From Kaistia defluvii (GTDB taxonomy: Bacteria; Pseudomonadota; Alphaproteobacteria; Rhizobiales; Kaistiaceae): DNA of 64,000 bases. The notes under the pieces are model-generated. The model made no database searches and was not told where the DNA came from. It worked only from the letters and a program-made list of their open reading frames with translations. Where the stretch lies: NCBI RefSeq assembly GCF_026343955.1, contig NZ_JAPKNI010000004.1, positions 186,001 to 250,000 of the forward strand. The letters run 5' to 3'. The translations under genes were made by a program, and so were the position numbers. Shown here piece after piece: positions 1-64,000 of the stretch (the stretch's first letter is position 1; each line of letters begins with the position of its first letter).

Positions 1-519
1 GGGGGTGTGATCCATCAGCGACATCATGTGGATCGGGTAGAGGTCGGCATAGGCCTCGACATGCTCGATGACGTCGTCGCAGGCGATCTCGCAGCGAAGA
101 TGCGTGCGGTGATCGACGCGCAGATGGCCGGTGGCGCGGGCCTCCTCGATGGCGGCGGCCAGCACGGCGAGATCGGTGCCGATCGAGGCGGAGTCGGCGT
201 CCGAGCCGGCGCGCAGCGAGTCGAACACCGTGGTGATGCCGGCCGCCGCGATCTGCGCGTCGTAGGCCATGACGGAAGAAAGCGCGTGCCAGCGGACATG
301 CGGACGCGGCGCGAAATGCGCCTCGAGGTGGTCGGTGTGCAGTTCGACGAGGCCCGGCACCAGATGATCGCCGGCAAAGTCGATGCCGCGCTCCGGCGCG
401 TCGCCTTCGCCGATCTCGGCGATCTCGCCATCGACGACGGCGACCCAGCCCTTTTCCACCACGCGGTCGGGCAGGACGAGGCTGGCATTCTCGATCAGGA
501 ATTCGGTCGGTTCGGTCAT
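1..519 (-). CDS. phnM: PhnM, ribose 1-methylphosphonate 5-triphosphate diphosphatase (partial, C-terminus off the left edge)
   Basis: Only the first 173 codons are in the window; the gene runs off the left edge. PhnM is a metal-dependent amidohydrolase that removes diphosphate from alpha-D-ribose 1-methylphosphonate 5-triphosphate in the C-P lyase pathway. The reading frame from ATG 519 gives MTEPTEFLIENAS and then an amidohydrolase N-terminus with the metal-binding motif LVELHTDHLEAH. The visible part ends in HMMSLMDHTP, as expected for PhnM. It is the last phn gene seen, 24 bp downstream of phnL and on the same strand. It carries no stop codon here, so no claim about its integrity can be made. 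Confidence 0.9.
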   Translation of the reverse strand, partial: MTEPTEFLIENASLVLPDRVVEKGWVAVVDGEIAEIGEGDAPERGIDFAGDHLVPGLVELHTDHLEAHFAPRPHVRWHALSSVMAYDAQIAAAGITTVFDSLRAGSDADSASIGTDLAVLAAAIEEARATGHLRVDHRTHLRCEIACDDVIEHVEAYADLYPIHMMSLMDHTP

Positions 520-543
520 TTCGATCTCGTTTGCTCTAAGCTC

Positions 544-1251
544 TCAGGCCGCCTTGGAGGAGGCGAATTCCGTCACGTCGACGATGCGGTCGGCGACCAA
601 TTCGCGGACATCGTCATCGTGGAAGATGCCGATGATCGCAGCACCAGCGCGCTTCTTCTCCTCGATCAACCGCACCACGACGGCGCGGTTGGCAGCGTCG
701 AGCGAGGCGGTCGGTTCGTCGAGCAGCAGGATCGGCCGGTCGGCCGCGAGGCCGCGTGCGATGTTGACGCGCTGCTGCTCGCCGCCGGAGAAGGTTGCCG
801 GCGGCAGGCTCCAGAGCCGCTCCGGCACGTTCAGCAGCGTCAGCAGGCGCTCGGCCCGCGCCCAGGCTTCCGCCTGCGGCACGCCACTATCGGTCGCGGC
901 GCCCGCGACGATATCAAGCGACGATACACGGGGGATGACGTGCAGGAACTGGCTGACATAGCCCATCACCGAACCGCGCAGCGCCAGGATGCGGCGCGGC
1001 TCGGCTGTGGCGACATCGACCTGCTCCTCGCCGTCGCGCACCAGGATGCGGCCGTGATCGCAGCGATAGTTGCCGTAGATCATCTTGAGAATGGAGGATT
1101 TGCCGGCGCCCGAGGGGCCGCCGAGCACGACGCATTCGCCGGGCTTCACGCCAAAGGAGACATTGTCGACGACGCTGATTTTCATGCCGTCGCGCAGATG
1201 CAAAGTGAAGGCCTTGGAGACGCCTTCGAGGGTGACGAGATCATGGATCAT
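544..1251 (-). CDS. phnL: PhnL, ABC-type ATPase of the C-P lyase system
   Basis: The product is a 235-residue ABC ATPase-like subunit associated with carbon-phosphorus lyase rather than with a membrane transporter. Walker A is GGPSGAGKSS at residues 44-53, the signature is FSGGEQQR and Walker B is ILLLDEPTASLD. The segment SVMGYVSQFLHVIPRVS is typical of PhnL. PhnL is required for assembly of the triphosphate intermediate with PhnG, PhnH and PhnI, though its exact role is not settled. The start overlaps the phnK stop (ATGA), so the two are translationally coupled. Confidence 0.94.
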   Translation of the reverse strand: MIHDLVTLEGVSKAFTLHLRDGMKISVVDNVSFGVKPGECVVLGGPSGAGKSSILKMIYGNYRCDHGRILVRDGEEQVDVATAEPRRILALRGSVMGYVSQFLHVIPRVSSLDIVAGAATDSGVPQAEAWARAERLLTLLNVPERLWSLPPATFSGGEQQRVNIARGLAADRPILLLDEPTASLDAANRAVVVRLIEEKKRAGAAIIGIFHDDDVRELVADRIVDVTEFASSKAA

Positions 1252-2036
1252 GCTGCGAGCACCGAGGAAACGAGAAGCTGGGTGTAGGCTTCGCGCGGAT
1301 CGTCCAGCACCTGGTCGGTGAGGCCGGTCTCGATCACCCTGCCCTGCCGCATCACCATGATGCGGTGCGACAGCAGGCGGGCGACGGCGAGGTCGTGGGT
1401 GACGATGATGACCGCGAGGCCGAGTTCCGAGACCAGGCCGCGGATCAGGTCGAGCAGGCGCGCCTGCACCGAGACGTCGAGGCTCGACGTCGGCTCGTCC
1501 ATAAAGACGAGGCGCGGATGGGTGACGAGATTGCGGGCGATCTGCAGACGCTGGCGCATCCCGCCGGAGAAGCTCTTCGGCAGGTCATCGATGCGCTCGG
1601 GCTCGATCTCGACCCGGTTGAGCCAGTCGCTCGCCGTGTCGCGGATACGGCCATAGTGCCGGCCGCCGACCGCCATCAGCCGCTCGCCGACATTGCCGCC
1701 GGCCGAGACGCCCATGCGCAGGCCATCGCGCGCATCCTGGCGGACGAAGCCCCAGTCGGTGCGCAGCAGGAAGCGGCGCTCGGCCTCGGTGAGATCGAAC
1801 AGGTTCCGCGTCTGGCCATCGCGCATCCGGTAATTGACGGCGCCGGCGGTCGGCCGAAGCTCGGTCGCGAGCAGGCTGAGCAGGGTCGACTTGCCCGAGC
1901 CGGATTCCCCGACCACCGCCAGCACCTCGCCCTCATAAAGGTCGAAATTCACATCGCGGCAGCCGAGCCGCTGGCCGTAATGCTTGCCGAGATTGCGGGC
2001 GGAAAGCAGCGGCTTGTCGTTCAGCTTCGCCATCAT
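1248..2036 (-). CDS. phnK: PhnK, ABC-type ATPase that binds the C-P lyase core
   Basis: This 262-residue ABC ATPase has Walker A VVGESGSGKST at about residues 41-51, signature FSGGMRQR and Walker B LVFMDEPTSSLD. It resembles oligopeptide-transporter ATPases, as PhnK does. In E. coli, PhnK docks onto the PhnGHIJ core complex, so a structural or remodelling role in C-P lyase is expected rather than import. It lies between a GNAT gene (4-bp overlap) and phnL (4-bp overlap) in one long operon. The start could be either of two adjacent Met codons. Confidence 0.94.
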   Translation of the reverse strand: MMAKLNDKPLLSARNLGKHYGQRLGCRDVNFDLYEGEVLAVVGESGSGKSTLLSLLATELRPTAGAVNYRMRDGQTRNLFDLTEAERRFLLRTDWGFVRQDARDGLRMGVSAGGNVGERLMAVGGRHYGRIRDTASDWLNRVEIEPERIDDLPKSFSGGMRQRLQIARNLVTHPRLVFMDEPTSSLDVSVQARLLDLIRGLVSELGLAVIIVTHDLAVARLLSHRIMVMRQGRVIETGLTDQVLDDPREAYTQLLVSSVLAA

Positions 2037-2563
2037 GATGCGGCTCCGTCGATGGAGGTCTCGGCATGACCCTCTCCCGCTTTGCGGGAGAGGGAGACAG
2101 AAGTGCCCGGACCCGGCACCGGCTCCAACCGAAAGCTGAAGCCGTATTTCTCGAAGCCGAGGCTTTCGTAGAAGGCGTGCGCCCGGGTCGACCTGATGTT
2201 GGAGGAGAGCGCCACCTTGTAGGCGCCCTTCGCTTCGGCCAGCCTAAAGGCCTGCTGGATCATGGCGCGGCCGATGCCCTCGCCCTGATGACCGCTGGCA
2301 ACGACGACGTTCTCGACCAGCGCCGACGACATGCCCCAATGGGCGAGATTGTCGATCACCATCAGCGAGAAGGTGCCGACGACCTCGCCATCCGCCTCGA
2401 CGCAATAGGCGGCGAAGTCGGGATATTGCGCCATGCGAGCGAGCGTCGCCCTGGCCACCTCAAGCGAGGTGACGCGGCCATTGTTGAAATCCGGCTGGGC
2501 ATAGAGCGCGAGCAGCGCCGGCAGGTCAGCCTCGGTCGCCTTGCGAACGGAGATACCGGCCAT
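2033..2563 (-). CDS. GNAT-family N-acetyltransferase inside the phn operon
   Basis: The protein has about 176 residues, beginning MAGISVRKATEADLPALL. It carries the GNAT acetyl-CoA loop (VVASGHQGEGIGRAMIQQA) followed by LSSNIRSTRAHAFYESLGF. The ATG at 2563 overlaps the phnJ stop (TGATG), which decides the start; an upstream in-frame extension would lie inside phnJ. Position in the operon suggests a role like PhnO, which acetylates aminoalkylphosphonates, but that substrate is inferred from context only. The last 25 or so residues (VSLSRKAGEG...) are encoded by a palindromic intergenic-type repeat. The native C-terminus therefore seems to have been replaced or extended by repeat DNA. The gene overlaps phnK by 4 bp. 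Confidence 0.85.
   Translation of the reverse strand: MAGISVRKATEADLPALLALYAQPDFNNGRVTSLEVARATLARMAQYPDFAAYCVEADGEVVGTFSLMVIDNLAHWGMSSALVENVVVASGHQGEGIGRAMIQQAFRLAEAKGAYKVALSSNIRSTRAHAFYESLGFEKYGFSFRLEPVPGPGTSVSLSRKAGEGHAETSIDGAAS
2070..2094. repeat. Palindromic repeat, CCCTCTCCCGC family, inside a coding region
   Basis: Arms CCCTCTCCCGC (2070-2080) and GCGGGAGAGGG (2084-2094) form a perfect 11-bp inverted repeat with a TTT loop. The same element recurs at 31829, 46653, 46741, 47144 and 47263. Here it encodes the C-terminal residues of the acetyltransferase. Confidence 0.85.
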
Positions 2564-3474
2564 CACGACGCCCCTCCGATCGCATGCAGCCCCGGCGCCT
2601 CGCCGGAAAGCTCGCCACGATGGCCATCGGCCCGACGTTCCTCGCAATAATCGGAGTCCGAGCAGACGAACATCCGCCCGCCGCGATCATCCAGCACGAC
2701 CTCGTCGAGATAGACGTTGGTCGCGGCGCAGAGCGCGCAGGGTTTGTCGAAGCGCTGCACCTCGAAGGGATGATCCTCGAAGTCGAGGCTGCGCACCTTG
2801 GTGAAGGGCGGCACGGCATAGATGCGCTTCTCGCGACCCGCGCCGAACAATTGCAAAGCCGGCGACATGTGCATCTTCGGATTGTCGAATTTCGGCGTCG
2901 GCGACGGGTTCATGACGTAGCGATCCGCCACCTCAACCGGATAGTCGTAGGTCGTAGCGATATGGCCGTGGCGCGAGATGTCCTCGTAGAGCTTCACATG
3001 CATCAGCCCGTAATCGGCGAGCGCATGCAGCTTGCGGGTTTCGGTCTCGCGCGGCTCGAGAAAGCGCAGCGGCTCCGGGATCGGCACCTGGAAGACGATC
3101 GTCTGCTTTTCCGTAAGCTGCCGTTCCGGGATGCGGTGGCGCGTCTGGATGATCGTCGCGTCCCTGGTCTCGGTCGTCGTCGCGACGCCCGCCGTCTTGG
3201 CGAAGAACTTGCGGATCGAGACGGCATTGGTGGTGTCGTCCGAACCCTGGTCGATCACCTTCAGCACGTCATCGGGGCCGATGATCGCCGCCGTCACCTG
3301 CACGCCGCCCGTGCCCCAGCCATAGGGCATCGGCATTTCGCGGCTGGAGAAGGGAACCTGATAGCCGGGGATGGCGATCCCCTTCAGGATCGCGCGGCGG
3401 ATCATCCGCTTCGTCTGCTCGTCGAGATAGGCGAAGTTGTAGCCGTTCGCCTGCGGTGCTGCCACGGCGCTCAT
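2563..3474 (-). CDS. phnJ: PhnJ, radical-SAM carbon-phosphorus lyase
   Basis: PhnJ cleaves the C-P bond of ribose 1-phosphonate 5-phosphate, releasing an alkane and a cyclic ribose phosphate. The 303-residue frame starts at ATG 3474 (MSAVAAPQANGYNF) and overlaps the phnI stop. Four cysteines near the C-terminus, C246, C249, C271 and C277, have exactly the spacing (3, 22, 6) of the cluster-binding and catalytic cysteines of E. coli PhnJ (241, 244, 266, 272). This supports an intact [4Fe-4S] radical-SAM site. An upstream extension of the open frame is a shadow of phnI. The protein is slightly longer than E. coli PhnJ (281 residues), mostly through a C-terminal tail. Confidence 0.97.
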   Translation of the reverse strand: MSAVAAPQANGYNFAYLDEQTKRMIRRAILKGIAIPGYQVPFSSREMPMPYGWGTGGVQVTAAIIGPDDVLKVIDQGSDDTTNAVSIRKFFAKTAGVATTTETRDATIIQTRHRIPERQLTEKQTIVFQVPIPEPLRFLEPRETETRKLHALADYGLMHVKLYEDISRHGHIATTYDYPVEVADRYVMNPSPTPKFDNPKMHMSPALQLFGAGREKRIYAVPPFTKVRSLDFEDHPFEVQRFDKPCALCAATNVYLDEVVLDDRGGRMFVCSDSDYCEERRADGHRGELSGEAPGLHAIGGAS

Positions 3475-4565
3475 TCGGCCGCCTCCTTCAGCTCTTGCTG
3501 GCGCGCCGCATATTCGGAGCGCATCTTTCGGACGAGCCCGAGCTCGGCCTGGAAATCGACATAGTGCGGCAGCTTCAGATGCTCTACGAAGCCGGTCGCC
3601 TGGACGTTGTCGCAGTGGGACAGCACGAATTCCTCGTCCTGCGCCGGGGCGGTGACATCCTCGCCGAACTCGCGGGTCCGGAGCGCCCGGTCGACCAGCG
3701 ACATCGCCATCGCCTTGCGCTCGCTCTGGCCGAACACCAGCCCGTAGCCGCGCGTGAACTGCGGCGGCAGCTCGGCCGAACCATGGAACTGGTTGACCAT
3801 CTGGCACTCGGTCAGCGAGACGGGCCCGAGCGGCACGGCGAAGCCGAGCTCTTCCGGCACGAACTCGGCCATCACCTCGCCGAAGCGGATTTCGCCGACG
3901 AACGGGTGCGTGCGGCCATAGCCGCGCTGCGTCGAATAGCCGAGCGCCAGCAGAAAACCCTCGTCGCCGCGAGCGAGCGCCTGCAGGCGCAGATCGCGAT
4001 CGGCCGGGAAGTCGAGCGGCGCGCGGGTCAGATCGCCGACTTCCGCCGTGTCATCGGGAAGCTCCGCCTCGATCAGCCCCTGGCCGTCGAGCAGGTCGGT
4101 CACGCGCGGCGTCGCCTCGAAATCGGTCTCGACTTCGGCAGGTGCCGGCGGAGCGACGCCGGCCGCCAGCATGAAATCGATCAGGCGGTGGGTGTAATCG
4201 AAGGTTGGCCCCAGCACCTGCCCGCCGGGCAGATCCTTGAAGGTGGCCGAGATGCGGCGTTCGATCGCCATGGCGCCGGTATCGACCGGTTCGCCATTGC
4301 CGAAGCGCGGCAAGGTGGTCCGGAAGGCGCGGACGAGGAAGATGGCCTCGATCAGATCGCCACGCGACTGCTTGATCGCGAGCGCGGCCAGGGCCGGATC
4401 ATAGAGCGAGCCTTCGGCCATGACACGGTCGACGGCGAGCGCCAGCTGGGTTTCGATCTGGTCGGGGGAGAGATCGGGGACCGAGACGGGACCGCGACGC
4501 TCATGGGCGAGAAGCCCATGCGCATTGTCGATCGCTTCCTCGCCACCCTTGACGGCGACATACAT
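3471..4565 (-). CDS. phnI: PhnI, C-P lyase core subunit (triphosphate synthase)
   Basis: The 364-residue protein begins MYVAVKGGEEAIDNAHGLL, the canonical PhnI N-terminus. With PhnG, PhnH and PhnL it transfers ribose triphosphate from ATP to the phosphonate, and it is the nucleosidase component. Conserved PhnI segments include LGYSTQRGYGRTHPFVGEI and LPPQFTRGYGLVFGQSERKA. The length matches the family (about 354-370). The gene overlaps phnJ by 4 bp and begins 2 bp after phnH, consistent with stoichiometric production of the core complex. Confidence 0.97.
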   Translation of the reverse strand: MYVAVKGGEEAIDNAHGLLAHERRGPVSVPDLSPDQIETQLALAVDRVMAEGSLYDPALAALAIKQSRGDLIEAIFLVRAFRTTLPRFGNGEPVDTGAMAIERRISATFKDLPGGQVLGPTFDYTHRLIDFMLAAGVAPPAPAEVETDFEATPRVTDLLDGQGLIEAELPDDTAEVGDLTRAPLDFPADRDLRLQALARGDEGFLLALGYSTQRGYGRTHPFVGEIRFGEVMAEFVPEELGFAVPLGPVSLTECQMVNQFHGSAELPPQFTRGYGLVFGQSERKAMAMSLVDRALRTREFGEDVTAPAQDEEFVLSHCDNVQATGFVEHLKLPHYVDFQAELGLVRKMRSEYAARQQELKEAAE

Positions 4566-4567
4566 GA

Positions 4568-5167
4568 TCAGACCTCCGAAACGAGTGTCGTGCGCGGCAG
4601 CGCCGCGACTTGGCGGGCGCCGACGAAAACCAGATCGACGCCGCGCGGAAATTTCGCGCGGTTGGCGGCGAGTTGAACGGCAAGGCCGGCAGGCCGGGGC
4701 GAGAGATCGAAGCGGGTGCGATCCTCGATGCCGGGGCCGATCAGTTCGAGATCGCCGCCGGCGGCAAGTGTCTCGACGGCGATGACGATCGTCGTCGAGC
4801 GATCGGGATATTCGTCGGTCCCCTGCGCGAAGCTTGCGAGCGTCGGCATCGCAGCCACGTCGGCGACCAGCGCGAAGGCGGCGTCGGACGGGTTGGCGAC
4901 CAGGCGGGCGCCGGTATGGAAGCGGAGATAGTCGACAACCGCCTTCGAGGCGGCGAGCGTCTCGTCGAGCCAGAGCGTCGCCTCATGATCGGCCAGCGTC
5001 AGCGCGACGGCGGCGAGTTCCCGCGTCAGCGGCGCGGGGGCGTCGAGGGCTGCCGGGAAAGGCTGGACCGAACCCGGACGCGCCAGTGCGTTCATCAGCG
5101 CGTGAAAATGCGCCTGCGCCTCGATGACGGGATCGGCAAAGCCGGCGGTGATAGCGAGGGCGGACAT
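4568..5167 (-). CDS. phnH: PhnH, C-P lyase core subunit
   Basis: The 199-residue protein begins MSALAITAGFADPVIEAQAH, as PhnH proteins do. PhnH is a non-catalytic subunit of the PhnGHIJ core, required for C-P lyase activity. The PhnH feature FRALMNALARPGS is present here as FHALMNALARPGS. ATG 5167 overlaps the phnG stop by one base (TGATG). A longer open frame upstream of this ATG is a shadow of phnG. The next gene, phnI, starts 2 bp later. Confidence 0.95.
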   Translation of the reverse strand: MSALAITAGFADPVIEAQAHFHALMNALARPGSVQPFPAALDAPAPLTRELAAVALTLADHEATLWLDETLAASKAVVDYLRFHTGARLVANPSDAAFALVADVAAMPTLASFAQGTDEYPDRSTTIVIAVETLAAGGDLELIGPGIEDRTRFDLSPRPAGLAVQLAANRAKFPRGVDLVFVGARQVAALPRTTLVSEV

Positions 5168-5658
5168 CAATCCTCTCCGCGAACCATGGTGAAGAAATTG
5201 ACCCGGGTCGCGGCGACGCGGCGGGCCTTGGCGGCGGTTTCCCCGGTGATCCGGTCGCGGATCGGCGTCAGCACGCGCTCGACGGCGGCGCGCTCCTGAC
5301 CCTGCCAGAGCGCGTCCAGAATGGCTGATATCCGCGCCTTGGCACTGTCGCGGCCGAGCTGGTAGGCGAATCCGGTTCGGCCGTCCTCCAGCCGAACTGC
5401 GGCGCGCGTGACCGTCGCCTCGCCGAGGTTGAAGGCCCGGCCATCGCCGCCCATCCGGCCCCGCAGCATGACAAGACCGTTTTCCGTCCCGCGCAGATCG
5501 CTCGCCGGCGGGATATCGCCGAGCCCCTGCAGGGCGTGATCGAGCTCGGCGGTCGTCGCGCCGGTGCAGGTCGCCATCACCGCCTGGCGGGCGGCGATTT
5601 CGGGGTCGGTTGCCGGCTTGGCGCCGTTCGTTTCCTGTCGCATGACCAGATCCATCAC
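5167..5658 (-). CDS. phnG: PhnG, C-P lyase core subunit
   Basis: The 163-residue protein is the first gene of the leftward phnGHIJ(gnat)KLM operon. PhnG is a small subunit of the core complex. It is recognised by the segments MATCTGATTAELDHAL and VARGED-like end FFTMVRGED, and by NLGEATVTRAAVRLEDGRTG, which corresponds to the conserved NLGE(A/M)TVTR block. Two starts are possible: ATG 5658 (MMDLVMRQETNG) or the internal Met at 5643. The PhnF operator palindrome lies just upstream, 21 bp from the start. Confidence 0.93.
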   Translation of the reverse strand: MMDLVMRQETNGAKPATDPEIAARQAVMATCTGATTAELDHALQGLGDIPPASDLRGTENGLVMLRGRMGGDGRAFNLGEATVTRAAVRLEDGRTGFAYQLGRDSAKARISAILDALWQGQERAAVERVLTPIRDRITGETAAKARRVAATRVNFFTMVRGED

Positions 5659-5678
5659 CTACGAGGCTTCTCATTCGA

Positions 5679-5700
5679 GTTGTCTAATGATATAGACAAC
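5679..5700. promoter_or_regulatory. PhnF operator: 22-bp palindrome between phnG and phnF
   Basis: GTTGTCTA (5679-5686), a 6-nt spacer, then TAGACAAC (5693-5700) form a perfect inverted repeat with 8-bp arms. It contains the GTCTA...TAGAC core expected for GntR/HutC regulators such as PhnF. It sits between the divergent phnG and phnF starts, so PhnF likely represses both the operon and itself. Binding is inferred. Confidence 0.75.
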
Positions 5701-5727
5701 CAAATGAATAGGTCCAGTGACGATTTG

Positions 5728-6489
5728 ATGACAGACACAGTGCTCCCGGCCGACGACAACGGCGTGACGGAAGTGGCGCGGGGGCGCGGCATCGCCGCCT
5801 GGCGGCAGATCGCCGACGAGATCGAGGCGGATATCCGCAGCGAGCGCCTGCGCGCCGGCATGCAGCTCCCCACGGAGAGCCAGCTCGCCACCCGCTTCGC
5901 GGTCAACCGCCATACGGTCCGGCGCAGCCTCGCCGAGCTCGCGGCGCGCGGCCTCGTGCGGGCGACGCAGGGGCGCGGCACTTTCGTCGAGGCAAGACCG
6001 TTGCCCTACCCGATCGGCGCCCGCACGCGCTTCTCGGAAAACGTCTCCCGCGCCGGGCGCGAAGCCGGCGGCAAGCTGCTGGAGACGCATGAAACGGTGG
6101 CGGATCCCGGAGTCGCCAAGGCACTGGCGATCGCGGAAGGCGCGCCGGTTGTCCGGCTCGACACCGTCCGCATGGCCGATGGCAGCCCGATCTCGCTCGG
6201 CAACGCCTATTTCCCCCTGCCCCGCTTTGCCGGGCTGGTCGATGCCTATCGCGCGGTCGGCACGGTGACGCAGGCGTTGGAAGCCTGCGGCGTCGGCGAT
6301 TATCGCCGGCTGGAGACGCGGATCTCGGCGCGGCCAGCGGGCGCGGACGAGGCGCAGAAGCTAGACTTGGCGCCGGGCCGCCTGTTGCTGACGGTCGAGA
6401 GCGTCAATGTCGATCCCGCTGGCACACCGATCCAGTTCACCCGCGCGGCTTTTTCCGCCGACCGGACGGAGCTGGTGGTCGAGAGCTGA
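5728..6489 (+). CDS. phnF: PhnF, GntR/HutC-family regulator of phosphonate use
   Basis: The protein has about 253 residues from ATG 5728 (MTDTVLPADDNG); ATG 5704 (MNRSSDDL) is an alternative. The N-terminal winged helix carries the GntR pattern GIAAWRQIADEIEADI...LPTESQLATRFAVNRHTVRR, followed by GLVRATQGRGTFVE. The C-terminal UTRA effector domain begins around YPIGARTRFSEN. The gene is divergent from phnG with the palindrome at 5679-5700 between them. It is probably an autoregulated repressor that responds to phosphonate or a pathway intermediate. Frame extension upstream of 5704 would run through the operator and into phnG, so it is rejected. Confidence 0.9.
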   Translation: MTDTVLPADDNGVTEVARGRGIAAWRQIADEIEADIRSERLRAGMQLPTESQLATRFAVNRHTVRRSLAELAARGLVRATQGRGTFVEARPLPYPIGARTRFSENVSRAGREAGGKLLETHETVADPGVAKALAIAEGAPVVRLDTVRMADGSPISLGNAYFPLPRFAGLVDAYRAVGTVTQALEACGVGDYRRLETRISARPAGADEAQKLDLAPGRLLLTVESVNVDPAGTPIQFTRAAFSADRTELVVES

Positions 6490-6516
6490 GGGGCCTCACG
6501 GGAGAGGTTGAAGATA

Positions 6517-6674
6517 GTGCGTGCTTCGAGATGCCGCTCTGCGAGCGGCTCCTCAGCATGTTGGGTTTGAAAGCTTCTCCAAAAGGAAGAGGCCTGCGAC
6601 GGCCAAGACCTATCCGCAGACCTCTGACTCAACATGCTGAGGAGCCCGCATCGCGGGCGTCTCGAAGCACGCAC
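6517..6674. repeat. Inverted pair of REP-like elements (CTTCGAG...CTCAGCATG family)
   Basis: Two related units of about 45 bp face each other at 6517-6563 and 6630-6674. They share ends GTGCGTGCTTCGAGA and CTCCTCAGCATGTTG but have different GC-rich internal stems (GCCGCTC...GAGCGGC against GCCCGCG...CGCGGGC). The pair fills the gap between the convergent phnF and phnE2 and may act as a bidirectional terminator. Related pairs occur at 42117/42350 and 48380-48489. Confidence 0.8.
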
Positions 6675-6692
6675 GCCCCTTCGGGACAGCCC

Positions 6693-7583
6693 TCACACCA
6701 TCTTCGACTTGCCGATCACCGCCATGCGCAGCTTGGACGAGATGAAGTCGATGACCGCAACGGTGACCAGGATCATCAGGATCAGGAAGGCGACCTGCTT
6801 CAGCTCGAGCACGCGGATCAGTTCGGTGAGATACGCACCGACGCCGCCGGCGCCGACAATGCCGATGATCGTCGCCGAGCGGACGTTGGATTCGAAGAAG
6901 TAGAGCACCTGGCTGGCGATCACCGGCAGAACCTGCGGCACCAAGCCGAAGCGGACCTGATGCGCCTTGCTGCCGCCGGACGCCGCGATGCCCTCGGTCG
7001 CCTTGCCATCGGTCGCCTCGATCGCCTCGGAGAACAGCTTTCCAAACGCGCCGAAATCGGCGCAGGCGATGGCGAGCGCGCCGGCGAACGGGCCGAGGCC
7101 CACCACGTTGATCCACATCAGCGCCCAGATCAGCGTGTCGACCGAGCGGAACACGTCAAACGTCCGGCGGGCGCCGAAATGGACGAAGATGTTGGGAATG
7201 ACGTTCTTGGCGGCCAGGAACGCCACCGGAAACGCCAGGATCGCCGCCGTCAGCGTGCCGAGGAACGCGATCGCCAGCGTCTCCCCGAGCGCGATGGAAA
7301 AGGCCATGAACCGGCCCTCGGGCGCCGGCGGAATCATCAGCACGGCGAACTGGCCGAGACGGTGCAGACCGTTCCAGATCCTGACCAGAGAGAAATCGAG
7401 CCAGACCATGGCGGCTAGCGCCAGCAGTACCATCGCCAGCGGTAGGCCGATCATCAGGATCCGCCGCGCCGCCGACTTGGCGAAGGCGGCCGGGTGGCGC
7501 TGTTTCAGGCCGTCGAGATCGGCCAGCGCCGTCTCGCGGATGGCGCGCTTGCCAGGAGAAATCGCGGGGACGGCGGTGTTCAT
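6693..7583 (-). CDS. phnE: PhnE2, phosphonate ABC transporter permease
   Basis: The 296-residue inner-membrane permease begins MNTAVPAISPGKRA. Several hydrophobic segments are visible (for example IGLPLAMVLLALAAMVWLD and IALGETLAIAFLGTLTAAIL). An EAA-type loop, FSEAIEATDGKATEGIAASG, would contact the PhnC ATPase. The ATG at 7583 overlaps the phnE1 stop by 4 bp. With PhnE1 it forms the membrane channel of PhnCDE. The downstream end meets the inverted repeat at 6517-6674. Having two phnE genes is common in rhizobia. Confidence 0.93.
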   Translation of the reverse strand: MNTAVPAISPGKRAIRETALADLDGLKQRHPAAFAKSAARRILMIGLPLAMVLLALAAMVWLDFSLVRIWNGLHRLGQFAVLMIPPAPEGRFMAFSIALGETLAIAFLGTLTAAILAFPVAFLAAKNVIPNIFVHFGARRTFDVFRSVDTLIWALMWINVVGLGPFAGALAIACADFGAFGKLFSEAIEATDGKATEGIAASGGSKAHQVRFGLVPQVLPVIASQVLYFFESNVRSATIIGIVGAGGVGAYLTELIRVLELKQVAFLILMILVTVAVIDFISSKLRMAVIGKSKMV

Positions 7584-8488
7584 CGCATGCGCTCCATGCC
7601 GATCAGCCGATGACGGACCTGCTCCGTGCCGAGATCGATCAGGATCACGGTGGTGATGATCATCAGGAGGATGGCGCTGACGTCGGTGTAGTAGAAATTG
7701 CGAATGGCGATCAGGAACTCCTGGCCGATGCCGCCGGCACCGACGAAGCCCATGACGCCCGCGCCGCGGACATTGATCTCGAAGCGCAGCAGCGCATAGG
7801 AGGCGAAGCCGGACGAGACCTGCGGCAGCACGCCGAAGCGCACGACCTGCAGCCAGGAGGCGCCGGTCGCCTGAAGTCCCTCTACGGGCTTCATGTCGAT
7901 GTTCTCGACCACCTCGGCGAACAGCTTGCCGAGCGCGCCGACCGTGTGGATCGTCAGCGCCAGCACGCCCGCCATCGGACCGAGGCCGAAGGCGATGACG
8001 AAGATCAGCGCGAAGACGATATCGGGGACGGTACGGCAGAATTCGAGGAAGCGCCGGGCGACGAATCGCGTCGTCTTGTTGCGGACGAGGTTGGCCGAGG
8101 CGAAGAAGCAGAGGCAGAAAGCCAGAATGCCGCCCAGGAACGTGCCGAGATAGGCAATCAGGATCGTCTCGACCAGCAGCCGAAACCAGGCGCCGAAATT
8201 CCAGTACCAGTTGGCCAGGTCGGCAAAGAAGTTGCCGAAGGTCAGCGTCGGCAGCGTGCGTCCGATGAAGGAGCCGAAATTGCCGATATTCGTGATCAGC
8301 TTCCACGGGCGGATATCCGCCATCTGGCCGCTGATGACGATCAGCACCAGGAGGACAGCGAAAGCGCCGAGCGTTTTCATCCGCTTGGCCGCGACGGAAC
8401 TGGCATAGGCACGGCTGAGCGCCGCTGCCTGCTGGTCCGGAAGCTTTGCAATGGCGGTCGCCAAGGGCCGTCTCCGCTTGTTCTTCAT
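7580..8488 (-). CDS. phnE: PhnE1, phosphonate ABC transporter permease
   Basis: The 302-residue permease has a basic N-terminus (MKNKRRRPLATAIAKL) and about six hydrophobic segments, starting with FAVLLVLIVISGQM. The EAA loop reads FAEVVENIDMKPVEGLQATG, and the end VGAGGIGQEFLIAIRNFYY is typical of PhnE. It pairs with PhnE2, encoded with a 4-bp overlap. A strong hairpin plus T-run lies between phnD and this gene (8533-8561), which probably lowers permease expression relative to the binding protein. Confidence 0.95.
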   Translation of the reverse strand: MKNKRRRPLATAIAKLPDQQAAALSRAYASSVAAKRMKTLGAFAVLLVLIVISGQMADIRPWKLITNIGNFGSFIGRTLPTLTFGNFFADLANWYWNFGAWFRLLVETILIAYLGTFLGGILAFCLCFFASANLVRNKTTRFVARRFLEFCRTVPDIVFALIFVIAFGLGPMAGVLALTIHTVGALGKLFAEVVENIDMKPVEGLQATGASWLQVVRFGVLPQVSSGFASYALLRFEINVRGAGVMGFVGAGGIGQEFLIAIRNFYYTDVSAILLMIITTVILIDLGTEQVRHRLIGMERMR

Positions 8489-8532
8489 CCGCCCCCGACG
8501 GGACGGACAACCGCGACATGCGGCCGGTTACG

Positions 8533-8561
8533 AAAAAAGGCGGCCGGATAGACCGGCCGCC
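8533..8561 (-). terminator. Intrinsic (attenuating) terminator between phnD and phnE1
   Basis: Read leftward, GGCGGCCGG, a 5-nt loop and CCGGCCGCC form a perfect 9-bp stem (8539-8561) followed by TTTTTT (8538-8533). It lies after the phnD stop and before phnE1, inside the operon. Confidence 0.85.
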
Positions 8562-8582
8562 TCCCGAAAGGCTGGAAGAGGC

Positions 8583-9521
8583 TCAGGAGCCCTTCTTGCG
8601 CTGCTCGTCGTTGAACTTCACCATGTCGATGACCGGCTGAAGGGTTGCCGGCTCGACGGCGACGAACTCGGTGTCCTTGCCGTCAGAAAGCGACGCGAAA
8701 GCCTTGGCATCGTTCTTCGGCATGTCGAGGAAGGCCTGCTTGATCTGGGCCTTCATGTCGGCCGGCAGAGCCGACAGGACCGAATACGGGCCTTCCGGCA
8801 GGAAGTCGGTCTTGAAGACGATGCGGAAGTCTTCCTTCGTCATCGGCTTGCCGTCGGCATCCTTCAGGATGCCCTTCGAGATCATGCGGGTCAGGTTGGA
8901 ATCGTCTTCCGAGTTCCAGGAATTCGCAGCGGCGTCGACGGTGCCCTGGGCGAGCGCCAGGACGGCGTTGTCATGGCTGCCGGCGAAGATCGCCTTGCCG
9001 AAGAACGAGTCGACGTCCTTGCCATCGCGATGCAGGAAGAAGCGCGGGGCGTTGTTGCCCGAGGTCGAGTTGGAATCGACCAGCGCCAGCGTCTTGCCCT
9101 TCAGGTCGTCGATCGACTTGTAGGGGCCGTTGGCGAGCGTGTAGATCACGGAATAATAGCCAGTGGCGCCGTTCGAATGACGGGGCACGACGACCGGATC
9201 GATCTCGACGCCGGTCAGCACGGCGCGGGCATAGGAAGCCGGGCCGTACATGGCGATCTGGGCATTGCCGGCGCGCTGCGCCTCGATCACGGCGGCGTAG
9301 TCGGTGGCAACCGCCAGCTTGACCGGAACGCCGAGCTGCTTGCCGAGATAGTCGGCCAGCGGCTGGTAACGGTCGGCGGTGGTCGAGGCGTTCTCGGCCG
9401 GGATGACGGCGATCGTCAGCTCGGGATACTCGGCCTTCCAGTCGGCGAAGGCGGGCGAAGCCACGCCGGCCAGCGCAAGGCCAGCGACGGCGGCGCCGAT
9501 CAGGGTACGACGGTTCAACAT
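8583..9521 (-). CDS. phnD: PhnD, periplasmic phosphonate-binding protein
   Basis: This 312-residue substrate-binding protein has a Sec signal peptide (MLNRRTLIGAAVAGLALAG, cleavage after AFA at residue 26). The PhnD family signature appears as LTIAVIPAENASTTADRY and ALVDSNSTSGNNAPRFF; binding residues Y, S and T in such segments hold the phosphonate group. PhnD delivers phosphonates to PhnE1/PhnE2 with PhnC as ATPase. It is the second gene of phnCDE1E2, 59 bp after phnC. The hairpin downstream favours a higher level of PhnD than of the permeases. Confidence 0.95.
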   Translation of the reverse strand: MLNRRTLIGAAVAGLALAGVASPAFADWKAEYPELTIAVIPAENASTTADRYQPLADYLGKQLGVPVKLAVATDYAAVIEAQRAGNAQIAMYGPASYARAVLTGVEIDPVVVPRHSNGATGYYSVIYTLANGPYKSIDDLKGKTLALVDSNSTSGNNAPRFFLHRDGKDVDSFFGKAIFAGSHDNAVLALAQGTVDAAANSWNSEDDSNLTRMISKGILKDADGKPMTKEDFRIVFKTDFLPEGPYSVLSALPADMKAQIKQAFLDMPKNDAKAFASLSDGKDTEFVAVEPATLQPVIDMVKFNDEQRKKGS

Positions 9522-9580
9522 CGGTAGTCTCCAGGTTTTGGCGGTGCCGTATCGACACCGATTTGGAAGCAGTGTCGGGA

Positions 9581-10387
9581 TCAGGCCGCGGCGGCGATGG
9601 CGCCGCGGAAACGTTCCGGCGCAACCGCCGGATCGAAATCGAGAACATCATCGGCCTCGAGGCCGTAGAGGTCGCGGGCGACATCCTCGGTCAGCTCTTC
9701 GGGAACGCCGTCGAAGACGACGCGGCCGGCCGACATGCCGATCAGCCGGTCGCAATAGGTGCGGGCCAGATCGAGCGAGTGGAGGTTGCACATGACGGTG
9801 ATGCCGTAGTGGCGATTGATGCGCAGCAGCGCATCCATCACGACCTTGGTGTTGCGCGGGTCGAGCGAGGCGATCGGCTCGTCGGCGAGAATGATCTCGG
9901 GCTCCTGCACCAGCGCACGGGCAATCGCGACGCGCTGCTGCTGGCCGCCGGAAAGGCTGTCGGCGCGTTGGGCGGCCAGCGCCGAGATATCGAACTGCTC
10001 CAGCGCCGAAAGCGCCACGGCACGATCCTCGTCCTTCCAGAGCTGCAGCAACGAGCGCGGCGTCGAGACGGTGTTGAGGCGGCCCATCAGAACGTTGGTC
10101 AGGACGTCGAGGCGGCCGACCAGGTTGAACTGCTGAAAGATCATGGCGCAGCGGGCGCGCCAGTCACGCAGGTCTTTGCCGCGAAGCTTGGTGACGTCGA
10201 CATCGCCAAAGCGGATCGAGCCGGCGGTCGGATCGACCAGGCGGTTGACCATGCGCAGCAGGGTCGACTTGCCGGCGCCGGAGCGTCCTATCACGCCAAC
10301 AAAGCTGCCGGAGCCGATCGTCAGGCTGACGTCGCTGACGGCTGCCTTGTTGTTGAAGTGTCGTGCGACGCCGTCCAGTACCAACAT
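9581..10387 (-). CDS. phnC: PhnC, phosphonate ABC transporter ATPase
   Basis: The 268-residue ATPase has Walker [10 protein letters not shown] (residues 34-42), the Q-loop FQQFNLV, signature LSGGQQQR, Walker [13 protein letters not shown] and the switch His in [11 protein letters not shown]. The PhnC-specific segment RRxVGMIFQ is present here as [10 protein letters not shown]. It energises import of phosphonates bound by PhnD. It is the first gene of phnCDE1E2, with upstream DNA (10388-10635) separating it from the IclR gene. No PhnF-type palindrome was found there, so its control may differ from that of phnG. Confidence 0.95.
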
Positions 10388-10426
10388 GCAATGATCTCCT
10401 CGTTGGGCGGATCATGCATTTTCGAA

Positions 10427-10444
10427 GCAAATCTTTTGTGACAG
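10427..10444 (-). promoter_or_regulatory. Possible degenerate Pho box upstream of phnC
   Basis: On the minus strand CTGTCACAAAAGATTTGC has one perfect half-site (CTGTCAC) of the PhoB consensus CTGTCAT-N4-CTGTCAT and a poor second half. It lies about 40-57 bp upstream of phnC. PhoB control would make biological sense but the match is weak. Confidence 0.25.
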
Positions 10445-10635
10445 GCGACCTACCCTGTGCATCACTGTCGAAGCACACGAAGACAAAGTAGAAATCGACT
10501 TCGCCGGCTCATTCATCGTTGCGTCACACAGTCAGGGCGCCACGCCGCCGACGGCATTCGCAGCGGAGATTCTGTCAGCGCGGCGCGCTCCCTCCGGTAG
10601 GTTTCGCGGTTGGAGAGGATCGCGGTCGGCCCCGC

Positions 10636-11406
10636 CTAAGTGCCCTCGCCCCGGATCGCGGCATGGATCGCAGCGGCTGCCGTCTGCGCCGCTTCGCGGA
10701 CCTCGCCGATCGGCCGCCGGCTATAGCTTGTCGCGACATAGGGGACGGTGAGCGCCGCGACGACACGGCCATCGCGGCTCCGGATCGGGAAGGCGAGATC
10801 GGTTATGCCGGGTTGCAGGCTATCCGGATCCTCCTCGAAACCCTGCTCGCGAATGAGGGCAAGCCGCCCCAGCATGGTCGCCCGCTCCGCCTCGGGAATG
10901 GACAGATCGAGCCAGGGGCGCGCCGAGGCTTCCGGCTCGAAAGCCATCAGCATCCGGCCGGTGGCGCTTTCAAACAGCGGAAACGTCGCTCCGGCCCGCA
11001 CGCGGAATCCAAACGGGCTCGGGCTGTCGATCTGCGCGATGACGACAACCCGCCCGGCATCATGGATGCTCAGATTGCTGGATTGACCGATCGCCTCGCT
11101 CAAGCTGCGCATCGCCGGCAGCGCCATGTCGATCAGGCCGCGCATCGGCTCCTGCCGGTGGGCGATCTCGAACAGCATCAGCGACAGGAAATAGAGCCCG
11201 GACGGACGCGCGCGAAACAGATATCCGCGCCGTTCCAGCGTCACCAGCGTGCGGTAGATCTGGTTGACCGATCGATCGACCGCCGCTGCGATTTCGCCGA
11301 GCGTCATCCCCTCCTTGCTGCCGGCCAGAAGCTCAAGGATATCGAGCGCCTTGTCGAGGGCGGGCACGCCGTAGTTCGGGCTTTCGATACCGCCTTCGTC
11401 CACCAT
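10636..11406 (-). CDS. IclR-family transcriptional regulator
   Basis: The 256-residue protein begins MVDEGGIESPNYGVPALDKA. It has an N-terminal winged helix (ALDILELLAGSKEGMTLGEI...SVNQIYRTLVTLERRGYL) and a C-terminal IclR effector domain. That domain contains SSNLSIHDAGRVVVIAQID, SATGRMLMAF and DLAFPIRSRDGRVVAALTVP. It follows the adenosylhomocysteinase-like gene by 52 bp on the same strand, so it is probably co-transcribed and controls that gene. The ligand is unknown. The open frame extends upstream through the neighbouring gene, but the ATG at 11406 is the first that leaves that gene intact. Confidence 0.9.
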   Translation of the reverse strand: MVDEGGIESPNYGVPALDKALDILELLAGSKEGMTLGEIAAAVDRSVNQIYRTLVTLERRGYLFRARPSGLYFLSLMLFEIAHRQEPMRGLIDMALPAMRSLSEAIGQSSNLSIHDAGRVVVIAQIDSPSPFGFRVRAGATFPLFESATGRMLMAFEPEASARPWLDLSIPEAERATMLGRLALIREQGFEEDPDSLQPGITDLAFPIRSRDGRVVAALTVPYVATSYSRRPIGEVREAAQTAAAAIHAAIRGEGT

Positions 11407-11458
11407 CCGATTGCCTGCTCCTGATTCATCCTGCCGCGCCGATGGCGACAGGCGGCTT

Positions 11459-12655
11459 CTACAGATCCGCCCCCATCTCGGCCACCATGCGGCGAGCGAT
11501 CGTCTGGTTGATATCGTCCGGGACCGGCTGGGCGCCCGGCACCAGCGCGGTGCGGCGAGCCCCCGCGACCCGCGCCAGCGACAGCGCCTGCAGCATGAAA
11601 CCGATATCCATCGACTCGATCGAATTGCCCTTGGGCTCGCGGCCGGCGAGATTGAACATCCGCCCATCCGCCACCAGCACGACGTGCCGGCCATCGGCAA
11701 GCTCGATCCGCTCCAGCGAGTCGTCCACCAGTTCCGAGCCGGTCGCCTGCGCCCGCAGGGCGGCAACATCGATCTCCCACGGGAAATGGCCGGAATTGGC
11801 GAGGATCGCGCCCGAGCGCATCCTTGCGATCGCCGTTTCGCCAAGAACGCCGGGACGGCCCGTCGCGGTGATGAAGACCTCGCCCCACCCGGCCAGGTCC
11901 TCGATCTTTCCAACCCGATAGCCGTCGAGCGCCGCTTCCAGCGCCTTGATCGCATCGGTCTCGACCACGGCCACGCGACCGCCGAGCGCATCCAGATATT
12001 GCGCGATGCCACGCCCGCACCAGCCATAGCCGACCACGACGAAACGGCGGCCAGGGATCATCAGATTGGTGATCCGCATGAAGCTTTCGACGATCGACTG
12101 GCCGACGGCGTGGCGGTTCTCGGCGATCTGCTTCAACGGGCTGTCGTTGATGACGATGACCGGGAACGGCACCTTGCCGGCGAGTTCGTCGCGCAGGCGA
12201 TCACCGCCGGATGTCGTCTCCTCCGTGCCGCCGCGGATCGATCCCACGGTGCCCGCCTCGATCGCCAGCGCGACCAGATCGGCGCCATTGTCGAGCAGGA
12301 TGTCGGGACGCGCCGCGACGACCTTGGCGACGTTCTTCAGGTGCTGGTCCAGATCGTCGTCGCGCTTGCCATAGAGCTGCATGCCCTTGGCCTTGAGCAC
12401 CGACACGATATCGTCCTGGGTCGAGCCGTGATTGCCGGTGCCGACGATCGCCGCGCCCCCGGCCTGGAGTACCTCGAGAAGCACCGCTGTCTTGGGCTCC
12501 AGATGCAGCGAAACACCGATGGAAAGGCTGGCGAAGGGCCGGTCGCGCTCGAAATCGGCGCGGACGCCGGCCAGCAGCCGCATGCGCGAACGAATCCAGT
12601 TGATGCGCTTTCCGCCGCGCTCGATCCGTTCGCTCTCCGTCAAGGCGTCGGCCAT
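11459..12655 (-). CDS. Adenosylhomocysteinase-like NAD-dependent enzyme, divergent active site
   Basis: The 398-residue protein shows the S-adenosylhomocysteine hydrolase fold: LHLEPKTAVLL (H51), GGTEETTSGG (E145/E146), INDSPLKQIAENR (K175), the Rossmann motif GYGWCGRG (209-216) and NSGHFPWEID. The length is close to the short archaeal and Thermotoga type. Several residues that bind or act on the adenosine in classical enzymes differ. The LDDGGD motif is LDNGAD (D to N), the catalytic Asp of KxxxDN is Glu (E179), and the GHPS histidine near the C-terminus is absent. The usual C-terminal Lys/Tyr tail that closes on NAD is also missing. It may act on another S-ribosyl or nucleoside substrate. 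It is paired with an IclR regulator. The start has a GGGAGA ribosome site. Confidence 0.8.
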   Translation of the reverse strand: MADALTESERIERGGKRINWIRSRMRLLAGVRADFERDRPFASLSIGVSLHLEPKTAVLLEVLQAGGAAIVGTGNHGSTQDDIVSVLKAKGMQLYGKRDDDLDQHLKNVAKVVAARPDILLDNGADLVALAIEAGTVGSIRGGTEETTSGGDRLRDELAGKVPFPVIVINDSPLKQIAENRHAVGQSIVESFMRITNLMIPGRRFVVVGYGWCGRGIAQYLDALGGRVAVVETDAIKALEAALDGYRVGKIEDLAGWGEVFITATGRPGVLGETAIARMRSGAILANSGHFPWEIDVAALRAQATGSELVDDSLERIELADGRHVVLVADGRMFNLAGREPKGNSIESMDIGFMLQALSLARVAGARRTALVPGAQPVPDDINQTIARRMVAEMGADL

Positions 12656-12684
12656 GTTTCGTCTCCCGCATCCATTTCCTATGC

Positions 12685-12697
12685 GAAAAACTTTTTC
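12685..12697. promoter_or_regulatory. Candidate IclR operator upstream of the adenosylhomocysteinase-like gene
   Basis: GAAAAACTTTTTC is a perfect 13-bp palindrome, 30 bp upstream of the start at 12655, with further matching TAT/ATA flanks. IclR regulators often bind short AT-rich palindromes of this sort. Assignment to the neighbouring IclR gene is inference. Confidence 0.45.
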
Positions 12698-12764
12698 ATA
12701 TCTGTCGAGAGCGAGTCAATCCTACCCCCTCCCGTCCACCAGCTATGAAGGGTTGTTGGGGGCC

Positions 12765-14228
12765 TCAGCCGCGCGGGCCGAACAGGTCGATCACTTCCAG
12801 GCTCGCGCTTCGATTGAAGGTGTGCAGGCCGGTATTGTCGCCCCAGGGCAGCGCCATCGCCGACAGCGTCTGCGCATAGGCCTCGGACGTCAGCGTGCGG
12901 ATTTCGGCAAAGCCCAGGGCCGCGCCATAGAGCCCGTCGCAATTCTGCACCGGCCGCACCAGCCGGCCGCCGATCTCGAGGATGCGGCCCGCAGGGCGTG
13001 CGGCGTGAAGATCGACCATCACCGGATTGCCGGGATGGGGCTGCCATGGGCCAAAGGGCGACGGCGCGCGATAAAGAGAGAGCGCGTCCCAGCTCGACGT
13101 CCAGCGTTCCCGGGAGCCGGCGAACATCCACCAGCTGTCGCCGAGCTTCTGCAGGGTCGCATCGCCGAGATCGACATTCTCCAGCAGCACGGAATGCAGC
13201 GTCCAGCGATCGGGGAACGGATCGGCGCGATAGAGTTCGACCGTACGGCGCGCGGACGTCTCGGGGATCATCCAGAGAGCGCCCTCATGCTCGAACAGGA
13301 ACGGATAGGAGAGATGGCAATCCGTCTCGAAGACGACGCGCGGCCGCTCGATCTTGCCATCGCTGGCGATCTCGCTGAGCGAAAGGACACCCTTGCCCGT
13401 CGCGTAGGGGAATTCTTCGACAAAGAGATACCGTTTGCTCTCGCGTTCCCAGACGAACGGATCGGCATAGAATCGCTGGCCGTCATCGGCAAGCCGGCGA
13501 AAGCCGGCGGGGGTGATCACCGGCAACTCATCACCACCGGTCCGCTCGCGCCAGGCGACGAACCAGTTCGGCGCGCGGCCCAGCTGCCGTTCTATCCGGT
13601 GTCGCACGCGGGCGGACAGCGAAGCGGCAAGGAAGCCTGCCGCCGAGCGGTTGCGCTTGGCGGGAATCGGCGGCGCGGCAAGGGTGCCGGCCGGGATGCC
13701 CTCGACGAGGCGTGCCGCGTCATGCACCAGCATATGGGCGGCCCGGCCAAGCAGCATGCCGAGCGCCGCAGTCGCGCTGCGCGGATTCTCGACCGCAGGC
13801 CGCCACACGGAAAGAACCCGAGCGCCACAATCGGTCGCCAGCACCGTCTCGAAACAGGGCGCGCGTTCGTCGAGCACAGCCGCGAGCGCACCCGCTTCCA
13901 GCGGCTCGCCGTCGCAGCGGATCGTCAGGATATCGACCCCGCCGTTATCGCTTCCATCGCCACAGAGATCGATCCGAAGATCCGGAAACCACTCACCATC
14001 CGCAACCGGCAGATCGGGCCAGGCAGCGTGGGTCGCCATGGCGCCGTGTTCGGCGTGGAAAAGCGTGCGCTCCAGCCAGAACAGCGTGTGGGCGGATTTC
14101 GGCACGCAGCCGGTCGCCCTGCCCTTCGACAGGCGGATCTCGCAACGAGGCAACGCCCGCAGCCCGGCGACGACCTCGGCCTGCCAGGCGCGTAATTCGG
14201 ACGGGTCGAGCCGGATATCGATCCGCAT
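12765..14228 (-). CDS. Putative glycosyltransferase resembling glucosamine inositolphosphorylceramide transferase (GINT1-like)
   Basis: The protein has 487 residues from ATG 14228 (MRIDIRLDPSELRA), supported by an AAGGAGAG ribosome site; the upstream Met at 14264 has none. The N-terminal 200 residues resemble the formyltransferase-like part seen in similar bacterial proteins. The C-terminal half has repeated beta-propeller signatures: RFYADPFVWERESKRYLFVE, GKIERPRVVFETDCHLSYP and YRADPFPDRWTLHSVLL. These match the GINT1-type propeller related to GH43. In this exopolysaccharide locus a sugar-transfer role is likely; donor and acceptor are unknown. The gene is divergent from the glycosyltransferase at 14308. 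Confidence 0.65.
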   Translation of the reverse strand: MRIDIRLDPSELRAWQAEVVAGLRALPRCEIRLSKGRATGCVPKSAHTLFWLERTLFHAEHGAMATHAAWPDLPVADGEWFPDLRIDLCGDGSDNGGVDILTIRCDGEPLEAGALAAVLDERAPCFETVLATDCGARVLSVWRPAVENPRSATAALGMLLGRAAHMLVHDAARLVEGIPAGTLAAPPIPAKRNRSAAGFLAASLSARVRHRIERQLGRAPNWFVAWRERTGGDELPVITPAGFRRLADDGQRFYADPFVWERESKRYLFVEEFPYATGKGVLSLSEIASDGKIERPRVVFETDCHLSYPFLFEHEGALWMIPETSARRTVELYRADPFPDRWTLHSVLLENVDLGDATLQKLGDSWWMFAGSRERWTSSWDALSLYRAPSPFGPWQPHPGNPVMVDLHAARPAGRILEIGGRLVRPVQNCDGLYGAALGFAEIRTLTSEAYAQTLSAMALPWGDNTGLHTFNRSASLEVIDLFGPRG

Positions 14229-14307
14229 GGCATCTCTCTCCTTGGCGCGGCGCGCATTCGGCATTACGGCTCGATGCGATAGATTTGCACGCGGAACGAG
14301 CAGGCTA

Positions 14308-15378
14308 ATGGCAAAGCGTAAGTATCTGTTTTACACGCGTTCGCTCGCCGGCGGCGGTGGAGCGGAACGCGTCTGGGCGCTGCTTGCCTCGCATTTCGCG
14401 TCCCAGGGCGACGAGGTCGTGCTCGCCGTCGACGGCGCGGGCGACGACGCAACCCCGCTTGATCCCGCCGTGCGTGTCGAGATCCTGCCACCCGGCAACC
14501 GCGCCGGTGTCGCCGGCCTCGCCCGTCTGCTTCGCCGCTTCAAGCCGGATATTGCGCTCTCCGCCCTATCCGGCAACGCCACCAAGCTGGCGCTCGCCAA
14601 GGTGCTGTGCGGCAGCCGCGTGCCGCTGGTCGTCTCGTTCCACGGCTTCGAGGAATACCGGACCGGCAAGCTCAGCGCCGCAGCCTATTACGGCATGCCG
14701 ATCCTGACCAAGCTGTGCAGCCGAATCGTCTGCGTCTCCGAGACGCTGAAGACCGTGATGGTGGATCGCTGGGGCGCGGAAGCCGGAAAGACCGTGCGCA
14801 TCTACAACCCCGTCCCCCTGCGCCCGACAGAAGTCGACGCGGAAAGCCTGGCGGCGCGGCCACCCGCCGTCGTTGCCATCGGTCGGCTGTCCCGCGAAAA
14901 GGGCTTTGGCGATCTGATCGAAGCCTTCGCCCTCGTCACGACGCATCATGCAACGCTGACCATCGCCGGCGAAGGGCCGGAGCGCGCCGCGCTGGAGGCG
15001 GTGGTCCGCAAACACGACCTCGATCGGAAGGTGAAGCTCGTCGGCTACACCGACCCGGCACCGCTCTACGCGCGGGCGCGTCTCTGCGTGATCCCGTCCC
15101 GCACGGAAGCCTTCGGCATGGTTGCCGTCGAGGCACTGGGCGCGGGGCTCCCCGTCGTCGCCACCGCCTGCGCCGGCCCGCGCGAAATCCTCCAGGGCAA
15201 CACGTTCGGCAAGATCGTTCCGATTGGCGACACCAGGTCGATGGCCCATGCGATCGACGCGGCTCTTGCCAATCCCGGCGACCCGGCGCCGCGCATCGCC
15301 CGGGCAAGGCTGTTTTCGAGCGATGCCGGTTTTGCCGCCTGGCAGGCTCTGCTCGACGAGATCATGCGCAGGGGCTGA
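14308..15378 (+). CDS. Glycosyltransferase family 4 (polysaccharide biosynthesis)
   Basis: The 356-residue GT-B enzyme begins MAKRKYLFYTRSLAGGGGAE, the glycine-rich loop that starts GT4 proteins. The C-terminal nucleotide-sugar domain contains VVAIGRLSREKGFGDLIEAF, TIAGEGPERAALE and the EX7E element SRTEAFGMVAVEALGAGLPV. It is predicted to add a sugar to a lipid-linked exopolysaccharide intermediate on the cytoplasmic face. The sugar is not predictable. The frame is open far upstream, but that stretch is antisense to the propeller protein, so the start is set at ATG 14308. It converges on the next gene with 3 bp between them. Confidence 0.9.
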   Translation: MAKRKYLFYTRSLAGGGGAERVWALLASHFASQGDEVVLAVDGAGDDATPLDPAVRVEILPPGNRAGVAGLARLLRRFKPDIALSALSGNATKLALAKVLCGSRVPLVVSFHGFEEYRTGKLSAAAYYGMPILTKLCSRIVCVSETLKTVMVDRWGAEAGKTVRIYNPVPLRPTEVDAESLAARPPAVVAIGRLSREKGFGDLIEAFALVTTHHATLTIAGEGPERAALEAVVRKHDLDRKVKLVGYTDPAPLYARARLCVIPSRTEAFGMVAVEALGAGLPVVATACAGPREILQGNTFGKIVPIGDTRSMAHAIDAALANPGDPAPRIARARLFSSDAGFAAWQALLDEIMRRG

Positions 15379-15381
15379 GGG

Positions 15382-16578
15382 TCAGGTACGGGCGGCCGCA
15401 AGCTGCCGGTGGCGTTCGAACAGCTTCGGCATCTGTATCTCGGTCGAGTAAGGAACCGCCCTGGCCCGGATCGCGCCGGGATCGAGCTGGCCCGACTGGA
15501 TCTCGTCCCAAAGCTTCAGGAAGCCCGCGGTCATCGCCTCGGCCGAGGCGACCGGATCGGCCGGCCGCTCGACGAGAAAGCCGCTCTCCCCCTCAAGGAT
15601 CAGCGGATCGAATTGCGGCAGGCGGATCGCGCCGACCGGGCGGCCGGTGGACAGCGATTCCAGCAGGTAGCAGGGCATGCCCTCGAAGAACGAGGTCAGC
15701 ACGCCGGCATGACACTGCCGCATGATCGCGGAGACGCCTTCGGAGTTCTGGAAGCCATGGCGGATGGTGAACGGCTCGATCGCGGCGAATTCGGCGAAGC
15801 GATGGGGATCGCTGGTGCCGATATAGTGAAACTCGAAACGGCCATCGAGCGCCTCATGCAGTCGGCGCATCGTCTCGAACATCAAGGGCGGGTCCTTGAA
15901 CGCGTCGAGGCGACCGGCGAAGACGATCCGGAATACCTCGCCTTCGGGAAACCGCGCCAGCGCAAAGCGGTCCATGTCGACCGAGACGGTCAGGAGCTCC
16001 GACTTCGCCACGAATTGCGGCATCACCTTCTTGAACCGCTCGATGATGTTCTGGTTGACGCAGACGATGCGGCTCGCCAGCCGCAGCGCGATGCGCTCGT
16101 TGACGGCATTGATGTACCAGAAGCGCTTGATCAGCGAATCCATCTGGTCCCTACGGCTGCCCTCGCCATGCACGAGTTGCACGACCGGGCGACCCAGCAT
16201 TCGACCGATCGGCGCGAACTCGAAACGCTGCAGTTCGGTCGTCGCCTGCGGGGCCGCGCCCAAGCGACGGATGGTCGGCAGATATCGCAGCGCGCCCAGC
16301 GCAAAGCGCAGCGTCACCGATTGCCAGAGCTTCTTGGCCGCGCCGTGGATCTCCTTGTCGGGGATATGGACCACGGGGAGGAAGTCGATCGTGTGGTCGC
16401 CGACCGGCAGCTGGACTACCTTGCCAAGCTCGAGGTCGCCGCGCTCGTCAACTCCGACCAGCAGGACGGAGAAGTCCGGCGGATGGCGCTCGAACATGAG
16501 GCGGACATGGGTCTCGATGCCGCCGACCTTGGAGCCGCGCGGATCGATCGGATGCAGCATTGTCAGGCGGTGTTGCAT
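15382..16578 (-). CDS. Glycosyltransferase family 4 (polysaccharide biosynthesis)
   Basis: The 398-residue protein begins MQHRLTMLHPIDPRGSKVGG, with GGIETHVRLMFERHP as the N-terminal GT4 loop. The nucleotide-binding half has VFAGRLDAFKDPPLMFETM, HYIGTSDPHRF and the catalytic element TSFFEGMPCYLLESLSTGRPV. The stretch RPVVQLVHGEGSRRDQMDS carries the conserved acceptor-side His. It follows the WecG-like gene by 13 bp on the same strand, so the two are probably co-transcribed. The product would act in repeat-unit assembly; its sugar specificity is unknown. Confidence 0.9.
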   Translation of the reverse strand: MQHRLTMLHPIDPRGSKVGGIETHVRLMFERHPPDFSVLLVGVDERGDLELGKVVQLPVGDHTIDFLPVVHIPDKEIHGAAKKLWQSVTLRFALGALRYLPTIRRLGAAPQATTELQRFEFAPIGRMLGRPVVQLVHGEGSRRDQMDSLIKRFWYINAVNERIALRLASRIVCVNQNIIERFKKVMPQFVAKSELLTVSVDMDRFALARFPEGEVFRIVFAGRLDAFKDPPLMFETMRRLHEALDGRFEFHYIGTSDPHRFAEFAAIEPFTIRHGFQNSEGVSAIMRQCHAGVLTSFFEGMPCYLLESLSTGRPVGAIRLPQFDPLILEGESGFLVERPADPVASAEAMTAGFLKLWDEIQSGQLDPGAIRARAVPYSTEIQMPKLFERHRQLAAART

Positions 16579-16591
16579 TCCCCGATATTCC

Positions 16592-17371
16592 TCAGCCGCG
16601 ACGCGAGCCCTTTAGCAGATAAGCGATGTAGTAGGCCATCGAGCGCGCATAGCGCATGCCGAGCCGGCGCGGCTCCTGGAGGAAGCGCCAGACCCATTCC
16701 GTGCCGGTGCGCTGGAAAGCGACCGGCGCGCGCTTGCTGTGGCCGGAGATGAAGTCGAGCGCGGCACCGATGCAGATATAGACGACGCCGCCGGCGCGCT
16801 GCGTGGCGGCGTGGGCGAACAATTCCTGCTTCGGCGCGCCGAGCGCGACGAAGCAGATGCCGGCGCCGGATGCGGCGATCCGGTCGGCGGCCGCCCTCGC
16901 CTCCGCGCCGTTCGGGTCGAAGCCGCGCGGCGGCGATTCCGATCCGGCGATCACCAGCCCCGGTATCTCGGTCCGCAGCTCCGCCGCCGCGGCATCGCGG
17001 ATCGCGTCGGAAGTGCCGAACAGATGGATGGAAACACCTGACTCGGCCGCCGCCTGGCACAGCGGCACGACCAGGTCCGCGCCGGTGACGCGATCGACCG
17101 CCGCCCCCTGCCGCCGGGCGATGCTGACGACCGGCGCACCGTCGGCGGTGACATAGGTCGCCGCCGCATAGGCCTCGCGAAAGGCAGCATCGTCGCGCAA
17201 CTTCACCAGATGATCGAGATTGAGCGTGAAGACGGAACCGCCTTGGCCGCTGCGGGCATCGGCAATGACGCGCCCGATCAGCTCGGCCTGCGTGGCGACA
17301 TTGACGCGACCGGCATCGATGCGCACCAGGTCGGCGGGGACGGCCGATCGCGGGATGTCAGCGCTTGCCAT
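16592..17371 (-). CDS. WecG/TagA/CpsF-family glycosyltransferase (GT26)
   Basis: The 259-residue protein contains the GT26 signatures FTLNLDHLVKLRDD (the usual N-x-x-H, here D-H after LN), VTADGAPVV, IHLFGTSDAIRDAAA and ICFVALGAPKQELFA, ending in the WVWRFLQEPRRLGMRYARS block. Family members transfer ManNAcA, ManNAc or glucose onto lipid-linked sugar, usually as the second sugar in the chain. It is the first gene of a leftward pair with the GT4 gene at 15382. The region to 17533 separates it from the divergent GH10 gene. Confidence 0.93.
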   Translation of the reverse strand: MASADIPRSAVPADLVRIDAGRVNVATQAELIGRVIADARSGQGGSVFTLNLDHLVKLRDDAAFREAYAAATYVTADGAPVVSIARRQGAAVDRVTGADLVVPLCQAAAESGVSIHLFGTSDAIRDAAAAELRTEIPGLVIAGSESPPRGFDPNGAEARAAADRIAASGAGICFVALGAPKQELFAHAATQRAGGVVYICIGAALDFISGHSKRAPVAFQRTGTEWVWRFLQEPRRLGMRYARSMAYYIAYLLKGSRRG

Positions 17372-17533
17372 GGTTGTCCGTTCGCATCTTTATTCCCGTG
17401 CTTCAACGCATGTCGGATCGCGACAGCGACGCGGTACCGGCGGAGATCCCGCGACCCGCAAGACGTCTTGTTTGCTACCGATATAGCTGAGAAGGTTAAG
17501 AAGACTGGAACCCGAGCGGGCACAGGTGACTTC

Positions 17534-18634
17534 ATGAGAATTTCCCGCCGGGAGGTCCTGCGCCTCGGTGCCGCCCTTTCAGCCAGCGTGGCAGCGCAGG
17601 GCAGCCGCGCCCTGGCCCAGACGGACGGCGGCACGCTCGGCGCCATCGCGGAAAAGTCGGGCATCACCTTCGGAACGTCGATCGCCGCGGACACTATGGA
17701 GATCCCCGCCCAGGCGGCGCTCTATCTGCATCAGGCGCGGATCTTCACCGTCGACTGGGCGCTGATGTTCGGCAATCTGCGGCCCGAGGCAAACCTCTTC
17801 CTGCCGGGCGACGCCGAGGCCATCCTGGCTTTTGCCGACGCTGGCAACCTGCCGGTACATGGCCACGCGCTGGCCTGGAACGAAAGCCGGCCGGATTGGC
17901 TGATGTCGCTCTCCAAGGCCGGGAAGCAGAAGGCGCTCGACCGGCATATCGACGAGACCGTCGGCTATTTCGCCGGGCGATTGCCATCCTGGAACGTCGT
18001 CAACGAGCCATTCTGGCCGGGCCATGGTCTCGACGGCGGGTTTCGCGATGGGCCCTGGCTGCAGGCGTTCGGCCAGGACTATGTCAGCCGGGCGTTCAAG
18101 CGGGCGCAGGCGGCCGACCCAAAAGCCCGGCTCGTGCTGAACGAAGCGATGGCCGAAGTCTGGAACGACGACGGCGCCAAGATCCGCGCCGGGCTGCTCA
18201 GGCTGGTCGACCGTCTCCAGCAGGACGGCGTGCGGCTCGATGCGGTGGGGCTGCAGGGCCATCTCGACCCGGCACGGCCTTACGACGATGCCGGCTTCAC
18301 CGACTTCCTGCATCAGCTTGCAGAGCGCAAGATCGACATCATGATCACGGAACTGGATGTCGATGACAGCAGTCTTCCCGACGATATCCCGACGCGCGAT
18401 GCGGCCGTTGCCGCCCGCTACCGCGATTTCCTGAAGGCGGTTCTCGCGGTTCCGGCGGTGAACACGGTCATCACCTGGCAGCTTGCCGATTCCGCCAGCT
18501 GGTATGACCACGCCGCGCGCGAGGCGGATCCGGACGCGAAACGGCTGCCGCGCCCCCTGCCCTTCGACGCAGCCTTCCGGCCGAAGCCGGCCGCCGACGC
18601 CATCGCCGAGGCCCTCAGGAACCGCCGGACCTAG
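17534..18634 (+). CDS. GH10 endo-beta-glycanase (xylanase-like), Tat-exported
   Basis: The 366-residue protein begins MRISRREVLRLGAALSAS. The twin arginine followed by a hydrophobic stretch and ALA-Q points to export by the Tat pathway. The catalytic domain is GH10: VHGHALAWNESRPDW, the acid/base Glu in WNVVNEPFW (E158) and the nucleophile Glu in MITELDVDD (about E273). GH10 enzymes cleave beta-1,4-xylan-type backbones. Inside an exopolysaccharide locus it may trim or release the locus polymer rather than feed on plant xylan. The stop codon shares CTAG with the convergent gene at 18631. Confidence 0.92.
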   Translation: MRISRREVLRLGAALSASVAAQGSRALAQTDGGTLGAIAEKSGITFGTSIAADTMEIPAQAALYLHQARIFTVDWALMFGNLRPEANLFLPGDAEAILAFADAGNLPVHGHALAWNESRPDWLMSLSKAGKQKALDRHIDETVGYFAGRLPSWNVVNEPFWPGHGLDGGFRDGPWLQAFGQDYVSRAFKRAQAADPKARLVLNEAMAEVWNDDGAKIRAGLLRLVDRLQQDGVRLDAVGLQGHLDPARPYDDAGFTDFLHQLAERKIDIMITELDVDDSSLPDDIPTRDAAVAARYRDFLKAVLAVPAVNTVITWQLADSASWYDHAAREADPDAKRLPRPLPFDAAFRPKPAADAIAEALRNRRT

Positions 18635-19692
18635 CCGCGCGCCGCAAGCTTGGCAGCCAGGCGCTCGATCAGCTGCGCGTGATCCCGATCGGCGGCTGCG
18701 TTCCAGCGGTCGAGATTGCCGCGAGCGCGCGCCGCAGCGGCGGCTAGGCCATCCGGGGCATCGACCAGCCGGGCGCGGATCTGCTGGGCCGCCGCATCCG
18801 GCCGGGCGGGATCGACAAGCAGGCCGGAATCGCCCAGCGCCTCGCGAAACACCTTGATGTCGGCGGCGATGGTCGCGAGACCGCCATGCTGCGCCTCGAG
18901 CGGCGCGAGGCCGAGGCCTTCATCATGCGACGTGGTGATCAGCGCATGCGCGGCCGCGATGAGGTCGCGCACCCGATCGGCCTCCTGATAGCCGTGCAGC
19001 GTGACATGCGGCATCGCCTTCAGCGCCTCGACCTCATTGCCCCAACCTAGCCTGCCGACAATGTCGAGTTGCGCATCGAGGCCGATCGCCTGCAGGGCGG
19101 CCACGATAGCCGCTGCCGCACGCAGGTTCTTGCGCGGCTCGACCGTGCCGATGGCGATGAGCCGGAGCGGCTGGCCGGCCGACCAGGAGCGAGGCCGGCC
19201 GGCCTGATCCGCAATGCAGAAGACATCGCGCACGCGGGGGCGATAGAGCGAGATATCCGCATCCGGCCGCGCGAAGGCGGAGACCTCCGACCGGGTCGTC
19301 TCGGAGTTGACGAGCAGCCATGGCAGGCGGCGCAGGGCGAAGCGGAAAGCGGGCGCCATGTAGGTCTGGGCGCGCCAGTTCAGGTCCTGCTTGCGGGTCA
19401 GCAGGAAGGTGTCGTGGATATAGGGAATGACGCGATCGCCAAACAGCGACAGGGGAATCGATGGCGGAAAGCCGGGGCAGAGCGCGAGCGAGCGCCGGTT
19501 GGAAGCCAGGCGCGCCGGCAGGCGCATGGTTTGCGCCACGATCATGCCGCGTGTGCCGGACGCGCGCAGCGGCTCGACGGCAAGGGGCGCGAGCGCAGCT
19601 GCGGAGAACAGCTCCAGCGTGATCCGCTCCAGCCCCGTCACATAGCGGCCGAGATGGCTCTCATCGACGTAGATAATGGGAGCCCGGGCCAT
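18631..19692 (-). CDS. Glycosyltransferase family 4, GT1/RfaB type
   Basis: The 353-residue protein begins MARAPIIYVDESHLGRYVTG. The conserved donor half contains LIAIGTVEPRKNLRAAAAIV, DIVGRLGWGNEVEAL and the acidic element TTSHDEGLGLAPLEAQHGGL. IPYIHDTFLLTRKQ is the usual H-D segment of this mannosyltransferase-like branch. An upstream extension overlaps the chain-length protein and is rejected; ATG 19692 lies 4 bp after that gene's stop, so the two form an operon. It likely adds a sugar to the exopolysaccharide repeat. Confidence 0.9.
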   Translation of the reverse strand: MARAPIIYVDESHLGRYVTGLERITLELFSAAALAPLAVEPLRASGTRGMIVAQTMRLPARLASNRRSLALCPGFPPSIPLSLFGDRVIPYIHDTFLLTRKQDLNWRAQTYMAPAFRFALRRLPWLLVNSETTRSEVSAFARPDADISLYRPRVRDVFCIADQAGRPRSWSAGQPLRLIAIGTVEPRKNLRAAAAIVAALQAIGLDAQLDIVGRLGWGNEVEALKAMPHVTLHGYQEADRVRDLIAAAHALITTSHDEGLGLAPLEAQHGGLATIAADIKVFREALGDSGLLVDPARPDAAAQQIRARLVDAPDGLAAAAARARGNLDRWNAAADRDHAQLIERLAAKLAARG

Positions 19693-19696
19693 GCTC

Positions 19697-21889
19697 TCAC
19701 GCCATTGCCGTCGCAGGGGGCGTTTCGACGACGATGGTGGTCGCCCTTGTCGCGACCATGCCGCGCAGGTCCGGCACCAGATGCCGGAGGTCCGCAAACA
19801 TGGCGCGAATCTCCGGCGTGTCTGCCTCCTGCGCGTCGACGACCATGACGACGTCGTCGGCAATTCCGATCAGGGCGTTGAACAACGCCGGCGGGCAGGA
19901 TGGCCCGAGATCGACCACGACCCGTTCGAAGCCGTCCGCGACATCGCGGATGGTCTCGACCAGGCGATCACCATGGAAGCCGATCTCATGGCGCAATCGG
20001 GCGCTTGCGGCGGGCAGAAGCACGATCGAGGCATCCTCGAGCCGACTGCCGATGGCGTCGGCTTCGGCGTGATTGAAATCGACATCGAGAATGCCGTGCA
20101 CATCGCGGCCGATCAATGAGGAGCCTGTGGTCACGGTGCCGCTATTGGCGTCGATCAGCAGCGTCTCGGCCGGTTCTTCCGCCATGACGCGCGCCAGCCC
20201 ATAGGCCACGGCGGCGATCGCGCCGCTGGCGGCGGTGCCGAACAGGACATGCACGGCCGGGCCTTCGGTATCGCCGGGCCGGGTCAAGGCCTCCGCGAGC
20301 GCCTGGAAGGCAGGACGGGAATCGACGGCGACGCCACCGATCAATTCGCCGGCGGCCTCTTCGGTCAGCGCATCGCCGCTCGCCAGCGAGCCCGGCACCC
20401 CGATTTCGGCAAGCACGTCCGGAGACTCGCTCGCCAGAGCGGCGACGGGTTCCGGTTCCGGTTCCGCCTGCGGCAGGACAGGATCCTCGACGAGATGAAG
20501 ACGCTCCCGCACCGCGGGCCGCGCCGGCCTTGTCCTTCCACGATAAAGCGCCAGCGCCAGGCCGACACCGAGCCCGCCAATGCCGGCCAGTCCCAGGATG
20601 ATCTTCTTGCGCGGTGACGAGGGGTAGAGCGGCACCTGTGCCGGGCTGATGATGCGCGCGTCCGAGACCTGGAGGTTTTCCTGGAGGCCCGTCTCCTGGG
20701 CGCGGGCGACAAAGGCGCGGTAGACATCGCGACGGATCGCCGCCTCCCCCTCGAGATCGCGCAAAGCCACGCTGGCGTCGCTGGTCTCGCTCACCTTGCG
20801 GGTGGCGGCAGCCAGCGCCGCGGCCGAACTGGCCACCTGCGACTTGGCGAGATCGGCCTCGACGCGGGCGCGCGCCACGAGGTTGTTGAGTTCCTGCGCA
20901 ATCAGGCTGCGGCTGCGGGCGATGTCCGCGCCGATGGCCTGCATGCGCGGATGGCGATCGCCCAGCGTCTGCTGCAGTTCCGCCTGCTCGCGCAGGGCCA
21001 TCGCATACTCGACCTTCAGTCGTCCCAGCACGGGGGAATCGATCGACGACAATGCCGAGGCCAGATCGCCGCCGTTCGTGCGCGCGATCGCGTCCAGCTT
21101 GGCAAGCCGGCTGGAGGCTTCGTCCGCCTTGAGCCGAGCCGTGACATTGGCCTCGTTCAACTGCTTCAGCGTCTGCTCGTCGACCGGCCGCCCGTCGACC
21201 TGGACCACCCCGTTCTCCTTGCGGTAGGCCTCGACCCGGTCTTCCGCCTCGCGCGCCTTGGCCTTCAGATCATCGATCTGCCGCGCGATCAGGAGATTGG
21301 CCTGGCGGGCGGCGTTCTGCTTCGCCTCCGTCAGACTGGCCATGAAGGCTTCCGCGACCGCGATCGAAAGGCGGGCCGCCTTTTCCGGCGATGTCGAGGA
21401 AACGATGATGTCGATGACATAGGTCTGGGCGCCGCGTTCGGCGCGCACGTGCCGTGCCAGGGACGTCAGCACCGCATCCATGTCGGATGGACTGCCGGTG
21501 CCGCCAAATTCCGGGTCGTCGATCAGGTTCTCCCGCTCGACCACCTTGCGCAACGTGCCCGATGCGGTGACGAGGTCGACCTGCGTCTCGATCCAGCTCA
21601 GATCGACGCCCTGGGTCGGGCGCACCACCTCGGGCCCGACGAGCTGCTTGTCGCGCGGATCGAGCAGGACCCGCGTGGTCGCCTGATAGACCTTGTCGGC
21701 GAGGTAGCAATAGGCAAGGCCGGCGCCGACGAAAAGCGCCGTGGTCAGGAGGATCAGCAAGAGCTGACGCCGCAGCAGTCCGAACAGGGCCGAGAGATCG
21801 ATAGCATCCGAGGCAGGGTCGAACACCCCGCCGCTTTCGGCCGCCAGCTCCGGCGGTCGAGTCATCGAAAAATTGGCCCTGGCCGCCAT
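19697..21889 (-). CDS. Wzz/Wzc-like polysaccharide co-polymerase with degenerate ATPase domain
   Basis: The protein has about 730 residues from ATG 21889 (MAARANFSMTRPPEL), which follows a GGAAGA site. A GTG at 21946 and an ATG at 21865 are alternatives. Layout: a cytoplasmic start; TM1 (LLLILLTTALFVGAGLAYCYL); a long periplasmic region with Wzz features (TTRVLLDPRDKQLVGPEVV) and coiled coil; the proline-rich PLYPSSPRKK before TM2; then a C-terminal BY-kinase/MinD-like domain. That domain keeps TLLIDANSG and VVVDLGPSCPP, but the Walker A position reads LFGTAASGAIAAVAY with no GK(S/T). No tyrosine-rich tail is present. ATP hydrolysis is therefore doubtful. It probably controls chain length of the locus polymer. 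Confidence 0.85.
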   Translation of the reverse strand: MAARANFSMTRPPELAAESGGVFDPASDAIDLSALFGLLRRQLLLILLTTALFVGAGLAYCYLADKVYQATTRVLLDPRDKQLVGPEVVRPTQGVDLSWIETQVDLVTASGTLRKVVERENLIDDPEFGGTGSPSDMDAVLTSLARHVRAERGAQTYVIDIIVSSTSPEKAARLSIAVAEAFMASLTEAKQNAARQANLLIARQIDDLKAKAREAEDRVEAYRKENGVVQVDGRPVDEQTLKQLNEANVTARLKADEASSRLAKLDAIARTNGGDLASALSSIDSPVLGRLKVEYAMALREQAELQQTLGDRHPRMQAIGADIARSRSLIAQELNNLVARARVEADLAKSQVASSAAALAAATRKVSETSDASVALRDLEGEAAIRRDVYRAFVARAQETGLQENLQVSDARIISPAQVPLYPSSPRKKIILGLAGIGGLGVGLALALYRGRTRPARPAVRERLHLVEDPVLPQAEPEPEPVAALASESPDVLAEIGVPGSLASGDALTEEAAGELIGGVAVDSRPAFQALAEALTRPGDTEGPAVHVLFGTAASGAIAAVAYGLARVMAEEPAETLLIDANSGTVTTGSSLIGRDVHGILDVDFNHAEADAIGSRLEDASIVLLPAASARLRHEIGFHGDRLVETIRDVADGFERVVVDLGPSCPPALFNALIGIADDVVMVVDAQEADTPEIRAMFADLRHLVPDLRGMVATRATTIVVETPPATAMA

Positions 21890-22177
21890 TGTCTTCCACG
21901 GACGTGGTTGGAATCCGCAGGGTTCGCGGGTTGCCGGTCCGCCCACCCGGCCCGCCGACTATGGCCGGGCGCGATTAAGGATATCTAAACGATGATTTTC
22001 CCGCGTCCGCCTTGTTTCCGGCCAAGCCGAGCCTCGAAGGCCGCTCCCGGCGCGGCCGGTCTCGCGGCGGGCGGAACGAAACAGTTAACGCTATCGACAG
22101 AAACCGGCCTTCCACGGGAAGATTGGCCGTATAGATCGTTCGCGCGCGCTCCTGTCTAGACGGACCAGTTCAACGGT

Positions 22178-23260
22178 ATGGTGACGACCACCCCTCGCAG
22201 AGACCGGCATATCGACGCCCTGCGCGGGCTCGCTTGCGTGCTGCTCGTCGCCTACCACGTCATCGGCAACGATTCCGAACACGGCATGCACATCGTCGCC
22301 CATAATGGCTGGCGACTGTTCACCGAACTGTTCATCCACATCCGGATGCCGCTGTTCTCGTTCCTGTCCGGCTTCGTCTTCCAGGCGTATGTCGCCGACA
22401 GCGCCGCGCTTTCGAGCGCTTTCGGCAAGAAACTGCGTCGGATCGGCATCCCCTTCGTCGTCGTCTCGACGCTGTTCTATCTCTGCTTCGGCATCATCAA
22501 CCACGATTTCTCGCAGCCGATCTGGCAGATCTACATCCTGCCCTACGAGCACTACTGGTACCTGCAGGCAACCATGCTGATCATGGCGGCGCTTCTGGTC
22601 GGCAGCTATCTTGTCGGCAGCCATGCGCGCGCCTTCATGACCGGGCTGTTTCCCATTGCCTGCGCGATCTTCATCGCGGCCCCGACCTTCGACCCCGACA
22701 TCTTCGCGATTGGCTCGGCGCTCTATCTGCTGCCCTATTTCCTGCTCGGGCAATTGCTGAAGATCTGGTCGCTGAACCAGTGGCTCGGCGAGGTCCCCGC
22801 GCGGCGGCGCGTGGCGATCCTGGTGTTCGGGATCGCGGTGGCGATCCTGTTCCTGCTCAATCTCGGCCAGTATGAAGGTTGGAATACGCTGAATTTCGCG
22901 CGCCAGTCGGCGTTCGGGCTGCTGTTCGGCGTTTCGGCCTGCCTGTTCCTGTTCTTCTCGCCGTTGCAGTGGCGGCCGCTCGAGTTCGTGGGCGCCTATT
23001 CCTACACCATCTACCTGTTCCACGTGTTCTTCACGGCGGCGTTGCGCAAGGCGCTCAGCATCGCGAATCCCGGCCTGCCGCTCGGCATCTACTTTGCCGC
23101 GGCGCTGATGGCGGGACTGTTCCTGCCGATTGTGTTGCACAAGGTGCTGGTGCGCTGGCGCTGGAGCGCCCTGCTGCTGCTCGGCATCACGCTGAGACCG
23201 TCTTCTCGTCGTCACTCCGACGAAGCGGAGCCGAGGCAGAAGAAGGCCGTGACCCCGTGA
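22178..23260 (+). CDS. Membrane acyltransferase, AT3 (OafA/ExoZ) family
   Basis: The 360-residue integral membrane protein begins MVTTTPRRDRHIDALRGLAC. The AT3 signature RHIDALRGLACVLLVAYHV carries the conserved Arg and His. About ten hydrophobic segments follow, including YSYTIYLFHVFFTAALRKAL, the second conserved family block. Such proteins transfer acetyl, succinyl or other acyl groups onto polysaccharide sugars, as ExoZ does in succinoglycan synthesis. The 288 bp upstream separate it from the divergent co-polymerase. It overlaps the next gene by 4 bp (GTGA). Confidence 0.9.
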   Translation: MVTTTPRRDRHIDALRGLACVLLVAYHVIGNDSEHGMHIVAHNGWRLFTELFIHIRMPLFSFLSGFVFQAYVADSAALSSAFGKKLRRIGIPFVVVSTLFYLCFGIINHDFSQPIWQIYILPYEHYWYLQATMLIMAALLVGSYLVGSHARAFMTGLFPIACAIFIAAPTFDPDIFAIGSALYLLPYFLLGQLLKIWSLNQWLGEVPARRRVAILVFGIAVAILFLLNLGQYEGWNTLNFARQSAFGLLFGVSACLFLFFSPLQWRPLEFVGAYSYTIYLFHVFFTAALRKALSIANPGLPLGIYFAAALMAGLFLPIVLHKVLVRWRWSALLLLGITLRPSSRRHSDEAEPRQKKAVTP

Positions 23261-24549
23261 GCGCTTCCTGGACCACGCCGGTCCACCGGCCGATCCGCAT
23301 AGCGCGACCCATCGGGCTCGCGACCGGATTGACGGTGCTCACCTTGGCCGTGCTGTTCCTGGTGTCGTCCAAAGTTCTGCAGGCCGTCGGCATCCCCTAT
23401 GCGTCAACGGGCGGTTCGCCCCTGACCAAATTCCACCCCGCCACCTTCCTGGCGCTGGCGGCGCTCGGCACCTGGGCCATCGTGATCGGCCCCGGCCGGC
23501 TTCTGGCGGCGCTCGCGGCGCAGCGCCCCGGCATTCTCGTCTTCGCCATGGCGATCGGGCTCCTGACCTTCCAGACGGCGGTGGTGCAGCAATTGCCGAT
23601 CTCGGCCGTCGTCGACACCTTCGTGCTGCCGCTGGCGCTGTTCATCTCGATCCTGGCGCTCCGCGCCACCGTGATGGAGCGCCTGGTGATCGCGCTGCAT
23701 CTGTTCTTCCTGCTCAATTCGACGCTCGGCTACGCGGAATATTTCACCGGCTGGCGGCTGACTCCCAACTATGAGGGCGGCGCGCTGATCACCTATGACT
23801 GGCGCTCGACAGCGTTGCTCGGTCACCCACTCATCAACGCGCTCGCGACAGGCGTGTACCTCCTGATCCTGAGCGGGCCCGGCGGCCGACGCTTCGACCT
23901 GCCGATACGGACCTTCCTGCTGATTTACAGCCTCGGCGCTATGGTCGCCTTCGGCGGTCGCGCCGCCACGGTTATGGCGCTGGCGCTGCTGACGGCGCGG
24001 GGCCTGTTGAGCCTCGTCAAGATCCTCGCCGGCCGGCCGTTCGGACGACGGGACGCCCTCGCCGTCATCGTCGTCCTGACCCTGATCGCGACGATCGGCT
24101 CGCTGCTGGTGCAGGGCGGCGTCCTCGACACTTTCCTCAGCCGGTTCGAGGACGATTCCGGCAGCGCCGCGACCCGAGTGGCGATGTTCCACATCTTCGA
24201 CGGCATGGCGCTGCGTGACGTCTTCTTCGCGCCGGACCTCGGCCATGTCGCATCCAACCAGCGCCGGCTCGACCTCGCCATCGGCATCGAGAGCTTCGTC
24301 GTGGCCTTCTTCGCCTATTACGGCATCGTCACCACGGTGATCTTCTTTGCCGGCCTTGTCTTCTTCGGCGCGGAAATCATCCGCACGGTGGGAACGCCGG
24401 GGCTGATTCCGCTCGCCTATTTCTTCCTGGTTTCGTCCACCTCGACCGGCGTCGCCAACAAGACGACCGACATGGCGCTGATCATGGCGATGATCCTGAT
24501 CGGGCTCGACCGCCGCTTCATCCCGCCCATCTCGGACGGACGTTCCTGA
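23257..24549 (+). CDS. Polysaccharide polymerase/ligase-like membrane protein (VpsF/Wzy type)
   Basis: The protein has about 430 residues. The start is GTG 23257, overlapping the preceding stop, and gives VSASWTTPVHRP; the open frame upstream of it is a shadow. It has around ten hydrophobic segments and a large loop with GWRLTPNYEGGALITYDWRS. It resembles the O-antigen ligase/polymerase superfamily in overall topology, in particular the VpsF group of biofilm loci. The role would be polymerisation of flipped repeat units in the periplasm. Assignment rests on topology and on its place between an acyltransferase and a flippase, not on a catalytic motif. Confidence 0.7.
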   Translation: MSASWTTPVHRPIRIARPIGLATGLTVLTLAVLFLVSSKVLQAVGIPYASTGGSPLTKFHPATFLALAALGTWAIVIGPGRLLAALAAQRPGILVFAMAIGLLTFQTAVVQQLPISAVVDTFVLPLALFISILALRATVMERLVIALHLFFLLNSTLGYAEYFTGWRLTPNYEGGALITYDWRSTALLGHPLINALATGVYLLILSGPGGRRFDLPIRTFLLIYSLGAMVAFGGRAATVMALALLTARGLLSLVKILAGRPFGRRDALAVIVVLTLIATIGSLLVQGGVLDTFLSRFEDDSGSAATRVAMFHIFDGMALRDVFFAPDLGHVASNQRRLDLAIGIESFVVAFFAYYGIVTTVIFFAGLVFFGAEIIRTVGTPGLIPLAYFFLVSSTSTGVANKTTDMALIMAMILIGLDRRFIPPISDGRS

Positions 24550-25997
24550 TGCTGATCCGCCAGACGATCCGCTACCTGCCGGCCCAGTTGCTGTCGCCGG
24601 CATTCCAGCTGCTTTCGATGGTGGTCTGGACCTATTTCCTGCCGCCGGCGGAAATGGGCTCCTACGTGCTCATTACCGCCACCCAGGAGTTCGCCTATCT
24701 GATCGCCCTCTCCTGGTTTTCGGTCTATGCGCTGCGCTTCATGCCGTTCGAGCGGGGCCGCTCGGAGCGCAGCCATTTCCTGCATACCGAAGCGGCCATC
24801 ATCGCGCTGTCGGTTCCGATCAGCCTGATCGCGGCTCTGGCGACCGTGGCGATCATCGACGAGGCGCAACTGTCCCTGCGGACGGTGCTGGTCATCGGCT
24901 TCTTCTTCGCGACGCGCGGTATCAACACCCACTATTCCGAGCGGGCGCGGGCGCAATCGAACATCTTCGCCTACACCATGCTGCAGATCCTCGGCCCGAT
25001 CCTCGGCTTCGGCTTCGGGCTGGGGCTGGTGACCTGGTGGCAGCCGACCGGCGAGGCGCTGATCCTGGCCTATGGCGTGGCGCAACTCATCGCCAACCTG
25101 GTCGCCGCGCCGCTGATCGGCTTCGCCATCCTGCCGCGGCGGATCGACGGCGCCATCCTGCGCGCCGCCTTCGCCTATGGCGGCCCGATCCTGCTGCTCT
25201 ACGGCCTCGGCTGGATCGCCGAGAATAATTTCCGCTATGTGATCGGCCATATCTCGGGCGCGGCCGCCTTCGGCCTGATGGCGGTGGGCTGGGGCCTCGG
25301 CCGCCGCTGCGCCTCGTTCGGCGCCATGCTGGTTGCCGCCGCCGCCTTCCCGATCGCCGCACGCCTGCTCAACGAGGGCAAGCGGACCGAGGCGCTGGCG
25401 CAACTCGCCACCAACGCCGCCCTGCTGATCGGCGTCATGGCACCGACCGTCGTCGGCATCGCCATGATCAGCACGCCGGCCACCGACCTGCTGATCGCCG
25501 AGCCCTATCGCGAGATGACCAAGGCGATCCTCGGTCTTTCCGCACTCGCCGCCGCCATCCGCTTCCTGCATGTGCATGTCAGCGACCAGATCTTCATCCT
25601 GGAAAAGCGGCTGAGCTATGCCGGCATCGTCGACATCGTCGAGATCGTCGCCGCCGTCATCCTGACGATTGCGGGGCTGCTGCTCTACGGACCGGTCGGC
25701 GCCGTCATCGGCACGGCGCTCGGCTCGGCCATGGCCGCGATCGTCAGCCTGTATCTCGCCATGCACAAGCTGGACTTCGTGCCGCCCGTGCGCGACATCG
25801 TCAAAGTCCTGGTCTCCACCGGCGCGATGGCGCTCGGCCTCGCCGTGATACCTCCGGCCCAGAACATCACCACCCTGGTGCTTACCATCCTGTATGGAAT
25901 GGTCGTCTACGCTGCCGCTATCCTGGTCGCCTATCGCGGCGAAGCGCGCGATATCCTGCGACGCCGGCTCGACCGCAGGGTGCAGGCGTCTGGCTGA
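24549..25997 (+). CDS. Wzx-type polysaccharide flippase (MOP superfamily)
   Basis: The 482-residue integral membrane protein has about 12-14 hydrophobic segments. It begins MLIRQTIRYLPAQLLSPAFQ, with the MOP-family N-terminal helix LLSMVVWTYFLPPAEMGSYV. Internal blocks such as YGLGWIAENNFRYVIGHISG match Wzx-like proteins. It would move undecaprenyl-linked repeat units to the outer face of the inner membrane for the polymerase encoded just upstream. ATG 24549 overlaps the preceding stop by one base (TGATG). It ends 3 bp from the convergent gene at 26001. Confidence 0.88.
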   Translation: MLIRQTIRYLPAQLLSPAFQLLSMVVWTYFLPPAEMGSYVLITATQEFAYLIALSWFSVYALRFMPFERGRSERSHFLHTEAAIIALSVPISLIAALATVAIIDEAQLSLRTVLVIGFFFATRGINTHYSERARAQSNIFAYTMLQILGPILGFGFGLGLVTWWQPTGEALILAYGVAQLIANLVAAPLIGFAILPRRIDGAILRAAFAYGGPILLLYGLGWIAENNFRYVIGHISGAAAFGLMAVGWGLGRRCASFGAMLVAAAAFPIAARLLNEGKRTEALAQLATNAALLIGVMAPTVVGIAMISTPATDLLIAEPYREMTKAILGLSALAAAIRFLHVHVSDQIFILEKRLSYAGIVDIVEIVAAVILTIAGLLLYGPVGAVIGTALGSAMAAIVSLYLAMHKLDFVPPVRDIVKVLVSTGAMALGLAVIPPAQNITTLVLTILYGMVVYAAAILVAYRGEARDILRRRLDRRVQASG

Positions 25998-26000
25998 GGC

Positions 26001-27128
26001 TCAGGCCGCCCGGCGCATAGCCTTGCGGGCCAACCTTTCAATCGAGGGATGGCGTTTCACGAACGCCTTGGCACTCTGGTAGCCCACGGTTCCCCATCCG
26101 CGCCACGATAGGCTCTGGTGGATGTCGACGAGCGGGATGTGCCGGGCCTCGAAGCTGCGCTTGTGGCCATAATCGCCGATGGTGAAATCGAAGGTGCGGA
26201 AGCCCTGCCGGTGCAGCGCCTCCATCGTGCGCTCGATCAGCAGGCGGCCGGGCGAGCAGTTGGCCCACTCCCCGCCCGCCGTGCTGATGCGCACCATCGA
26301 ATAGTGATCGCCATGCGCGATGCCGAACAGGCCGGCGACCAGTTCATCGCCCGCCGTGAGCGCGGAGAGCTTGGCCGAACCGTCCTTCAGGCCGTCGAGC
26401 AGGAGCTCGCGATAGAAAGTGTCATAATCCGGCTCATCCAGCAGATAGGGCAGCCCCAGCGACCGGATGCGCGCGCTCTGCTGCGCCGTCAGATATCCGT
26501 AGATCTTGCCGACCATTTCCGGGTCTTCGGCAAACACGAACCGCGCCCGCTCGTCGCGCGTGAACACGCGCCAGAACCGGCCAAGTTCCTTGCGGTTGCC
26601 TTTGGCGAGACTGCGCAGCCAGGTCTCATAGTCGGTGTCGATGCGGAGATAGTTGCCGAAGAGGTTGGAGACCTCGCCGCCAAACGCCTGGACCAGCGGA
26701 TTGGGACGGTCGCCGATCGTGGTCAGCACCTTGGTGAATTCGATCAGATCGGCCGGCGGCAGCGCGGCACGCACCGCGCGCCAGAGCGCGCGCGCCTCCG
26801 CCTCGTCGACTGGTGCCGCGGGCCCAAGCAACGGCGCGTTGTAGTCGGTGATGCCGAGATCGGCGAACTCCACCGTTCGCAGGCTCTTCCGCCGCAGGAT
26901 CAGCGGCAGCGCGAGGGCGTCCCGGCCCATCGCATCCGCGACATGAACCAGCACCGGCGTGACATCGTCCCGGCCAGAAAACGTGCCGTACCAATGCGAT
27001 AGCCAAGGCTCCGCCTGGAACGGCGTCACCGGGGCATGGCCGGCAAGGAACGGCCGCCACAGCGGGGCGGCCTCCTGCCAGGATCGGTGCAAGGTGACGG
27101 TCCAGCGGTCACGCGACGCGTTGGTCAT
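26001..27128 (-). CDS. CelD/BcsL-family GNAT acetyltransferase
   Basis: The 375-residue protein begins MTNASRDRWTVTLHRSWQEA. It has the two-lobed GNAT layout of the CelD (cellulose biosynthesis) and FemAB-like proteins. Recognisable parts are FQAEPWLSHWY in the first lobe and, in the second, LTAGDELVAGLFGIAHGDHY, CSPGRLLIERTMEALHRQG and TFDFTIGDYGHKRSFEA. Members are found in exopolysaccharide and cellulose loci, where they are thought to acylate a sugar or lipid carrier; the substrate here is unknown. It starts 42 bp after the cupin-like gene on the same strand. Confidence 0.85.
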   Translation of the reverse strand: MTNASRDRWTVTLHRSWQEAAPLWRPFLAGHAPVTPFQAEPWLSHWYGTFSGRDDVTPVLVHVADAMGRDALALPLILRRKSLRTVEFADLGITDYNAPLLGPAAPVDEAEARALWRAVRAALPPADLIEFTKVLTTIGDRPNPLVQAFGGEVSNLFGNYLRIDTDYETWLRSLAKGNRKELGRFWRVFTRDERARFVFAEDPEMVGKIYGYLTAQQSARIRSLGLPYLLDEPDYDTFYRELLLDGLKDGSAKLSALTAGDELVAGLFGIAHGDHYSMVRISTAGGEWANCSPGRLLIERTMEALHRQGFRTFDFTIGDYGHKRSFEARHIPLVDIHQSLSWRGWGTVGYQSAKAFVKRHPSIERLARKAMRRAA

Positions 27129-27170
27129 GACGGAACTCCCGCTGTCGTCGCGAGCCTTCCGGGCGCAGCT

Positions 27171-28130
27171 TCAGACGACATAGGCTGGGATATCGACGAT
27201 CTTCGTCACGGTTCCCGGTGCCAGACGGAAGTCGACAGGAAGCATCTTGCGCTGCTCGCGCTTGTACCAGGGGCTGCGGCGCCAGCCGGCCTGCAGGGCG
27301 GCCTTGGTCCAGAAGCCCGCACCTTCCGTGGCGCCCCGCTTGGGGGAGATGCCGAAATGCTTGCGCAGGATTCCGTTGGCCACCGTCAGCATCTGCTCGC
27401 GGCGGATCTGCTCCGTCCAGTGCTCGGTCGTCATCGAAACGCTCAGTTCGTCATGGTTCTCGACGCGATGCGGCGCGTTCAATTCCCATGTCAGCATCTG
27501 CCCTGGCTCGAGATCGAGCACCAGCGCGTGCCGATCGAATTCGGGATCGTACTGCAGCGCCGATTCCAGGCTGGTCAGGGCGATCTTCTCGAGTTCAGCC
27601 TGCGGCAGGAAGGGCTCCTCGGCCGGATAGATGTAGACCCGCTTGCGGCCCATGATCTGCCAAAGCGCCTGTCCGGGCAGGTCGGCATGATAATGCGCCT
27701 TGGCGTTGGGCGACGAAATCAGGATGCCCATCTCATGATTGAAGGAGTCGAATCCGGGCACGCGCTGCTCGACTTCGCCATAGACCGACATCAGCAGGTC
27801 GTAATAGCGCCTGTCGACGAGCTTCAGTTCTCGCAGTTGCAGCCACAGACCGCCCGAGGCAATCTGGGCCATGACTTCGTGGCCGCTCAGGCCGCCGACT
27901 TCACCACGGCGCCAGATCTTCTTCTCCTCGCCGCGCGAACTCGTGCGCATCAGCGAATAATGCTCGATCGGGTAGCGCTGGATCAGTTCCGCCAGGGCGT
28001 CCTTGGAGAACAGCTCATTCTGGCTCAAGGAATGATCGATCCGGAGCGGCTTCTTGCCCCAATCCCGGCTCAGGTCATCCGTCCAATTCCTGAAAATCGT
28101 CTCCGGCACGACAGCCCCCGCGAAAAGCAC
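27171..28130 (-). CDS. JmjC/cupin-like Fe(II)/2-oxoglutarate-type oxygenase, unknown substrate
   Basis: The 319-residue protein carries an iron-binding H-x-D...H pattern. HYHADLPGQALWQIMGRKRV supplies His and Asp, and NAPHRVENHDELSVSMTTEH supplies the distal His and a following strand. Between them, GRKRVYIYP matches the usual G-x-K-x-W/Y-x-L-Y-P turn of JmjC-like cupins. Such proteins hydroxylate proteins or small molecules. It is the first gene of a pair with the CelD-like acetyltransferase, so the two may modify the same product. The 147-bp stretch to glgX holds no recognised site. Confidence 0.7.
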   Translation of the reverse strand: MLFAGAVVPETIFRNWTDDLSRDWGKKPLRIDHSLSQNELFSKDALAELIQRYPIEHYSLMRTSSRGEEKKIWRRGEVGGLSGHEVMAQIASGGLWLQLRELKLVDRRYYDLLMSVYGEVEQRVPGFDSFNHEMGILISSPNAKAHYHADLPGQALWQIMGRKRVYIYPAEEPFLPQAELEKIALTSLESALQYDPEFDRHALVLDLEPGQMLTWELNAPHRVENHDELSVSMTTEHWTEQIRREQMLTVANGILRKHFGISPKRGATEGAGFWTKAALQAGWRRSPWYKREQRKMLPVDFRLAPGTVTKIVDIPAYVV

Positions 28131-28277
28131 AGAATTCTTGACTACAAATTTAACGAACCGCGACCCGCCCAGCCATCGAATTAGCGCAACAGCGTAAATG
28201 ACCCGCAGGCTCGATCCGGCCGATTTATATCAAATCGTCTTGACCAGGCAGCAGCCAAGGCTCGCCGCGGCGATCCG

Positions 28278-30344
28278 CTACCCGAGAAAGAGAAACACCG
28301 AGCGCGGTGGCACCTTCAGGGATGAAATCGGGCCGGATTGCGCGGCACGGCTCGGGTCTGGCGCCGCGGACGCGGCCGCCAGCTGCCAGGACGTTCCGCC
28401 GGCATTCGGCGGCAGGCGCAGATCGATCGGCGTCGTTCCGCCATGCAGCAGGAGACAGGCGCGATCGACCTCGCCGGACCGCGTCAGCACGGCGAAAACG
28501 GCGACCAGCGTCCGGGCATCCGGCGCGTGCCAGCCGGCCCCGTCGAGCGCCTCGCCGTCGGGACCATACCAGCCGACATCGGGCTCGCCGTCCGGGACAA
28601 TCGGCTGTCCGGTGAGGGGACGCGAGTCCCGCAGTGCCGGATGCGCGGCACGCAAAGCTATGATCTGGCTTGCGAAATCAATTAGATCGCGGTCCGCCTC
28701 CGCCCAGTCGAGCCAGGTGAGCGCATTGTCCTGCGCATAGGCGTTGTTGTTGCCCTGCTGGCCTCGGCCGAGCTCGTCGCCCATGGTCAGCATCGGCGTC
28801 CCGCGCGAGAACACCAGCGCCATAAGCAGGGCGCGGACGTTCGAGCGGCGGCGCGCGCGGATCGCGGCGTCGTCGGTCTCCCCCTCGGCGCCATTGTTCC
28901 AGGAGCGATTGTCGGCGGTGCCGTCGCGATTGTTCTCGCCATTGGCGTGGTTCTGCTTGCGCTCATGGGCGACGAGATCGGCAAGCGTGAAGCCGTCATG
29001 GGCGGTGACGAAATTGATGCTTCTGTTAACTCTCCGGTAACGGAGCGCAAAGATATCGGAGGAGCCGGCCAGCCGCGTGGCGAGATCGCCGATCATGCCC
29101 TCGTCGCCCCGGAAGAAACGCCGGATGGTATCGCGGTAGCGATCGTTCCACTCGCCCCAGGCGGCCGGGAAATTGCCGAGCTGGTAGCCGCCGCGGCCGA
29201 TGTCCCATGGCTCGGCGATCAGGATCAGATTCCGCAGGAGCGGATCCTGGTCGATGGCGGCGAGCAGCGGCGCCGCCGGATCGAATCCGTCGTCGCGGCG
29301 GGCAAGCGTGGTGGCGAGGTCGAAGCGGAAGCCGTCGACGCCGGCGCGCTCCACCCAGGTCCGGAGTGCGTCCATGACCATCCGCACCACCGCCGGCCGG
29401 TCGCAGGCCAGAATGTTGCCGGTGCCGGCATCGTTGACGTAGTGCGCCGGGTCATACGGATCGAGCCGGTAGTAGCCAGCATTGTCGAGGCCGCGCATCG
29501 AGACGGTCGGGCCGAGATGGTCGCTCTCGCCGGAATGGTTGAAGACGACGTCGAGGATGACGGCGATGCCGGCCTCATGCAGCGCCGCGACCGCCGCAGC
29601 GACCTCGGCAAAGCCACCGGGCGCCAGGCGCGGGTCGGGCGCCATCCAGGCGATCGGGTTGTAGCCCCAGTAATTCGTCAGCCCGAGCGGCGGCAGATGG
29701 CGCTCGTCGAGCCAGGCGGCGACCGGCAGCAGTTCCACCGTGGTGACGCCGAGGCGCTTCAGATGCGCCACCGAGGCTGGATGGCCGAGCCCGGCGAAGG
29801 TGCCGCGAAGGGCCTCGGGAATCGCGGGATTGAGCTTGGAGAAACCGCGCACATGCAGTTCGTAGATCACCTGCCGGTCCCAGTCGACCGGCGGGTCCAG
29901 GCGTGGCTGTGGAGCCGCCGTCGATGTCACGATCGCCTTGGGAACGACGCCGGCGCTGTCGTGCTCGTCGCTGGCAACGCCAAGGCGGCGGGCGTCGAAG
30001 AGAACGTCGGCGAGCCGGAATGGCCGGTCGAGCGCCAGGGCGTAGGGATCGACCAGCAGCTTCGCGACGTTGAAGCGCTGGCCGGCTTTCGGACGCCACT
30101 CGCCGTCGGCGCGCAAGCCATAGCGGTCGCCCGGCTTTACACCGTCCACATGGCCGTGGAACACGTCGCCGGAGCGGGCCGGCAGGCGGATGCGCCGGAG
30201 CTCGATCTGCCCCGTCGCGTCGAACAGACAGAAATGGATCGCCTCCGCATGGCCGGAGACGACGGCGACGTTGACGCCCGTCGCCGTCGGCGTGACGCCG
30301 AGCGGCTCGGGCGAGCCGTCGCTCACGGACGCATTGACCTTCAT
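28278..30344 (-). CDS. glgX: GlgX, glycogen debranching enzyme
   Basis: The 688-residue GH13 enzyme begins [20 protein letters not shown]. It has an N-terminal CBM48-like domain followed by the catalytic barrel: [33 protein letters not shown] (nucleophile Asp), [18 protein letters not shown] (acid/base Glu) and [15 protein letters not shown] (transition-state Asp). It hydrolyses alpha-1,6 branches of glycogen shortened by GlgP. ATG 30344 overlaps the glgA stop by 4 bp; the longer open frame is a shadow of glgA. It is the last gene of the glgP-B-C-A-X operon. Length is near that of E. coli GlgX (657). Confidence 0.96.
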
Positions 30345-31795
30345 CCTGCGTGGCCGGCCACGAGCTCGCGGTAGAGCCGCGCATAGGCGGCGGCGGGCCG
30401 TGTCCAGGAGACGTCGGTCTTCATCGCGTTCTTCTGCATCTTTTTCCAGGCCGGGCGGTCCTGCCATAGACGGGTCGTCCGCAGGATGGCGGATTCCAGC
30501 GCGTCGCCATTGACTGGATTGAACTGCACGCCGGTGCCGACGCCCGCGGCGAGCGCCACCTCGTTGGCGTCGATCACCGTATCGGCGAGGCCGCCGACCC
30601 GCGACACCAGCGGCAGCGCGCCATAGCGCAGCGCGCAGAGCTGGGTCAGGCCGCACGGCTCGAAACGCGACGGCACCAGGATCACGTCCGAGCCGGCCTG
30701 GATCAGATGCGCCAGGCCCTCATCATAGCCGTTGATCATGCCGACGCGGCCACGATGCAGCGTCGTGGCTCCGCCGAAACCGTTCGCCAGCCACGGTTCG
30801 CCGGAGCCGAGCAGCGCCAGCTGTCCGCCAGAGCCCAGGATCACCGGCAGGCGGTCGAGCAGCAGATCGAGCCCCTTCTGCCAGCTCAGCCGGCTGACGA
30901 CGCCGAAGATCAGCGCATTGGGATCAACATCGAGACCCAGGCGCTGCTGCAGCGCCTTCTTGTTGGCGGCGCGGCCGGCCATCTTGGCGACGTCGAAGGG
31001 CGCGGCGATCGAGGTGTCCGTCGCCGGATTCCAGACCGCCGTGTCGATGCCGTTCAGGATCCCCGAGACGGCATTGCCGCGACTGCGCAGCAGGCCATCC
31101 AGGCCCATGCCGCCCTCGCCCGTGCGGATCTCGGCCGCATAGGTCGGCGACACGGTGGTGACGCGATCGGATATCTGCAAGCCGGCCTTCAGGAAGCCGA
31201 TCGTGCCGTAATATTCGACGCCGTCCACGGCATAGGCGCGCGCCGGCAGGCCCAGCGCCGGCAGCAGGTCGCGGCCATACTGGCCCTGGAAAGCGAGGTT
31301 GTGGACGGTCATCACCGTCGGGATGGCGACCCGATCGTCATAGCGCATGTAGGCGGCGGTCAGGCCGGTCTGCCAGTCATGCGCGTGGATGACGTCCGGC
31401 GTCAGCCTCGGCACCAGTCCCTGGCCGATTTCGGCCGCAACCCGCGAAAGCGCGGCGAAGCGGAGCGGGTTGTCGATCCAGTCCCGCCCCTCGTCGTCGA
31501 CATAAGGGTTGCCCGGCCGGTTGAAGAGATGCGGCGCGTCGAGGACGAGCAGGTCCAGCCCCTTCGCCTGCGCCTTGAGCAGCCGCGCGTCATGGCCGAA
31601 CAAGCCCGGAAAGGTATGCACCACCTCGGGCTTCTTCAGTTCCGCCATCACCGCCGGATAGCCCGGGATCAGCGTGGTGACGGCGACATCCTCGGCCGCG
31701 AGCGCCCCCGGCAAGGCGCCGGCGACATCGGCGAGGCCGCCGGTTTTCACGAGCGGATAGATCTCGGAGACGACGGCGAGAACTTTCAGGGTCAT
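30341..31795 (-). CDS. glgA: GlgA, glycogen synthase (ADP-glucose, GT5)
   Basis: The 484-residue enzyme extends alpha-1,4-glucan using ADP-glucose. The N-terminal substrate-binding motif is [17 protein letters not shown] (residues 16-32). Other family blocks are [44 protein letters not shown] and the catalytic [18 protein letters not shown]. Length matches bacterial GlgA (about 480). It is separated from glgC by an 81-bp gap occupied by a perfect palindrome (31829-31872) and overlaps glgX by 4 bp. Confidence 0.97.
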
Positions 31796-31828
31796 GGATC
31801 AGCCAAACCTTGGAACAGGAAGCAAGGC

Positions 31829-31872
31829 CCTCACCCGGCCCTCTCCCGTTTGCGGGAGAGGGCCGGGTGAGG
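31829..31872. repeat. Long palindrome of the CCCTCTCCCGC repeat family between glgC and glgA
   Basis: Two perfect 20-bp arms (31829-31848 and 31853-31872) with a TTTG loop; the inner part is CCCTCTCCCG...CGGGAGAGGG. It is the most perfect copy of the family in the window. As RNA it would form a very stable hairpin that could stabilise glgC mRNA or reduce read-through into glgA and glgX. Confidence 0.9.
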
Positions 31873-31876
31873 ATCT

Positions 31877-33142
31877 TCAGAGATTCAACGCATCGATCAT
31901 CGGCTGGGTAATCAGGCAGATGCCGTTATCGGTGCGCATGAAGCGTTTCGCGTCGAGTTCCGGATCCTCGCCGACGACGAGCCCTTCCGGGATCTGCACG
32001 CGCGCATCGACCACGACATTGCTGAGCCGGGCGGAACGGCCGACCTCGACATAGGGCAGGATGACGCCGTTCTCGACATGCGAATAGGAATTGCAGCGCA
32101 CGCCGGTGAACAGCAGCGCCCGTTCCAGCGACGCGCCGGAGACGATGCAGCCGCCCGAGACCAGCGACGACAGCGCATAGCCGCGGCGGTGATCCTCGTT
32201 GTGGACGAACTTCGCCGGCGGCGTAACCTCGCTATAGGTCCAGATCGGCCAGTTGCGGTCGAACAGGTCGAGGTCAGGCACGATGCTGGTCAGGTCGATA
32301 TTCGCTTCCCAATAGGCATCGACCGTTCCAACGTCGCGCCAGTAGCTGACGGATTCCTGGGTCGATCGCACGCAGGAATCCTCGAAGTGATGGGCGACGG
32401 CCTTCCCGTTCTTGACGATGTTCGGGATGATGTCCTTGCCGAAATCGCGGCTGGAATTCGGGTCGTTGGCGTCGCGCTCCAGTTCCTCGATCAGGAACTT
32501 GGTATCGAAGACATAGATGCCCATCGAGGCCAGCGCCTTGTCCGGCTTGCCGGGCATGGCCGGCGGATCCTTCGGCTTCTCGATGAAGTGCAGGATGCGG
32601 TCGGTGTCGTCGACATGCATGACGCCGAAGCCGGTCGCCTCCATGCGCGGAACTTCCAGGCAGCCGATCGTCACGTCGGCGCCGGAGTCGACGTGCTGCT
32701 GCAGCATCAACTCGTAGTCCATCTTGTAGATGTGATCGCCGGCGAGAATGACGAAATACTTGGCTTCATAGTCCTTCAGGATATCGAGGTTCTGATAGAC
32801 CGCGTCGGCCGTGCCGCGATACCAGGCGTCCTCCGAGACGCGCTGGCTCGCCGGGAAGACGTCGAAAATCTCGTTGCGCTCGGGCCGGAAGAAGTTCCAG
32901 CCCCGGTTCAGATGCCGGATCAGGCTGTGCGCCTTGTACTGGGTAGCGACGCCGATCCTGCGGATGCCCGAATTGACGGCATTGGAGAGCGCGAAATCGA
33001 TGATGCGCGACTTGCCGCCGAAATAGACCGCCGGCTTGGCGCGCCGGTCGGTCAATTCCATCAGGCGGCTGCCGCGTCCACCCGCCAGCACGAAGGCCAT
33101 GGCATTACGCGCCAGCGGCGCATTGGTTTGCGGCCGTTCCAT
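31877..33142 (-). CDS. glgC: GlgC, glucose-1-phosphate adenylyltransferase
   Basis: The 421-residue enzyme makes ADP-glucose from ATP and glucose-1-phosphate, the committed step of glycogen synthesis. Motifs: [20 protein letters not shown] (nucleotide and activator binding), [26 protein letters not shown] and, in the C-terminal beta-helix, [17 protein letters not shown]. The start is ATG 33142 ([12 protein letters not shown]); an in-frame extension upstream enters the gap after glgB. Length matches rhizobial GlgC (about 420). It begins 43 bp after glgB. Confidence 0.97.
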
Positions 33143-33185
33143 CCTTAGTCCCTCCCGAAACGCTCGTTGTCCTGCAGTGTTTTTG

Positions 33186-35405
33186 TCAACCGGCCCCCCG
33201 CGCGGACGGTTCCTTCGGATCATATTCGAAGAAGACCGTCGCAAGCGGAGGTAGAACGAACTCGGCCGAAGCCGGGAAACCATGAGCGGGCACGGCGGTC
33301 GCCTGGACGGCGCCGAGATTGCCGACGCCGGAGCCGCCATAGATCGTCGCGTCCGAATTGAGGATCTCACGCCAGCGGCCCGCCTCGGGCAGCCCGATGC
33401 GATAGAAGTCGCGCACCACCGGGGTGAAGTTGGAGATCACGAGTACCGGCTTGTCGCCCGGCGCGCCGAAGCGCAGGAAGGCGAAGACCGACTGGTCCTT
33501 GTCGTCCGGAATGACCCAGCGAAACCCCTCGCCCTCGCAGTCGCGCGCATGCAGCGCTGGGTGGCTGCGATAGGCGGTATTCAGGTCGCGGACGAAATCC
33601 TGCAGGCCGGAATGCTGCGGGTCGGCGAGCAGATGCCAGTCGAGGCTCTGGTCGAAGTTCCATTCCCTGGCCTGGCCGAACTCCTGGCCCATGAACAGCA
33701 GCTTCTTGCCGGGGTGGCCCCACATGTAGCCGTAATAGGCGCGGACATTCGCGAATTGCTGCCAGCGATCGCCCGGCATCTTGCCCAGGATCGAGCGCTT
33801 GCCGTGAACGACCTCGTCATGGCTGAGCGGCAGGACGAAGTTCTCCGAGAAGGCGTAGAGCAGGCCGAAAGTCAGCTTGTCGTGGTGATAGCGGCGGTAG
33901 ATCGGCTCGAGCGACATGTAGTCGAGCGTGTCGTTCATCCAGCCCATGTTCCACTTGAAGCCGAAGCCGAGCCCGTTCTCATGCACGGGCAGCGTGACGC
34001 CGGGCCAGGAGGTCGATTCCTCGGCGATGGTCGTGGTGCCCGGATGCTCGCCATAGCAGAGCTGGTTCACGCGGCGCACGAACGCCACCGCGTCCTTGTT
34101 GTCATTGGTGCCGTCGGGATTGGGCGACCATTCGCCATCCTTGCGCGAATAGTTGAGATAGAGCATGGACGCGACCGCATCGACGCGGAAGCCGTCGACA
34201 TGATAGCGGTCGAGCCAATAAAGCGCGCTGGCGGCGAGGAAGTTCGACACTTCCTTGCGGCCGAAATCATAGATCGCCGTGTTCCAGTCGGGATGGAAGC
34301 CGCGACGCGGATCGGCGTGCTCATAGAGCGGCTTGCCGTCGAAATGCGACAGGCCATGCCGGTCGGTCGGAAAATGGGCGGGCACCCAGTCGAGGATGAC
34401 GCTGAGCCCGGCCTGGTGCGCACGATCGACGAAGCGGGCGAAGCCGGCCGGGTCGCCATGCCGCCGCGTCGGCGCGAACAGGCCGATCGGCTGGTAGCCC
34501 CAGGAAGCGTCGAGCGGATGTTCGCTGACCGGCAGCAGCTCGAGATGAGTGAAGCCCATCTGCACCGCATAGGGAATCAGGCGGTCGGCCAGTTCCTCAT
34601 AAGTCAGGAAGGCATTGCCGTCGCCACGCTGCCAGGAGCCGAGATGCACCTCGTAGATCGACATGGGCTGGCGCCGCGCCTGCCCCTCGCCGCGCTGGCC
34701 GAGAAACGCCTCGTCGTTCCAGGTGAAATTGTCGGTCCGCGCGACGATCGACGCCGTCGAGGGCCGAAGCTCGCCGGCAAAGCCGACGGGATCCGCCTTG
34801 AGCGGCTGGACGATGCCGTCGGCGCCGACGATCTCGTATTTGTAGATCGCCCCCTCGCCGAGATCGGCCGCGAAGATTTCCCACAGCCCGCTGTCGACGC
34901 GCTTGCGCATCTGGTGGCGGCGGCCATCCCAGCCGTTGAAATCGCCGACGACCGAGACGCGCTGCGCATCGGGAGCCCAGACAGCGAAATGCACGCCGTC
35001 GACGCCTTCGTGATGCAGCAGATGCGCGCCAAGCTTTTCATAGAGCTGGCGATGGGTGCCTTCGACCAGCAGGTAGTCGTCGGTCGCGCCGAGCACGCCG
35101 GCGAAGCTGTAGGGATCATGGAAGGTCCAGCCGCCGCCGGCATTCTCCGCCCGCAGCCGATAGCGGAAGCGCGCGGTGTGACCAGGAATCAGGGCCTCGA
35201 AGAAATCGGTGCCGGGACGCCGTTCCAGCGGCGCGACCCGGTTGCCGTCGCGGTCCTCGACGACGAGCGTTTCCGCATGCGGCATGAAGGCCCGGATGGC
35301 GAGGCCATCCGGTGTTTCATGCGGCCCGAGGAGAGCGAAGGGATCACCGTGACGCGCGGCAATGAGGGCTTCGACATCCGATACGCTTGCCCGCCAACCC
35401 GTCAT
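33186..35405 (-). CDS. glgB: GlgB, 1,4-alpha-glucan branching enzyme
   Basis: The 739-residue GH13 enzyme begins [20 protein letters not shown]. An N-terminal CBM48 pair ([11 protein letters not shown] and [20 protein letters not shown]) precedes the barrel. Barrel motifs are [33 protein letters not shown] (nucleophile Asp), [13 protein letters not shown] (acid/base Glu) and [14 protein letters not shown] (third acidic residue). It introduces alpha-1,6 branches into glycogen. ATG 35405 lies 22 bp after the glgP stop; the extended frame upstream overlaps glgP and is rejected. Confidence 0.97.
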
Positions 35406-35427
35406 CGCAACTCCCTGCACGCTTTGC

Positions 35428-37932
35428 CTATCCAGCCGGCCTGACGGGTACATTCCAGATCTCCCCGGCATATTCCGCAATGGTGCGGTCCGAAGAGAAC
35501 CAGCCGACCCGAGCCGTGTTCAGCAGGCTCGCCTTCCACCATGCTGCTCTGTCGAGCCACAACGCGTCAACGTCTCGTTGCGCTGCATAGTAAGAATCGA
35601 AATCCGCGGTCACCAGGAAGTAGTCGTGATGGCGCAGCGCGGTCGTCAGGGCGGCGAAACGGCCGGGCTCGCCGGGCGAGAAGATGCCCGCCTCGATCGC
35701 CTCGAGAACGTCGGCCAGCATGCGCGACTTGGCGATCGTGTCGCCCGCGTCGATGCCGGCGATCCGACGCGCCGCGACCTCGGCGGTGGTCAGGCCGAAG
35801 ATGAAGATGTTTTCGTCGCCGACGCGCTCCTTGATCTCGACATTGGCGCCATCGAGCGTGCCGATGGTGAGCGCGCCATTGAGCGCCAGCTTCATGTTGC
35901 CGGTGCCCGACGCTTCCATGCCGGCGGTCGAGATCTGCTCGGACAGGTCGGCGGCGGGGATGATCATCTCGGCCAGGCTGACATTGTAGTTCGGCAGGAA
36001 CACCACCTTCAGCAGGTCGCGAACGGTGGGGTCGCTGTTGATCACCTGTGCCACGTCATTGGCGAGCTTGATGATCAGCTTGGCCTGGTGGTAGCTCGCC
36101 GCCGCCTTGCCGGCGAAGATTTTTACGCGGGGCACCCATTCCTTGTGCGGCTGGGCGCGCATGGCCTGGTAGAGCGCGATCGTCTCCAGGATGTTGAGCA
36201 GCTGGCGCTTGTATTCGTGGATGCGCTTGATCTGAACGTCGAACAGCGCGTTCGGATTGACGCGGATGTCGAGCCGGTCGCGGATCAGCTTGGCGAGCGC
36301 GATCTTGTTCTCCCGGCGCACCGCGCCGAACTGCTCGTGCAGGCCGACATCGCCGGCCCAGGGTTCCAGCTGGGTCAGCGCCTCGGCATTGTCGAGGATC
36401 GACGCGCCGCAGGTGTCGACGAGGATGCGCGTCAGACCCGGATTGGCCTCATGCAGCCAGCGACGGAAGGTGATGCCGTTGGTCTTGTTGTTGAGGCGGC
36501 CGGGATAGACCTGGTCGAGATCGTGGAAGATCGTCTGCTTGATCAGGTCGGAATGCAGCGCCGAGACGCCGTTGATCGAATGCGAGCCGATGAAGGCGAG
36601 ATGCCCCATGCGCACCCGGCGGCCATTGTTCTCGTCGATCAGCGACACGGAGGACAGGAAGCGGTCGTCCGATTCCTCGAGCTTCTTCGCCTTCTCCAGA
36701 TGGAGGGCGTTGATCAGATAGATGATCTGCATCTGGCGCGGCAGCAGCCGCTCGAGCAGCGGCACCGGCCATGTCTCCAGCGCCTCGGGCAGCAGGGTGT
36801 GGTTGGTGTAGCCGAGGGTGCGGACGGTGATGTCCCACGCTTCTTCCCAGGGGATTTCGCGCAGGTCGACCAGGATGCGCATCAGCTCGGCGACGGAGAT
36901 CGCCGGATGGGTGTCGTTGAGCTGGATCGCCACCTTGTCGGGCAGCGAGCGGATGTCGCCATAGGTGCGGGTGTGGCGGTGGATCAGATCCTGCAGCGAT
37001 GCGGAGACGAAGAAGTACTCCTGCCGCAGGCGCAGCTCCTGCCCGGCCGCGCTCTCGTCGCTCGGATAGAGGATCTTGGAGATCGCCTCGGCCCGCACCT
37101 GCTCGACCAGCGCGCCGATATGATCGCCCGAGTTGAAGGCGTCGAGGCGCAGCGGGTCGACGGCGCGCGCCGACCACAGGCGCAGCGTGTTGACGTGGCG
37201 GCCGCGCCAGCCGGGGATCGGCGTATCATAGGGCACGGCCTCGATCGTCTCGGCCGCGTGCCAGACATAGCGGGCGATGCCGGTCGGCGACATGATCGCC
37301 TCGACCGAGCCGCCGAACTGGATGTCGTAGACGACTTCCGGACGCTCGAACTGCCAGGGATTGCCGAAGGAGAGCCAGGTCTCGGGATATTCCTGCTGCC
37401 AGCCGTTCTTCACCACCTGTCGGAACAGGCCGTGGTCGTAGCGGATGCCGTAGCCATAGGCCGGGATCGACAGCGAGGCCATGGAATCCATGAAGCAGGC
37501 CGCGAGACGGCCAAGGCCGCCATTGCCGAGCGCCGCGTCCGGCTCAACCGTCTTCAGCTGGTCCAGGTCGACGCCGAGATCGCCGAGCGCCGCGCGGAAC
37601 GCCTCGGTCAGGCCGAGATTGTTCATCGCATCGAACAGCAGCCGGCCGATGAGGAATTCGAGCGACAGGTAATAGACGCGCTTGCGGCCCTCGGTGTAGG
37701 TCGACTTGGAGGACGCGATCCACGGATCGACCATGCGGTCGCGCACCGCGAGCGCCGTGGCGACGAACCAGTCGCGGTCGCTGGCGGTGACGGCGTTCTT
37801 GCCGACCGCGTAGGTCAGCTTGGCGTTGATCGCATTGCGGGCGGCGGCGATCTCGGCCTCCGTCGCCGCAGCGACGGGCGCGTGCGCGGCCTCCGCGTCC
37901 TGGGTCGATATCGACATGGTTGCGTCCTGCAT
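35428..37932 (-). CDS. glgP: GlgP, glycogen/starch phosphorylase
   Basis: The 834-residue protein starts at ATG 37932 ([17 protein letters not shown]) behind an AGGACGAGG site; ATG 37917 is an alternative. It degrades glycogen to glucose-1-phosphate using PLP. The PLP-lysine motif [20 protein letters not shown] is intact, as are [34 protein letters not shown] and the [11 protein letters not shown] block. It is the first gene of the five-gene glg operon. The 223 bp upstream, to the Crp/Fnr gene, would hold the operon promoter; no clear operator was recognised. Confidence 0.97.
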
Positions 37933-38155
37933 CGATTGGCCTCGTCCTGGCTCGCCGCGAATTGCCTCGCATCCGGACCGACGGCGATCGCTCGGGCCAG
38001 ACTGCACTCCATGCAACAACAATGCCGAATTGCGTCGCCTCGCCGGAATCGCCCGGAAGGGCCGAAAGCGGCCGCTGGTCACTCGGCCACCTTATGGCAT
38101 AGTCCGTTTCGATTGGACGACAGCCTAATTTATGGGCGAGCCGCGAGCGGCCGGC

Positions 38156-38833
38156 TCAGCCCTCGCGCGTCGACCGGTGCACGATGATGCGATGACCATC
38201 GACGGAAAGACGGCCTTCCTTGATCAGGGCGCGGATCTGCTTGTTCACCGCCTCGCGGCTGGCGCCCAGCATCTGGGCGAGCGTGCCCTGGGTCAGGTCG
38301 AGTTCGACCACCGCGACATCGCGCTCGATCCGGCCATGGATAAGCGCGAGCTGGCGCAGCAGTACCAGCAGACGATGGCGCAGATCGGTGAAGACAGCCC
38401 GGTTCACCTGCTCGTTGGTGTGCCGGAGCCTCTCGCACAGACTGAGGATGATCTGGCGCTGCAACTGGCTCGAGCTGTCGAGCAGGTTGAGGAAGGACTG
38501 GCGCGGAACGAAGATCAGCCGCGTCTCGGTCAGCGTCGCGGCGCCGGCGCTGCGCGGCAGGCCGTCGATGAGCGCGATCTCGCCGATCACCTCGCCTTCC
38601 TCGAAAAGCTGGATCGTCAGCTCGCGGCTGTCATCCGCCGTCAGGAAGATCCGGACGATCCCGTCCACGACGGAATAGAGCCCGTCCGATTCATCCCCTT
38701 GCGAAAACAGGATCGTATCGGCGGGATAGGTCGAGACGCGGGCGATCTGAGCGAGGCGCGTCAGATCCTCCCGATCCAGGCCGTTGAAGAAGCTCGTCCG
38801 ACCGAGCCAGGAAACAATCTCGGCGACTTGCAC
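38156..38833 (-). CDS. Crp/Fnr-family transcriptional regulator
   Basis: The protein has about 225 residues from GTG 38833 (VQVAEIVSWLGRTSFF), which follows a GGAGGG site. A TTG at 38893 would give 245 residues but has weaker support. The N-terminal cyclic-nucleotide-binding-like beta roll contains DTILFSQGDESDGLYSVVDG and GEVIGEIALIDGLPRSA. The C-terminal helix-turn-helix is LTQGTLAQMLGASREAVNKQ. The FNR cysteines are absent, so it is not an Fe-S oxygen sensor. It lies between the nucleotidyltransferase gene (66 bp upstream) and the glg operon (223 bp downstream), all on one strand, and could regulate either. Confidence 0.9.
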   Translation of the reverse strand: MQVAEIVSWLGRTSFFNGLDREDLTRLAQIARVSTYPADTILFSQGDESDGLYSVVDGIVRIFLTADDSRELTIQLFEEGEVIGEIALIDGLPRSAGAATLTETRLIFVPRQSFLNLLDSSSQLQRQIILSLCERLRHTNEQVNRAVFTDLRHRLLVLLRQLALIHGRIERDVAVVELDLTQGTLAQMLGASREAVNKQIRALIKEGRLSVDGHRIIVHRSTREG

Positions 38834-38899
38834 CCTGCCCTCCGTCGATCTCAGCACATCCCCACGATGCGTGTCCCTACGGATAGCACCCAATTCATC

Positions 38900-39958
38900 T
38901 CATGACGAGGGAAGCGAAGCGCGGCCCGGCCCACGCTTCAGCAATTCGCGAAACAGCGAGCGCCGCCAGGACTGCAGGGCCCGCTCGCCGGTCTCCATCG
39001 CCATCACGACGTTGCCATTGATGAGCAGCCGCGCCGCGCCCCGGAAGCGGACCGGCGCCAGCGCCCGGCCGATTTCCCGGCATCGCCTGTCGTCGTAGAG
39101 CGCTGCCGCCAGATCGAGCGCGGCGACCAGCGCCAGCCGGATGCCCGACCGGCGGACCAGATCCTCCAGCGCCTGCTCCTCCGCCGCCCCCTGAAGCCGG
39201 CGCGCCGCCTGCAGCACGTCGACGACCAGCCGCAGCAGTTCGAAATGGTGCGAGCTCGCCGCATGCACGCCGGCGATCGCCAGCCGTGTCGACGGTCGTG
39301 CCGCCTCGGCCGGGTCGCCATGCGTGCAAAGCTCGGCAAAACCGAGCGAGAGCTTCGAGCGCAGGCCCGGCGCATGCACCAGATTGCCCTGGATCTCCAG
39401 CATCAGGCGGCGGTGGACCGTATGGATCCACTTGCGTTCCAGCTGCTCGTCGTCGCGCTGGTCCGGCAACAGCTCGAAGCCGGAGGAAGCCACCACCGCC
39501 TCGACCGCCGCGAGGCTTTCCAGCGGCACGATCAGGTCGATGTCGCTGGTCGGGCGCAGGACGGGATCGGGATAGATGTTGTCGGCGAAATCATGCCCCT
39601 TGATCAGCAGCGCCGGCTGATGGGCGGCACGCAGCGCAGTCGAGAGGCGCTTGGCCTCGGCCCGCAGTTGCATGTTGAAGGCGACGCCGGCCGAGAAGCG
39701 TGCCACGAAATCGTCGCGCACCGGCCGAAGGTCGGCGCTGGTCAGGATCGGCCGCAGCTTGCGCAGCACGGCCGGCAGCACGCCATGGCGCTCGGCCTGC
39801 GACAGCAGAAGCTGCGCGCGCTCCGGCACGAGCGACATCGGAGCCAGGCTCGATTCCGGATCGGCAAGGGCGATCAGCAGGCGGCCATCGGCGCGTGAAA
39901 GGCGGCGCGGGGTTCCGCCTCGAAGCGGCACGGCCTCGGCAACATCAACGGTCGACAT
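38900..39958 (-). CDS. Nucleotidyltransferase-fold protein (NTP_transf_5 type), RiPP-associated
   Basis: The 352-residue protein begins MSTVDVAEAVPLRGG. The catalytic nucleotidyltransferase core is visible as LLIKGHDFADNIYPDPVLRP (K120, G121) and TSDIDLIVPL (D139 and D141, metal-binding). The rest is helical. Proteins of this family recur beside lasso-peptide-like gene sets with a PqqD-like protein, B2 peptidase and HPr-kinase-like protein, as here. A nucleotidyl-transfer tailoring step on the peptide is possible but unproven. It lies 137 bp downstream of the precursor gene on the same strand. Confidence 0.8.
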   Translation of the reverse strand: MSTVDVAEAVPLRGGTPRRLSRADGRLLIALADPESSLAPMSLVPERAQLLLSQAERHGVLPAVLRKLRPILTSADLRPVRDDFVARFSAGVAFNMQLRAEAKRLSTALRAAHQPALLIKGHDFADNIYPDPVLRPTSDIDLIVPLESLAAVEAVVASSGFELLPDQRDDEQLERKWIHTVHRRLMLEIQGNLVHAPGLRSKLSLGFAELCTHGDPAEAARPSTRLAIAGVHAASSHHFELLRLVVDVLQAARRLQGAAEEQALEDLVRRSGIRLALVAALDLAAALYDDRRCREIGRALAPVRFRGAARLLINGNVVMAMETGERALQSWRRSLFRELLKRGPGRASLPSS

Positions 39959-40015
39959 GCAACATCATTCCAGCGACGGCAAAACCGGAGGAACATGTCC
40001 AACCGGATGAACGAA

Positions 40016-40036
40016 GGGCGATGCCCGGCATCGCCC
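40016..40036. repeat. Perfect inverted repeat between precursor gene and nucleotidyltransferase gene
   Basis: GGGCGATGCC (40016-40025), one base, then GGCATCGCCC (40027-40036). Read leftward it lies 60 bp after the precursor stop and before the nucleotidyltransferase start, with no T-run. It may be a processing or attenuation hairpin that keeps precursor mRNA in excess. Confidence 0.55.
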
Positions 40037-40095
40037 ATCATCCTGCAAACCAGGGCGCCTCCGTGCCGGGACACGAGGGCGGATCGCAGGTCAGC

Positions 40096-40194
40096 CTAGG
40101 GCGGCGGGGGCGGCGTGACGCCGGAGATCGCCGCGACAATCATCGCAACCCGATCCCGCTTCAGAAGCTCGGGCTTCTCATAGGTCTTCTTCAT
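40096..40194 (-). CDS. RiPP precursor peptide, lasso-like leader with proline-rich C-terminus
   Basis: This 32-residue peptide is too short for most gene finders. It begins MKKTYEKPELLKR and ends SGVTPPPPP, with a short hydrophobic middle (VAMIVAAI). The leader matches the recognition pattern YxxPxL bound by PqqD-like lasso B1 proteins (Y5, P8, L10); the usual Gly that follows is Asp14. The start is ATG 40194, behind GGGGAATATGGA; ATG 40212 would add six residues. Ser24 and Thr27 are the only hydroxyl residues near the C-terminus. There is no Asp or Glu after residue 14, so a lasso ring cannot form. It is divergent from the PqqD-like, B2 and kinase genes. No expression data were available. 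Confidence 0.75.
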   Translation of the reverse strand: MKKTYEKPELLKRDRVAMIVAAISGVTPPPPP

Positions 40195-40263
40195 TCCATA
40201 TTCCCCAGTCATCTCTTGAATCGTTCGGGAATTACCCGCCGATAGCCCAGCCAACCGCAAGCG

Positions 40264-40276
40264 TGACCTCTGGTCA
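40264..40276. promoter_or_regulatory. 13-bp palindrome in the divergent RiPP promoter region
   Basis: TGACC-TCT-GGTCA lies between the precursor start (40194) and the PqqD-like gene start (40333), 70 and 57 bp away respectively. On the minus strand it includes a TTGACC that could serve as a -35 element. It may be an operator serving both transcripts. Confidence 0.4.
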
Positions 40277-40332
40277 AGCACACGGGCTTCGGCTATCCCA
40301 CTTTTCGCACCAGCCTTACGGAGAGACATCCC

Positions 40333-40626
40333 GTGTCTAGAATCGAGCCGAGCGCCGTTTGGGCGCTTCATGAAAATACAAGCTTTCAGCCGCTCGGCGA
40401 CGGCGAAGGCGGCGTGCTGCTCGACACGGTGTCGGGCCAGCTGTTCACCTGCAACGACACTACGGCAGCCTTCCTGTCGACGGTCGACGGAACGCGCAAC
40501 TTCGCCGGCATCCTGACGGAACTCGAGACGGTTTTTGACGTCGACGCCGACATGCTGCGCGACGACATGTCGGAACTCGCCAACCATCTGGCCTCCGAAG
40601 GCCTGATCGTCCGCGTCGACAAGTGA
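40333..40626 (+). CDS. PqqD-like RiPP recognition protein (lasso B1 type)
   Basis: The 97-residue protein starts at GTG 40333 after GGAGAG. It shows the PqqD fold signature: GGVLLDTVSGQLFTCNDTTA, corresponding to the usual D-x-x-x-G-x-x-Y-x-L-N-x-T, and then a helical end (MSELANHLASEGLIVRVD). PqqD-like domains bind precursor leader peptides and hand them to processing enzymes. In lasso systems this is the B1 protein and its partner is the B2 peptidase, encoded next with a GTGA overlap. The likely ligand is the YEKPEL leader of the peptide encoded divergently. Confidence 0.88.
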   Translation: MSRIEPSAVWALHENTSFQPLGDGEGGVLLDTVSGQLFTCNDTTAAFLSTVDGTRNFAGILTELETVFDVDADMLRDDMSELANHLASEGLIVRVDK

Positions 40627-41054
40627 CAGCCGGCAGCGTCCTGCGCCGGGCGATGTTCCGGGCCGAAATGTGGTTCTGGGCTCGCACCCTGCCGTTGCGC
40701 TGCCGAAAATCGCGCGATTTCGCCGACATCATGCGGATCGCCGATGCCGGCGCGGACCGCCGCTACCACGGCTTGGCCGCGCCCTACATCGCCCATCGCG
40801 CCAAGCGCGCCGCCCGCCGCCCCTGGGTGATGCGCGACCGCCGGTGCCTGCGCGAAGGCATTCTCGCCTACCGCTTCCTGACGCTCGCGGGCATCCCGGC
40901 CGACATGTATTTCGGCGTCGATCGCAAGAGCATCGGCAGCGCGAAGCTCTCCGCCCATTGCTGGGTCGTCGTCGACGGCAAGCCGCTTCTCAATCCACCC
41001 GAGCCGTCCATGGTGACGGTGTTCATCGAAAAGAACCGCGCCGGACACGCCTGA
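40623..41054 (+). CDS. Lasso-peptide B2-type leader peptidase (transglutaminase-like)
   Basis: The 143-residue protein starts at GTG 40623, overlapping the PqqD-like stop. It has the B2 family pattern: RRCLREGILAYRFLTLAGIP with the nucleophile Cys75, and KLSAHCWVVVDGKPL with His112 and Asp118, giving a plausible Cys-His-Asp triad. YFGVDRK corresponds to the conserved GV segment. In lasso systems B2 removes the leader while the cyclase closes the ring; no cyclase gene is present here. The product probably cuts the precursor to release its C-terminal part. The stop overlaps the next start (TGATG). Confidence 0.88.
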   Translation: MTAGSVLRRAMFRAEMWFWARTLPLRCRKSRDFADIMRIADAGADRRYHGLAAPYIAHRAKRAARRPWVMRDRRCLREGILAYRFLTLAGIPADMYFGVDRKSIGSAKLSAHCWVVVDGKPLLNPPEPSMVTVFIEKNRAGHA

Positions 41055-42061
41055 TGCACACGACCCGCTATGTCATTCCCGGCCTCGCCTTCAACATCGT
41101 CGCCGAACGCGAGGGTCTGGCCGCGCCGATCTTCCCGCAGCTTGTCGGGTTCCAGCAGCCGGAAGGCCCGGTCGCGCATGAGATCCGGGTCCGCGAAGCG
41201 GCCGGCGACGACATTCCCACCGAGGGCGAGGTGATCTGGTCCGGCAAGCTGATCGACGGCCTCTATGCCGAGATCAGCACGCATGGCAACCGGCAGCAGT
41301 TCCGCGTCCCAGGCAAGCTTTCGATCGTCGAGGAACTCGGCAAACCGCACACCGACGTCCAGGTGACGGCTGCAGCCGAACAGCCTTTCCGCTCCATGGC
41401 CGGCGCCGTGCTCTTCGACATGGTGCTGCGCGGGCACGGGCTGATGACGATTCACTCTGCCTCGCTGATGGTGCCCGGGCGGGACGAACTCATGCTGCTG
41501 TTCGCCCCCAGCGGCTTCGGCAAGACGACGACCTCGCTGGCGCTGGCGCTGGGTGGCTACGGCCATATGGGCGATGACGTGGTGATCCTGCGCCAGGAGG
41601 GCACCGACCTGTTCGGGTGGGGCATGCCGCGCACGTTGAAGGTGCAGCGCCGCACGGCGGCGATGTTCCCGGAAATCCTGCCGCATCTGGGCGAATTCGG
41701 CGGCGAGGAGGACGAGGCGCCGCTTACCCGGGCAGCGCTGGCCGAACTGATGCCGCTGCCGGATGCCTCGAAGAGCTACAAGATCGCCGCCGTGGTGGTG
41801 GTGGGCCCTCGCTCGGAAGGCGGGGCAAGCCTGGCCCGCCTCAGCAAGGGCGACGCGCTCTCCGTGATCCTCAGCGACAATATCGGCCTGCTCGGCGGCG
41901 GCGTCCCGCGTTCGCAGCAGGTGCTGTTCCGGCTGCTGTCCAGGCTTGTCGGCGCAACCCCGACCTTCCGCCTCGACGCCGGCAACCAGCCGCGTCGCAT
42001 CGCGCCCGCATTCGACGCGGCGCTGGGCATCGTGCGCGAGGCGCAGGCCGCCGAGGCTTAG
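41054..42061 (+). CDS. HPr-kinase-like ATP-binding protein of the RiPP locus
   Basis: The 335-residue protein begins MHTTRYVIPGLAFN. The C-terminal two-thirds resembles HPr serine kinase: TIHSASLMV, the P-loop LFAPSGFGKTTTS (K157, T158) and the downstream acidic GYGHMGDDVVIL. Homologues in paeninodin-type lasso clusters phosphorylate the C-terminal Ser of the precursor. Here the candidate acceptors are Ser24 or Thr27 of the precursor. It is the third gene of the tightly overlapped PqqD-like, B2, kinase operon. After its stop the sequence enters a repeat-bearing gap. The kinase reaction is inferred from family knowledge. Confidence 0.82.
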   Translation: MHTTRYVIPGLAFNIVAEREGLAAPIFPQLVGFQQPEGPVAHEIRVREAAGDDIPTEGEVIWSGKLIDGLYAEISTHGNRQQFRVPGKLSIVEELGKPHTDVQVTAAAEQPFRSMAGAVLFDMVLRGHGLMTIHSASLMVPGRDELMLLFAPSGFGKTTTSLALALGGYGHMGDDVVILRQEGTDLFGWGMPRTLKVQRRTAAMFPEILPHLGEFGGEEDEAPLTRAALAELMPLPDASKSYKIAAVVVVGPRSEGGASLARLSKGDALSVILSDNIGLLGGGVPRSQQVLFRLLSRLVGATPTFRLDAGNQPRRIAPAFDAALGIVREAQAAEA

Positions 42062-42116
42062 GGCGACTGAGGGCGTCGGGCCGACCAAGCTTGGCCGAGC
42101 GAGGCTAGGGAGATCC

Positions 42117-42165
42117 CTGGACCCTCCTTCGAGGCCCGGCTGCGCCGGGCACCTCAGGATGATGG
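42117..42165 (+). repeat. 49-bp REP-like element (left copy)
   Basis: The ends are CTGGACCCTCCTTCGAGG and CCTCAGGATGATGG, around the internal hairpin CCCGG-CTG-CGCCGGG. An inverted copy lies at 42350-42398. The internal stem differs between copies while the flanks are conserved. Confidence 0.85.
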
Positions 42166-42349
42166 TCGTGGAGCGGGGCGTAGTTTAGGGCTGCTGGTGG
42201 GCGACCAGCGCGGCGATGAAGATACGGCGCATGGCCGCCTCCTCGATCGGGGCGGTGGCAGCGCTCCGGCCACAGTCCGCCTGCGATCCTCGGACTGGTT
42301 CACCCAGTTCCATCCATTGCGTACTCCGCCGTCCCCTCACCCACCCCGG

Positions 42350-42398
42350 CCATCATCCTGAGGCGCTCCGCGCAGCGGAGCCTCGAAGGAGGGTCCAG
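42350..42398 (-). repeat. 49-bp REP-like element (right, inverted copy)
   Basis: Read on the minus strand it matches the copy at 42117-42165 at both ends, with the internal stem changed to GCTCCGC-TGC-GCGGAGC. Stem-preserving change between copies indicates that the folded form matters. Confidence 0.85.
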
Positions 42399-42403
42399 CC
42401 ATC

Positions 42404-42994
42404 TCAATTCTCCCCGCCCAGCATCCGGCGCACCAGCAGGTGGCCCAGCGCCCGAGGTTCGGTTTCGGCGACCAGCGTCAGCTTGCTGGTCACCGCCAGG
42501 GTCGAGATGCCGTGCAGGCCCGCCCACATCGTGACCGTGGCGGCCTGGCGCGCCTCGCGGGTCTGATCCGGCATAAGCGGTCCCAGCGCCTCTGCGACGA
42601 GACCCAGCAACGCCGCGAGCTTCGGACGGTACCAGTCCGGCAGATCCTCGCCCTCCGGCAAACGATGCTCGAACAGCAGGCTCCAGAGGCGCGGCCGGCT
42701 TTCGACGAAATCGAAATAGGCCTCCACCAGCCGCTCCGGCCTGGCCGCCAGTTCCGCCCGCGCCGCCTCGACCAGAACCACCGCCAGCGCATCGAGCGTG
42801 GCGGCGTTGAGCTGGACGATCAGGTCGTCGAGATTGGCGAAGAGATTGTAGAGTGTGCCGGGCGCATAGCCGATCCGCTCGGCGACCCGGCGGACCGTCA
42901 GGCCGCGCAGCCCCTCCTCCATGACGATCGCGCGCCCAGCCTCCAGCGCCAGGCGCTTCAACTCCTCCGGGGCGTGGTCGCTGCGTCGTGCCAT
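42404..42994 (-). CDS. TetR-family transcriptional regulator
   Basis: The 196-residue protein starts at ATG 42994 (MARRSDHAPEELKRLA). The N-terminal helix-turn-helix is GLRGLTVRRVAERIGYAPGT followed by LYNLFANLDDLI, as in TetR/AcrR. The C-terminal part matches the WHG-type effector domain (RLWSLLFEHRLP, MWAGLHGISTLA). It is divergent from the acyltransferase-ligase gene, with two identical-type operators between them. It is probably a repressor of both genes and may sense an acyl-CoA or fatty acid; the ligand is inferred only from the neighbour. Confidence 0.9.
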   Translation of the reverse strand: MARRSDHAPEELKRLALEAGRAIVMEEGLRGLTVRRVAERIGYAPGTLYNLFANLDDLIVQLNAATLDALAVVLVEAARAELAARPERLVEAYFDFVESRPRLWSLLFEHRLPEGEDLPDWYRPKLAALLGLVAEALGPLMPDQTREARQAATVTMWAGLHGISTLAVTSKLTLVAETEPRALGHLLVRRMLGGEN

Positions 42995-43046
42995 GTCACC
43001 TCCTGCCGGACTTCGTGCCATCGATCCATGTGCTCCCTATCATATA

Positions 43047-43061
43047 TTGAACATCGTTCAA
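43047..43061. promoter_or_regulatory. TetR operator 1
   Basis: TTGAAC-ATC-GTTCAA is a perfect inverted repeat with 6-bp arms, 53 bp upstream of the TetR start. A near-identical site follows 30 bp further on. Confidence 0.8.
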
Positions 43062-43076
43062 AACACTGATAGAGAA

Positions 43077-43091
43077 TTGAACACCGTTCAA
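43077..43091. promoter_or_regulatory. TetR operator 2
   Basis: TTGAAC-ACC-GTTCAA is 30 bp (about three helical turns) from operator 1 and 47 bp upstream of the acyltransferase-ligase start. The same-face spacing suggests cooperative binding of two TetR dimers. Confidence 0.8.
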
Positions 43092-43137
43092 TTAATGCGG
43101 CTTGCGACTTGCCGCGAACAGGCTGAGGTTTGACGCC

Positions 43138-46100
43138 ATGGATGCTTCCGCACAGACACCCTCGCCCGACGCCCCGCCGCTCGACCGCATGCAGGCCGGC
43201 TCGCCGCCGCTGCTGAAGACGCCCGGCTTCCTGCCGCTCTTCATCGTGCAGTGGTTCGGCGCCTTTGCCGACAACGCGCTGAAGAGCGCCTTCGGCTTCA
43301 TGGTCGCCTATGGCGGCGCCGACCTGTTCGGCCTGTCGCCGCAGGTGTCGGTTACCCTGGGCGGCGCGGTGTTCATCCTGCCCTTCTTCCTGTTCTCCGG
43401 CGTCTCGGGCCGCCTGTCCGACACGGTCGACAAGAAGCTGGTCGTGCGCTGGACCCGGCTGGCCGAAGTGGCGCTGGCGATCCTGTCGTCGATCGCGATC
43501 ATGATCCATTCGGCGCCGCTCGCCCTGCTCGGCATGTTCTTCTATGCCGTGCAATCGACCATCTTCGGGCCGGCGAAATATTCGATCCTGCCGCAATTCG
43601 TCAGCCGCGAGCGCCTGGTCGCCGCCAATGCGATGTTCGAGGGCTCGACCTTCGTCGCGATCCTGCTCGGCACACTGTTTGGCGGGCTCACCATCGGGCT
43701 GGGCGGCACCTGGGTGGCGGTCATCGGCCTCGTCTCGGTCGCGCTGGTCGGCGCGGTCGCCGCCTTCTTCATCCCCTCCGCGCCGCCGGCGCCCGGCGCT
43801 GGAAAGTTCAGGTTCTCGCCTGTCGGCTCCAGCCGCGACGCCTTCGCCGCCATCCGCCGCAAGCGCACACTGTTCCTCGCCGTCTCCGGCATCTCCTGGT
43901 TCTGGATGATCGGCCTGATCGTGATGTCGGTGTTCCCCGACTTCGCCAAGACGACGCTGAAGGTCGACGAGATCGTAGCCAACCTGCTCGTCGCCGCCTT
44001 CGTCATCGGCATCGCGCTCGGCTCGGCCGCCACGGCGAAGCTGCTCGCCGGCCGGATCTCGGCCCGCCATACGCCGATCGGCGCGCTGGTGATGGCCGCC
44101 TTCATGGTAGACCTCTCGCATTCGGCCAGCGCGCTGGGCGCGGTCGGCGCCGGCGGGGCGCTGGATTTCGGCGCCTTCATCACCTCGGCCGCCGGCATCC
44201 GCGTGCTGGTCGATCTCGTCGGCGTCGCCTTTGGCGGCGGCCTGTTCACGGTGCCGCTCTATGCGCTGCTGCAATCGCGCGCCGAGGAGCATGAACGTTC
44301 GGCGGCGATCGCCGGCAACAACATCCTGAACGCGGCCGTCATGGTCGCCGGCACCGTGGTCGCGGCCGCCCTGCTCGCCGCCGGCGTCACCACGCTGCAG
44401 CTGCTGTTCTGGCTCGGCCTCGCCAACATCCTCGCGGCGATCGTCTGCCTCAAATTCGTGCCGGACGAGATGGTCAAGGCGATCGGCCACCGGCTGATGC
44501 AGCTGCTGTTCCGCGCCCGCGTCAAGGGCCTGGACAACTATGGCGACGGCGAGGACGCCGCCGTCGTCGTGATCAACCACACATCGTTCATCGACGCCGT
44601 GCTGATCGGCTGCATGCTGCCGGGCAAGCCGGTCTTCGCGATCAACAAATACATCGCCGAGAAGTGGTGGGTGCGCCCGGCCTTCCTGTTCTTCGACCTC
44701 GTGCCGGTCGACCCGACCAGCCCGTTCACCGTCCGCAAGATGGTGAAGCTGGTGAAGGAAGGCCGACGGCTGGTGATCTTCCCGGAAGGGCGCATCACCG
44801 TCACCGGCGCGCTGATGAAGGTCTATGACGGTCCCGCGATGATCGCGGCGCTTGCCGACGTGCCGATCATTCCCGTCCGCATCGACGGCGCGCAATACAC
44901 CCTCTTCTCCCGGTTGAAGGGCAAGGTGCGTCGCCGCCTGTTCCCCGAGATCCAGATGACCGTGCTGCCGACGCGGCGGATCGAGCTGACTCCCGGCCTG
45001 GTCGGCCGCAAGCGCCGGCACGAAGCCGGGCATCATCTGCAGGCGATCATGACCGAGATGGTCTACGAGACCAGCCCGGCGGCGGAGACGCTGTTCGACA
45101 CCCTGCTGCGTGCCCGCCACATCCACGGCAAGCGGCCGGTGCTGGAAGACGTGACGCGCAACCCGATCGGCTACAAGCAAATCATCCGCGGCGCCTTCGC
45201 GCTCGGCAAGTCGTTCGCGAAGCTGTCGGAGCCGGGCGAACGGGTTGGCGTGCTGCTGCCCAACACGCTGGCCGCCGTCGTCACCTTCTTCGGGCTGCAG
45301 GTGACGGGCCGGATCCCGGCCATGCTCAACTTCTCCGCCGGTCCAGCTTCCGTCGATGCGGCCCGCAAGGCGGCCGAGGTAAAGCTGGTGCTGACCTCGC
45401 GCCAGTTCATCGAGAAGGGCCGGCTGCAGCCGCTCGCCGACATCCTCGGCCAGAACGCCCGCCTCGTCTATCTGGAGGACCTGCGCGGCGAGGTCGGCCT
45501 CTTCCGCAAGCTGTTCGCGTTTGCCGGCGGCGTCGCGCCGCGGTTCCTGAGCCGCGTCGCCTTCCAGCGCCCGACCGATCCGCAGGCAGAAGCCGTGGTG
45601 CTGTTCACCTCCGGCTCGGAGGGCACGCCCAAGGGCGTCTCCCTCAGCCACCACGCCATCCAGGCGAACCGCCAGCAGATCGCCAGCGTCATCGACTTTT
45701 CCGGCGAGGATATCGTCTTGAACGCGCTGCCGCTGTTCCACGCCTTCGGGCTGACGGCGGGCTGCCTGCTGCCGCTCTTCTCCGGCGTCCGGCAGATGCT
45801 CTACCCCTCGCCGCTGCATTACCGGATCGTGCCGGAGATGGCTTATGACGTGAACGCCACCATCCTGTTCGGCACCGACACCTTCCTCGCCGGCTATGCC
45901 CGGATGGCGCATCCCTACGACTTCTACTCGGTCCGCTACGTCTTCGCCGGTGCGGAGCGGGTGAAGCCGGAGACGCGCCGCGTCTGGGCCGAGAAGTTCG
46001 GCATCCGCCTGCTGGAAGGCTATGGCACGACGGAAACCGCGCCGGTGATCTCGATCAACACGCCGATGGCCAACCGGCCGGGCTCGGTCGGCAAGGCGCT

Positions 46101-46635
46101 GCCGGGCATCGAGACGCGGCTGGAAAAAATCGCCGGCATCGAGGAAGGCGGCAAGCTGCTGGTGCGCGGCGCCAATGTGATGCGCGGCTACTACCGCGCC
46201 GAGGCGCCCGGCGTGCTCCAGCCGCCGGCCGATGGCTGGTACGATACGGGCGACATCGTCACCATCGCGGACGGCTACATCACCATTTCGGGCCGTGCGA
46301 AACGCTTCGCCAAGGTCGGCGGCGAGATGGTGTCGCTGGCGGCGATCGAGGCGCTGGCGGGCGAGTTCTGGCCGAACCACGCCACGGCCGCGGCCGCCGT
46401 GCCGCATGAGCGCAAGGGCGAGGAGATCGTCCTGGTGACGGAGCGACCCGAGGCTGATCTCTCCGAGTTCCAGCGCTTTGCGCGAATGCGGGGCCTGTCC
46501 GACATCATGCTGCCGCGCACGGTCCTGTTCGTCGAGAAACTGCCGCTGCTCGGCTCCGGCAAGCTCGACAACACCGCGGTGACGGAGATCGCGATGAAGG
46601 CCAAGGCACCGGCGGCAGAGGCGGTGGTAGCGTAG
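43138..46635 (+). CDS. Fused LplT-PlsC-Aas protein: lysophospholipid transporter, acyltransferase and acyl-ACP synthetase
   Basis: The 1165-residue protein starts at ATG 43138 (MDASAQTPSPDA), behind GAGG. Residues about 25-400 form an MFS transporter like LplT (FFLFSGVSGRLSDTVDKKLV and about 12 hydrophobic segments). Residues about 430-620 form a PlsC acyltransferase with the HX4D motif in INHTSFIDAVLIG (near residue 479) and FPEGRITVTG. Residues about 660-1165 form an AMP-binding acyl-ACP synthetase: LFTSGSEGTPKGVSLSH (near 823), EGYGTTETAPVIS (near 961) and GDIVTIADGYITISGRAKR. In E. coli, LplT and Aas are separate and re-acylate lysophosphatidylethanolamine. The fusion should import and repair lysolipids. 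TetR control is likely. Confidence 0.93.
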   Translation: MDASAQTPSPDAPPLDRMQAGSPPLLKTPGFLPLFIVQWFGAFADNALKSAFGFMVAYGGADLFGLSPQVSVTLGGAVFILPFFLFSGVSGRLSDTVDKKLVVRWTRLAEVALAILSSIAIMIHSAPLALLGMFFYAVQSTIFGPAKYSILPQFVSRERLVAANAMFEGSTFVAILLGTLFGGLTIGLGGTWVAVIGLVSVALVGAVAAFFIPSAPPAPGAGKFRFSPVGSSRDAFAAIRRKRTLFLAVSGISWFWMIGLIVMSVFPDFAKTTLKVDEIVANLLVAAFVIGIALGSAATAKLLAGRISARHTPIGALVMAAFMVDLSHSASALGAVGAGGALDFGAFITSAAGIRVLVDLVGVAFGGGLFTVPLYALLQSRAEEHERSAAIAGNNILNAAVMVAGTVVAAALLAAGVTTLQLLFWLGLANILAAIVCLKFVPDEMVKAIGHRLMQLLFRARVKGLDNYGDGEDAAVVVINHTSFIDAVLIGCMLPGKPVFAINKYIAEKWWVRPAFLFFDLVPVDPTSPFTVRKMVKLVKEGRRLVIFPEGRITVTGALMKVYDGPAMIAALADVPIIPVRIDGAQYTLFSRLKGKVRRRLFPEIQMTVLPTRRIELTPGLVGRKRRHEAGHHLQAIMTEMVYETSPAAETLFDTLLRARHIHGKRPVLEDVTRNPIGYKQIIRGAFALGKSFAKLSEPGERVGVLLPNTLAAVVTFFGLQVTGRIPAMLNFSAGPASVDAARKAAEVKLVLTSRQFIEKGRLQPLADILGQNARLVYLEDLRGEVGLFRKLFAFAGGVAPRFLSRVAFQRPTDPQAEAVVLFTSGSEGTPKGVSLSHHAIQANRQQIASVIDFSGEDIVLNALPLFHAFGLTAGCLLPLFSGVRQMLYPSPLHYRIVPEMAYDVNATILFGTDTFLAGYARMAHPYDFYSVRYVFAGAERVKPETRRVWAEKFGIRLLEGYGTTETAPVISINTPMANRPGSVGKALPGIETRLEKIAGIEEGGKLLVRGANVMRGYYRAEAPGVLQPPADGWYDTGDIVTIADGYITISGRAKRFAKVGGEMVSLAAIEALAGEFWPNHATAAAAVPHERKGEEIVLVTERPEADLSEFQRFARMRGLSDIMLPRTVLFVEKLPLLGSGKLDNTAVTEIAMKAKAPAAEAVVA

Positions 46636-46652
46636 CAAGCCCCTCACCCCAG

Positions 46653-46676
46653 CCCTCTCCCGCACGCGGGCGAGGG
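46653..46676. repeat. CCCTCTCCCGC-family palindromic repeat
   Basis: CCCTCTCCCGC-AC-GCGGGCGAGGG with one mismatch, preceded by CCCCTCACCCCAG. It is the first of two copies upstream of the DUF559 gene. Confidence 0.8.
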
Positions 46677-46740
46677 AGTCCGGGCGGAGCGTTTGGACGG
46701 ATGATGGTCGCGTTCTGACTAAAACCCACAGGCGGAAAAG

Positions 46741-46764
46741 CCCTCGCCCGCTTGCGGGAGAGGG
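46741..46764. repeat. CCCTCTCCCGC-family palindromic repeat
   Basis: CCCTCGCCCGC-TT-GCGGGAGAGGG, followed by TTGGGTGAGGG. It is in opposite orientation to the copy at 46653 and lies 30 bp before the DUF559 start. Confidence 0.8.
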
Positions 46765-46793
46765 TTGGGTGAGGGTCTTGCTTCGGGGGAGCC

Positions 46794-47228
46794 ATGCGGA
46801 GGGAAATCGCAAGAGCCCGATCGCTCCGCCGGACCCAGACGGACGCCGAACTGAAGCTCTGGCTGCATCTCCGCGATCGCCGACTGGAAGGGCTGAAGTT
46901 CCGCCGGCAGGTGCCGATTGAAGGCTACTACGCCGATTTCGTCTGCAAGGATGCGATGCTGATCGTGGAACTCGATGGCGGACAGCATGCGGAATTGCGC
47001 GCCGCACATGACCAACAGCGCGCCGAGGTCCTGGCTGGCATTGGCTATCGGGTCATCCGGTTCTGGAACGCGAACGTCTTCGAAAACATCGGGGAAGTGC
47101 TGAGGCAGATCGCAGAGGCCTGTCAGCAAGCCCCTCACCCCAGCCCTCTCCCGCAAGCGGGCGAGGGGGCGATCACGACCGATCGCGAACGACCGGAGAC
47201 GCCGGTCTTGGCGAATGGCGATGACTAG
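46794..47228 (+). CDS. DUF559 endonuclease-like protein (Vsr-related fold) bracketed by palindromic repeats
   Basis: The 144-residue protein begins MRREIARARSLRRTQTDAEL. The core is typical of DUF559: LWLHLRDRRLEGLKFRRQVP, GYYADFVCKDAMLIVELDGG (acidic residues plus QH) and YRVIRFWNANVFENI. The fold is related to very-short-patch repair and other restriction-like nucleases, so a DNA-cleaving role is plausible but the biological function of the family is unknown. The C-terminus from about residue 115 (QAPHPSPLPQAGEG) is encoded by a palindromic repeat. Two further repeats lie just upstream and one just downstream. It may be a stand-alone, possibly mobile, unit. Confidence 0.85.
   Translation: MRREIARARSLRRTQTDAELKLWLHLRDRRLEGLKFRRQVPIEGYYADFVCKDAMLIVELDGGQHAELRAAHDQQRAEVLAGIGYRVIRFWNANVFENIGEVLRQIAEACQQAPHPSPLPQAGEGAITTDRERPETPVLANGDD
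47144..47167. repeat. CCCTCTCCCGC-family palindromic repeat inside the DUF559 gene
   Basis: CCCTCTCCCGC-AA-GCGGGCGAGGG, preceded by CCCCTCACCCCAG as in the copy at 46653. It is translated as part of the DUF559 C-terminus. Confidence 0.8.
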
Positions 47229-47262
47229 CCAACCCGCTTGATGAAGCCCGCCGGCTGAAAAG

Positions 47263-47286
47263 CCCTCGCCCGCTTGCGGGAGAGGG
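47263..47286. repeat. CCCTCTCCCGC-family palindromic repeat downstream of DUF559
   Basis: CCCTCGCCCGC-TT-GCGGGAGAGGG, followed by TTGGGTGAGGGG. It has the same orientation and flanks (CCGGCTGAAAAG before it, compare AGGCGGAAAAG) as the copy at 46741. Confidence 0.8.
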
Positions 47287-47299
47287 TTGGGTGAGGGGC

Positions 47300-47650
47300 T
47301 TACTTCCGCTGCTTCACCGGCTTTTTCGCATTGGCGCGGATCGCGACGTCGATCGCCGCCAGCGCCCAGTCGCGCAACTCGTCGGTGTCGTCGAGCAGAC
47401 GCTCCGGGATGCGGTAGTAGTTGAGGGACGTCTTGCCGCCATTCTTCGAGCCATAGACGAAGGGGCCGCAGCCCTCCGCCTCGAAGGCCGCGCGCGTTTC
47501 GTCGTCGGCCTTGAGGAAGATCCCGTCGCTCTGCCAGATGCCGAACATCAGCCCGTCGCGAAAGAAGCCGAGACCGCCGAACATGCGGCGGATGCGGACG
47601 CCGCCGACGGGCTCGAACAATTCAGCGAGGTAATCCAGGTCAGCCGTCAT
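47300..47650 (-). CDS. TfoX N-terminal domain protein
   Basis: The 116-residue protein starts at ATG 47650 (MTADLDYLAELFEPVG). It matches the TfoX N-terminal domain: VRIRRMFGGLGFFRDGLMFG and FLKADDETRAAFEAEG, ending in a lysine-rich tail. TfoX/Sxy regulates competence in gammaproteobacteria, but single-domain copies in alphaproteobacteria have no known role. It starts 8 bp after tenA and is probably co-transcribed. The longer open frame is a shadow of tenA. Confidence 0.85.
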   Translation of the reverse strand: MTADLDYLAELFEPVGGVRIRRMFGGLGFFRDGLMFGIWQSDGIFLKADDETRAAFEAEGCGPFVYGSKNGGKTSLNYYRIPERLLDDTDELRDWALAAIDVAIRANAKKPVKQRK

Positions 47651-47658
47651 AGCGATGC

Positions 47659-48336
47659 TCAGCCTGCGAGATCGAGGCCCATCTGCCAGAAATCGGCCTC
47701 CAGGCGAACCGCCTGGCGGAAGATCTCCAGCAGGCGCGGATAGCGCGCTTCGGTCAGATAATCTGCCGCAAGCCGGTCGATCTGCGCAAGGCTGGCCTCG
47801 GCGACGGCCTGATAGCCCTCGCCCGCATATTCGCGGATCCAGGGCGCATAGGGATTTGCCCCATCGAGACCGGTGCCGGACGCCGCAAGATCGGCGCCGA
47901 TCTCCGCATAGCCGACGACGCAGGGCGACAGCGCCACGATGAGATCCAGCATGTCGCCACGAAGCCCCGCCTCCTGCACGAAGCGCGTATAGGCGACGGT
48001 GGCGCGGGCTTCCGGCATGGTCTCGACGGCGTCCTGCGACAGGCCCCATTCGGCGCAGAGCTTCAGATGCAGGCTGGTTTCGTCGAGGATCGCGTGCATG
48101 CCGGCCGACGCCTTGCGCATTTCCATCGCATTCGGCGCCTTGTAGACGCCAATCGCATAGGCGCGGGCAAACTCCATCAGGAACAGATAATCCTGCACCA
48201 GATAGTGCTGGAAGCTGGCCTTGGGCAGCGAGCCGTCCCCGAGGCCGAGGACGAAGGGATGGCGGACATAGGCGTCCCAATCGGATTTCGCGTCTGCCTT
48301 CAGGCGTTCAAACAGGCTCGACAAGCCGCTCTCCAT
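47659..48336 (-). CDS. tenA: TenA, thiaminase II-family aminopyrimidine aminohydrolase
   Basis: The 225-residue all-helical protein salvages the pyrimidine moiety of degraded thiamin, converting aminopyrimidine to HMP. Family marks are HPFVLGLGDGSLPKASFQHY, YLFLMEFARAYA, the catalytic Cys in LSPCVVGYAEIG and the Glu in AVRLEADFWQMGLD near the C-terminus. Length matches TenA (about 220-235). No TPP riboswitch was recognised upstream; instead a large inverted repeat lies at 48380-48489. It is followed by the tfoX-like gene. Confidence 0.93.
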   Translation of the reverse strand: MESGLSSLFERLKADAKSDWDAYVRHPFVLGLGDGSLPKASFQHYLVQDYLFLMEFARAYAIGVYKAPNAMEMRKASAGMHAILDETSLHLKLCAEWGLSQDAVETMPEARATVAYTRFVQEAGLRGDMLDLIVALSPCVVGYAEIGADLAASGTGLDGANPYAPWIREYAGEGYQAVAEASLAQIDRLAADYLTEARYPRLLEIFRQAVRLEADFWQMGLDLAG

Positions 48337-48379
48337 GCTGGAATGGGATGGATTTCAAGGGGCGGGACACGGTTCTCAA

Positions 48380-48489
48380 CATCCTGAGGAGGCCCGAAGG
48401 GCCGTCTGGAAGGACGCAGAGCGTCGCTATTCCTGCCCTTGGGCCGCGCGTCCTTCGAGACGGCTTTCTCCGAAAGCCTCCTCAGGATG
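48380..48489. repeat. Inverted pair of REP-like elements (CTTCGAGAC...CTCAGGATG family)
   Basis: Facing units lie at 48380-48417 and 48448-48489. Both have the form CGTCCTTC(G/C)AGACGGC, a variable hairpin, then GCCTCCTCAGGATG. The pair sits between sufA and tenA and could fold into a cruciform or terminate suf transcripts. Confidence 0.8.
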
Positions 48490-48559
48490 ATGAAAATCTG
48501 GGGCTGCACAACTGCCTCGTACACCTCTCCCCGAGGGGACGGTGCAGGAAAGAAGGCTC

Positions 48560-48949
48560 TTAGCGATCGGCCGTCGCGGTTGCCTCGGAGAGGTCCGCCG
48601 GCTTCAGCATGACGGATTCACCGCAGCCGCAGGCCGAGACCTCGTTCGGGTTCTTGAACACGAAGCCGGAACGCAGCTTGGTGGTCTCGAAATCCATCAC
48701 CGTGCCGAGCAGATAGAGGACGGCGGCCGGATCGATGAAGACGGTGGCGCCCTTCTCCTCCAGACGCTCGTCCTTCGGATCGGCCTCTCCAACGGGCTTC
48801 ATGGTGTATTCCATGCCGGCGCAACCGCCCTTCTTGACGCCGATGCGCAGGCCCAGCACGGGCTCGTCGGAATCCTCGACGATCTCGCGCACGCGCTCCG
48901 CGGCGGCTTCGGTCAGGGTCATCACGGCAAAGCGTGAACGGACGCCCAT
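48560..48949 (-). CDS. sufA: SufA, A-type iron-sulfur carrier/scaffold
   Basis: The 129-residue HesB/IscA-family protein has the three ligand cysteines in GGCAGMEY and SACGCGESV. Family blocks LGLRIGVKKGGCAG and FKNPNEVSACGCG are intact. It accepts Fe-S clusters from SufBCD and passes them to apo-targets. The start is either 48949 (MGVRSRFAVMTLTEAA) or the internal Met at 48922. It is the last gene of the leftward suf operon, 54 bp after the VOC protein gene. Confidence 0.94.
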   Translation of the reverse strand: MGVRSRFAVMTLTEAAAERVREIVEDSDEPVLGLRIGVKKGGCAGMEYTMKPVGEADPKDERLEEKGATVFIDPAAVLYLLGTVMDFETTKLRSGFVFKNPNEVSACGCGESVMLKPADLSEATATADR

Positions 48950-49003
48950 GGCATATCTCCAATTCGCGGCGCGAAGCGCCCTTGTCGATCCTAAGATCGG
49001 CTT

Positions 49004-49462
49004 TCAGATCCCGTTCTGCAAGGCGCTCACGGGTAGATCGGAATCGTTGGCCCAGATGCCCGGCGTCGCCAGTTCGACGACATGGCCATCGGGATCGTTG
49101 AAATAGAGGCTCTCGCCGCCCTGCGGCCACTTCATCTCGGCGGTCACCGTCACGCCCCTGGCGACCAGATGATCGCGCCACTGGGAAAGCGCATCCTTCG
49201 GGATGCGCAGCGCGAAGTGATAGGGGCCGCTGCTGTCATGTGCGGGAATGGTGCCGCCCGGCAGCACGACATCGCTTAGCGTCGCGCCACGCAGGAACAC
49301 CAGCAGGACGCTGGACGGACCGGCATCGAAGGCAACGAGACGCGTATCCTCGAGCATAGGACGCAGGCCGAGAATGTCCCGATAGAAGCTGGCCGCGCGC
49401 TCGATATCGTCGACATAGATCGCCGTTTCGAGAACACCCGTGATCGGAGGCGCCATCGTCAT
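49004..49462 (-). CDS. VOC/glyoxalase-superfamily protein in the suf operon
   Basis: The 152-residue protein has two VOC halves. The first begins GVLETAIYVDDIERAASFYR, with DILGLRPMLEDTRLVAFD. The second contains GPYHFALRIPKDALSQWRDH and SLYFNDPDGHVVELATPG. The second His and the final Glu fit metal ligands; the usual first His position appears as Glu. The function is unknown; fosfomycin-resistance and dioxygenase relatives share this fold. It starts 3 bp after the sufT stop, so it belongs to the suf transcript, perhaps by chance insertion. Confidence 0.85.
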   Translation of the reverse strand: MTMAPPITGVLETAIYVDDIERAASFYRDILGLRPMLEDTRLVAFDAGPSSVLLVFLRGATLSDVVLPGGTIPAHDSSGPYHFALRIPKDALSQWRDHLVARGVTVTAEMKWPQGGESLYFNDPDGHVVELATPGIWANDSDLPVSALQNGI

Positions 49463-49465
49463 GCC

Positions 49466-49861
49466 TCAGTACCAGTCGAGCGCGACGCGGGCCTCGTCCG
49501 ACATGCGGTCCTGCGACCAGGGCGGATCGAAGGTCATGGTGACATCGACGCGGCCAACGCCCGGAACCGAACCGACGGCGTTCTCGACCCAGCCGGGCAT
49601 CTCGCCCGCCACGGGACAGCCGGGTGCCGTCAGCGTCATCTCGATCGCGACATTGCGATCGTCGTCGACGTCGATCTTGTAGATCAGGCCGAGTTCGTAG
49701 ATGTCGGCCGGGATCTCGGGATCGTAGACCGTCTTGAGCGCGGCGACGATGTCGCCGGTCAGGCGCTCCAGTTCCTCGGCCGGAATGCTGGAAACCGGCG
49801 CTTCCGGTGCCGCGGCCGCCGTCTCGTCCTGCCCTTCGCCGATCACTGCGATATCGTCCAT
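49466..49861 (-). CDS. sufT: SufT, MIP18/DUF59-family Fe-S maturation protein
   Basis: The 131-residue protein has a variable acidic N-terminus followed by the DUF59 domain: LKTVYDPEIPADIYELGLIY and TLTAPGCPVAGEMPGWVENA with the conserved Cys. SufT assists Fe-S cluster delivery and is commonly encoded in suf operons. The RVDVTMTFDPPWSQDRMSDE block is diagnostic. It lies 9 bp after sufS and 3 bp before the VOC gene. Confidence 0.93.
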   Translation of the reverse strand: MDDIAVIGEGQDETAAAAPEAPVSSIPAEELERLTGDIVAALKTVYDPEIPADIYELGLIYKIDVDDDRNVAIEMTLTAPGCPVAGEMPGWVENAVGSVPGVGRVDVTMTFDPPWSQDRMSDEARVALDWY

Positions 49862-49870
49862 TTCAGATCC

Positions 49871-51103
49871 TCATGCGAAGAAAGAGTGCGCCTTGATCAG
49901 CGCATCGGCAAGCCGGTCGACTTCATCGAACGTATTGTAGAGACCGAACGATGCCCGACATGTGGAGGTCACGCCGAAGCGGTGCAAGAGCGGCTGGGCG
50001 CAATGGGTACCCGCGCGGACGGCGACGCCCTCGCGGTCGATGATGGTCGAGACGTCATGCGCATGGGCGCCGGCCATCTCAAACGAGAGGATCGCGCCCT
50101 TGTCCTTCGTGGTGCCGAAGATCTTCAGGCTGTTGATCGCCGAGAGGCGCTCGGTCGCATAGTCGCGCAGCGCCAGTTCATGCGTCAGGATCCGGTCGCG
50201 GCCGAGACCTTCCATATATTCGAGCGACGCGCCGAGCCCGATCGCCTGGACGATCGGCGGGGTGCCGGCCTCGAAACGATGCGGCGGCAAGCCATAGGTG
50301 ACATTGTCTTCGGTGACATCGCGGATCATCTCGCCGCCGCCCAGGAAGGGCGGCATGACCTCGAGCAGCGCCTTCCTGGCATAGAGCACGCCGATGCCGG
50401 TCGGACCGTAGAGCTTGTGGCCGGTGACGCAATAGAAGTCGGCGTCGAGCGCCCGTACGTCGACCGGCAGGTGCACGGCGGCCTGGCTGCCATCAACCAG
50501 CACCTTGACGCCATGGGCGTGGGCGATGCGGATCACGTCCTCGACCGGCACGATGGTGCCGGTGACGTTCGACATATGCGTGATCGCGACGATCTTGGTG
50601 CGCGGCGTGATCAGCTTCTCGAATTCGTCGAGCAGGAAGGTGCCGTCATCGGCGATCGGCGCCCATTTGATCACCGCGCCCTTGCGCTCGCGCAGGAAAT
50701 GCCACGGCACGATGTTGGAATGGTGCTCGAGGATCGAGACGATGATCTCGTCGCCCTCGCCGATCTCCATCTGCCCCAGCGACGAGGCGACCAGATTGAT
50801 CGCCTCCGTCGAGGAGCGGGTGAAGATGATCTCGTCGACCGATCCGGCATTCAGGAACCGCCGCACCGTCTCGCGCGACTTTTCATAGGCGTCGGTCGCG
50901 ACATTGGAGAGGTAATGCAGGCCGCGATGGACGTTGGCATATTCTTCCGAATAGGCCTTCGTCACCGCGTCCAGCATCGCCTGCGGCTTCTGCGCCGAGG
51001 CGCCATTGTCGAGATAGACGAGCGGCTTGCCATAGACCGTCCTCGACAGGATCGGAAAATCCCGCCTTATCGCCCGAACGTCATAGGCGCCCGGCTCGCT
51101 CAT
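49871..51103 (-). CDS. sufS: SufS, cysteine desulfurase (group II)
   Basis: The 410-residue PLP enzyme removes sulfur from cysteine for SufBCD. Key parts: the start FPILSRTVYGKPLVYLDNGA, VTGHKLYGPTGIGVLYARKA with the PLP lysine, and AVRAGTHCAQPLLHRFG with the catalytic Cys in the short loop typical of group II. IEEFIFTRSST-like DEIIFTRSSTEAINLVA is present. No SufE gene is seen nearby. ATG 51103 overlaps the sufD stop by 4 bp. Confidence 0.96.
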   Translation of the reverse strand: MSEPGAYDVRAIRRDFPILSRTVYGKPLVYLDNGASAQKPQAMLDAVTKAYSEEYANVHRGLHYLSNVATDAYEKSRETVRRFLNAGSVDEIIFTRSSTEAINLVASSLGQMEIGEGDEIIVSILEHHSNIVPWHFLRERKGAVIKWAPIADDGTFLLDEFEKLITPRTKIVAITHMSNVTGTIVPVEDVIRIAHAHGVKVLVDGSQAAVHLPVDVRALDADFYCVTGHKLYGPTGIGVLYARKALLEVMPPFLGGGEMIRDVTEDNVTYGLPPHRFEAGTPPIVQAIGLGASLEYMEGLGRDRILTHELALRDYATERLSAINSLKIFGTTKDKGAILSFEMAGAHAHDVSTIIDREGVAVRAGTHCAQPLLHRFGVTSTCRASFGLYNTFDEVDRLADALIKAHSFFA

Positions 51104-52413
51104 GCTGCCTCTTGCCCGCGCGCGGCGAGCCAGTTGCGGGAGATCTGCTCGAAGGCTTCACCGATGGCTTCATCGCCAAGGCCCTCGATGGCTTCGGCCA
51201 GGAAGGCCGTCACCAGCAACGTCTCGGCCTCGGCGCGGGGAAGGCCGCGCGAAAGCAGGTAGAACAGGATGTCCTCGTCGATCTCGCCGCTGGTCGCGCC
51301 ATGCGCGCACTGGACGTCGTCGGCGAAGATCTCCAGCTCCGGCTTGACGAAGAAGGACGCGTCCTCGGAAAGGAGCAGGCCCTGCGTCATCATCCGGCCG
51401 TCGGTCTTCTGCGCATCGGGGCGCACGATGATCCGACCCTGGAACACGCCTTCGGAACGGCCGTCCATCACCGCCTTGAACAGTTCGCGGCTGGCGCCAT
51501 TCGGCACGGCATGATCGACGCTGAGCGCGATGTCGGCGTGCTGCTTGCCGCGCAGCATGGTGGCGCCGAACAGGCCGGCGCGCGCGTTCTCGCCCGAATA
51601 GGTGACGAAGGTCTGCGAGCGCGAGATCGCGGCGCCGATCATCAGAGTCAGGTGATCGAACGCGGTCTCGGTGCCGATGGTGACGGCGAGCGTACCGAGA
51701 TGGACGCTGGCATCGCCCTCGCTCTGCAGCTTGGCCCACACGACCTTGGCGCGATGACCCGCCGTCGCCTCGGTGACGATGTTGGCCTGGTAGGCGCTGC
51801 CGGCCGGGCCGACATGCGTCTCCAGGATGCGAACGGAAGCGTCGTCGCCCACGGTGACGAGGTTGCGCACATGCGAGGCGACAGCCGAGGTCGTCACATG
51901 GGCGATCTCGATCGCCCGCTCGATGCGGACGCCGGCTGGAACCTCGATGGCGACACCACCCAGCATCAGCGCGGAATTCAGCGAGACCATTGCATCGTTC
52001 AGCGAGGCGACCTGCAGGCCGATGCGCGCATCGCCTTCCTGGAGGAGATCGACCAGCGGACGGATGGTGACGCCGTCGATGCCGGCGAGATCGGACAGCT
52101 CCGGACGGAAGCTGCCATCGACCACGACCAGGCGCGCCCGGTCGAGACCCGGCAGCGGATCGGCCAGCGTGCTCGTCTCGGCGGTCGGGCCGATCGCCAG
52201 CGGCGGCACGGTGCGCAGCAAGGCGCGCAGATCCGTATAGCGCCAGGCTTCGGTCCGGCGATGCGGCAGACCCTGCTTCTGGAAGGCGGCGAAGGCATTT
52301 TCGCGCGCCGCGGCGATCGCCGGCGAACCCGGCAACTGCGTGCGGGCGGCGGCGAATTCCAGCGCCAGCGTTTCTTCAGCCTGTGTGCGCAGGATGCGCG
52401 GCTCGGCGTTCAT
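51100..52413 (-). CDS. sufD: SufD, Fe-S cluster assembly scaffold subunit
   Basis: The 437-residue protein starts at ATG 52413 (MNAEPRILRTQAEE) behind GGGGGAGTGG; the TTG at 52434 that would overlap sufC is less likely. The C-terminal beta-helix domain has SufD marks: GLFGATMLRGKQHADIALSV, QKTDGRMMTQGLLLSEDASF and the conserved His in VQCAHGATSGEIDEDILFYL. It pairs with SufB on SufC to assemble and release clusters. It overlaps sufS by 4 bp. Confidence 0.95.
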   Translation of the reverse strand: MNAEPRILRTQAEETLALEFAAARTQLPGSPAIAAARENAFAAFQKQGLPHRRTEAWRYTDLRALLRTVPPLAIGPTAETSTLADPLPGLDRARLVVVDGSFRPELSDLAGIDGVTIRPLVDLLQEGDARIGLQVASLNDAMVSLNSALMLGGVAIEVPAGVRIERAIEIAHVTTSAVASHVRNLVTVGDDASVRILETHVGPAGSAYQANIVTEATAGHRAKVVWAKLQSEGDASVHLGTLAVTIGTETAFDHLTLMIGAAISRSQTFVTYSGENARAGLFGATMLRGKQHADIALSVDHAVPNGASRELFKAVMDGRSEGVFQGRIIVRPDAQKTDGRMMTQGLLLSEDASFFVKPELEIFADDVQCAHGATSGEIDEDILFYLLSRGLPRAEAETLLVTAFLAEAIEGLGDEAIGEAFEQISRNWLAARGQEAA

Positions 52414-52430
52414 CGATGCCACTCCCCCGC

Positions 52431-53180
<750 letters not shown>

Positions 53181-53210
53181 AGTGTTGTTCCGTTCAAACT
53201 GGCTGTCTGA

Positions 53211-53332
53211 ACCCTCCGCTTGAGGGAGGGTCGAAGCGCTGCAAGCGTTTCGGGGCGGGCTTTCCGGTGTCTGGACCGAGCGCCCCTCCCGAAACCGGCT
53301 CTGCCGGTTCGACCTCCCCTATCCGGGGAGGT
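53211..53332. repeat. Three small hairpins in the sufB-sufC spacer
   Basis: Three perfect inverted repeats lie in series: ACCCTCC/GGAGGGT (53211-53231), AACCGGC/GCCGGTT (53293-53309) and ACCTCCCC/GGGGAGGT (53312-53332). None has a T-run. They could be RNA processing or stability elements that set different SufB and SufC levels. Confidence 0.65.
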
Positions 53333-53347
53333 TCAGAGAGAAAGGGC

Positions 53348-54826
<1,479 letters not shown>

Positions 54827-54875
54827 TGCCTACTCCATCCACAGCGGTTTCAAGGACCGCGGGTTGAGTGCGTTG

Positions 54876-56072
54876 TCATGCGGCGCGTGTCACGCCCGGC
54901 GCGAGCCGTCTCATGACACGTCCCCAGACCTCCGTAAATCTACGTATGTCGGATTCGGTGGTCGCCCATCCGAAACTGACGCGGATCGCGGCCTTCGCCT
55001 GGGATTCGGGCACGTTCATGGCCTTCATCACATGCGAAACACCGACTTTTCCCGAAGAGCAGGCCGAACCGGCGGATACCGCCACGCCTTCGAGATCGAG
55101 CGCGATCACCAGCGTTTCCGCCTGGAGACCGTCGACGCCGAGTGACAGCGTCTGCGGGAGCCGCTCGGCGCCCCCGCTCAAGAGAATGGCCGGAGCCGCC
55201 GCCGTCGCGATCCCGTCGCGCCAGAGGCTCCACGCGGCAGACCGCTCCAGATCGGCGCGGGCACAATCCGCCGCCACGCCGAAGCCGATGATCGCCGCCA
55301 CGTTCTGGGTGCCGGCGCGGCTGTATTTTTCCTGTCCGCCGCCGACCAGGAGCGGCAGGGGCGAGACGAGATCGCCGCCCAACACGATTGCGCCAGCCCC
55401 CTGCGGCCCGCCGATCTTGTGGGCGGAAAGGGTCAGGAAATCGACGCCGAGCGCTCCGATATCGACCGGGATCCGGCCCGCCGCCTGGATCGCGTCGGTG
55501 TGGACCAGCGCGCCAAACCTGCGCGCCAGCGCCGCTATCTCGGCAACCCTCTGGATCGTCCCGGTCTCGTTGTTGGCCAGCATGACGGAGACCAGCACCC
55601 GCTTGCCTTCGGCGGCAGCCAGTTCCAGCGCCGCGCCCAGATCGGTGAGGCTCAACCGCCCCTCGCCATCGACCGCGACCGGACGGACCCTGTCGGGGCC
55701 GAAACGGCCGCCGGCCAGCACGGACGGATGCTCCGTCGCGCCCACCAGCAGCAGGTCGATCGCCAGTTCACCGGCACCCATACGCATGCGCGGCGACAGC
55801 ACGGTGACATTGGCCTCGGTGCCGCCGGAGGTGAAGATCACGCGGGTCGGGTCGGCGCCGACAAGGGCTGCAACCCGGCGGCGCGCCGCCTCGACCCGGG
55901 CGCGCGCGGCCCTGCCCTCACCATGCACGGAGGACGCATTGCCGGTCGCATCCAGCGCATCGATCATCGCCATGCGCACTTCGGGACGAAGCGGCGCACC
56001 GGCATTGTAATCGAGGTAGATACGCGGCGCGGCCACGGCTGGCAGTCTCCCGTTGCAAGGCGGATGTCGCAT
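54876..56072 (-). CDS. Cysteine desulfurase, NifS/IscS type (group I), first gene of the suf operon
   Basis: The 398-residue PLP enzyme has IYLDYNAGAPLRPEVR at the N-terminus, the PLP lysine in LSAHKIGGPQGAGAIVLG and the catalytic Cys in VAVSAGSACSSGKVGVSHVM, the longer loop of group I enzymes. Having both a group I enzyme here and SufS downstream is usual for rhizobial suf loci. The start may be ATG 56072, or GTG 56036 (VAAPRIYLDYN), which has a GGGAG site and gives a more typical N-terminus. The Irr-type palindrome at 56144 lies upstream. Confidence 0.92.
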   Translation of the reverse strand: MRHPPCNGRLPAVAAPRIYLDYNAGAPLRPEVRMAMIDALDATGNASSVHGEGRAARARVEAARRRVAALVGADPTRVIFTSGGTEANVTVLSPRMRMGAGELAIDLLLVGATEHPSVLAGGRFGPDRVRPVAVDGEGRLSLTDLGAALELAAAEGKRVLVSVMLANNETGTIQRVAEIAALARRFGALVHTDAIQAAGRIPVDIGALGVDFLTLSAHKIGGPQGAGAIVLGGDLVSPLPLLVGGGQEKYSRAGTQNVAAIIGFGVAADCARADLERSAAWSLWRDGIATAAAPAILLSGGAERLPQTLSLGVDGLQAETLVIALDLEGVAVSAGSACSSGKVGVSHVMKAMNVPESQAKAAIRVSFGWATTESDIRRFTEVWGRVMRRLAPGVTRAA

Positions 56073-56143
56073 TATGCTTGAAATCCGGACCCTGCCTCAT
56101 GCTACAAGGCCCGCTACAAGGCAGGATCGACATCCGACGCCGA

Positions 56144-56160
56144 TTTCGAATAATTCTAAA
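56144..56160. promoter_or_regulatory. Candidate Irr/ICE iron-control element upstream of suf
   Basis: TTTCGAA-TAA-TTCTAAA is a near-perfect 17-bp inverted repeat (one mismatched pair). It resembles the iron-control element TTTAGAA-N3-TTCTAAA bound by Irr in rhizobia. A further TTCTAGAA palindrome follows at 56164-56171. It lies between the divergent cysteine desulfurase and alpha/beta hydrolase genes. Confidence 0.6.
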
Positions 56161-56259
56161 GTGTTCTAGAAACCCTGAGCATCAGAGTCAAGTTAGGATT
56201 TGACGCTGATATAGGTCACTTGGGGCGTTCTGAACAGATCGAAAGGTCCGAGGCTAAAC

Positions 56260-56913
56260 ATGCCCGAGGTTATTTTCACCGGCCCCGCCGGCCGCATCGA
56301 GGGACGCTTCCAGCCGTCCAAGGAAAAGAACGGCCCGATCGCCATCATCCTTCATCCGCATCCGCAGTTCGGCGGCACGATGAACAACGCGATCACCTAT
56401 CAGCTGTTCTACATGTTCGCGAAGCGCGGCTTCGCGGTGCTGCGCTTCAACTTCCGCGGCGTCGGTCGCAGCCAGGGTGAATTCGACCATGGCGAGGGCG
56501 AGCTTTCGGACGCGGCTTCGGCGCTCGACTGGGCGCAGACCATCCACCCGGACGCGCGCGCCTGCTGGGTCGCCGGCTTCTCGTTCGGCTCGTGGATCGG
56601 CATGCAGCTGCTGATGCGCCGCCCGGAGATCGAGGGCTTCATCTCGATCGCGCCGCAGGCCAATCTGTACGACTTCTCGTTCCTGGCGCCCTGCCCGTCT
56701 TCCGGCCTGATCGTGCATGGCGACCAGGACAAGGTCGCGCCGCCCAAGGACGTGCAGACGCTGGTCGACAAGCTGAAGACGCAGAAGGGCATCATCGTCG
56801 AACAGACGATCATGCCGGGCGCCAACCATTTCTTCGAAGGCCAGGTCGAGCCGCTGATCGATATCTGCGGCAACTATGTCGACAAGCGCCTCGCCATGCT
56901 GAGCGCCGCCTGA
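56260..56913 (+). CDS. Alpha/beta hydrolase, conserved next to suf
   Basis: The 217-residue protein begins MPEVIFTGPAGRIEGRFQPS. It has the compact alpha/beta hydrolase layout: HPHPQFGGTMNN (oxyanion region), FNFRGVGRSQGEFDHGEGE, the nucleophile elbow VAGFSFGSWIG (Ser), HGDQDKVAPPKDV (Asp) and PGANHFFEGQVE (His). The cofactor-free triad is complete. The substrate is unknown. Its divergent place beside the suf operon is conserved in many Hyphomicrobiales, but no functional link is established. A strong terminator follows (56959-56990). Confidence 0.88.
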   Translation: MPEVIFTGPAGRIEGRFQPSKEKNGPIAIILHPHPQFGGTMNNAITYQLFYMFAKRGFAVLRFNFRGVGRSQGEFDHGEGELSDAASALDWAQTIHPDARACWVAGFSFGSWIGMQLLMRRPEIEGFISIAPQANLYDFSFLAPCPSSGLIVHGDQDKVAPPKDVQTLVDKLKTQKGIIVEQTIMPGANHFFEGQVEPLIDICGNYVDKRLAMLSAA

Positions 56914-56958
56914 CACTTCCGTCCGGCAGCGCTTCGGCGCTTCCGATGCTGGTTTCGA

Positions 56959-56990
56959 CGGCCCGCGGCGACCTCGCCGCGGGCCGTTTT
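56959..56990 (+). terminator. Intrinsic terminator after the alpha/beta hydrolase
   Basis: A perfect 13-bp stem (CGGCCCGCGGCGA and its complement, 2-nt loop, 56959-56986) is followed by TTTT. It lies 46 bp after the stop codon. Confidence 0.85.
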
Positions 56991-57244
56991 CCTTGGACGA
57001 TCCAGAGGCCCGGGACCGTGAGCAGCGGCCAGCGGTTCATCCAGGCGACGGATGGATCAAGATCGCGCTTCGATCCCGCTCCGCTCCGGCGGAGCCCGGC
57101 CGAGGCCCGAAAACAACGCGTGTCCGAAGGCGATACCCTCGATCGATCAAGACTTTGCAACAAGAGCCTGAGGCTTTGAATCCGATCGGCGCGCGACGGG
57201 CACCGCCCAAGTCATCCTGGCCGCCTTCCCGCGCCACAAAAACC

Positions 57245-57268
57245 AAAAGGCTCCGCCGAAGCGGAGCC
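57245..57268 (-). terminator. Intrinsic terminator of porin 1
   Basis: Read leftward: GGCTCCGC, TTCG loop, GCGGAGCC (57268-57249), then TTTT. It is 27 bp after the porin stop. Confidence 0.85.
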
Positions 57269-57294
57269 TTTCAGAGTGCGCCCCGTCCGTAAGA

Positions 57295-58044
57295 TCAGAA
57301 CTTGTAGCTCAGGCCGACCGTGACGGCCGTCTGCGTCCAGTCGGCATCGACCGGACCTTCCAGCAACTGGTAGGTCTTGTTGCCGAAATCGGTGTAGCGA
57401 AGTTCGGCACGGGCGATCCAGTTGGGCGAGAAGGCGTATTCGGCGCCGACACCCACCGTCCAGCCGACATGCGTGTTGCTGTCGTCGGAGCCGAAGTTCG
57501 TGTCGGTGTCGAAGTTGTATCCATTCGATGACAGCTTGCCGTCTGCGAAGGCGATACCGCCCGTGCCATAGACCAGGAAGTTGTCGAAGGCATAGCCGGC
57601 ACGGGCCCGCAGCGAGGCCTGCCACTGGCTCTTCATCTCGAGGTTACCCTCGACATAATCGCCGCCGAAATTCGTCACATAGCCGGCATAGCCTTCGCTG
57701 CCCTTGATGTTGGCGTAGTCGAGATCGCCCTCGACGCCGAAGACGAACTGGTCCATCTGCCAGTTGTAGCCGGCATGGACACCACCGATGAAGCCGTCCA
57801 TGTCGAAGCTGTCGGCAGCTTGCGGCAATGGCTCGGGATCGCCAAACAGATTGCTCTGGTTATCGTCCTCGCTGCCCCAGGCATAGCCGGCATGCACACC
57901 GGCATAGAAGCCGGACCAGTTGAACGCGGCGGGGGCCACGACGACCGGCGCCGGTTCGTAGGTGAGATCGGCGGCGCGCGCTCCACCGAGGCCCAGGGCC
58001 AGGACAGATGCCGCTGCCGTCGCAGTCAGTAGCGAGTGTTTCAT
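57295..58044 (-). CDS. Omp25/Omp31-like outer membrane beta-barrel protein 1
   Basis: The 249-residue protein has a signal peptide (MKHSLLTATAAASVLALGLG, cleavage near ARA-AD), then the linker DLTYEPAPVVVAP and the motif FNWSGFYAGVHAGYAWG, the hallmark of the Brucella/rhizobial Omp25-Omp31 group. It has eight predicted strands and ends LSYKF with the C-terminal Phe needed for BamA recognition. These proteins sit in the outer membrane and influence envelope stability and permeability. It is the most divergent of three tandem copies and has its own terminator. Confidence 0.9.
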   Translation of the reverse strand: MKHSLLTATAAASVLALGLGGARAADLTYEPAPVVVAPAAFNWSGFYAGVHAGYAWGSEDDNQSNLFGDPEPLPQAADSFDMDGFIGGVHAGYNWQMDQFVFGVEGDLDYANIKGSEGYAGYVTNFGGDYVEGNLEMKSQWQASLRARAGYAFDNFLVYGTGGIAFADGKLSSNGYNFDTDTNFGSDDSNTHVGWTVGVGAEYAFSPNWIARAELRYTDFGNKTYQLLEGPVDADWTQTAVTVGLSYKF

Positions 58045-58471
58045 TGCGGGCCTCTTCAGTCTTACTGTTCACAAAGAATGCGATGCAAGTGCCACCCAGA
58101 TGACGAAGCGTAACACCGGATTCGCAAACAAACCATTGCCGATTGATTGCATTCAGCAAGAATCCGAGGCGCTAAAGGCTGATTCCGTGACAATATTGCC
58201 ATATCGAAAACAATACTGTCTTGCCCCGTTCCCAGAGTATGGAGCGCATCTACATTTTAGCTAAACGCGCGGCTACTTAGCTAATCGAACAATTCCTAAT
58301 CGGGAGCCGCTCCTGCGCGTCGACACCAACGTGACGGCGGACCGACGATCGCCAGCCGTGCGTTAAGCTCCGCGCCGGATCGAGCGTCGGCCAGAACAGG
58401 TCCAATGCAACATCCCAATAGAAAAGGGCCCTGCACTGCAGGGCCCTCCAGTATGGATAGGAGACGCGGGA
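58045..58471. other. Intergenic region between porin 1 and porin 2
   Basis: A 427-bp, comparatively AT-rich gap. It contains the porin 2 terminator (58422-58446) and presumably the porin 1 promoter. I see no gene or further repeat in it. Confidence 0.5.
58422..58446 (-). terminator. Intrinsic terminator of porin 2
   Basis: Read leftward: GGGCCCTGCA, one base, TGCAGGGCCC (58446-58426), then TTTT. The stem is perfect over 10 bp. Confidence 0.85.
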
Positions 58472-59200
58472 TCAGAACTTGTAGTTCAGACCGGCCTTGA
58501 GGGTGTGGAAGGCGACGTCGGACTTGAATGACCCACCGAAATCATCCCCGGCGTCTGCTGTGACGCTGCCAAGATCGACGTAGAGGTACTCAGCCTTCAA
58601 AGTAACGTTCTTTGTAATCCCGTACTCGACACCGGCGCCAGCGGTCCACCCCCAATTCGTATCTGAATCCGAGTAGCTACCGCTACCGTCGCCATCATAC
58701 GAGCCAGACACCTTAACCTTGCCATAAGCGGCGCCACCCGTTCCATAGAACAACACATTGTCCCAAGCATAACCAAGTCGCCCGCGAATGGTGCCGAACC
58801 AATCTACCTTGGTTTCATTGCTCTCCGAATACCCATCGCTATAGTCGACGGAATGCTTGGCTTCGATGCCCGATGCGGCGAAATCGGTCTCCAGGCCGAC
58901 GACCCAGTTCGTGTTGAACTGCCAGTTGTAGCCAGCCTGAACACCGCCAAACGCGCCAAACGCGTTGTCGCTGAAGTTGTAGCCGTCGCCCGGAACTTCG
59001 GGATCGTAGTAGCGGAACTGGGAATCGATATTTCCGCCGCCGATGCCGCCATGGACACCGATATAGAAGCCCGTCCAGTTGAAGACTTCCGGAACGGCCA
59101 CCGGGGCCGGTTCGTAGGTCAGGTCGGCGGCCTGGGCGCCTGCGACGCCGAGTGCCAGCACGGATGCCATGGTTGCACTGCGAAGAATGAATTTCATCAT
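58472..59200 (-). CDS. Omp25/Omp31-like outer membrane beta-barrel protein 2
   Basis: The 242-residue protein has a signal peptide (MMKFILRSATMASVLALGVA, cleavage near AQA-AD), then VFNWTGFYIGVHGGIGGG and a C-terminal LNYKF. The block TKVDWFGTIRGRLGYAWDNV and GITKNVTLKAEYLYVDLGS are nearly identical in porin 3, so these two are recent paralogues. The start has an AAGGGG site. The extracellular loop regions, rich in Gly, Ser and Asp (YDGDGSGSYSDSDT), differ from porin 3. Confidence 0.92.
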   Translation of the reverse strand: MMKFILRSATMASVLALGVAGAQAADLTYEPAPVAVPEVFNWTGFYIGVHGGIGGGNIDSQFRYYDPEVPGDGYNFSDNAFGAFGGVQAGYNWQFNTNWVVGLETDFAASGIEAKHSVDYSDGYSESNETKVDWFGTIRGRLGYAWDNVLFYGTGGAAYGKVKVSGSYDGDGSGSYSDSDTNWGWTAGAGVEYGITKNVTLKAEYLYVDLGSVTADAGDDFGGSFKSDVAFHTLKAGLNYKF

Positions 59201-59721
59201 AGAGCCCCTTCGCTCGGAAAACTGGGTCCAGACGGCCGATGGATTGGGGGGAGCGGCCGTTCAGGTAGCTTCAAGCTAGCGCAACGCCGAACGCCTGACT
59301 GTGGCAGAATCGCACCATTAATTGGACAAGTGACGCACGGTCAGACAAGGTTTTGCATCATGAAGAGATATCTCCCTTAGTACATTTCCTGTAGAAAACT
59401 GACCGATCAAGCGAATTGGCGCCAGTTGCCCCCGCGTGGCTGCCGCCAATCTATCGGACAAACAAAATCATCTAGGCTAGCGGAAACCGCATCGAAGCCC
59501 GCCGACCAGCCACCTGAGAGTTACAGGACCGGGCGGTACAGCGATTTACCCAACCGGAAGCTCGTCCGATCGATTCTCTGGATGGGGGCAGGAGTCGGGC
59601 CTTGTCCCACGACCGGCATTCGCGGCGGTTCCGGCACGACTGGCGCGCCGCGGCATGCGCATGGCCACGAAAAAGGGCCCCGCCTTGGCGGAGCCCTCTG
59701 AACGCTGGACCGTCCAGGCGA
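59201..59721. other. Intergenic region between porin 2 and porin 3
   Basis: A 521-bp gap, relatively AT-rich for this genome near 59300-59420. It contains the terminator of porin 3 at its right end. No gene, repeat or RNA was recognised in it; the porin 2 promoter must lie near 59210-59350. Confidence 0.5.
59671..59696 (-). terminator. Intrinsic terminator of porin 3
   Basis: Read leftward: GGGCTCCGCC, AA loop, GGCGGGGCCC (59696-59675, one T-G pair), then TTTT. It is 25 bp after the stop. Confidence 0.85.
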
Positions 59722-60516
59722 TCAGAACTTGTAGTTCAGACCGGCCTTGATGGTGTGGAACTTCGTGTCCACGTCGGCGCTGTCGAGATTGATGTAGCGG
59801 AAGCCGGTGTCGTGAACCGTCACGTCGCTGGCGAGGCTGGCGCTGCCGAGATCGACATAGAGGTATTCGGCCTTCAGCGTGACGTTCTTGGTGATGCCGT
59901 ATTCGAAGCCGGCGCCGACCGTCCAGCCCCACTGGGTATCCGAGTTCGATCCGCTGAGAACGTCGTCACCGTTGTCGTAGTCGATGTTGTACGACGTCTT
60001 CACGTGGCCGTAGGCCGCGCCGCCCGTGCCGTAGAACAGGACATTGTCTACCGCGAAGCCGAGGCGCGCCCGAAGGGTGCCGAACCAGTCGACCTTGCTG
60101 TCGACGCCCATGTTCAGCGGGCGGGTGCTGCCGCCCCAGGACTCGATGCCGAATACGTTCGAGCTATCGCTGGAGATGCTGGCGGCGGCGATATCGGCCT
60201 CCACGCCGGCAACGAAGCTGGAGCCGAACTGATAGTTGTAGCCGACCTGGACACCGCCGAAGCCGCCATTGGCGTTCTCGTCGTCACTGCCGCCGAAGGT
60301 CGAGAACCCCAGGACCTCATGTTCCTGGAACCCGGAGACGGAATAGTCGTTCTTGCCGGCCCCGAGGCCGCCATGGACGCCGACATAGAAGCCGGTCCAG
60401 TTAAACACCTCGGGCGCGACGACGACCGGCGCCTCGATCAGATCCGCGGCCTGGGCACCGGCAGCGCCCAGTGCCAGAACGGAAACAAGCGTCATTCCAT
60501 GCAGAATTGCTTTCAT
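59722..60516 (-). CDS. Omp25/Omp31-like outer membrane beta-barrel protein 3
   Basis: The 264-residue protein starts at ATG 60516 (MKAILHGMTLVSVLALGAAG) with a signal peptide cleaved near AQA-AD. The family motif FNWTGFYVGVHGGLGAG follows. The middle and C-terminal blocks (SKVDWFGTLRARLGFAVDNV, GITKNVTLKAEYLYVDLGSA, LNYKF) closely match porin 2. Loops differ, including DYDNGDDVLSGSNSDTQ. The open frame upstream of the ATG has no coding character. It is transcribed on its own, judging by the terminators on both sides. Confidence 0.92.
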   Translation of the reverse strand: MKAILHGMTLVSVLALGAAGAQAADLIEAPVVVAPEVFNWTGFYVGVHGGLGAGKNDYSVSGFQEHEVLGFSTFGGSDDENANGGFGGVQVGYNYQFGSSFVAGVEADIAAASISSDSSNVFGIESWGGSTRPLNMGVDSKVDWFGTLRARLGFAVDNVLFYGTGGAAYGHVKTSYNIDYDNGDDVLSGSNSDTQWGWTVGAGFEYGITKNVTLKAEYLYVDLGSASLASDVTVHDTGFRYINLDSADVDTKFHTIKAGLNYKF

Positions 60517-61054
60517 GCTCAGCCCCTGTTGGTGAAGATATCCCCGCAACCGCTGTAAGGATCGCCGCCCCGGATGACGCCAAGCTAGTTTAGTCAGACT
60601 AGAAAAACTGTTGCTGAAATGCAGCAATATCCCGAATTGACGTAGGGTCCCCGTCGCTTTCGAGCGCCTTCGCGACTGCGTCTGACACCCACGGCCCTCG
60701 CAACCCGTTGACACGATATCGCTTAAGACGCCGACGCTACGAGAACCAAAGTAATTTCCGGCGAAATTCCCGGCAGTCGCCGGGATACGATTCTGCGATA
60801 CGCCCGCTTGTCGCGAGCCGGCCTCTGCGGGCGCGGCGCGCCAACGACGCTTCATTCCGGACCAGGCGCCAGCGCGGCGCTTGCTGATTCTCGCCCGATC
60901 GCTCCGCAGCGGAAAGGCCGGCGCCGCAGGCGATGCCCCGCGCAACAAAAAAGCCCCGCCGAAGCGGGGCCATGCCATGTGGAAACGCCGGCGCCACGCG
61001 CCGAAGAGGGCCATCGCCAGAGGCTCGGCCCGGCTACATCGCGCCGGACCTGCG
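60517..61054. other. Intergenic region between porin 3 and the lipase-like gene
   Basis: A 538-bp gap. Near 60590-60650 it is AT-rich and could hold the porin 3 promoter. Near 60947 it contains a terminator for the gene at 61055. An open frame crossing it on the minus strand has no recognisable domain and is judged non-coding. Confidence 0.5.
60947..60970 (-). terminator. Intrinsic terminator after the lipase-like gene
   Basis: Read leftward: GCCCCGC, TTCG loop, GCGGGGC (60970-60953), then TTTTTT. It lies 84 bp after the stop. Confidence 0.8.
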
Positions 61055-61798
61055 TTACGGCCTGGCCTTTCCGCCGGCCAGCCGGACGATTTCGGCGACC
61101 ACCTGCTGGTGCAGAACGCGGTTCTTGTCGATGTCGAAATGCGAGACGGCGGCCTTGATGTCGGTGCGCTTGCGCACGTCGGAATTGACCACGCGCTTGC
61201 CGGCTCCGGCCGGAACGTCCAAGGCCTCGGCCCAGCCATTGTTGGACTGGTAGAGATTGAGGTAGCGACGCACTCCGGGGGCGACGGGGCCCTTGGTCGT
61301 GGGGTCGAAGGTAACGACCAGATCGACCGGGACGCCATCGCGCGCCAACTTCTGCGCCATCAGGAGCACGGCATTGGCGCCCAGCGAATGGCCCACCAGT
61401 ACGATCGGCCGGGTGGCCTTGGGATTCGCCTTGTACTTGGCGGTGATGTCGGCGGCGACACGCGGCCAGTTGGCGTGGTTCAGCACCTTGTTGGGGATGC
61501 CCTGCGCCTTCAGCTCCTTCGCCATGTCGTCCATGCCGAGCGAAAACACGTTGGCAAGGCCGCGGAACAGATAGACCTGCGGGTCGCGGCGCACCACCGG
61601 CGCACGCTTCGCGGCCCTGGCAACCACCCGGGGCGCGGGCTTGGCCGCGGCTTCAGCCCCGGCGGCCGGGGCCGTCATCGGCGCGATGGCCGCGCTGGCG
61701 GTCGTCACCGCCCCGGTTCCGGCGGCGGCCTGGGCGGACGCGGCGAGCGCCAGGCCCGTGACCAGCAGGACGCCAAATTTCATCAAACGAACGAGCAT
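61055..61798 (-). CDS. Exported alpha/beta hydrolase (lipase/thioesterase-like)
   Basis: The 247-residue protein starts at ATG 61798 (MLVRLMKFGVLLVTGLALAA), behind GGGAGAGAT. It has a signal peptide ending near AQA-A, then an Ala/Pro-rich linker. The catalytic domain begins PQVYLFRGLANVFSLGMDDM. The nucleophile elbow is VLVGHSLGANAV (Ser), followed by LVVTFDPTTKG (Asp); AVSHFDIDKNR gives a candidate His. The substrate is unknown. A GTG at 61864 that overlaps the anmK stop would precede the signal peptide and is less likely. Confidence 0.85.
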   Translation of the reverse strand: MLVRLMKFGVLLVTGLALAASAQAAAGTGAVTTASAAIAPMTAPAAGAEAAAKPAPRVVARAAKRAPVVRRDPQVYLFRGLANVFSLGMDDMAKELKAQGIPNKVLNHANWPRVAADITAKYKANPKATRPIVLVGHSLGANAVLLMAQKLARDGVPVDLVVTFDPTTKGPVAPGVRRYLNLYQSNNGWAEALDVPAGAGKRVVNSDVRKRTDIKAAVSHFDIDKNRVLHQQVVAEIVRLAGGKARP

Positions 61799-61860
61799 CC
61801 GGATCTCTCCCAAAGACGAACTTGAAACGATGGTGGCGGACAAGGCGGCGGTTCGATCGC

Positions 61861-62976
61861 TCACCGGGCCAAGCCCCCCGGCTCGGCGAGAACGCCGCCT
61901 GGCATGGGATGCGGCACCCCGGTGGTTTCGGGGAGGCTCAGCGGCAGGCCGGCGACGCTGCGCGCCGCGAGATAGGCGAAGGCCTGCGCCTCCATGAAAT
62001 CGCCAGACCAGCCGAGCGAGTCGGCCGTCGTGACCACGGCGCCGCTGGCCTCGGCGAGCTGGCGCAGGATGGCGGGATTATGCGCCCCGCCGCCGCAGAC
62101 AATGATCTCGCCGGCGCCGCCCGCGAGCGCCACGGCGCGCGCGATCGTCTCGGCGGTGAAGGCGGCGAGCGTCGCGCAGGCATCGGCCGTCGACAGACGC
62201 GCCACCGGCGCGCGGGAAAAGGCATCGCGATCGAGCGATTTCGGCGGCGGCAGGCTGAACCAGGGATCGTCCATCAGTTCGGCGAGGGATTGGAGATGGA
62301 CGGTGCCCGCCGCGGACAAGGCGCCGTCGACGTCCATGCTGGCGCCCGTGCGCTCGCGGACGAGATCGTCGATCAGCGCGTTGCCCGGGCCGGTGTCGAA
62401 GGCGACGATCGAGCCATCGGCGCCGATCCGCGTGACATTGCCAACGCCACCGATATTGACCACCGCGACATCACCCTCCAGTCCGGCGGCGCGCACGAGG
62501 GCCGCATGGAAGATCGGCACCAGCGGCGCGCCCTGCCCGCCCGCGGCGACGTCGGCGGCGCGAAAATCATAGACGACAGGCAGGCCGAGCCGCTGCGCGA
62601 GCGCGGCGCCATCGCCGATCTGGATCGTCAGCCGACGCGCGGGCGCATGGAACACGGTCTGGCCATGGAAGCCCACCAGCGTGACGCGCGGCGCGTCGAC
62701 ATCGCGGCGGGACAGCAGGGCCTCGACGGCTTCCGCATGCGCGTCGGTGACGATCCGCTCGGCATCGCCGATCACACCGGGACGAGCCTCGCGCCGGTCC
62801 AGCCCGACCGCAGCCGCCAACGCCGCGCGCAGCACGGCGCGTTCATCCGCTTGATAAGGCCTGAAATAGGTGGGGCCGAAAGCCTCGACCTCTTCCCCGT
62901 CGGTCGCGATCAGTGCCGCGTCGACGCCATCCATCGACGTTCCGCTCATGAGCCCGACAACGACCGTTCTGCGCAT
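61861..62976 (-). CDS. anmK: AnmK, anhydro-N-acetylmuramic acid kinase
   Basis: The 371-residue kinase recycles cell-wall anhMurNAc to MurNAc-6-phosphate with ring opening. It begins MRRTVVVGLMSGTSMDGVDA, where the GTSMDG phosphate loop is diagnostic. Other blocks are LVGFHGQTVFHAPARRLT, DFRAADVAAGGQGAPLVP, VNIGGVGNVTRIGAD, FDTGPGNALIDDLV and VCGGGAHNPAILRQL. The start ATG 62976 gives a typical length (about 370); the frame extends upstream without support. It is divergent from the DAHP synthase leader. Confidence 0.96.
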   Translation of the reverse strand: MRRTVVVGLMSGTSMDGVDAALIATDGEEVEAFGPTYFRPYQADERAVLRAALAAAVGLDRREARPGVIGDAERIVTDAHAEAVEALLSRRDVDAPRVTLVGFHGQTVFHAPARRLTIQIGDGAALAQRLGLPVVYDFRAADVAAGGQGAPLVPIFHAALVRAAGLEGDVAVVNIGGVGNVTRIGADGSIVAFDTGPGNALIDDLVRERTGASMDVDGALSAAGTVHLQSLAELMDDPWFSLPPPKSLDRDAFSRAPVARLSTADACATLAAFTAETIARAVALAGGAGEIIVCGGGAHNPAILRQLAEASGAVVTTADSLGWSGDFMEAQAFAYLAARSVAGLPLSLPETTGVPHPMPGGVLAEPGGLAR

Positions 62977-63082
62977 TGGTTCCCCCGGAACTATTCCAAT
63001 CCGGGATAGCCGCATGCGTTGCTTCCGCAAAGAGCAGATCGGCAACAGTGACGCCGTTTCGTCAAAAGCCGCAACGTCCCCC

Positions 63083-63111
63083 GTGACAAACCGTTTCGGC
63101 TGATCTATATG
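63083..63111 (+). promoter_or_regulatory. Promoter of the DAHP synthase leader transcript
   Basis: GTGACA (63083-63088, -35) and TATATG (63106-63111, -10) are 17 bp apart. The expected start point, about 7 nt after the -10, coincides with the A of the leader-peptide ATG at 63119. The mRNA would therefore begin with the start codon. Confidence 0.65.
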
Positions 63112-63118
63112 CGCTGTC

Positions 63119-63199
63119 ATGACTTTCGCCGCCACCACCTATGCTTGGTACTTTAGCTATCCGCTCGCTTTGGCGGAGGTAGGGGTGCGCGCGGTCTAA
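63119..63199 (+). CDS. Aromatic-rich leader peptide for DAHP synthase attenuation
   Basis: The 26-codon open frame from ATG 63119 to TAA 63197 encodes MTFAATTYAWYFSYP then LALAEVGVRAV. Six of residues 3-14 are aromatic: F3, Y8, W10, Y11, F12 and Y14. This is the pattern of transcription-attenuation leader peptides, in which ribosome stalling on scarce amino acids selects an antiterminator. No Shine-Dalgarno sequence precedes the ATG; the promoter position predicts a leaderless mRNA, as known for the rhizobial trp leader. It is followed by a terminator at 63221 and the DAHP synthase gene at 63286. The mix of Phe, Tyr and Trp suggests sensing of general aromatic shortage. Confidence 0.78.
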   Translation: MTFAATTYAWYFSYPLALAEVGVRAV

Positions 63200-63220
63200 A
63201 AAGCCGCGAAATGTCCCGAA

Positions 63221-63246
63221 GCCGCCAGACACCTGGCGGCTTTTTT
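63221..63246 (+). terminator. Attenuator terminator upstream of the DAHP synthase gene
   Basis: GCCGCCAG, ACAC loop, CTGGCGGC (63221-63240), then TTTTTT. An alternative pairing uses TTGGCGG at 63170-63176 (inside the leader peptide) with CCGCCAG at 63222-63228, which would break the terminator. A third, earlier pairing, CCGC (63161-63164) with GCGG (63173-63176), gives the usual 1:2, 2:3 and 3:4 scheme. Confidence 0.8.
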
Positions 63247-63285
63247 AATGCCGCCGGGTGGTCCAATTTCTCAAGGAGCCACACC

Positions 63286-64000
63286 GTGCTGATCACCGAC
63301 GACCTCCGCATCCGCGAACTGAAAGAACTCTCGACACCCGAACAGGTGATGCGCGAGTTCCCCCGCACCGAGACCGCCAGCGACACCGTCACCGGCGCCC
63401 GAACCGCGCTGCACAACATCCTGCACGGCACCGACGACCGCCTTGCCGTCGTCATCGGCCCCTGCTCGATCCATGATCCCGTCGCCGCCATGGACTATGC
63501 GCGCCGCCTCGCCGAAATCCGCCCCTACCTCGCCGACCGGCTCGAGATCATCATGCGGGTCTATTTCGAGAAGCCGCGCACGACCGTCGGCTGGAAGGGC
63601 CTGATCAACGATCCCGACCTCGACGGCAGCTTCGAGATCGACAAGGGCCTGCGCATCGCGCGCAACCTGCTGCTCGAGATCAACGATCTCGGCGTGCCGG
63701 CAGGCTCCGAATTCCTCGACATGACGACGCCGCAGTATTTCGCCGATCTCGTCGGCTGGGGCGCGATCGGCGCGCGCACGACCGAAAGCCAGGTGCATCG
63801 CGAGCTGGCCTCCGGCCTCTCCTGCGCGGTCGGCTTCAAGAACGGCACGGACGGCAACGTCAAGATCGCGCTCGACGCGGTTCTCTCGGCGTCGCAGCCG
63901 CACCATTTCCTGGCCGTCACCAAGACCGGACGGTCCGCCATCGCCACCACGGTCGGCAACGAGGACTGCCACATCATCCTGCGCGGCGGAAAATCGACCA
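63286..64000 (+). CDS. aroG: 3-deoxy-7-phosphoheptulonate (DAHP) synthase, class I (partial, right edge)
   Basis: The first 238 codons are in the window; the end is cut. The start is GTG 63286 behind AAGGAG (63274-63279). It condenses phosphoenolpyruvate and erythrose-4-phosphate in the first shikimate step. The class I (AroF/AroG/AroH) marks are VIGPCSIHDPVAAMDYA (metal Cys), MRVYFEKPRTTVGWKGLIND (PEP-binding Lys and Arg), SCAVGFKNGTDGNVKIALDA and HHFLAVTKTG. Which aromatic amino acid inhibits it cannot be told from this part, so the symbol is provisional. Expression is probably set by the upstream attenuator. Confidence 0.92.
   Translation, partial: MLITDDLRIRELKELSTPEQVMREFPRTETASDTVTGARTALHNILHGTDDRLAVVIGPCSIHDPVAAMDYARRLAEIRPYLADRLEIIMRVYFEKPRTTVGWKGLINDPDLDGSFEIDKGLRIARNLLLEINDLGVPAGSEFLDMTTPQYFADLVGWGAIGARTTESQVHRELASGLSCAVGFKNGTDGNVKIALDAVLSASQPHHFLAVTKTGRSAIATTVGNEDCHIILRGGKST

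Follow-up and report, generated by a model that had tools for sequence, protein, structure and literature searches.

A conserved cyclase-free cassette in Kaistia defluvii that probably makes a short linear phosphorylated peptide behind a lasso-type leader

Gene content and genomic setting

Analysis of a 64,000-nucleotide stretch of contig NZ_JAPKNI010000004.1 of Kaistia defluvii (the window) located exactly five genes between positions 38900 and 42061: N, A, B1, B2 and K. A previous reading made from the sequence only had described a precursor, a nucleotidyltransferase, a PqqD-like protein, a B2-type peptidase and an HPr-kinase-like protein sitting together here, and all five were found at the positions given. 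The reverse strand carries A (40096..40194), coding for a precursor of 32 aa, and, downstream and in the same direction, N (38900..39958; 352 aa), a putative tailoring nucleotidyltransferase of family PF14907 (NTP_transf_5). An intergenic stretch (40195..40332) separates A and N from the divergent genes of the forward strand: B1 (40333..40626; 97 aa), a PqqD-type RiPP recognition element (RRE); B2 (40623..41054; 143 aa), a transglutaminase-like cysteine leader peptidase; and K (41054..42061; 335 aa), a kinase of the HprK/PEPCK superfamily. The start of B2 overlaps the stop of B1 and the start of K overlaps the stop of B2, the three genes forming a coupled operon.

The cassette is carried by six of 14 genomes of the genus and is flanked by Crp and TetR genes in 6/6. 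The same two genes are direct neighbours in the eight genomes that lack it (8/8), leaving an empty site. Since Crp and TetR adjoin directly where the cassette is missing, the unit consists of just N, A, B1, B2 and K: no transporter, immunity or regulator gene, and no sixth gene, was found inside it in the genus.

B1 scored 39.8 bits against PF05402 PqqD (cut-off 23.4), N 98.1 bits against PF14907 (cut-off 31.2) and B2 58.2 bits against NF033537 lasso_biosyn_B2 (cut-off 33), which places B2 in that family. The catalytic residues C75 and H112 of B2 are invariant in all 19 cassettes described below; the third catalytic residue was not used as evidence, because it reads as variable in other B2s too. 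Residues D139 and D141 of N are invariant in 18 aligned sequences (G021 was left out of the alignment). The structure model of B2 gave no PDB fold match under E 0.001, and at the sequence level B1, B2 and N found no useful match in the PDB.

The sequence of K is only weakly HprK-like. Its similarity to the HprK-related kinase A/B group is distant (TIGR04352, 21 bits; TIGR04355, 10.5 bits; cut-off 200 for each), Pfam HPr_kinase_C matched at E 0.15, and an HPr kinase was the top PDB match of its sequence profile, at no better than E 0.063. The predicted fold is confident (pLDDT 89.8), and the 50 PDB matches listed for the model all come from PEP carboxykinase, a PCKA-QOX2 model among them, with E 2.5e-8 at best and a TM of about 0.5. 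Residues H134, K157, D174 and D175, which correspond to the His, Lys and Asp-Asp reported for kinases of this type (PMC9266682), are invariant in 19/19 cassettes. With this His, the Walker-A Lys, the Asp-Asp pair and a PEPCK-like fold, K belongs to the HprK/PEPCK kinase superfamily.

Cyclase search and conservation of the cassette

The genome that contains the window is rated 100% complete, in 21 contigs. A search with PF00733 (Asn synthase) gave no match in the window, in agreement with the sequence-only reading, which had seen no asparagine-synthetase-type cyclase among the five genes or in the 64 kb around them. That reading had also proposed a search of the whole genome and a survey of the neighbourhoods of K homologues. 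In the complete genome no lasso cyclase, the Asn-synthetase-type macrolactam cyclase that marks lasso peptides, was detected by PF00733: the three weak matches read, from their translations, as MnmA, ArgG and NadE.

The neighbourhood survey showed that the cyclase-free arrangement recurs. In 19/19 genomes with a close K, belonging to nine genera, B1, B2 and K occur in this order with N nearby, and PF00733 matches above 40 bits are absent or lie at least 9 kb away; eight of these genomes, the window's included, have no such match anywhere. The cyclase-free layout is conserved in all 19 and is not a recent deletion. The two findings that the sequence-only reading had named as grounds for refutation, a lasso cyclase elsewhere in this genome and close homologues whose neighbourhoods all contain a cyclase, were both sought and neither turned up. 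The set does not include seventeen loci (L029-L036, L078-L086) where the kinase match was weaker, as none of them has a B2.

Across the order, 33 B2 loci were found in 397 genomes. Eighteen are cassettes without an adjoining cyclase; PF00733 lies within 1 kb in 12 of the 15 non-cassette loci. The cassette B2s form one clade of the tree (support 99/100), distinct from the 13 non-cassette B2s of the order that were included, and no member of this clade has a cyclase beside it. The B2 profile, run on 385 genomes of the class with at most 11 candidates per genome scored, retrieved at E 1e-12 only the genome of origin. Among 72,556 plasmid records none matched K at E 1e-10, and a scan of genome contigs with K identified one locus, in a MAG named Hyphomicrobiales bacterium.

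No identified transporter family near the cassette is common to at least three genera; one shared four-ORF group lies outside the identified families. AMP-forming ligases occur near the cassette in 6/9 genera and were considered as a possible sixth enzyme, a candidate that was set aside because the ligases differ in type, some being Aas-like, some propionate-CoA-ligase-like and some neither. Two genomes, G066 and G167, share one such ligase at 49% identity.

The precursor and its relatives

The translation of A is MKKTYEKPELLKRDRVAMIVA|AISGVTPPPPP, the bar marking the cut predicted after residue 21. The leader (40132..40194, reverse strand; 21 residues) has the spacing Y-17/P-14/L-12/V-2, comparable with the Y-17 to L-12 spacing described in PMC10368454. 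The core (40099..40131, reverse strand) has a calculated [M+H]+ of 1032.572 unmodified and 1112.539 with one phosphate; it contains Ser3-Gly4 and, with 11 residues and no acid, does not qualify as a lasso core. Orthologues of A are present in relatives, and ten pairs of five genus relatives gave dN/dS values of 0.03-0.17 over 23 codons, from the leader through the SG of the core, a sign of purifying selection. With the four enzymes occurring together in 19/19 genomes, this shows that the locus is not a chance arrangement. The orthologue of one relative (G026) starts with TTG.

A candidate precursor was found beside 14/19 cassettes. At the other five loci none was seen (G168, G209, G089, G146) or the one present was doubtful (G120), and all five genomes have profile matches elsewhere. 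A leader-only profile retrieved 74 precursors at 12 bits or more among the 8,895 ORFs of the stretches read and none among shuffled ORFs. Ser occupies one of core positions 3-6 in 72 of the 74, close to the residue modified by BsfK and LppK (see below), compared with a mean of 38.4 and a maximum of 50 for shuffled cores. Some matches of a precursor profile in the genus, at positions 1-12 of ORFs of 34-39 aa, are by their motif presumably ribosomal protein L34.

Forty-nine of the precursors lie away from any cassette gene, five of them in the window's genome. In the 215 kb of one contig covered for the cassette-negative genome G016, neither the dispersed array nor the array's flanking genes were seen. 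The precursor leaders are of lasso type, with Tyr-17 and mostly T, A or V at -2. Ala stands at this position in 20/49 dispersed precursors, unlike the Thr, Ile or Val of substrates described in the cited literature.

The cores are of about 10 residues (7-19 aa, with two outliers of 31 and 45). Taking as ring-competent a core of at least 13 residues with Asp or Glu at positions 7-9, 29/31 cores beside cassettes and 49/49 elsewhere are not; in the remaining two (G006b and G023) a ring acid is formally possible. The linear product proposed by the sequence-only reading fits these short cores and the absence of a detected cyclase.

Proposed product and comparison with known systems

These findings suggest that the cassette probably makes a short, linear, leader-cleaved RiPP, phosphorylated on Ser and tailored by N, in part from precursors encoded in trans. 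As read from the sequences, B1 would bind the YxxPxL leader, and K, aided by B1, would phosphorylate the conserved Ser that lies early in the core, which in A is Ser3. B2 would cut A after residue 21 (Val-Ala|Ala), and N may put a further group, a nucleotide or a sugar, on the phosphate; the order of these steps is likewise putative. No ring would be closed in the product, for want of a cyclase and of a usable acid in a core of about 10 residues. The enzymes probably act in trans as well, on the precursors found at other genomic sites.

The leader, the RRE and the B2 peptidase are shared with lasso peptides in general. The phosphorylated lasso peptide system Bsf of Bradymonas sediminis (PMC10368454) has, like the cassette, A, B1, B2, K and N, YxxPxL at -17 to -12, Ile or Val at -2 (Ile in the Bsf substrate) and Ser3, which BsfK phosphorylates; the B1 of Bsf assists both kinase and peptidase. 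The cyclase BsfC, the transporter BsfD and the Gly1-Asp8 ring of Bsf are all missing in the cassette. The pseudomycoidin and paeninodin clusters (PMC9266682) also have an HprK-like kinase and, in Psm, a nucleotidyltransferase homologue needed for a hexose on the phospho-Ser; unlike the cassette, they are described as making lasso peptides with a cyclase, modified at the C-terminal Ser. The placement of the locus in a RiPP type other than lasso, as first suggested from the sequence, is upheld by the lack of a detected cyclase in the genome, by the cores and by the conservation of the cassette in 19/19 genomes.

A cyclase-free type is not unprecedented, because the linear polyphosphorylated peptides (LPPs) of Bacillota, with RRE, HprK and NTP transferase, were published in 2026 (PMC13381572). 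By the descriptions in that paper, LPPs are the closest known kind: they share with the cassette the discrete RRE, the HprK-like kinase (K by motif and fold, below the family cut-off), the NTP transferase, the YxxP leader, the lack of a cyclase and a Ser near the core start, LppK phosphorylating core Ser3 of a linear peptide. The multiple phosphates of LPPs sit on this Ser3, a residue that the core of A has too. On these shared features the cassette could be an LPP system merely found outside Bacillota, a reading we consider quite unlikely. As described, LPP systems have an SpI-like peptidase (LppS, a SipW homologue) and an MsbA-like transporter in their core set, whereas the cassettes have the B2 Cys-peptidase (19/19) and the genus unit contains neither an SpI-like peptidase nor a transporter. 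LPP precursors are of 35-200 aa, with a core of 45 aa in LppA and the motif YxxPxVLxHQxIxFETxxS, and LPPs as a type are stated to be restricted to Bacillota; the cassette is found in Hyphomicrobiales, has much shorter cores and also differs from LPPs, as these are described, in the dispersal of its precursor genes.

A lasso system served by a cyclase encoded at another genomic site, or one whose cyclase gene was deleted recently, would account for the lasso-type leader and B1/B2, and five g65 genomes do have a locus with PF00733 and a B2 on the same contig, 9-30 kb from the cassette. This was rejected as highly improbable, and for the window it is largely refuted by the PF00733 searches, the scarcity of ring-competent cores and the separate, cyclase-free clade of the cassette B2s. 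It is also unlikely, if less markedly so, that the peptide is not exported and serves as a scaffold consumed for a small molecule or cofactor, as PqqA for PQQ, or as an intracellular phosphate/nucleotide carrier or regulator. The genus unit without transporter, immunity or regulator gene and the tiny cores with one near-invariant Ser would fit such a role, but tandem precursors of one genome have varied core tails, more like a diversified product, and export could proceed through host transporters. That A is a spurious ORF and the true substrate of the enzymes a different one is scarcely credible: its mere 32 codons and the TTG start in one relative are outweighed by the low dN/dS, by the precursors beside 14/19 cassettes and elsewhere in the other five genomes, and by the absence of leader-profile matches in shuffled ORFs.

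Lasso-type leader, RRE and B2 peptidase thus appear to persist in a stable lineage that does not close a ring, and therefore B1/B2 alone in a genome are no proof of a lasso peptide. A literature search, thin on subscription journals and preprints, turned up neither a cyclase-free cluster of the B2 type nor dispersed precursors such as these. With only five genes, and with sister genomes that cleanly lack the cassette, this minimal system offers a way into the roles of phosphorylated linear RiPPs and into the function of the uncharacterised nucleotidyltransferase of family PF14907.

The dispersal of the precursors points to a repertoire of peptides that would stay hidden from cluster-based mining. 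Whether one cassette serves such a genome-wide set of mini-precursors, as a trans-acting combinatorial class of linear RiPPs phosphorylated on Ser, apart from lasso peptides and LPPs, we regard as an evenly balanced question. If it does, the cell would make a set of different phosphopeptides (also nucleotidyl- or glycopeptides) of about 10 residues, some of them holding the Ser in a Cys-x-x-Ser-x-Cys loop.

Gene content of the locus

The locus occupies exactly positions 38900-42061 of the window and contains the five genes listed in the sequence-only reading: the 32-residue precursor gene A and the PF14907 nucleotidyltransferase gene N are located on the minus strand, and the PqqD/RRE gene B1, the leader peptidase gene B2 and the HprK-like kinase gene K on the plus strand. 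The stop of B1 overlaps the start of B2, and the stop of B2 the start of K, so that the three genes look translationally coupled.

Sequence evidence for the family assignment of N, B1 and B2 is strong. K scores far under the family cut-offs, but every one of the 19 cassette genomes described below preserves its His, Walker-A Lys and Asp-Asp, and its predicted model is confident (pLDDT 89.8). When the K model was compared with the PDB, PEP carboxykinases made up 50 of 50 among the matches listed. HPr kinase shares this fold; the K sequence profile reached a best E of just 0.063 against HPr kinase structures. A K homologue with 86% identity is encoded by the MAG Hyphomicrobiales bacterium.

The window genome encodes two more HprK-like kinases, in stretches L087 and L088 (contigs C15 and C12), where an NTP_transf_5 gene is found within a few kb of the kinase gene; on C15, glycosyltransferase-like genes separate the two.

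Distribution of the cassette and absence of a cyclase

The 19 cassette genomes were chosen by their K match: 18 came from a search of 397 genomes of the order (E ≤2.1e-35, below which there is a gap, the next match being 1.4e-13) and one, G021, from a search of 28 genomes of the family (E ≤1.7e-26). Seventeen loci with weaker kinase matches, all without B2, were left out. B2 and N occurred near K in all 19 genomes, and purpose-built profiles recovered the order B1-B2-K at every locus. N adjoins this operon or, in the window's genus, sits just across the precursor; the exception is G066, with N approximately 2.7 kb away.

The lack of a lasso cyclase, claimed earlier for the window, was confirmed for its whole genome (rated 100% complete, 21 contigs): a search with PF00733, the cyclase marker, gave three weak matches only, read as MnmA, ArgG and NadE. 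No PF00733 match above 40 bits was obtained in eight of the cassette genomes (the window genome, G017, G021, G023, G026, G168, G143 and G271; G021 is only 92% complete). The remaining 11 have at least one such match each, none adjoining the cassette; the neighbourhoods of close K homologues, where a cyclase might have pointed to a recent deletion, thus show none beside the cassette in 19 of 19. In five g65 genomes, the contig that carries the cassette also holds, 9-30 kb from it, a PF00733 locus that includes B2 and N.

An independent search with NF033537 (lasso_biosyn_B2) in the 397 genomes found 33 B2 loci in 27 genomes, 18 of them cassettes. PF00733 was located within 1 kb at 12 of the 15 others (in G227 as merely two weak pieces, ~32 bits) and was not found within 10 kb at three (G097:C3, G394:C1, G315:C1). 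When the 19 cassette B2 proteins were placed in a tree with 13 others, omitting two lasso-side B2s (G209, G089), the cassettes fell on one side of a long branch with support 99/100, some long branches being present and the bootstrap unsettled. Judged from these sequences, the cyclase-free cassette is old, and not a deletion.

The three B2 genes without nearby PF00733 (G097:C3:368448, G394:C1:11063, G315:C1:1455768) fall outside the cassette clade. Stretches L089, L090 and L091 (G226, G120, G209) show that the cassette's contig also has a second, distinct locus, made up of PF00733 and B2 together with B1-like, K-like and N-like genes; this placement of two related systems in one region recalls the linear polyphosphorylated peptide (LPP) and paeninodin clusters of Bacillota.

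Six of the 14 genomes of the window's genus carry the cassette, each with Crp adjoining N and TetR adjoining K. Crp and TetR are directly adjacent in the eight others, hence the unit in this genus consists of N, A, B1, B2 and K alone and includes neither a transporter nor a gene for immunity or regulation. In the surroundings of the 19 cassettes (some stretches ended by contig ends) no further gene family was common to three or more genera, except for mixed AMP-forming ligases, antisense shadow ORFs of cassette genes and one four-ORF group (three genera).

Precursors beside and away from the cassettes

Precursor A has orthologues in relatives, with conservation limited to the ORF and a dN/dS of 0.03-0.17. 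A candidate precursor adjoins 14 of the 19 cassettes, with up to six in tandem per locus, sharing one leader and varying in the core. The predicted cut was set after residue 17 of the motif, counted from the leader Tyr, following Bsf, the phosphorylated lasso peptide of Bradymonas sediminis, for which YxxPxL is reported always at -17 to -12 (PMC10368454). The resulting 31 cassette-side precursors exclude a doubtful G120 candidate and include both G006 rows, given one extra leader residue, and the diverged, long-tailed G023. Their median core is 11 residues; SG occurs in 24 of the 31, against a mean of 4.6 and a maximum of 14 after shuffling, and two are formally ring-competent. Related rows among the 31 do not count as independent. 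In L073 (5449-6593, G097), three precursors have proline-rich cores, one ending in 15 prolines.

A precursor profile matched in 17 of the cassette genomes at E 0.01; G006 and G097 were missed, yet cassette-side precursors were found there by separate search. Nineteen of the regions surrounding the stronger matches outside the cassettes were read; they contain 49 further precursors from 12 genomes and gave no B1, B2, K or N match even at E 10. In the window genome, contig C17 (L172, 5701-6934) holds a tandem row of five precursors whose cores are 8-12 residues long. A gene for a sugar kinase flanks the row on one side and an adenine-deaminase-like gene on the other, cassette genes being absent nearby. 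Their leader reads YETPxLxKR(E/D)KLDRI(A/T)A; Cys, Ser and Cys are closely ordered in all five cores (Cys-x-x-Ser-x-Cys in four), as in 18 of the 49 dispersed cores.

A leader-only profile was used so that the core could not bias the search inside the loci covered. It reached at least 12 bits in 74 of 8,895 ORFs and in no shuffled ORF. Ser occurred at core positions 3-6 in 72 of the 74 (shuffled cores: mean 38.4, maximum 50), a count from stretches picked with a core-including profile, in which rows of one genome are related. Among Pfam and NCBIfam models, none reached its cut-off for the window precursor or eight others tried; the best matches for the eight were DUF5972 and lasso_cyano, at 17 bits. 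It is in the dispersed precursor repertoire that the system is most novel.

Relation to known systems and proposed pathway

The cassette would work similarly to LPP systems, two features of which, peptidase and transporter, it does not share; from lasso peptides it differs in cyclase and ring-competent core. The window precursor has Tyr-17, Pro-14, Leu-12, Val-2 and core Ser3; leader spacing and Ser3 are as in Bsf, which has Ile-2 instead of Val-2. BsfK phosphorylates Ser3 of Bsf with B1 assisting, and Ile/Val(-2) is reported for other phosphorylated lasso systems (PMC10368454); LppK adds phosphates to core Ser3 of a linear peptide, and deletion of the LPP NTP transferase gene caused no change in a heterologous host (PMC13381572); PsmN, the homologue from the pseudomycoidin cluster, was required for a hexose on phospho-Ser, although that study left room for a genuine nucleotidyl transfer with a host enzyme acting afterwards (PMC9266682).

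Together with the leader and Ser3 of the window precursor, these precedents suggest that B1 would bind the precursor, K would phosphorylate the core Ser, B2 would cut off the leader and N may add a group onto the phosphate. The AMP-forming ligases of L074 (5608-7011) and L077 (5279-6703), beside cassettes of two different families, share 49% identity and could possibly represent an extra tailoring enzyme.
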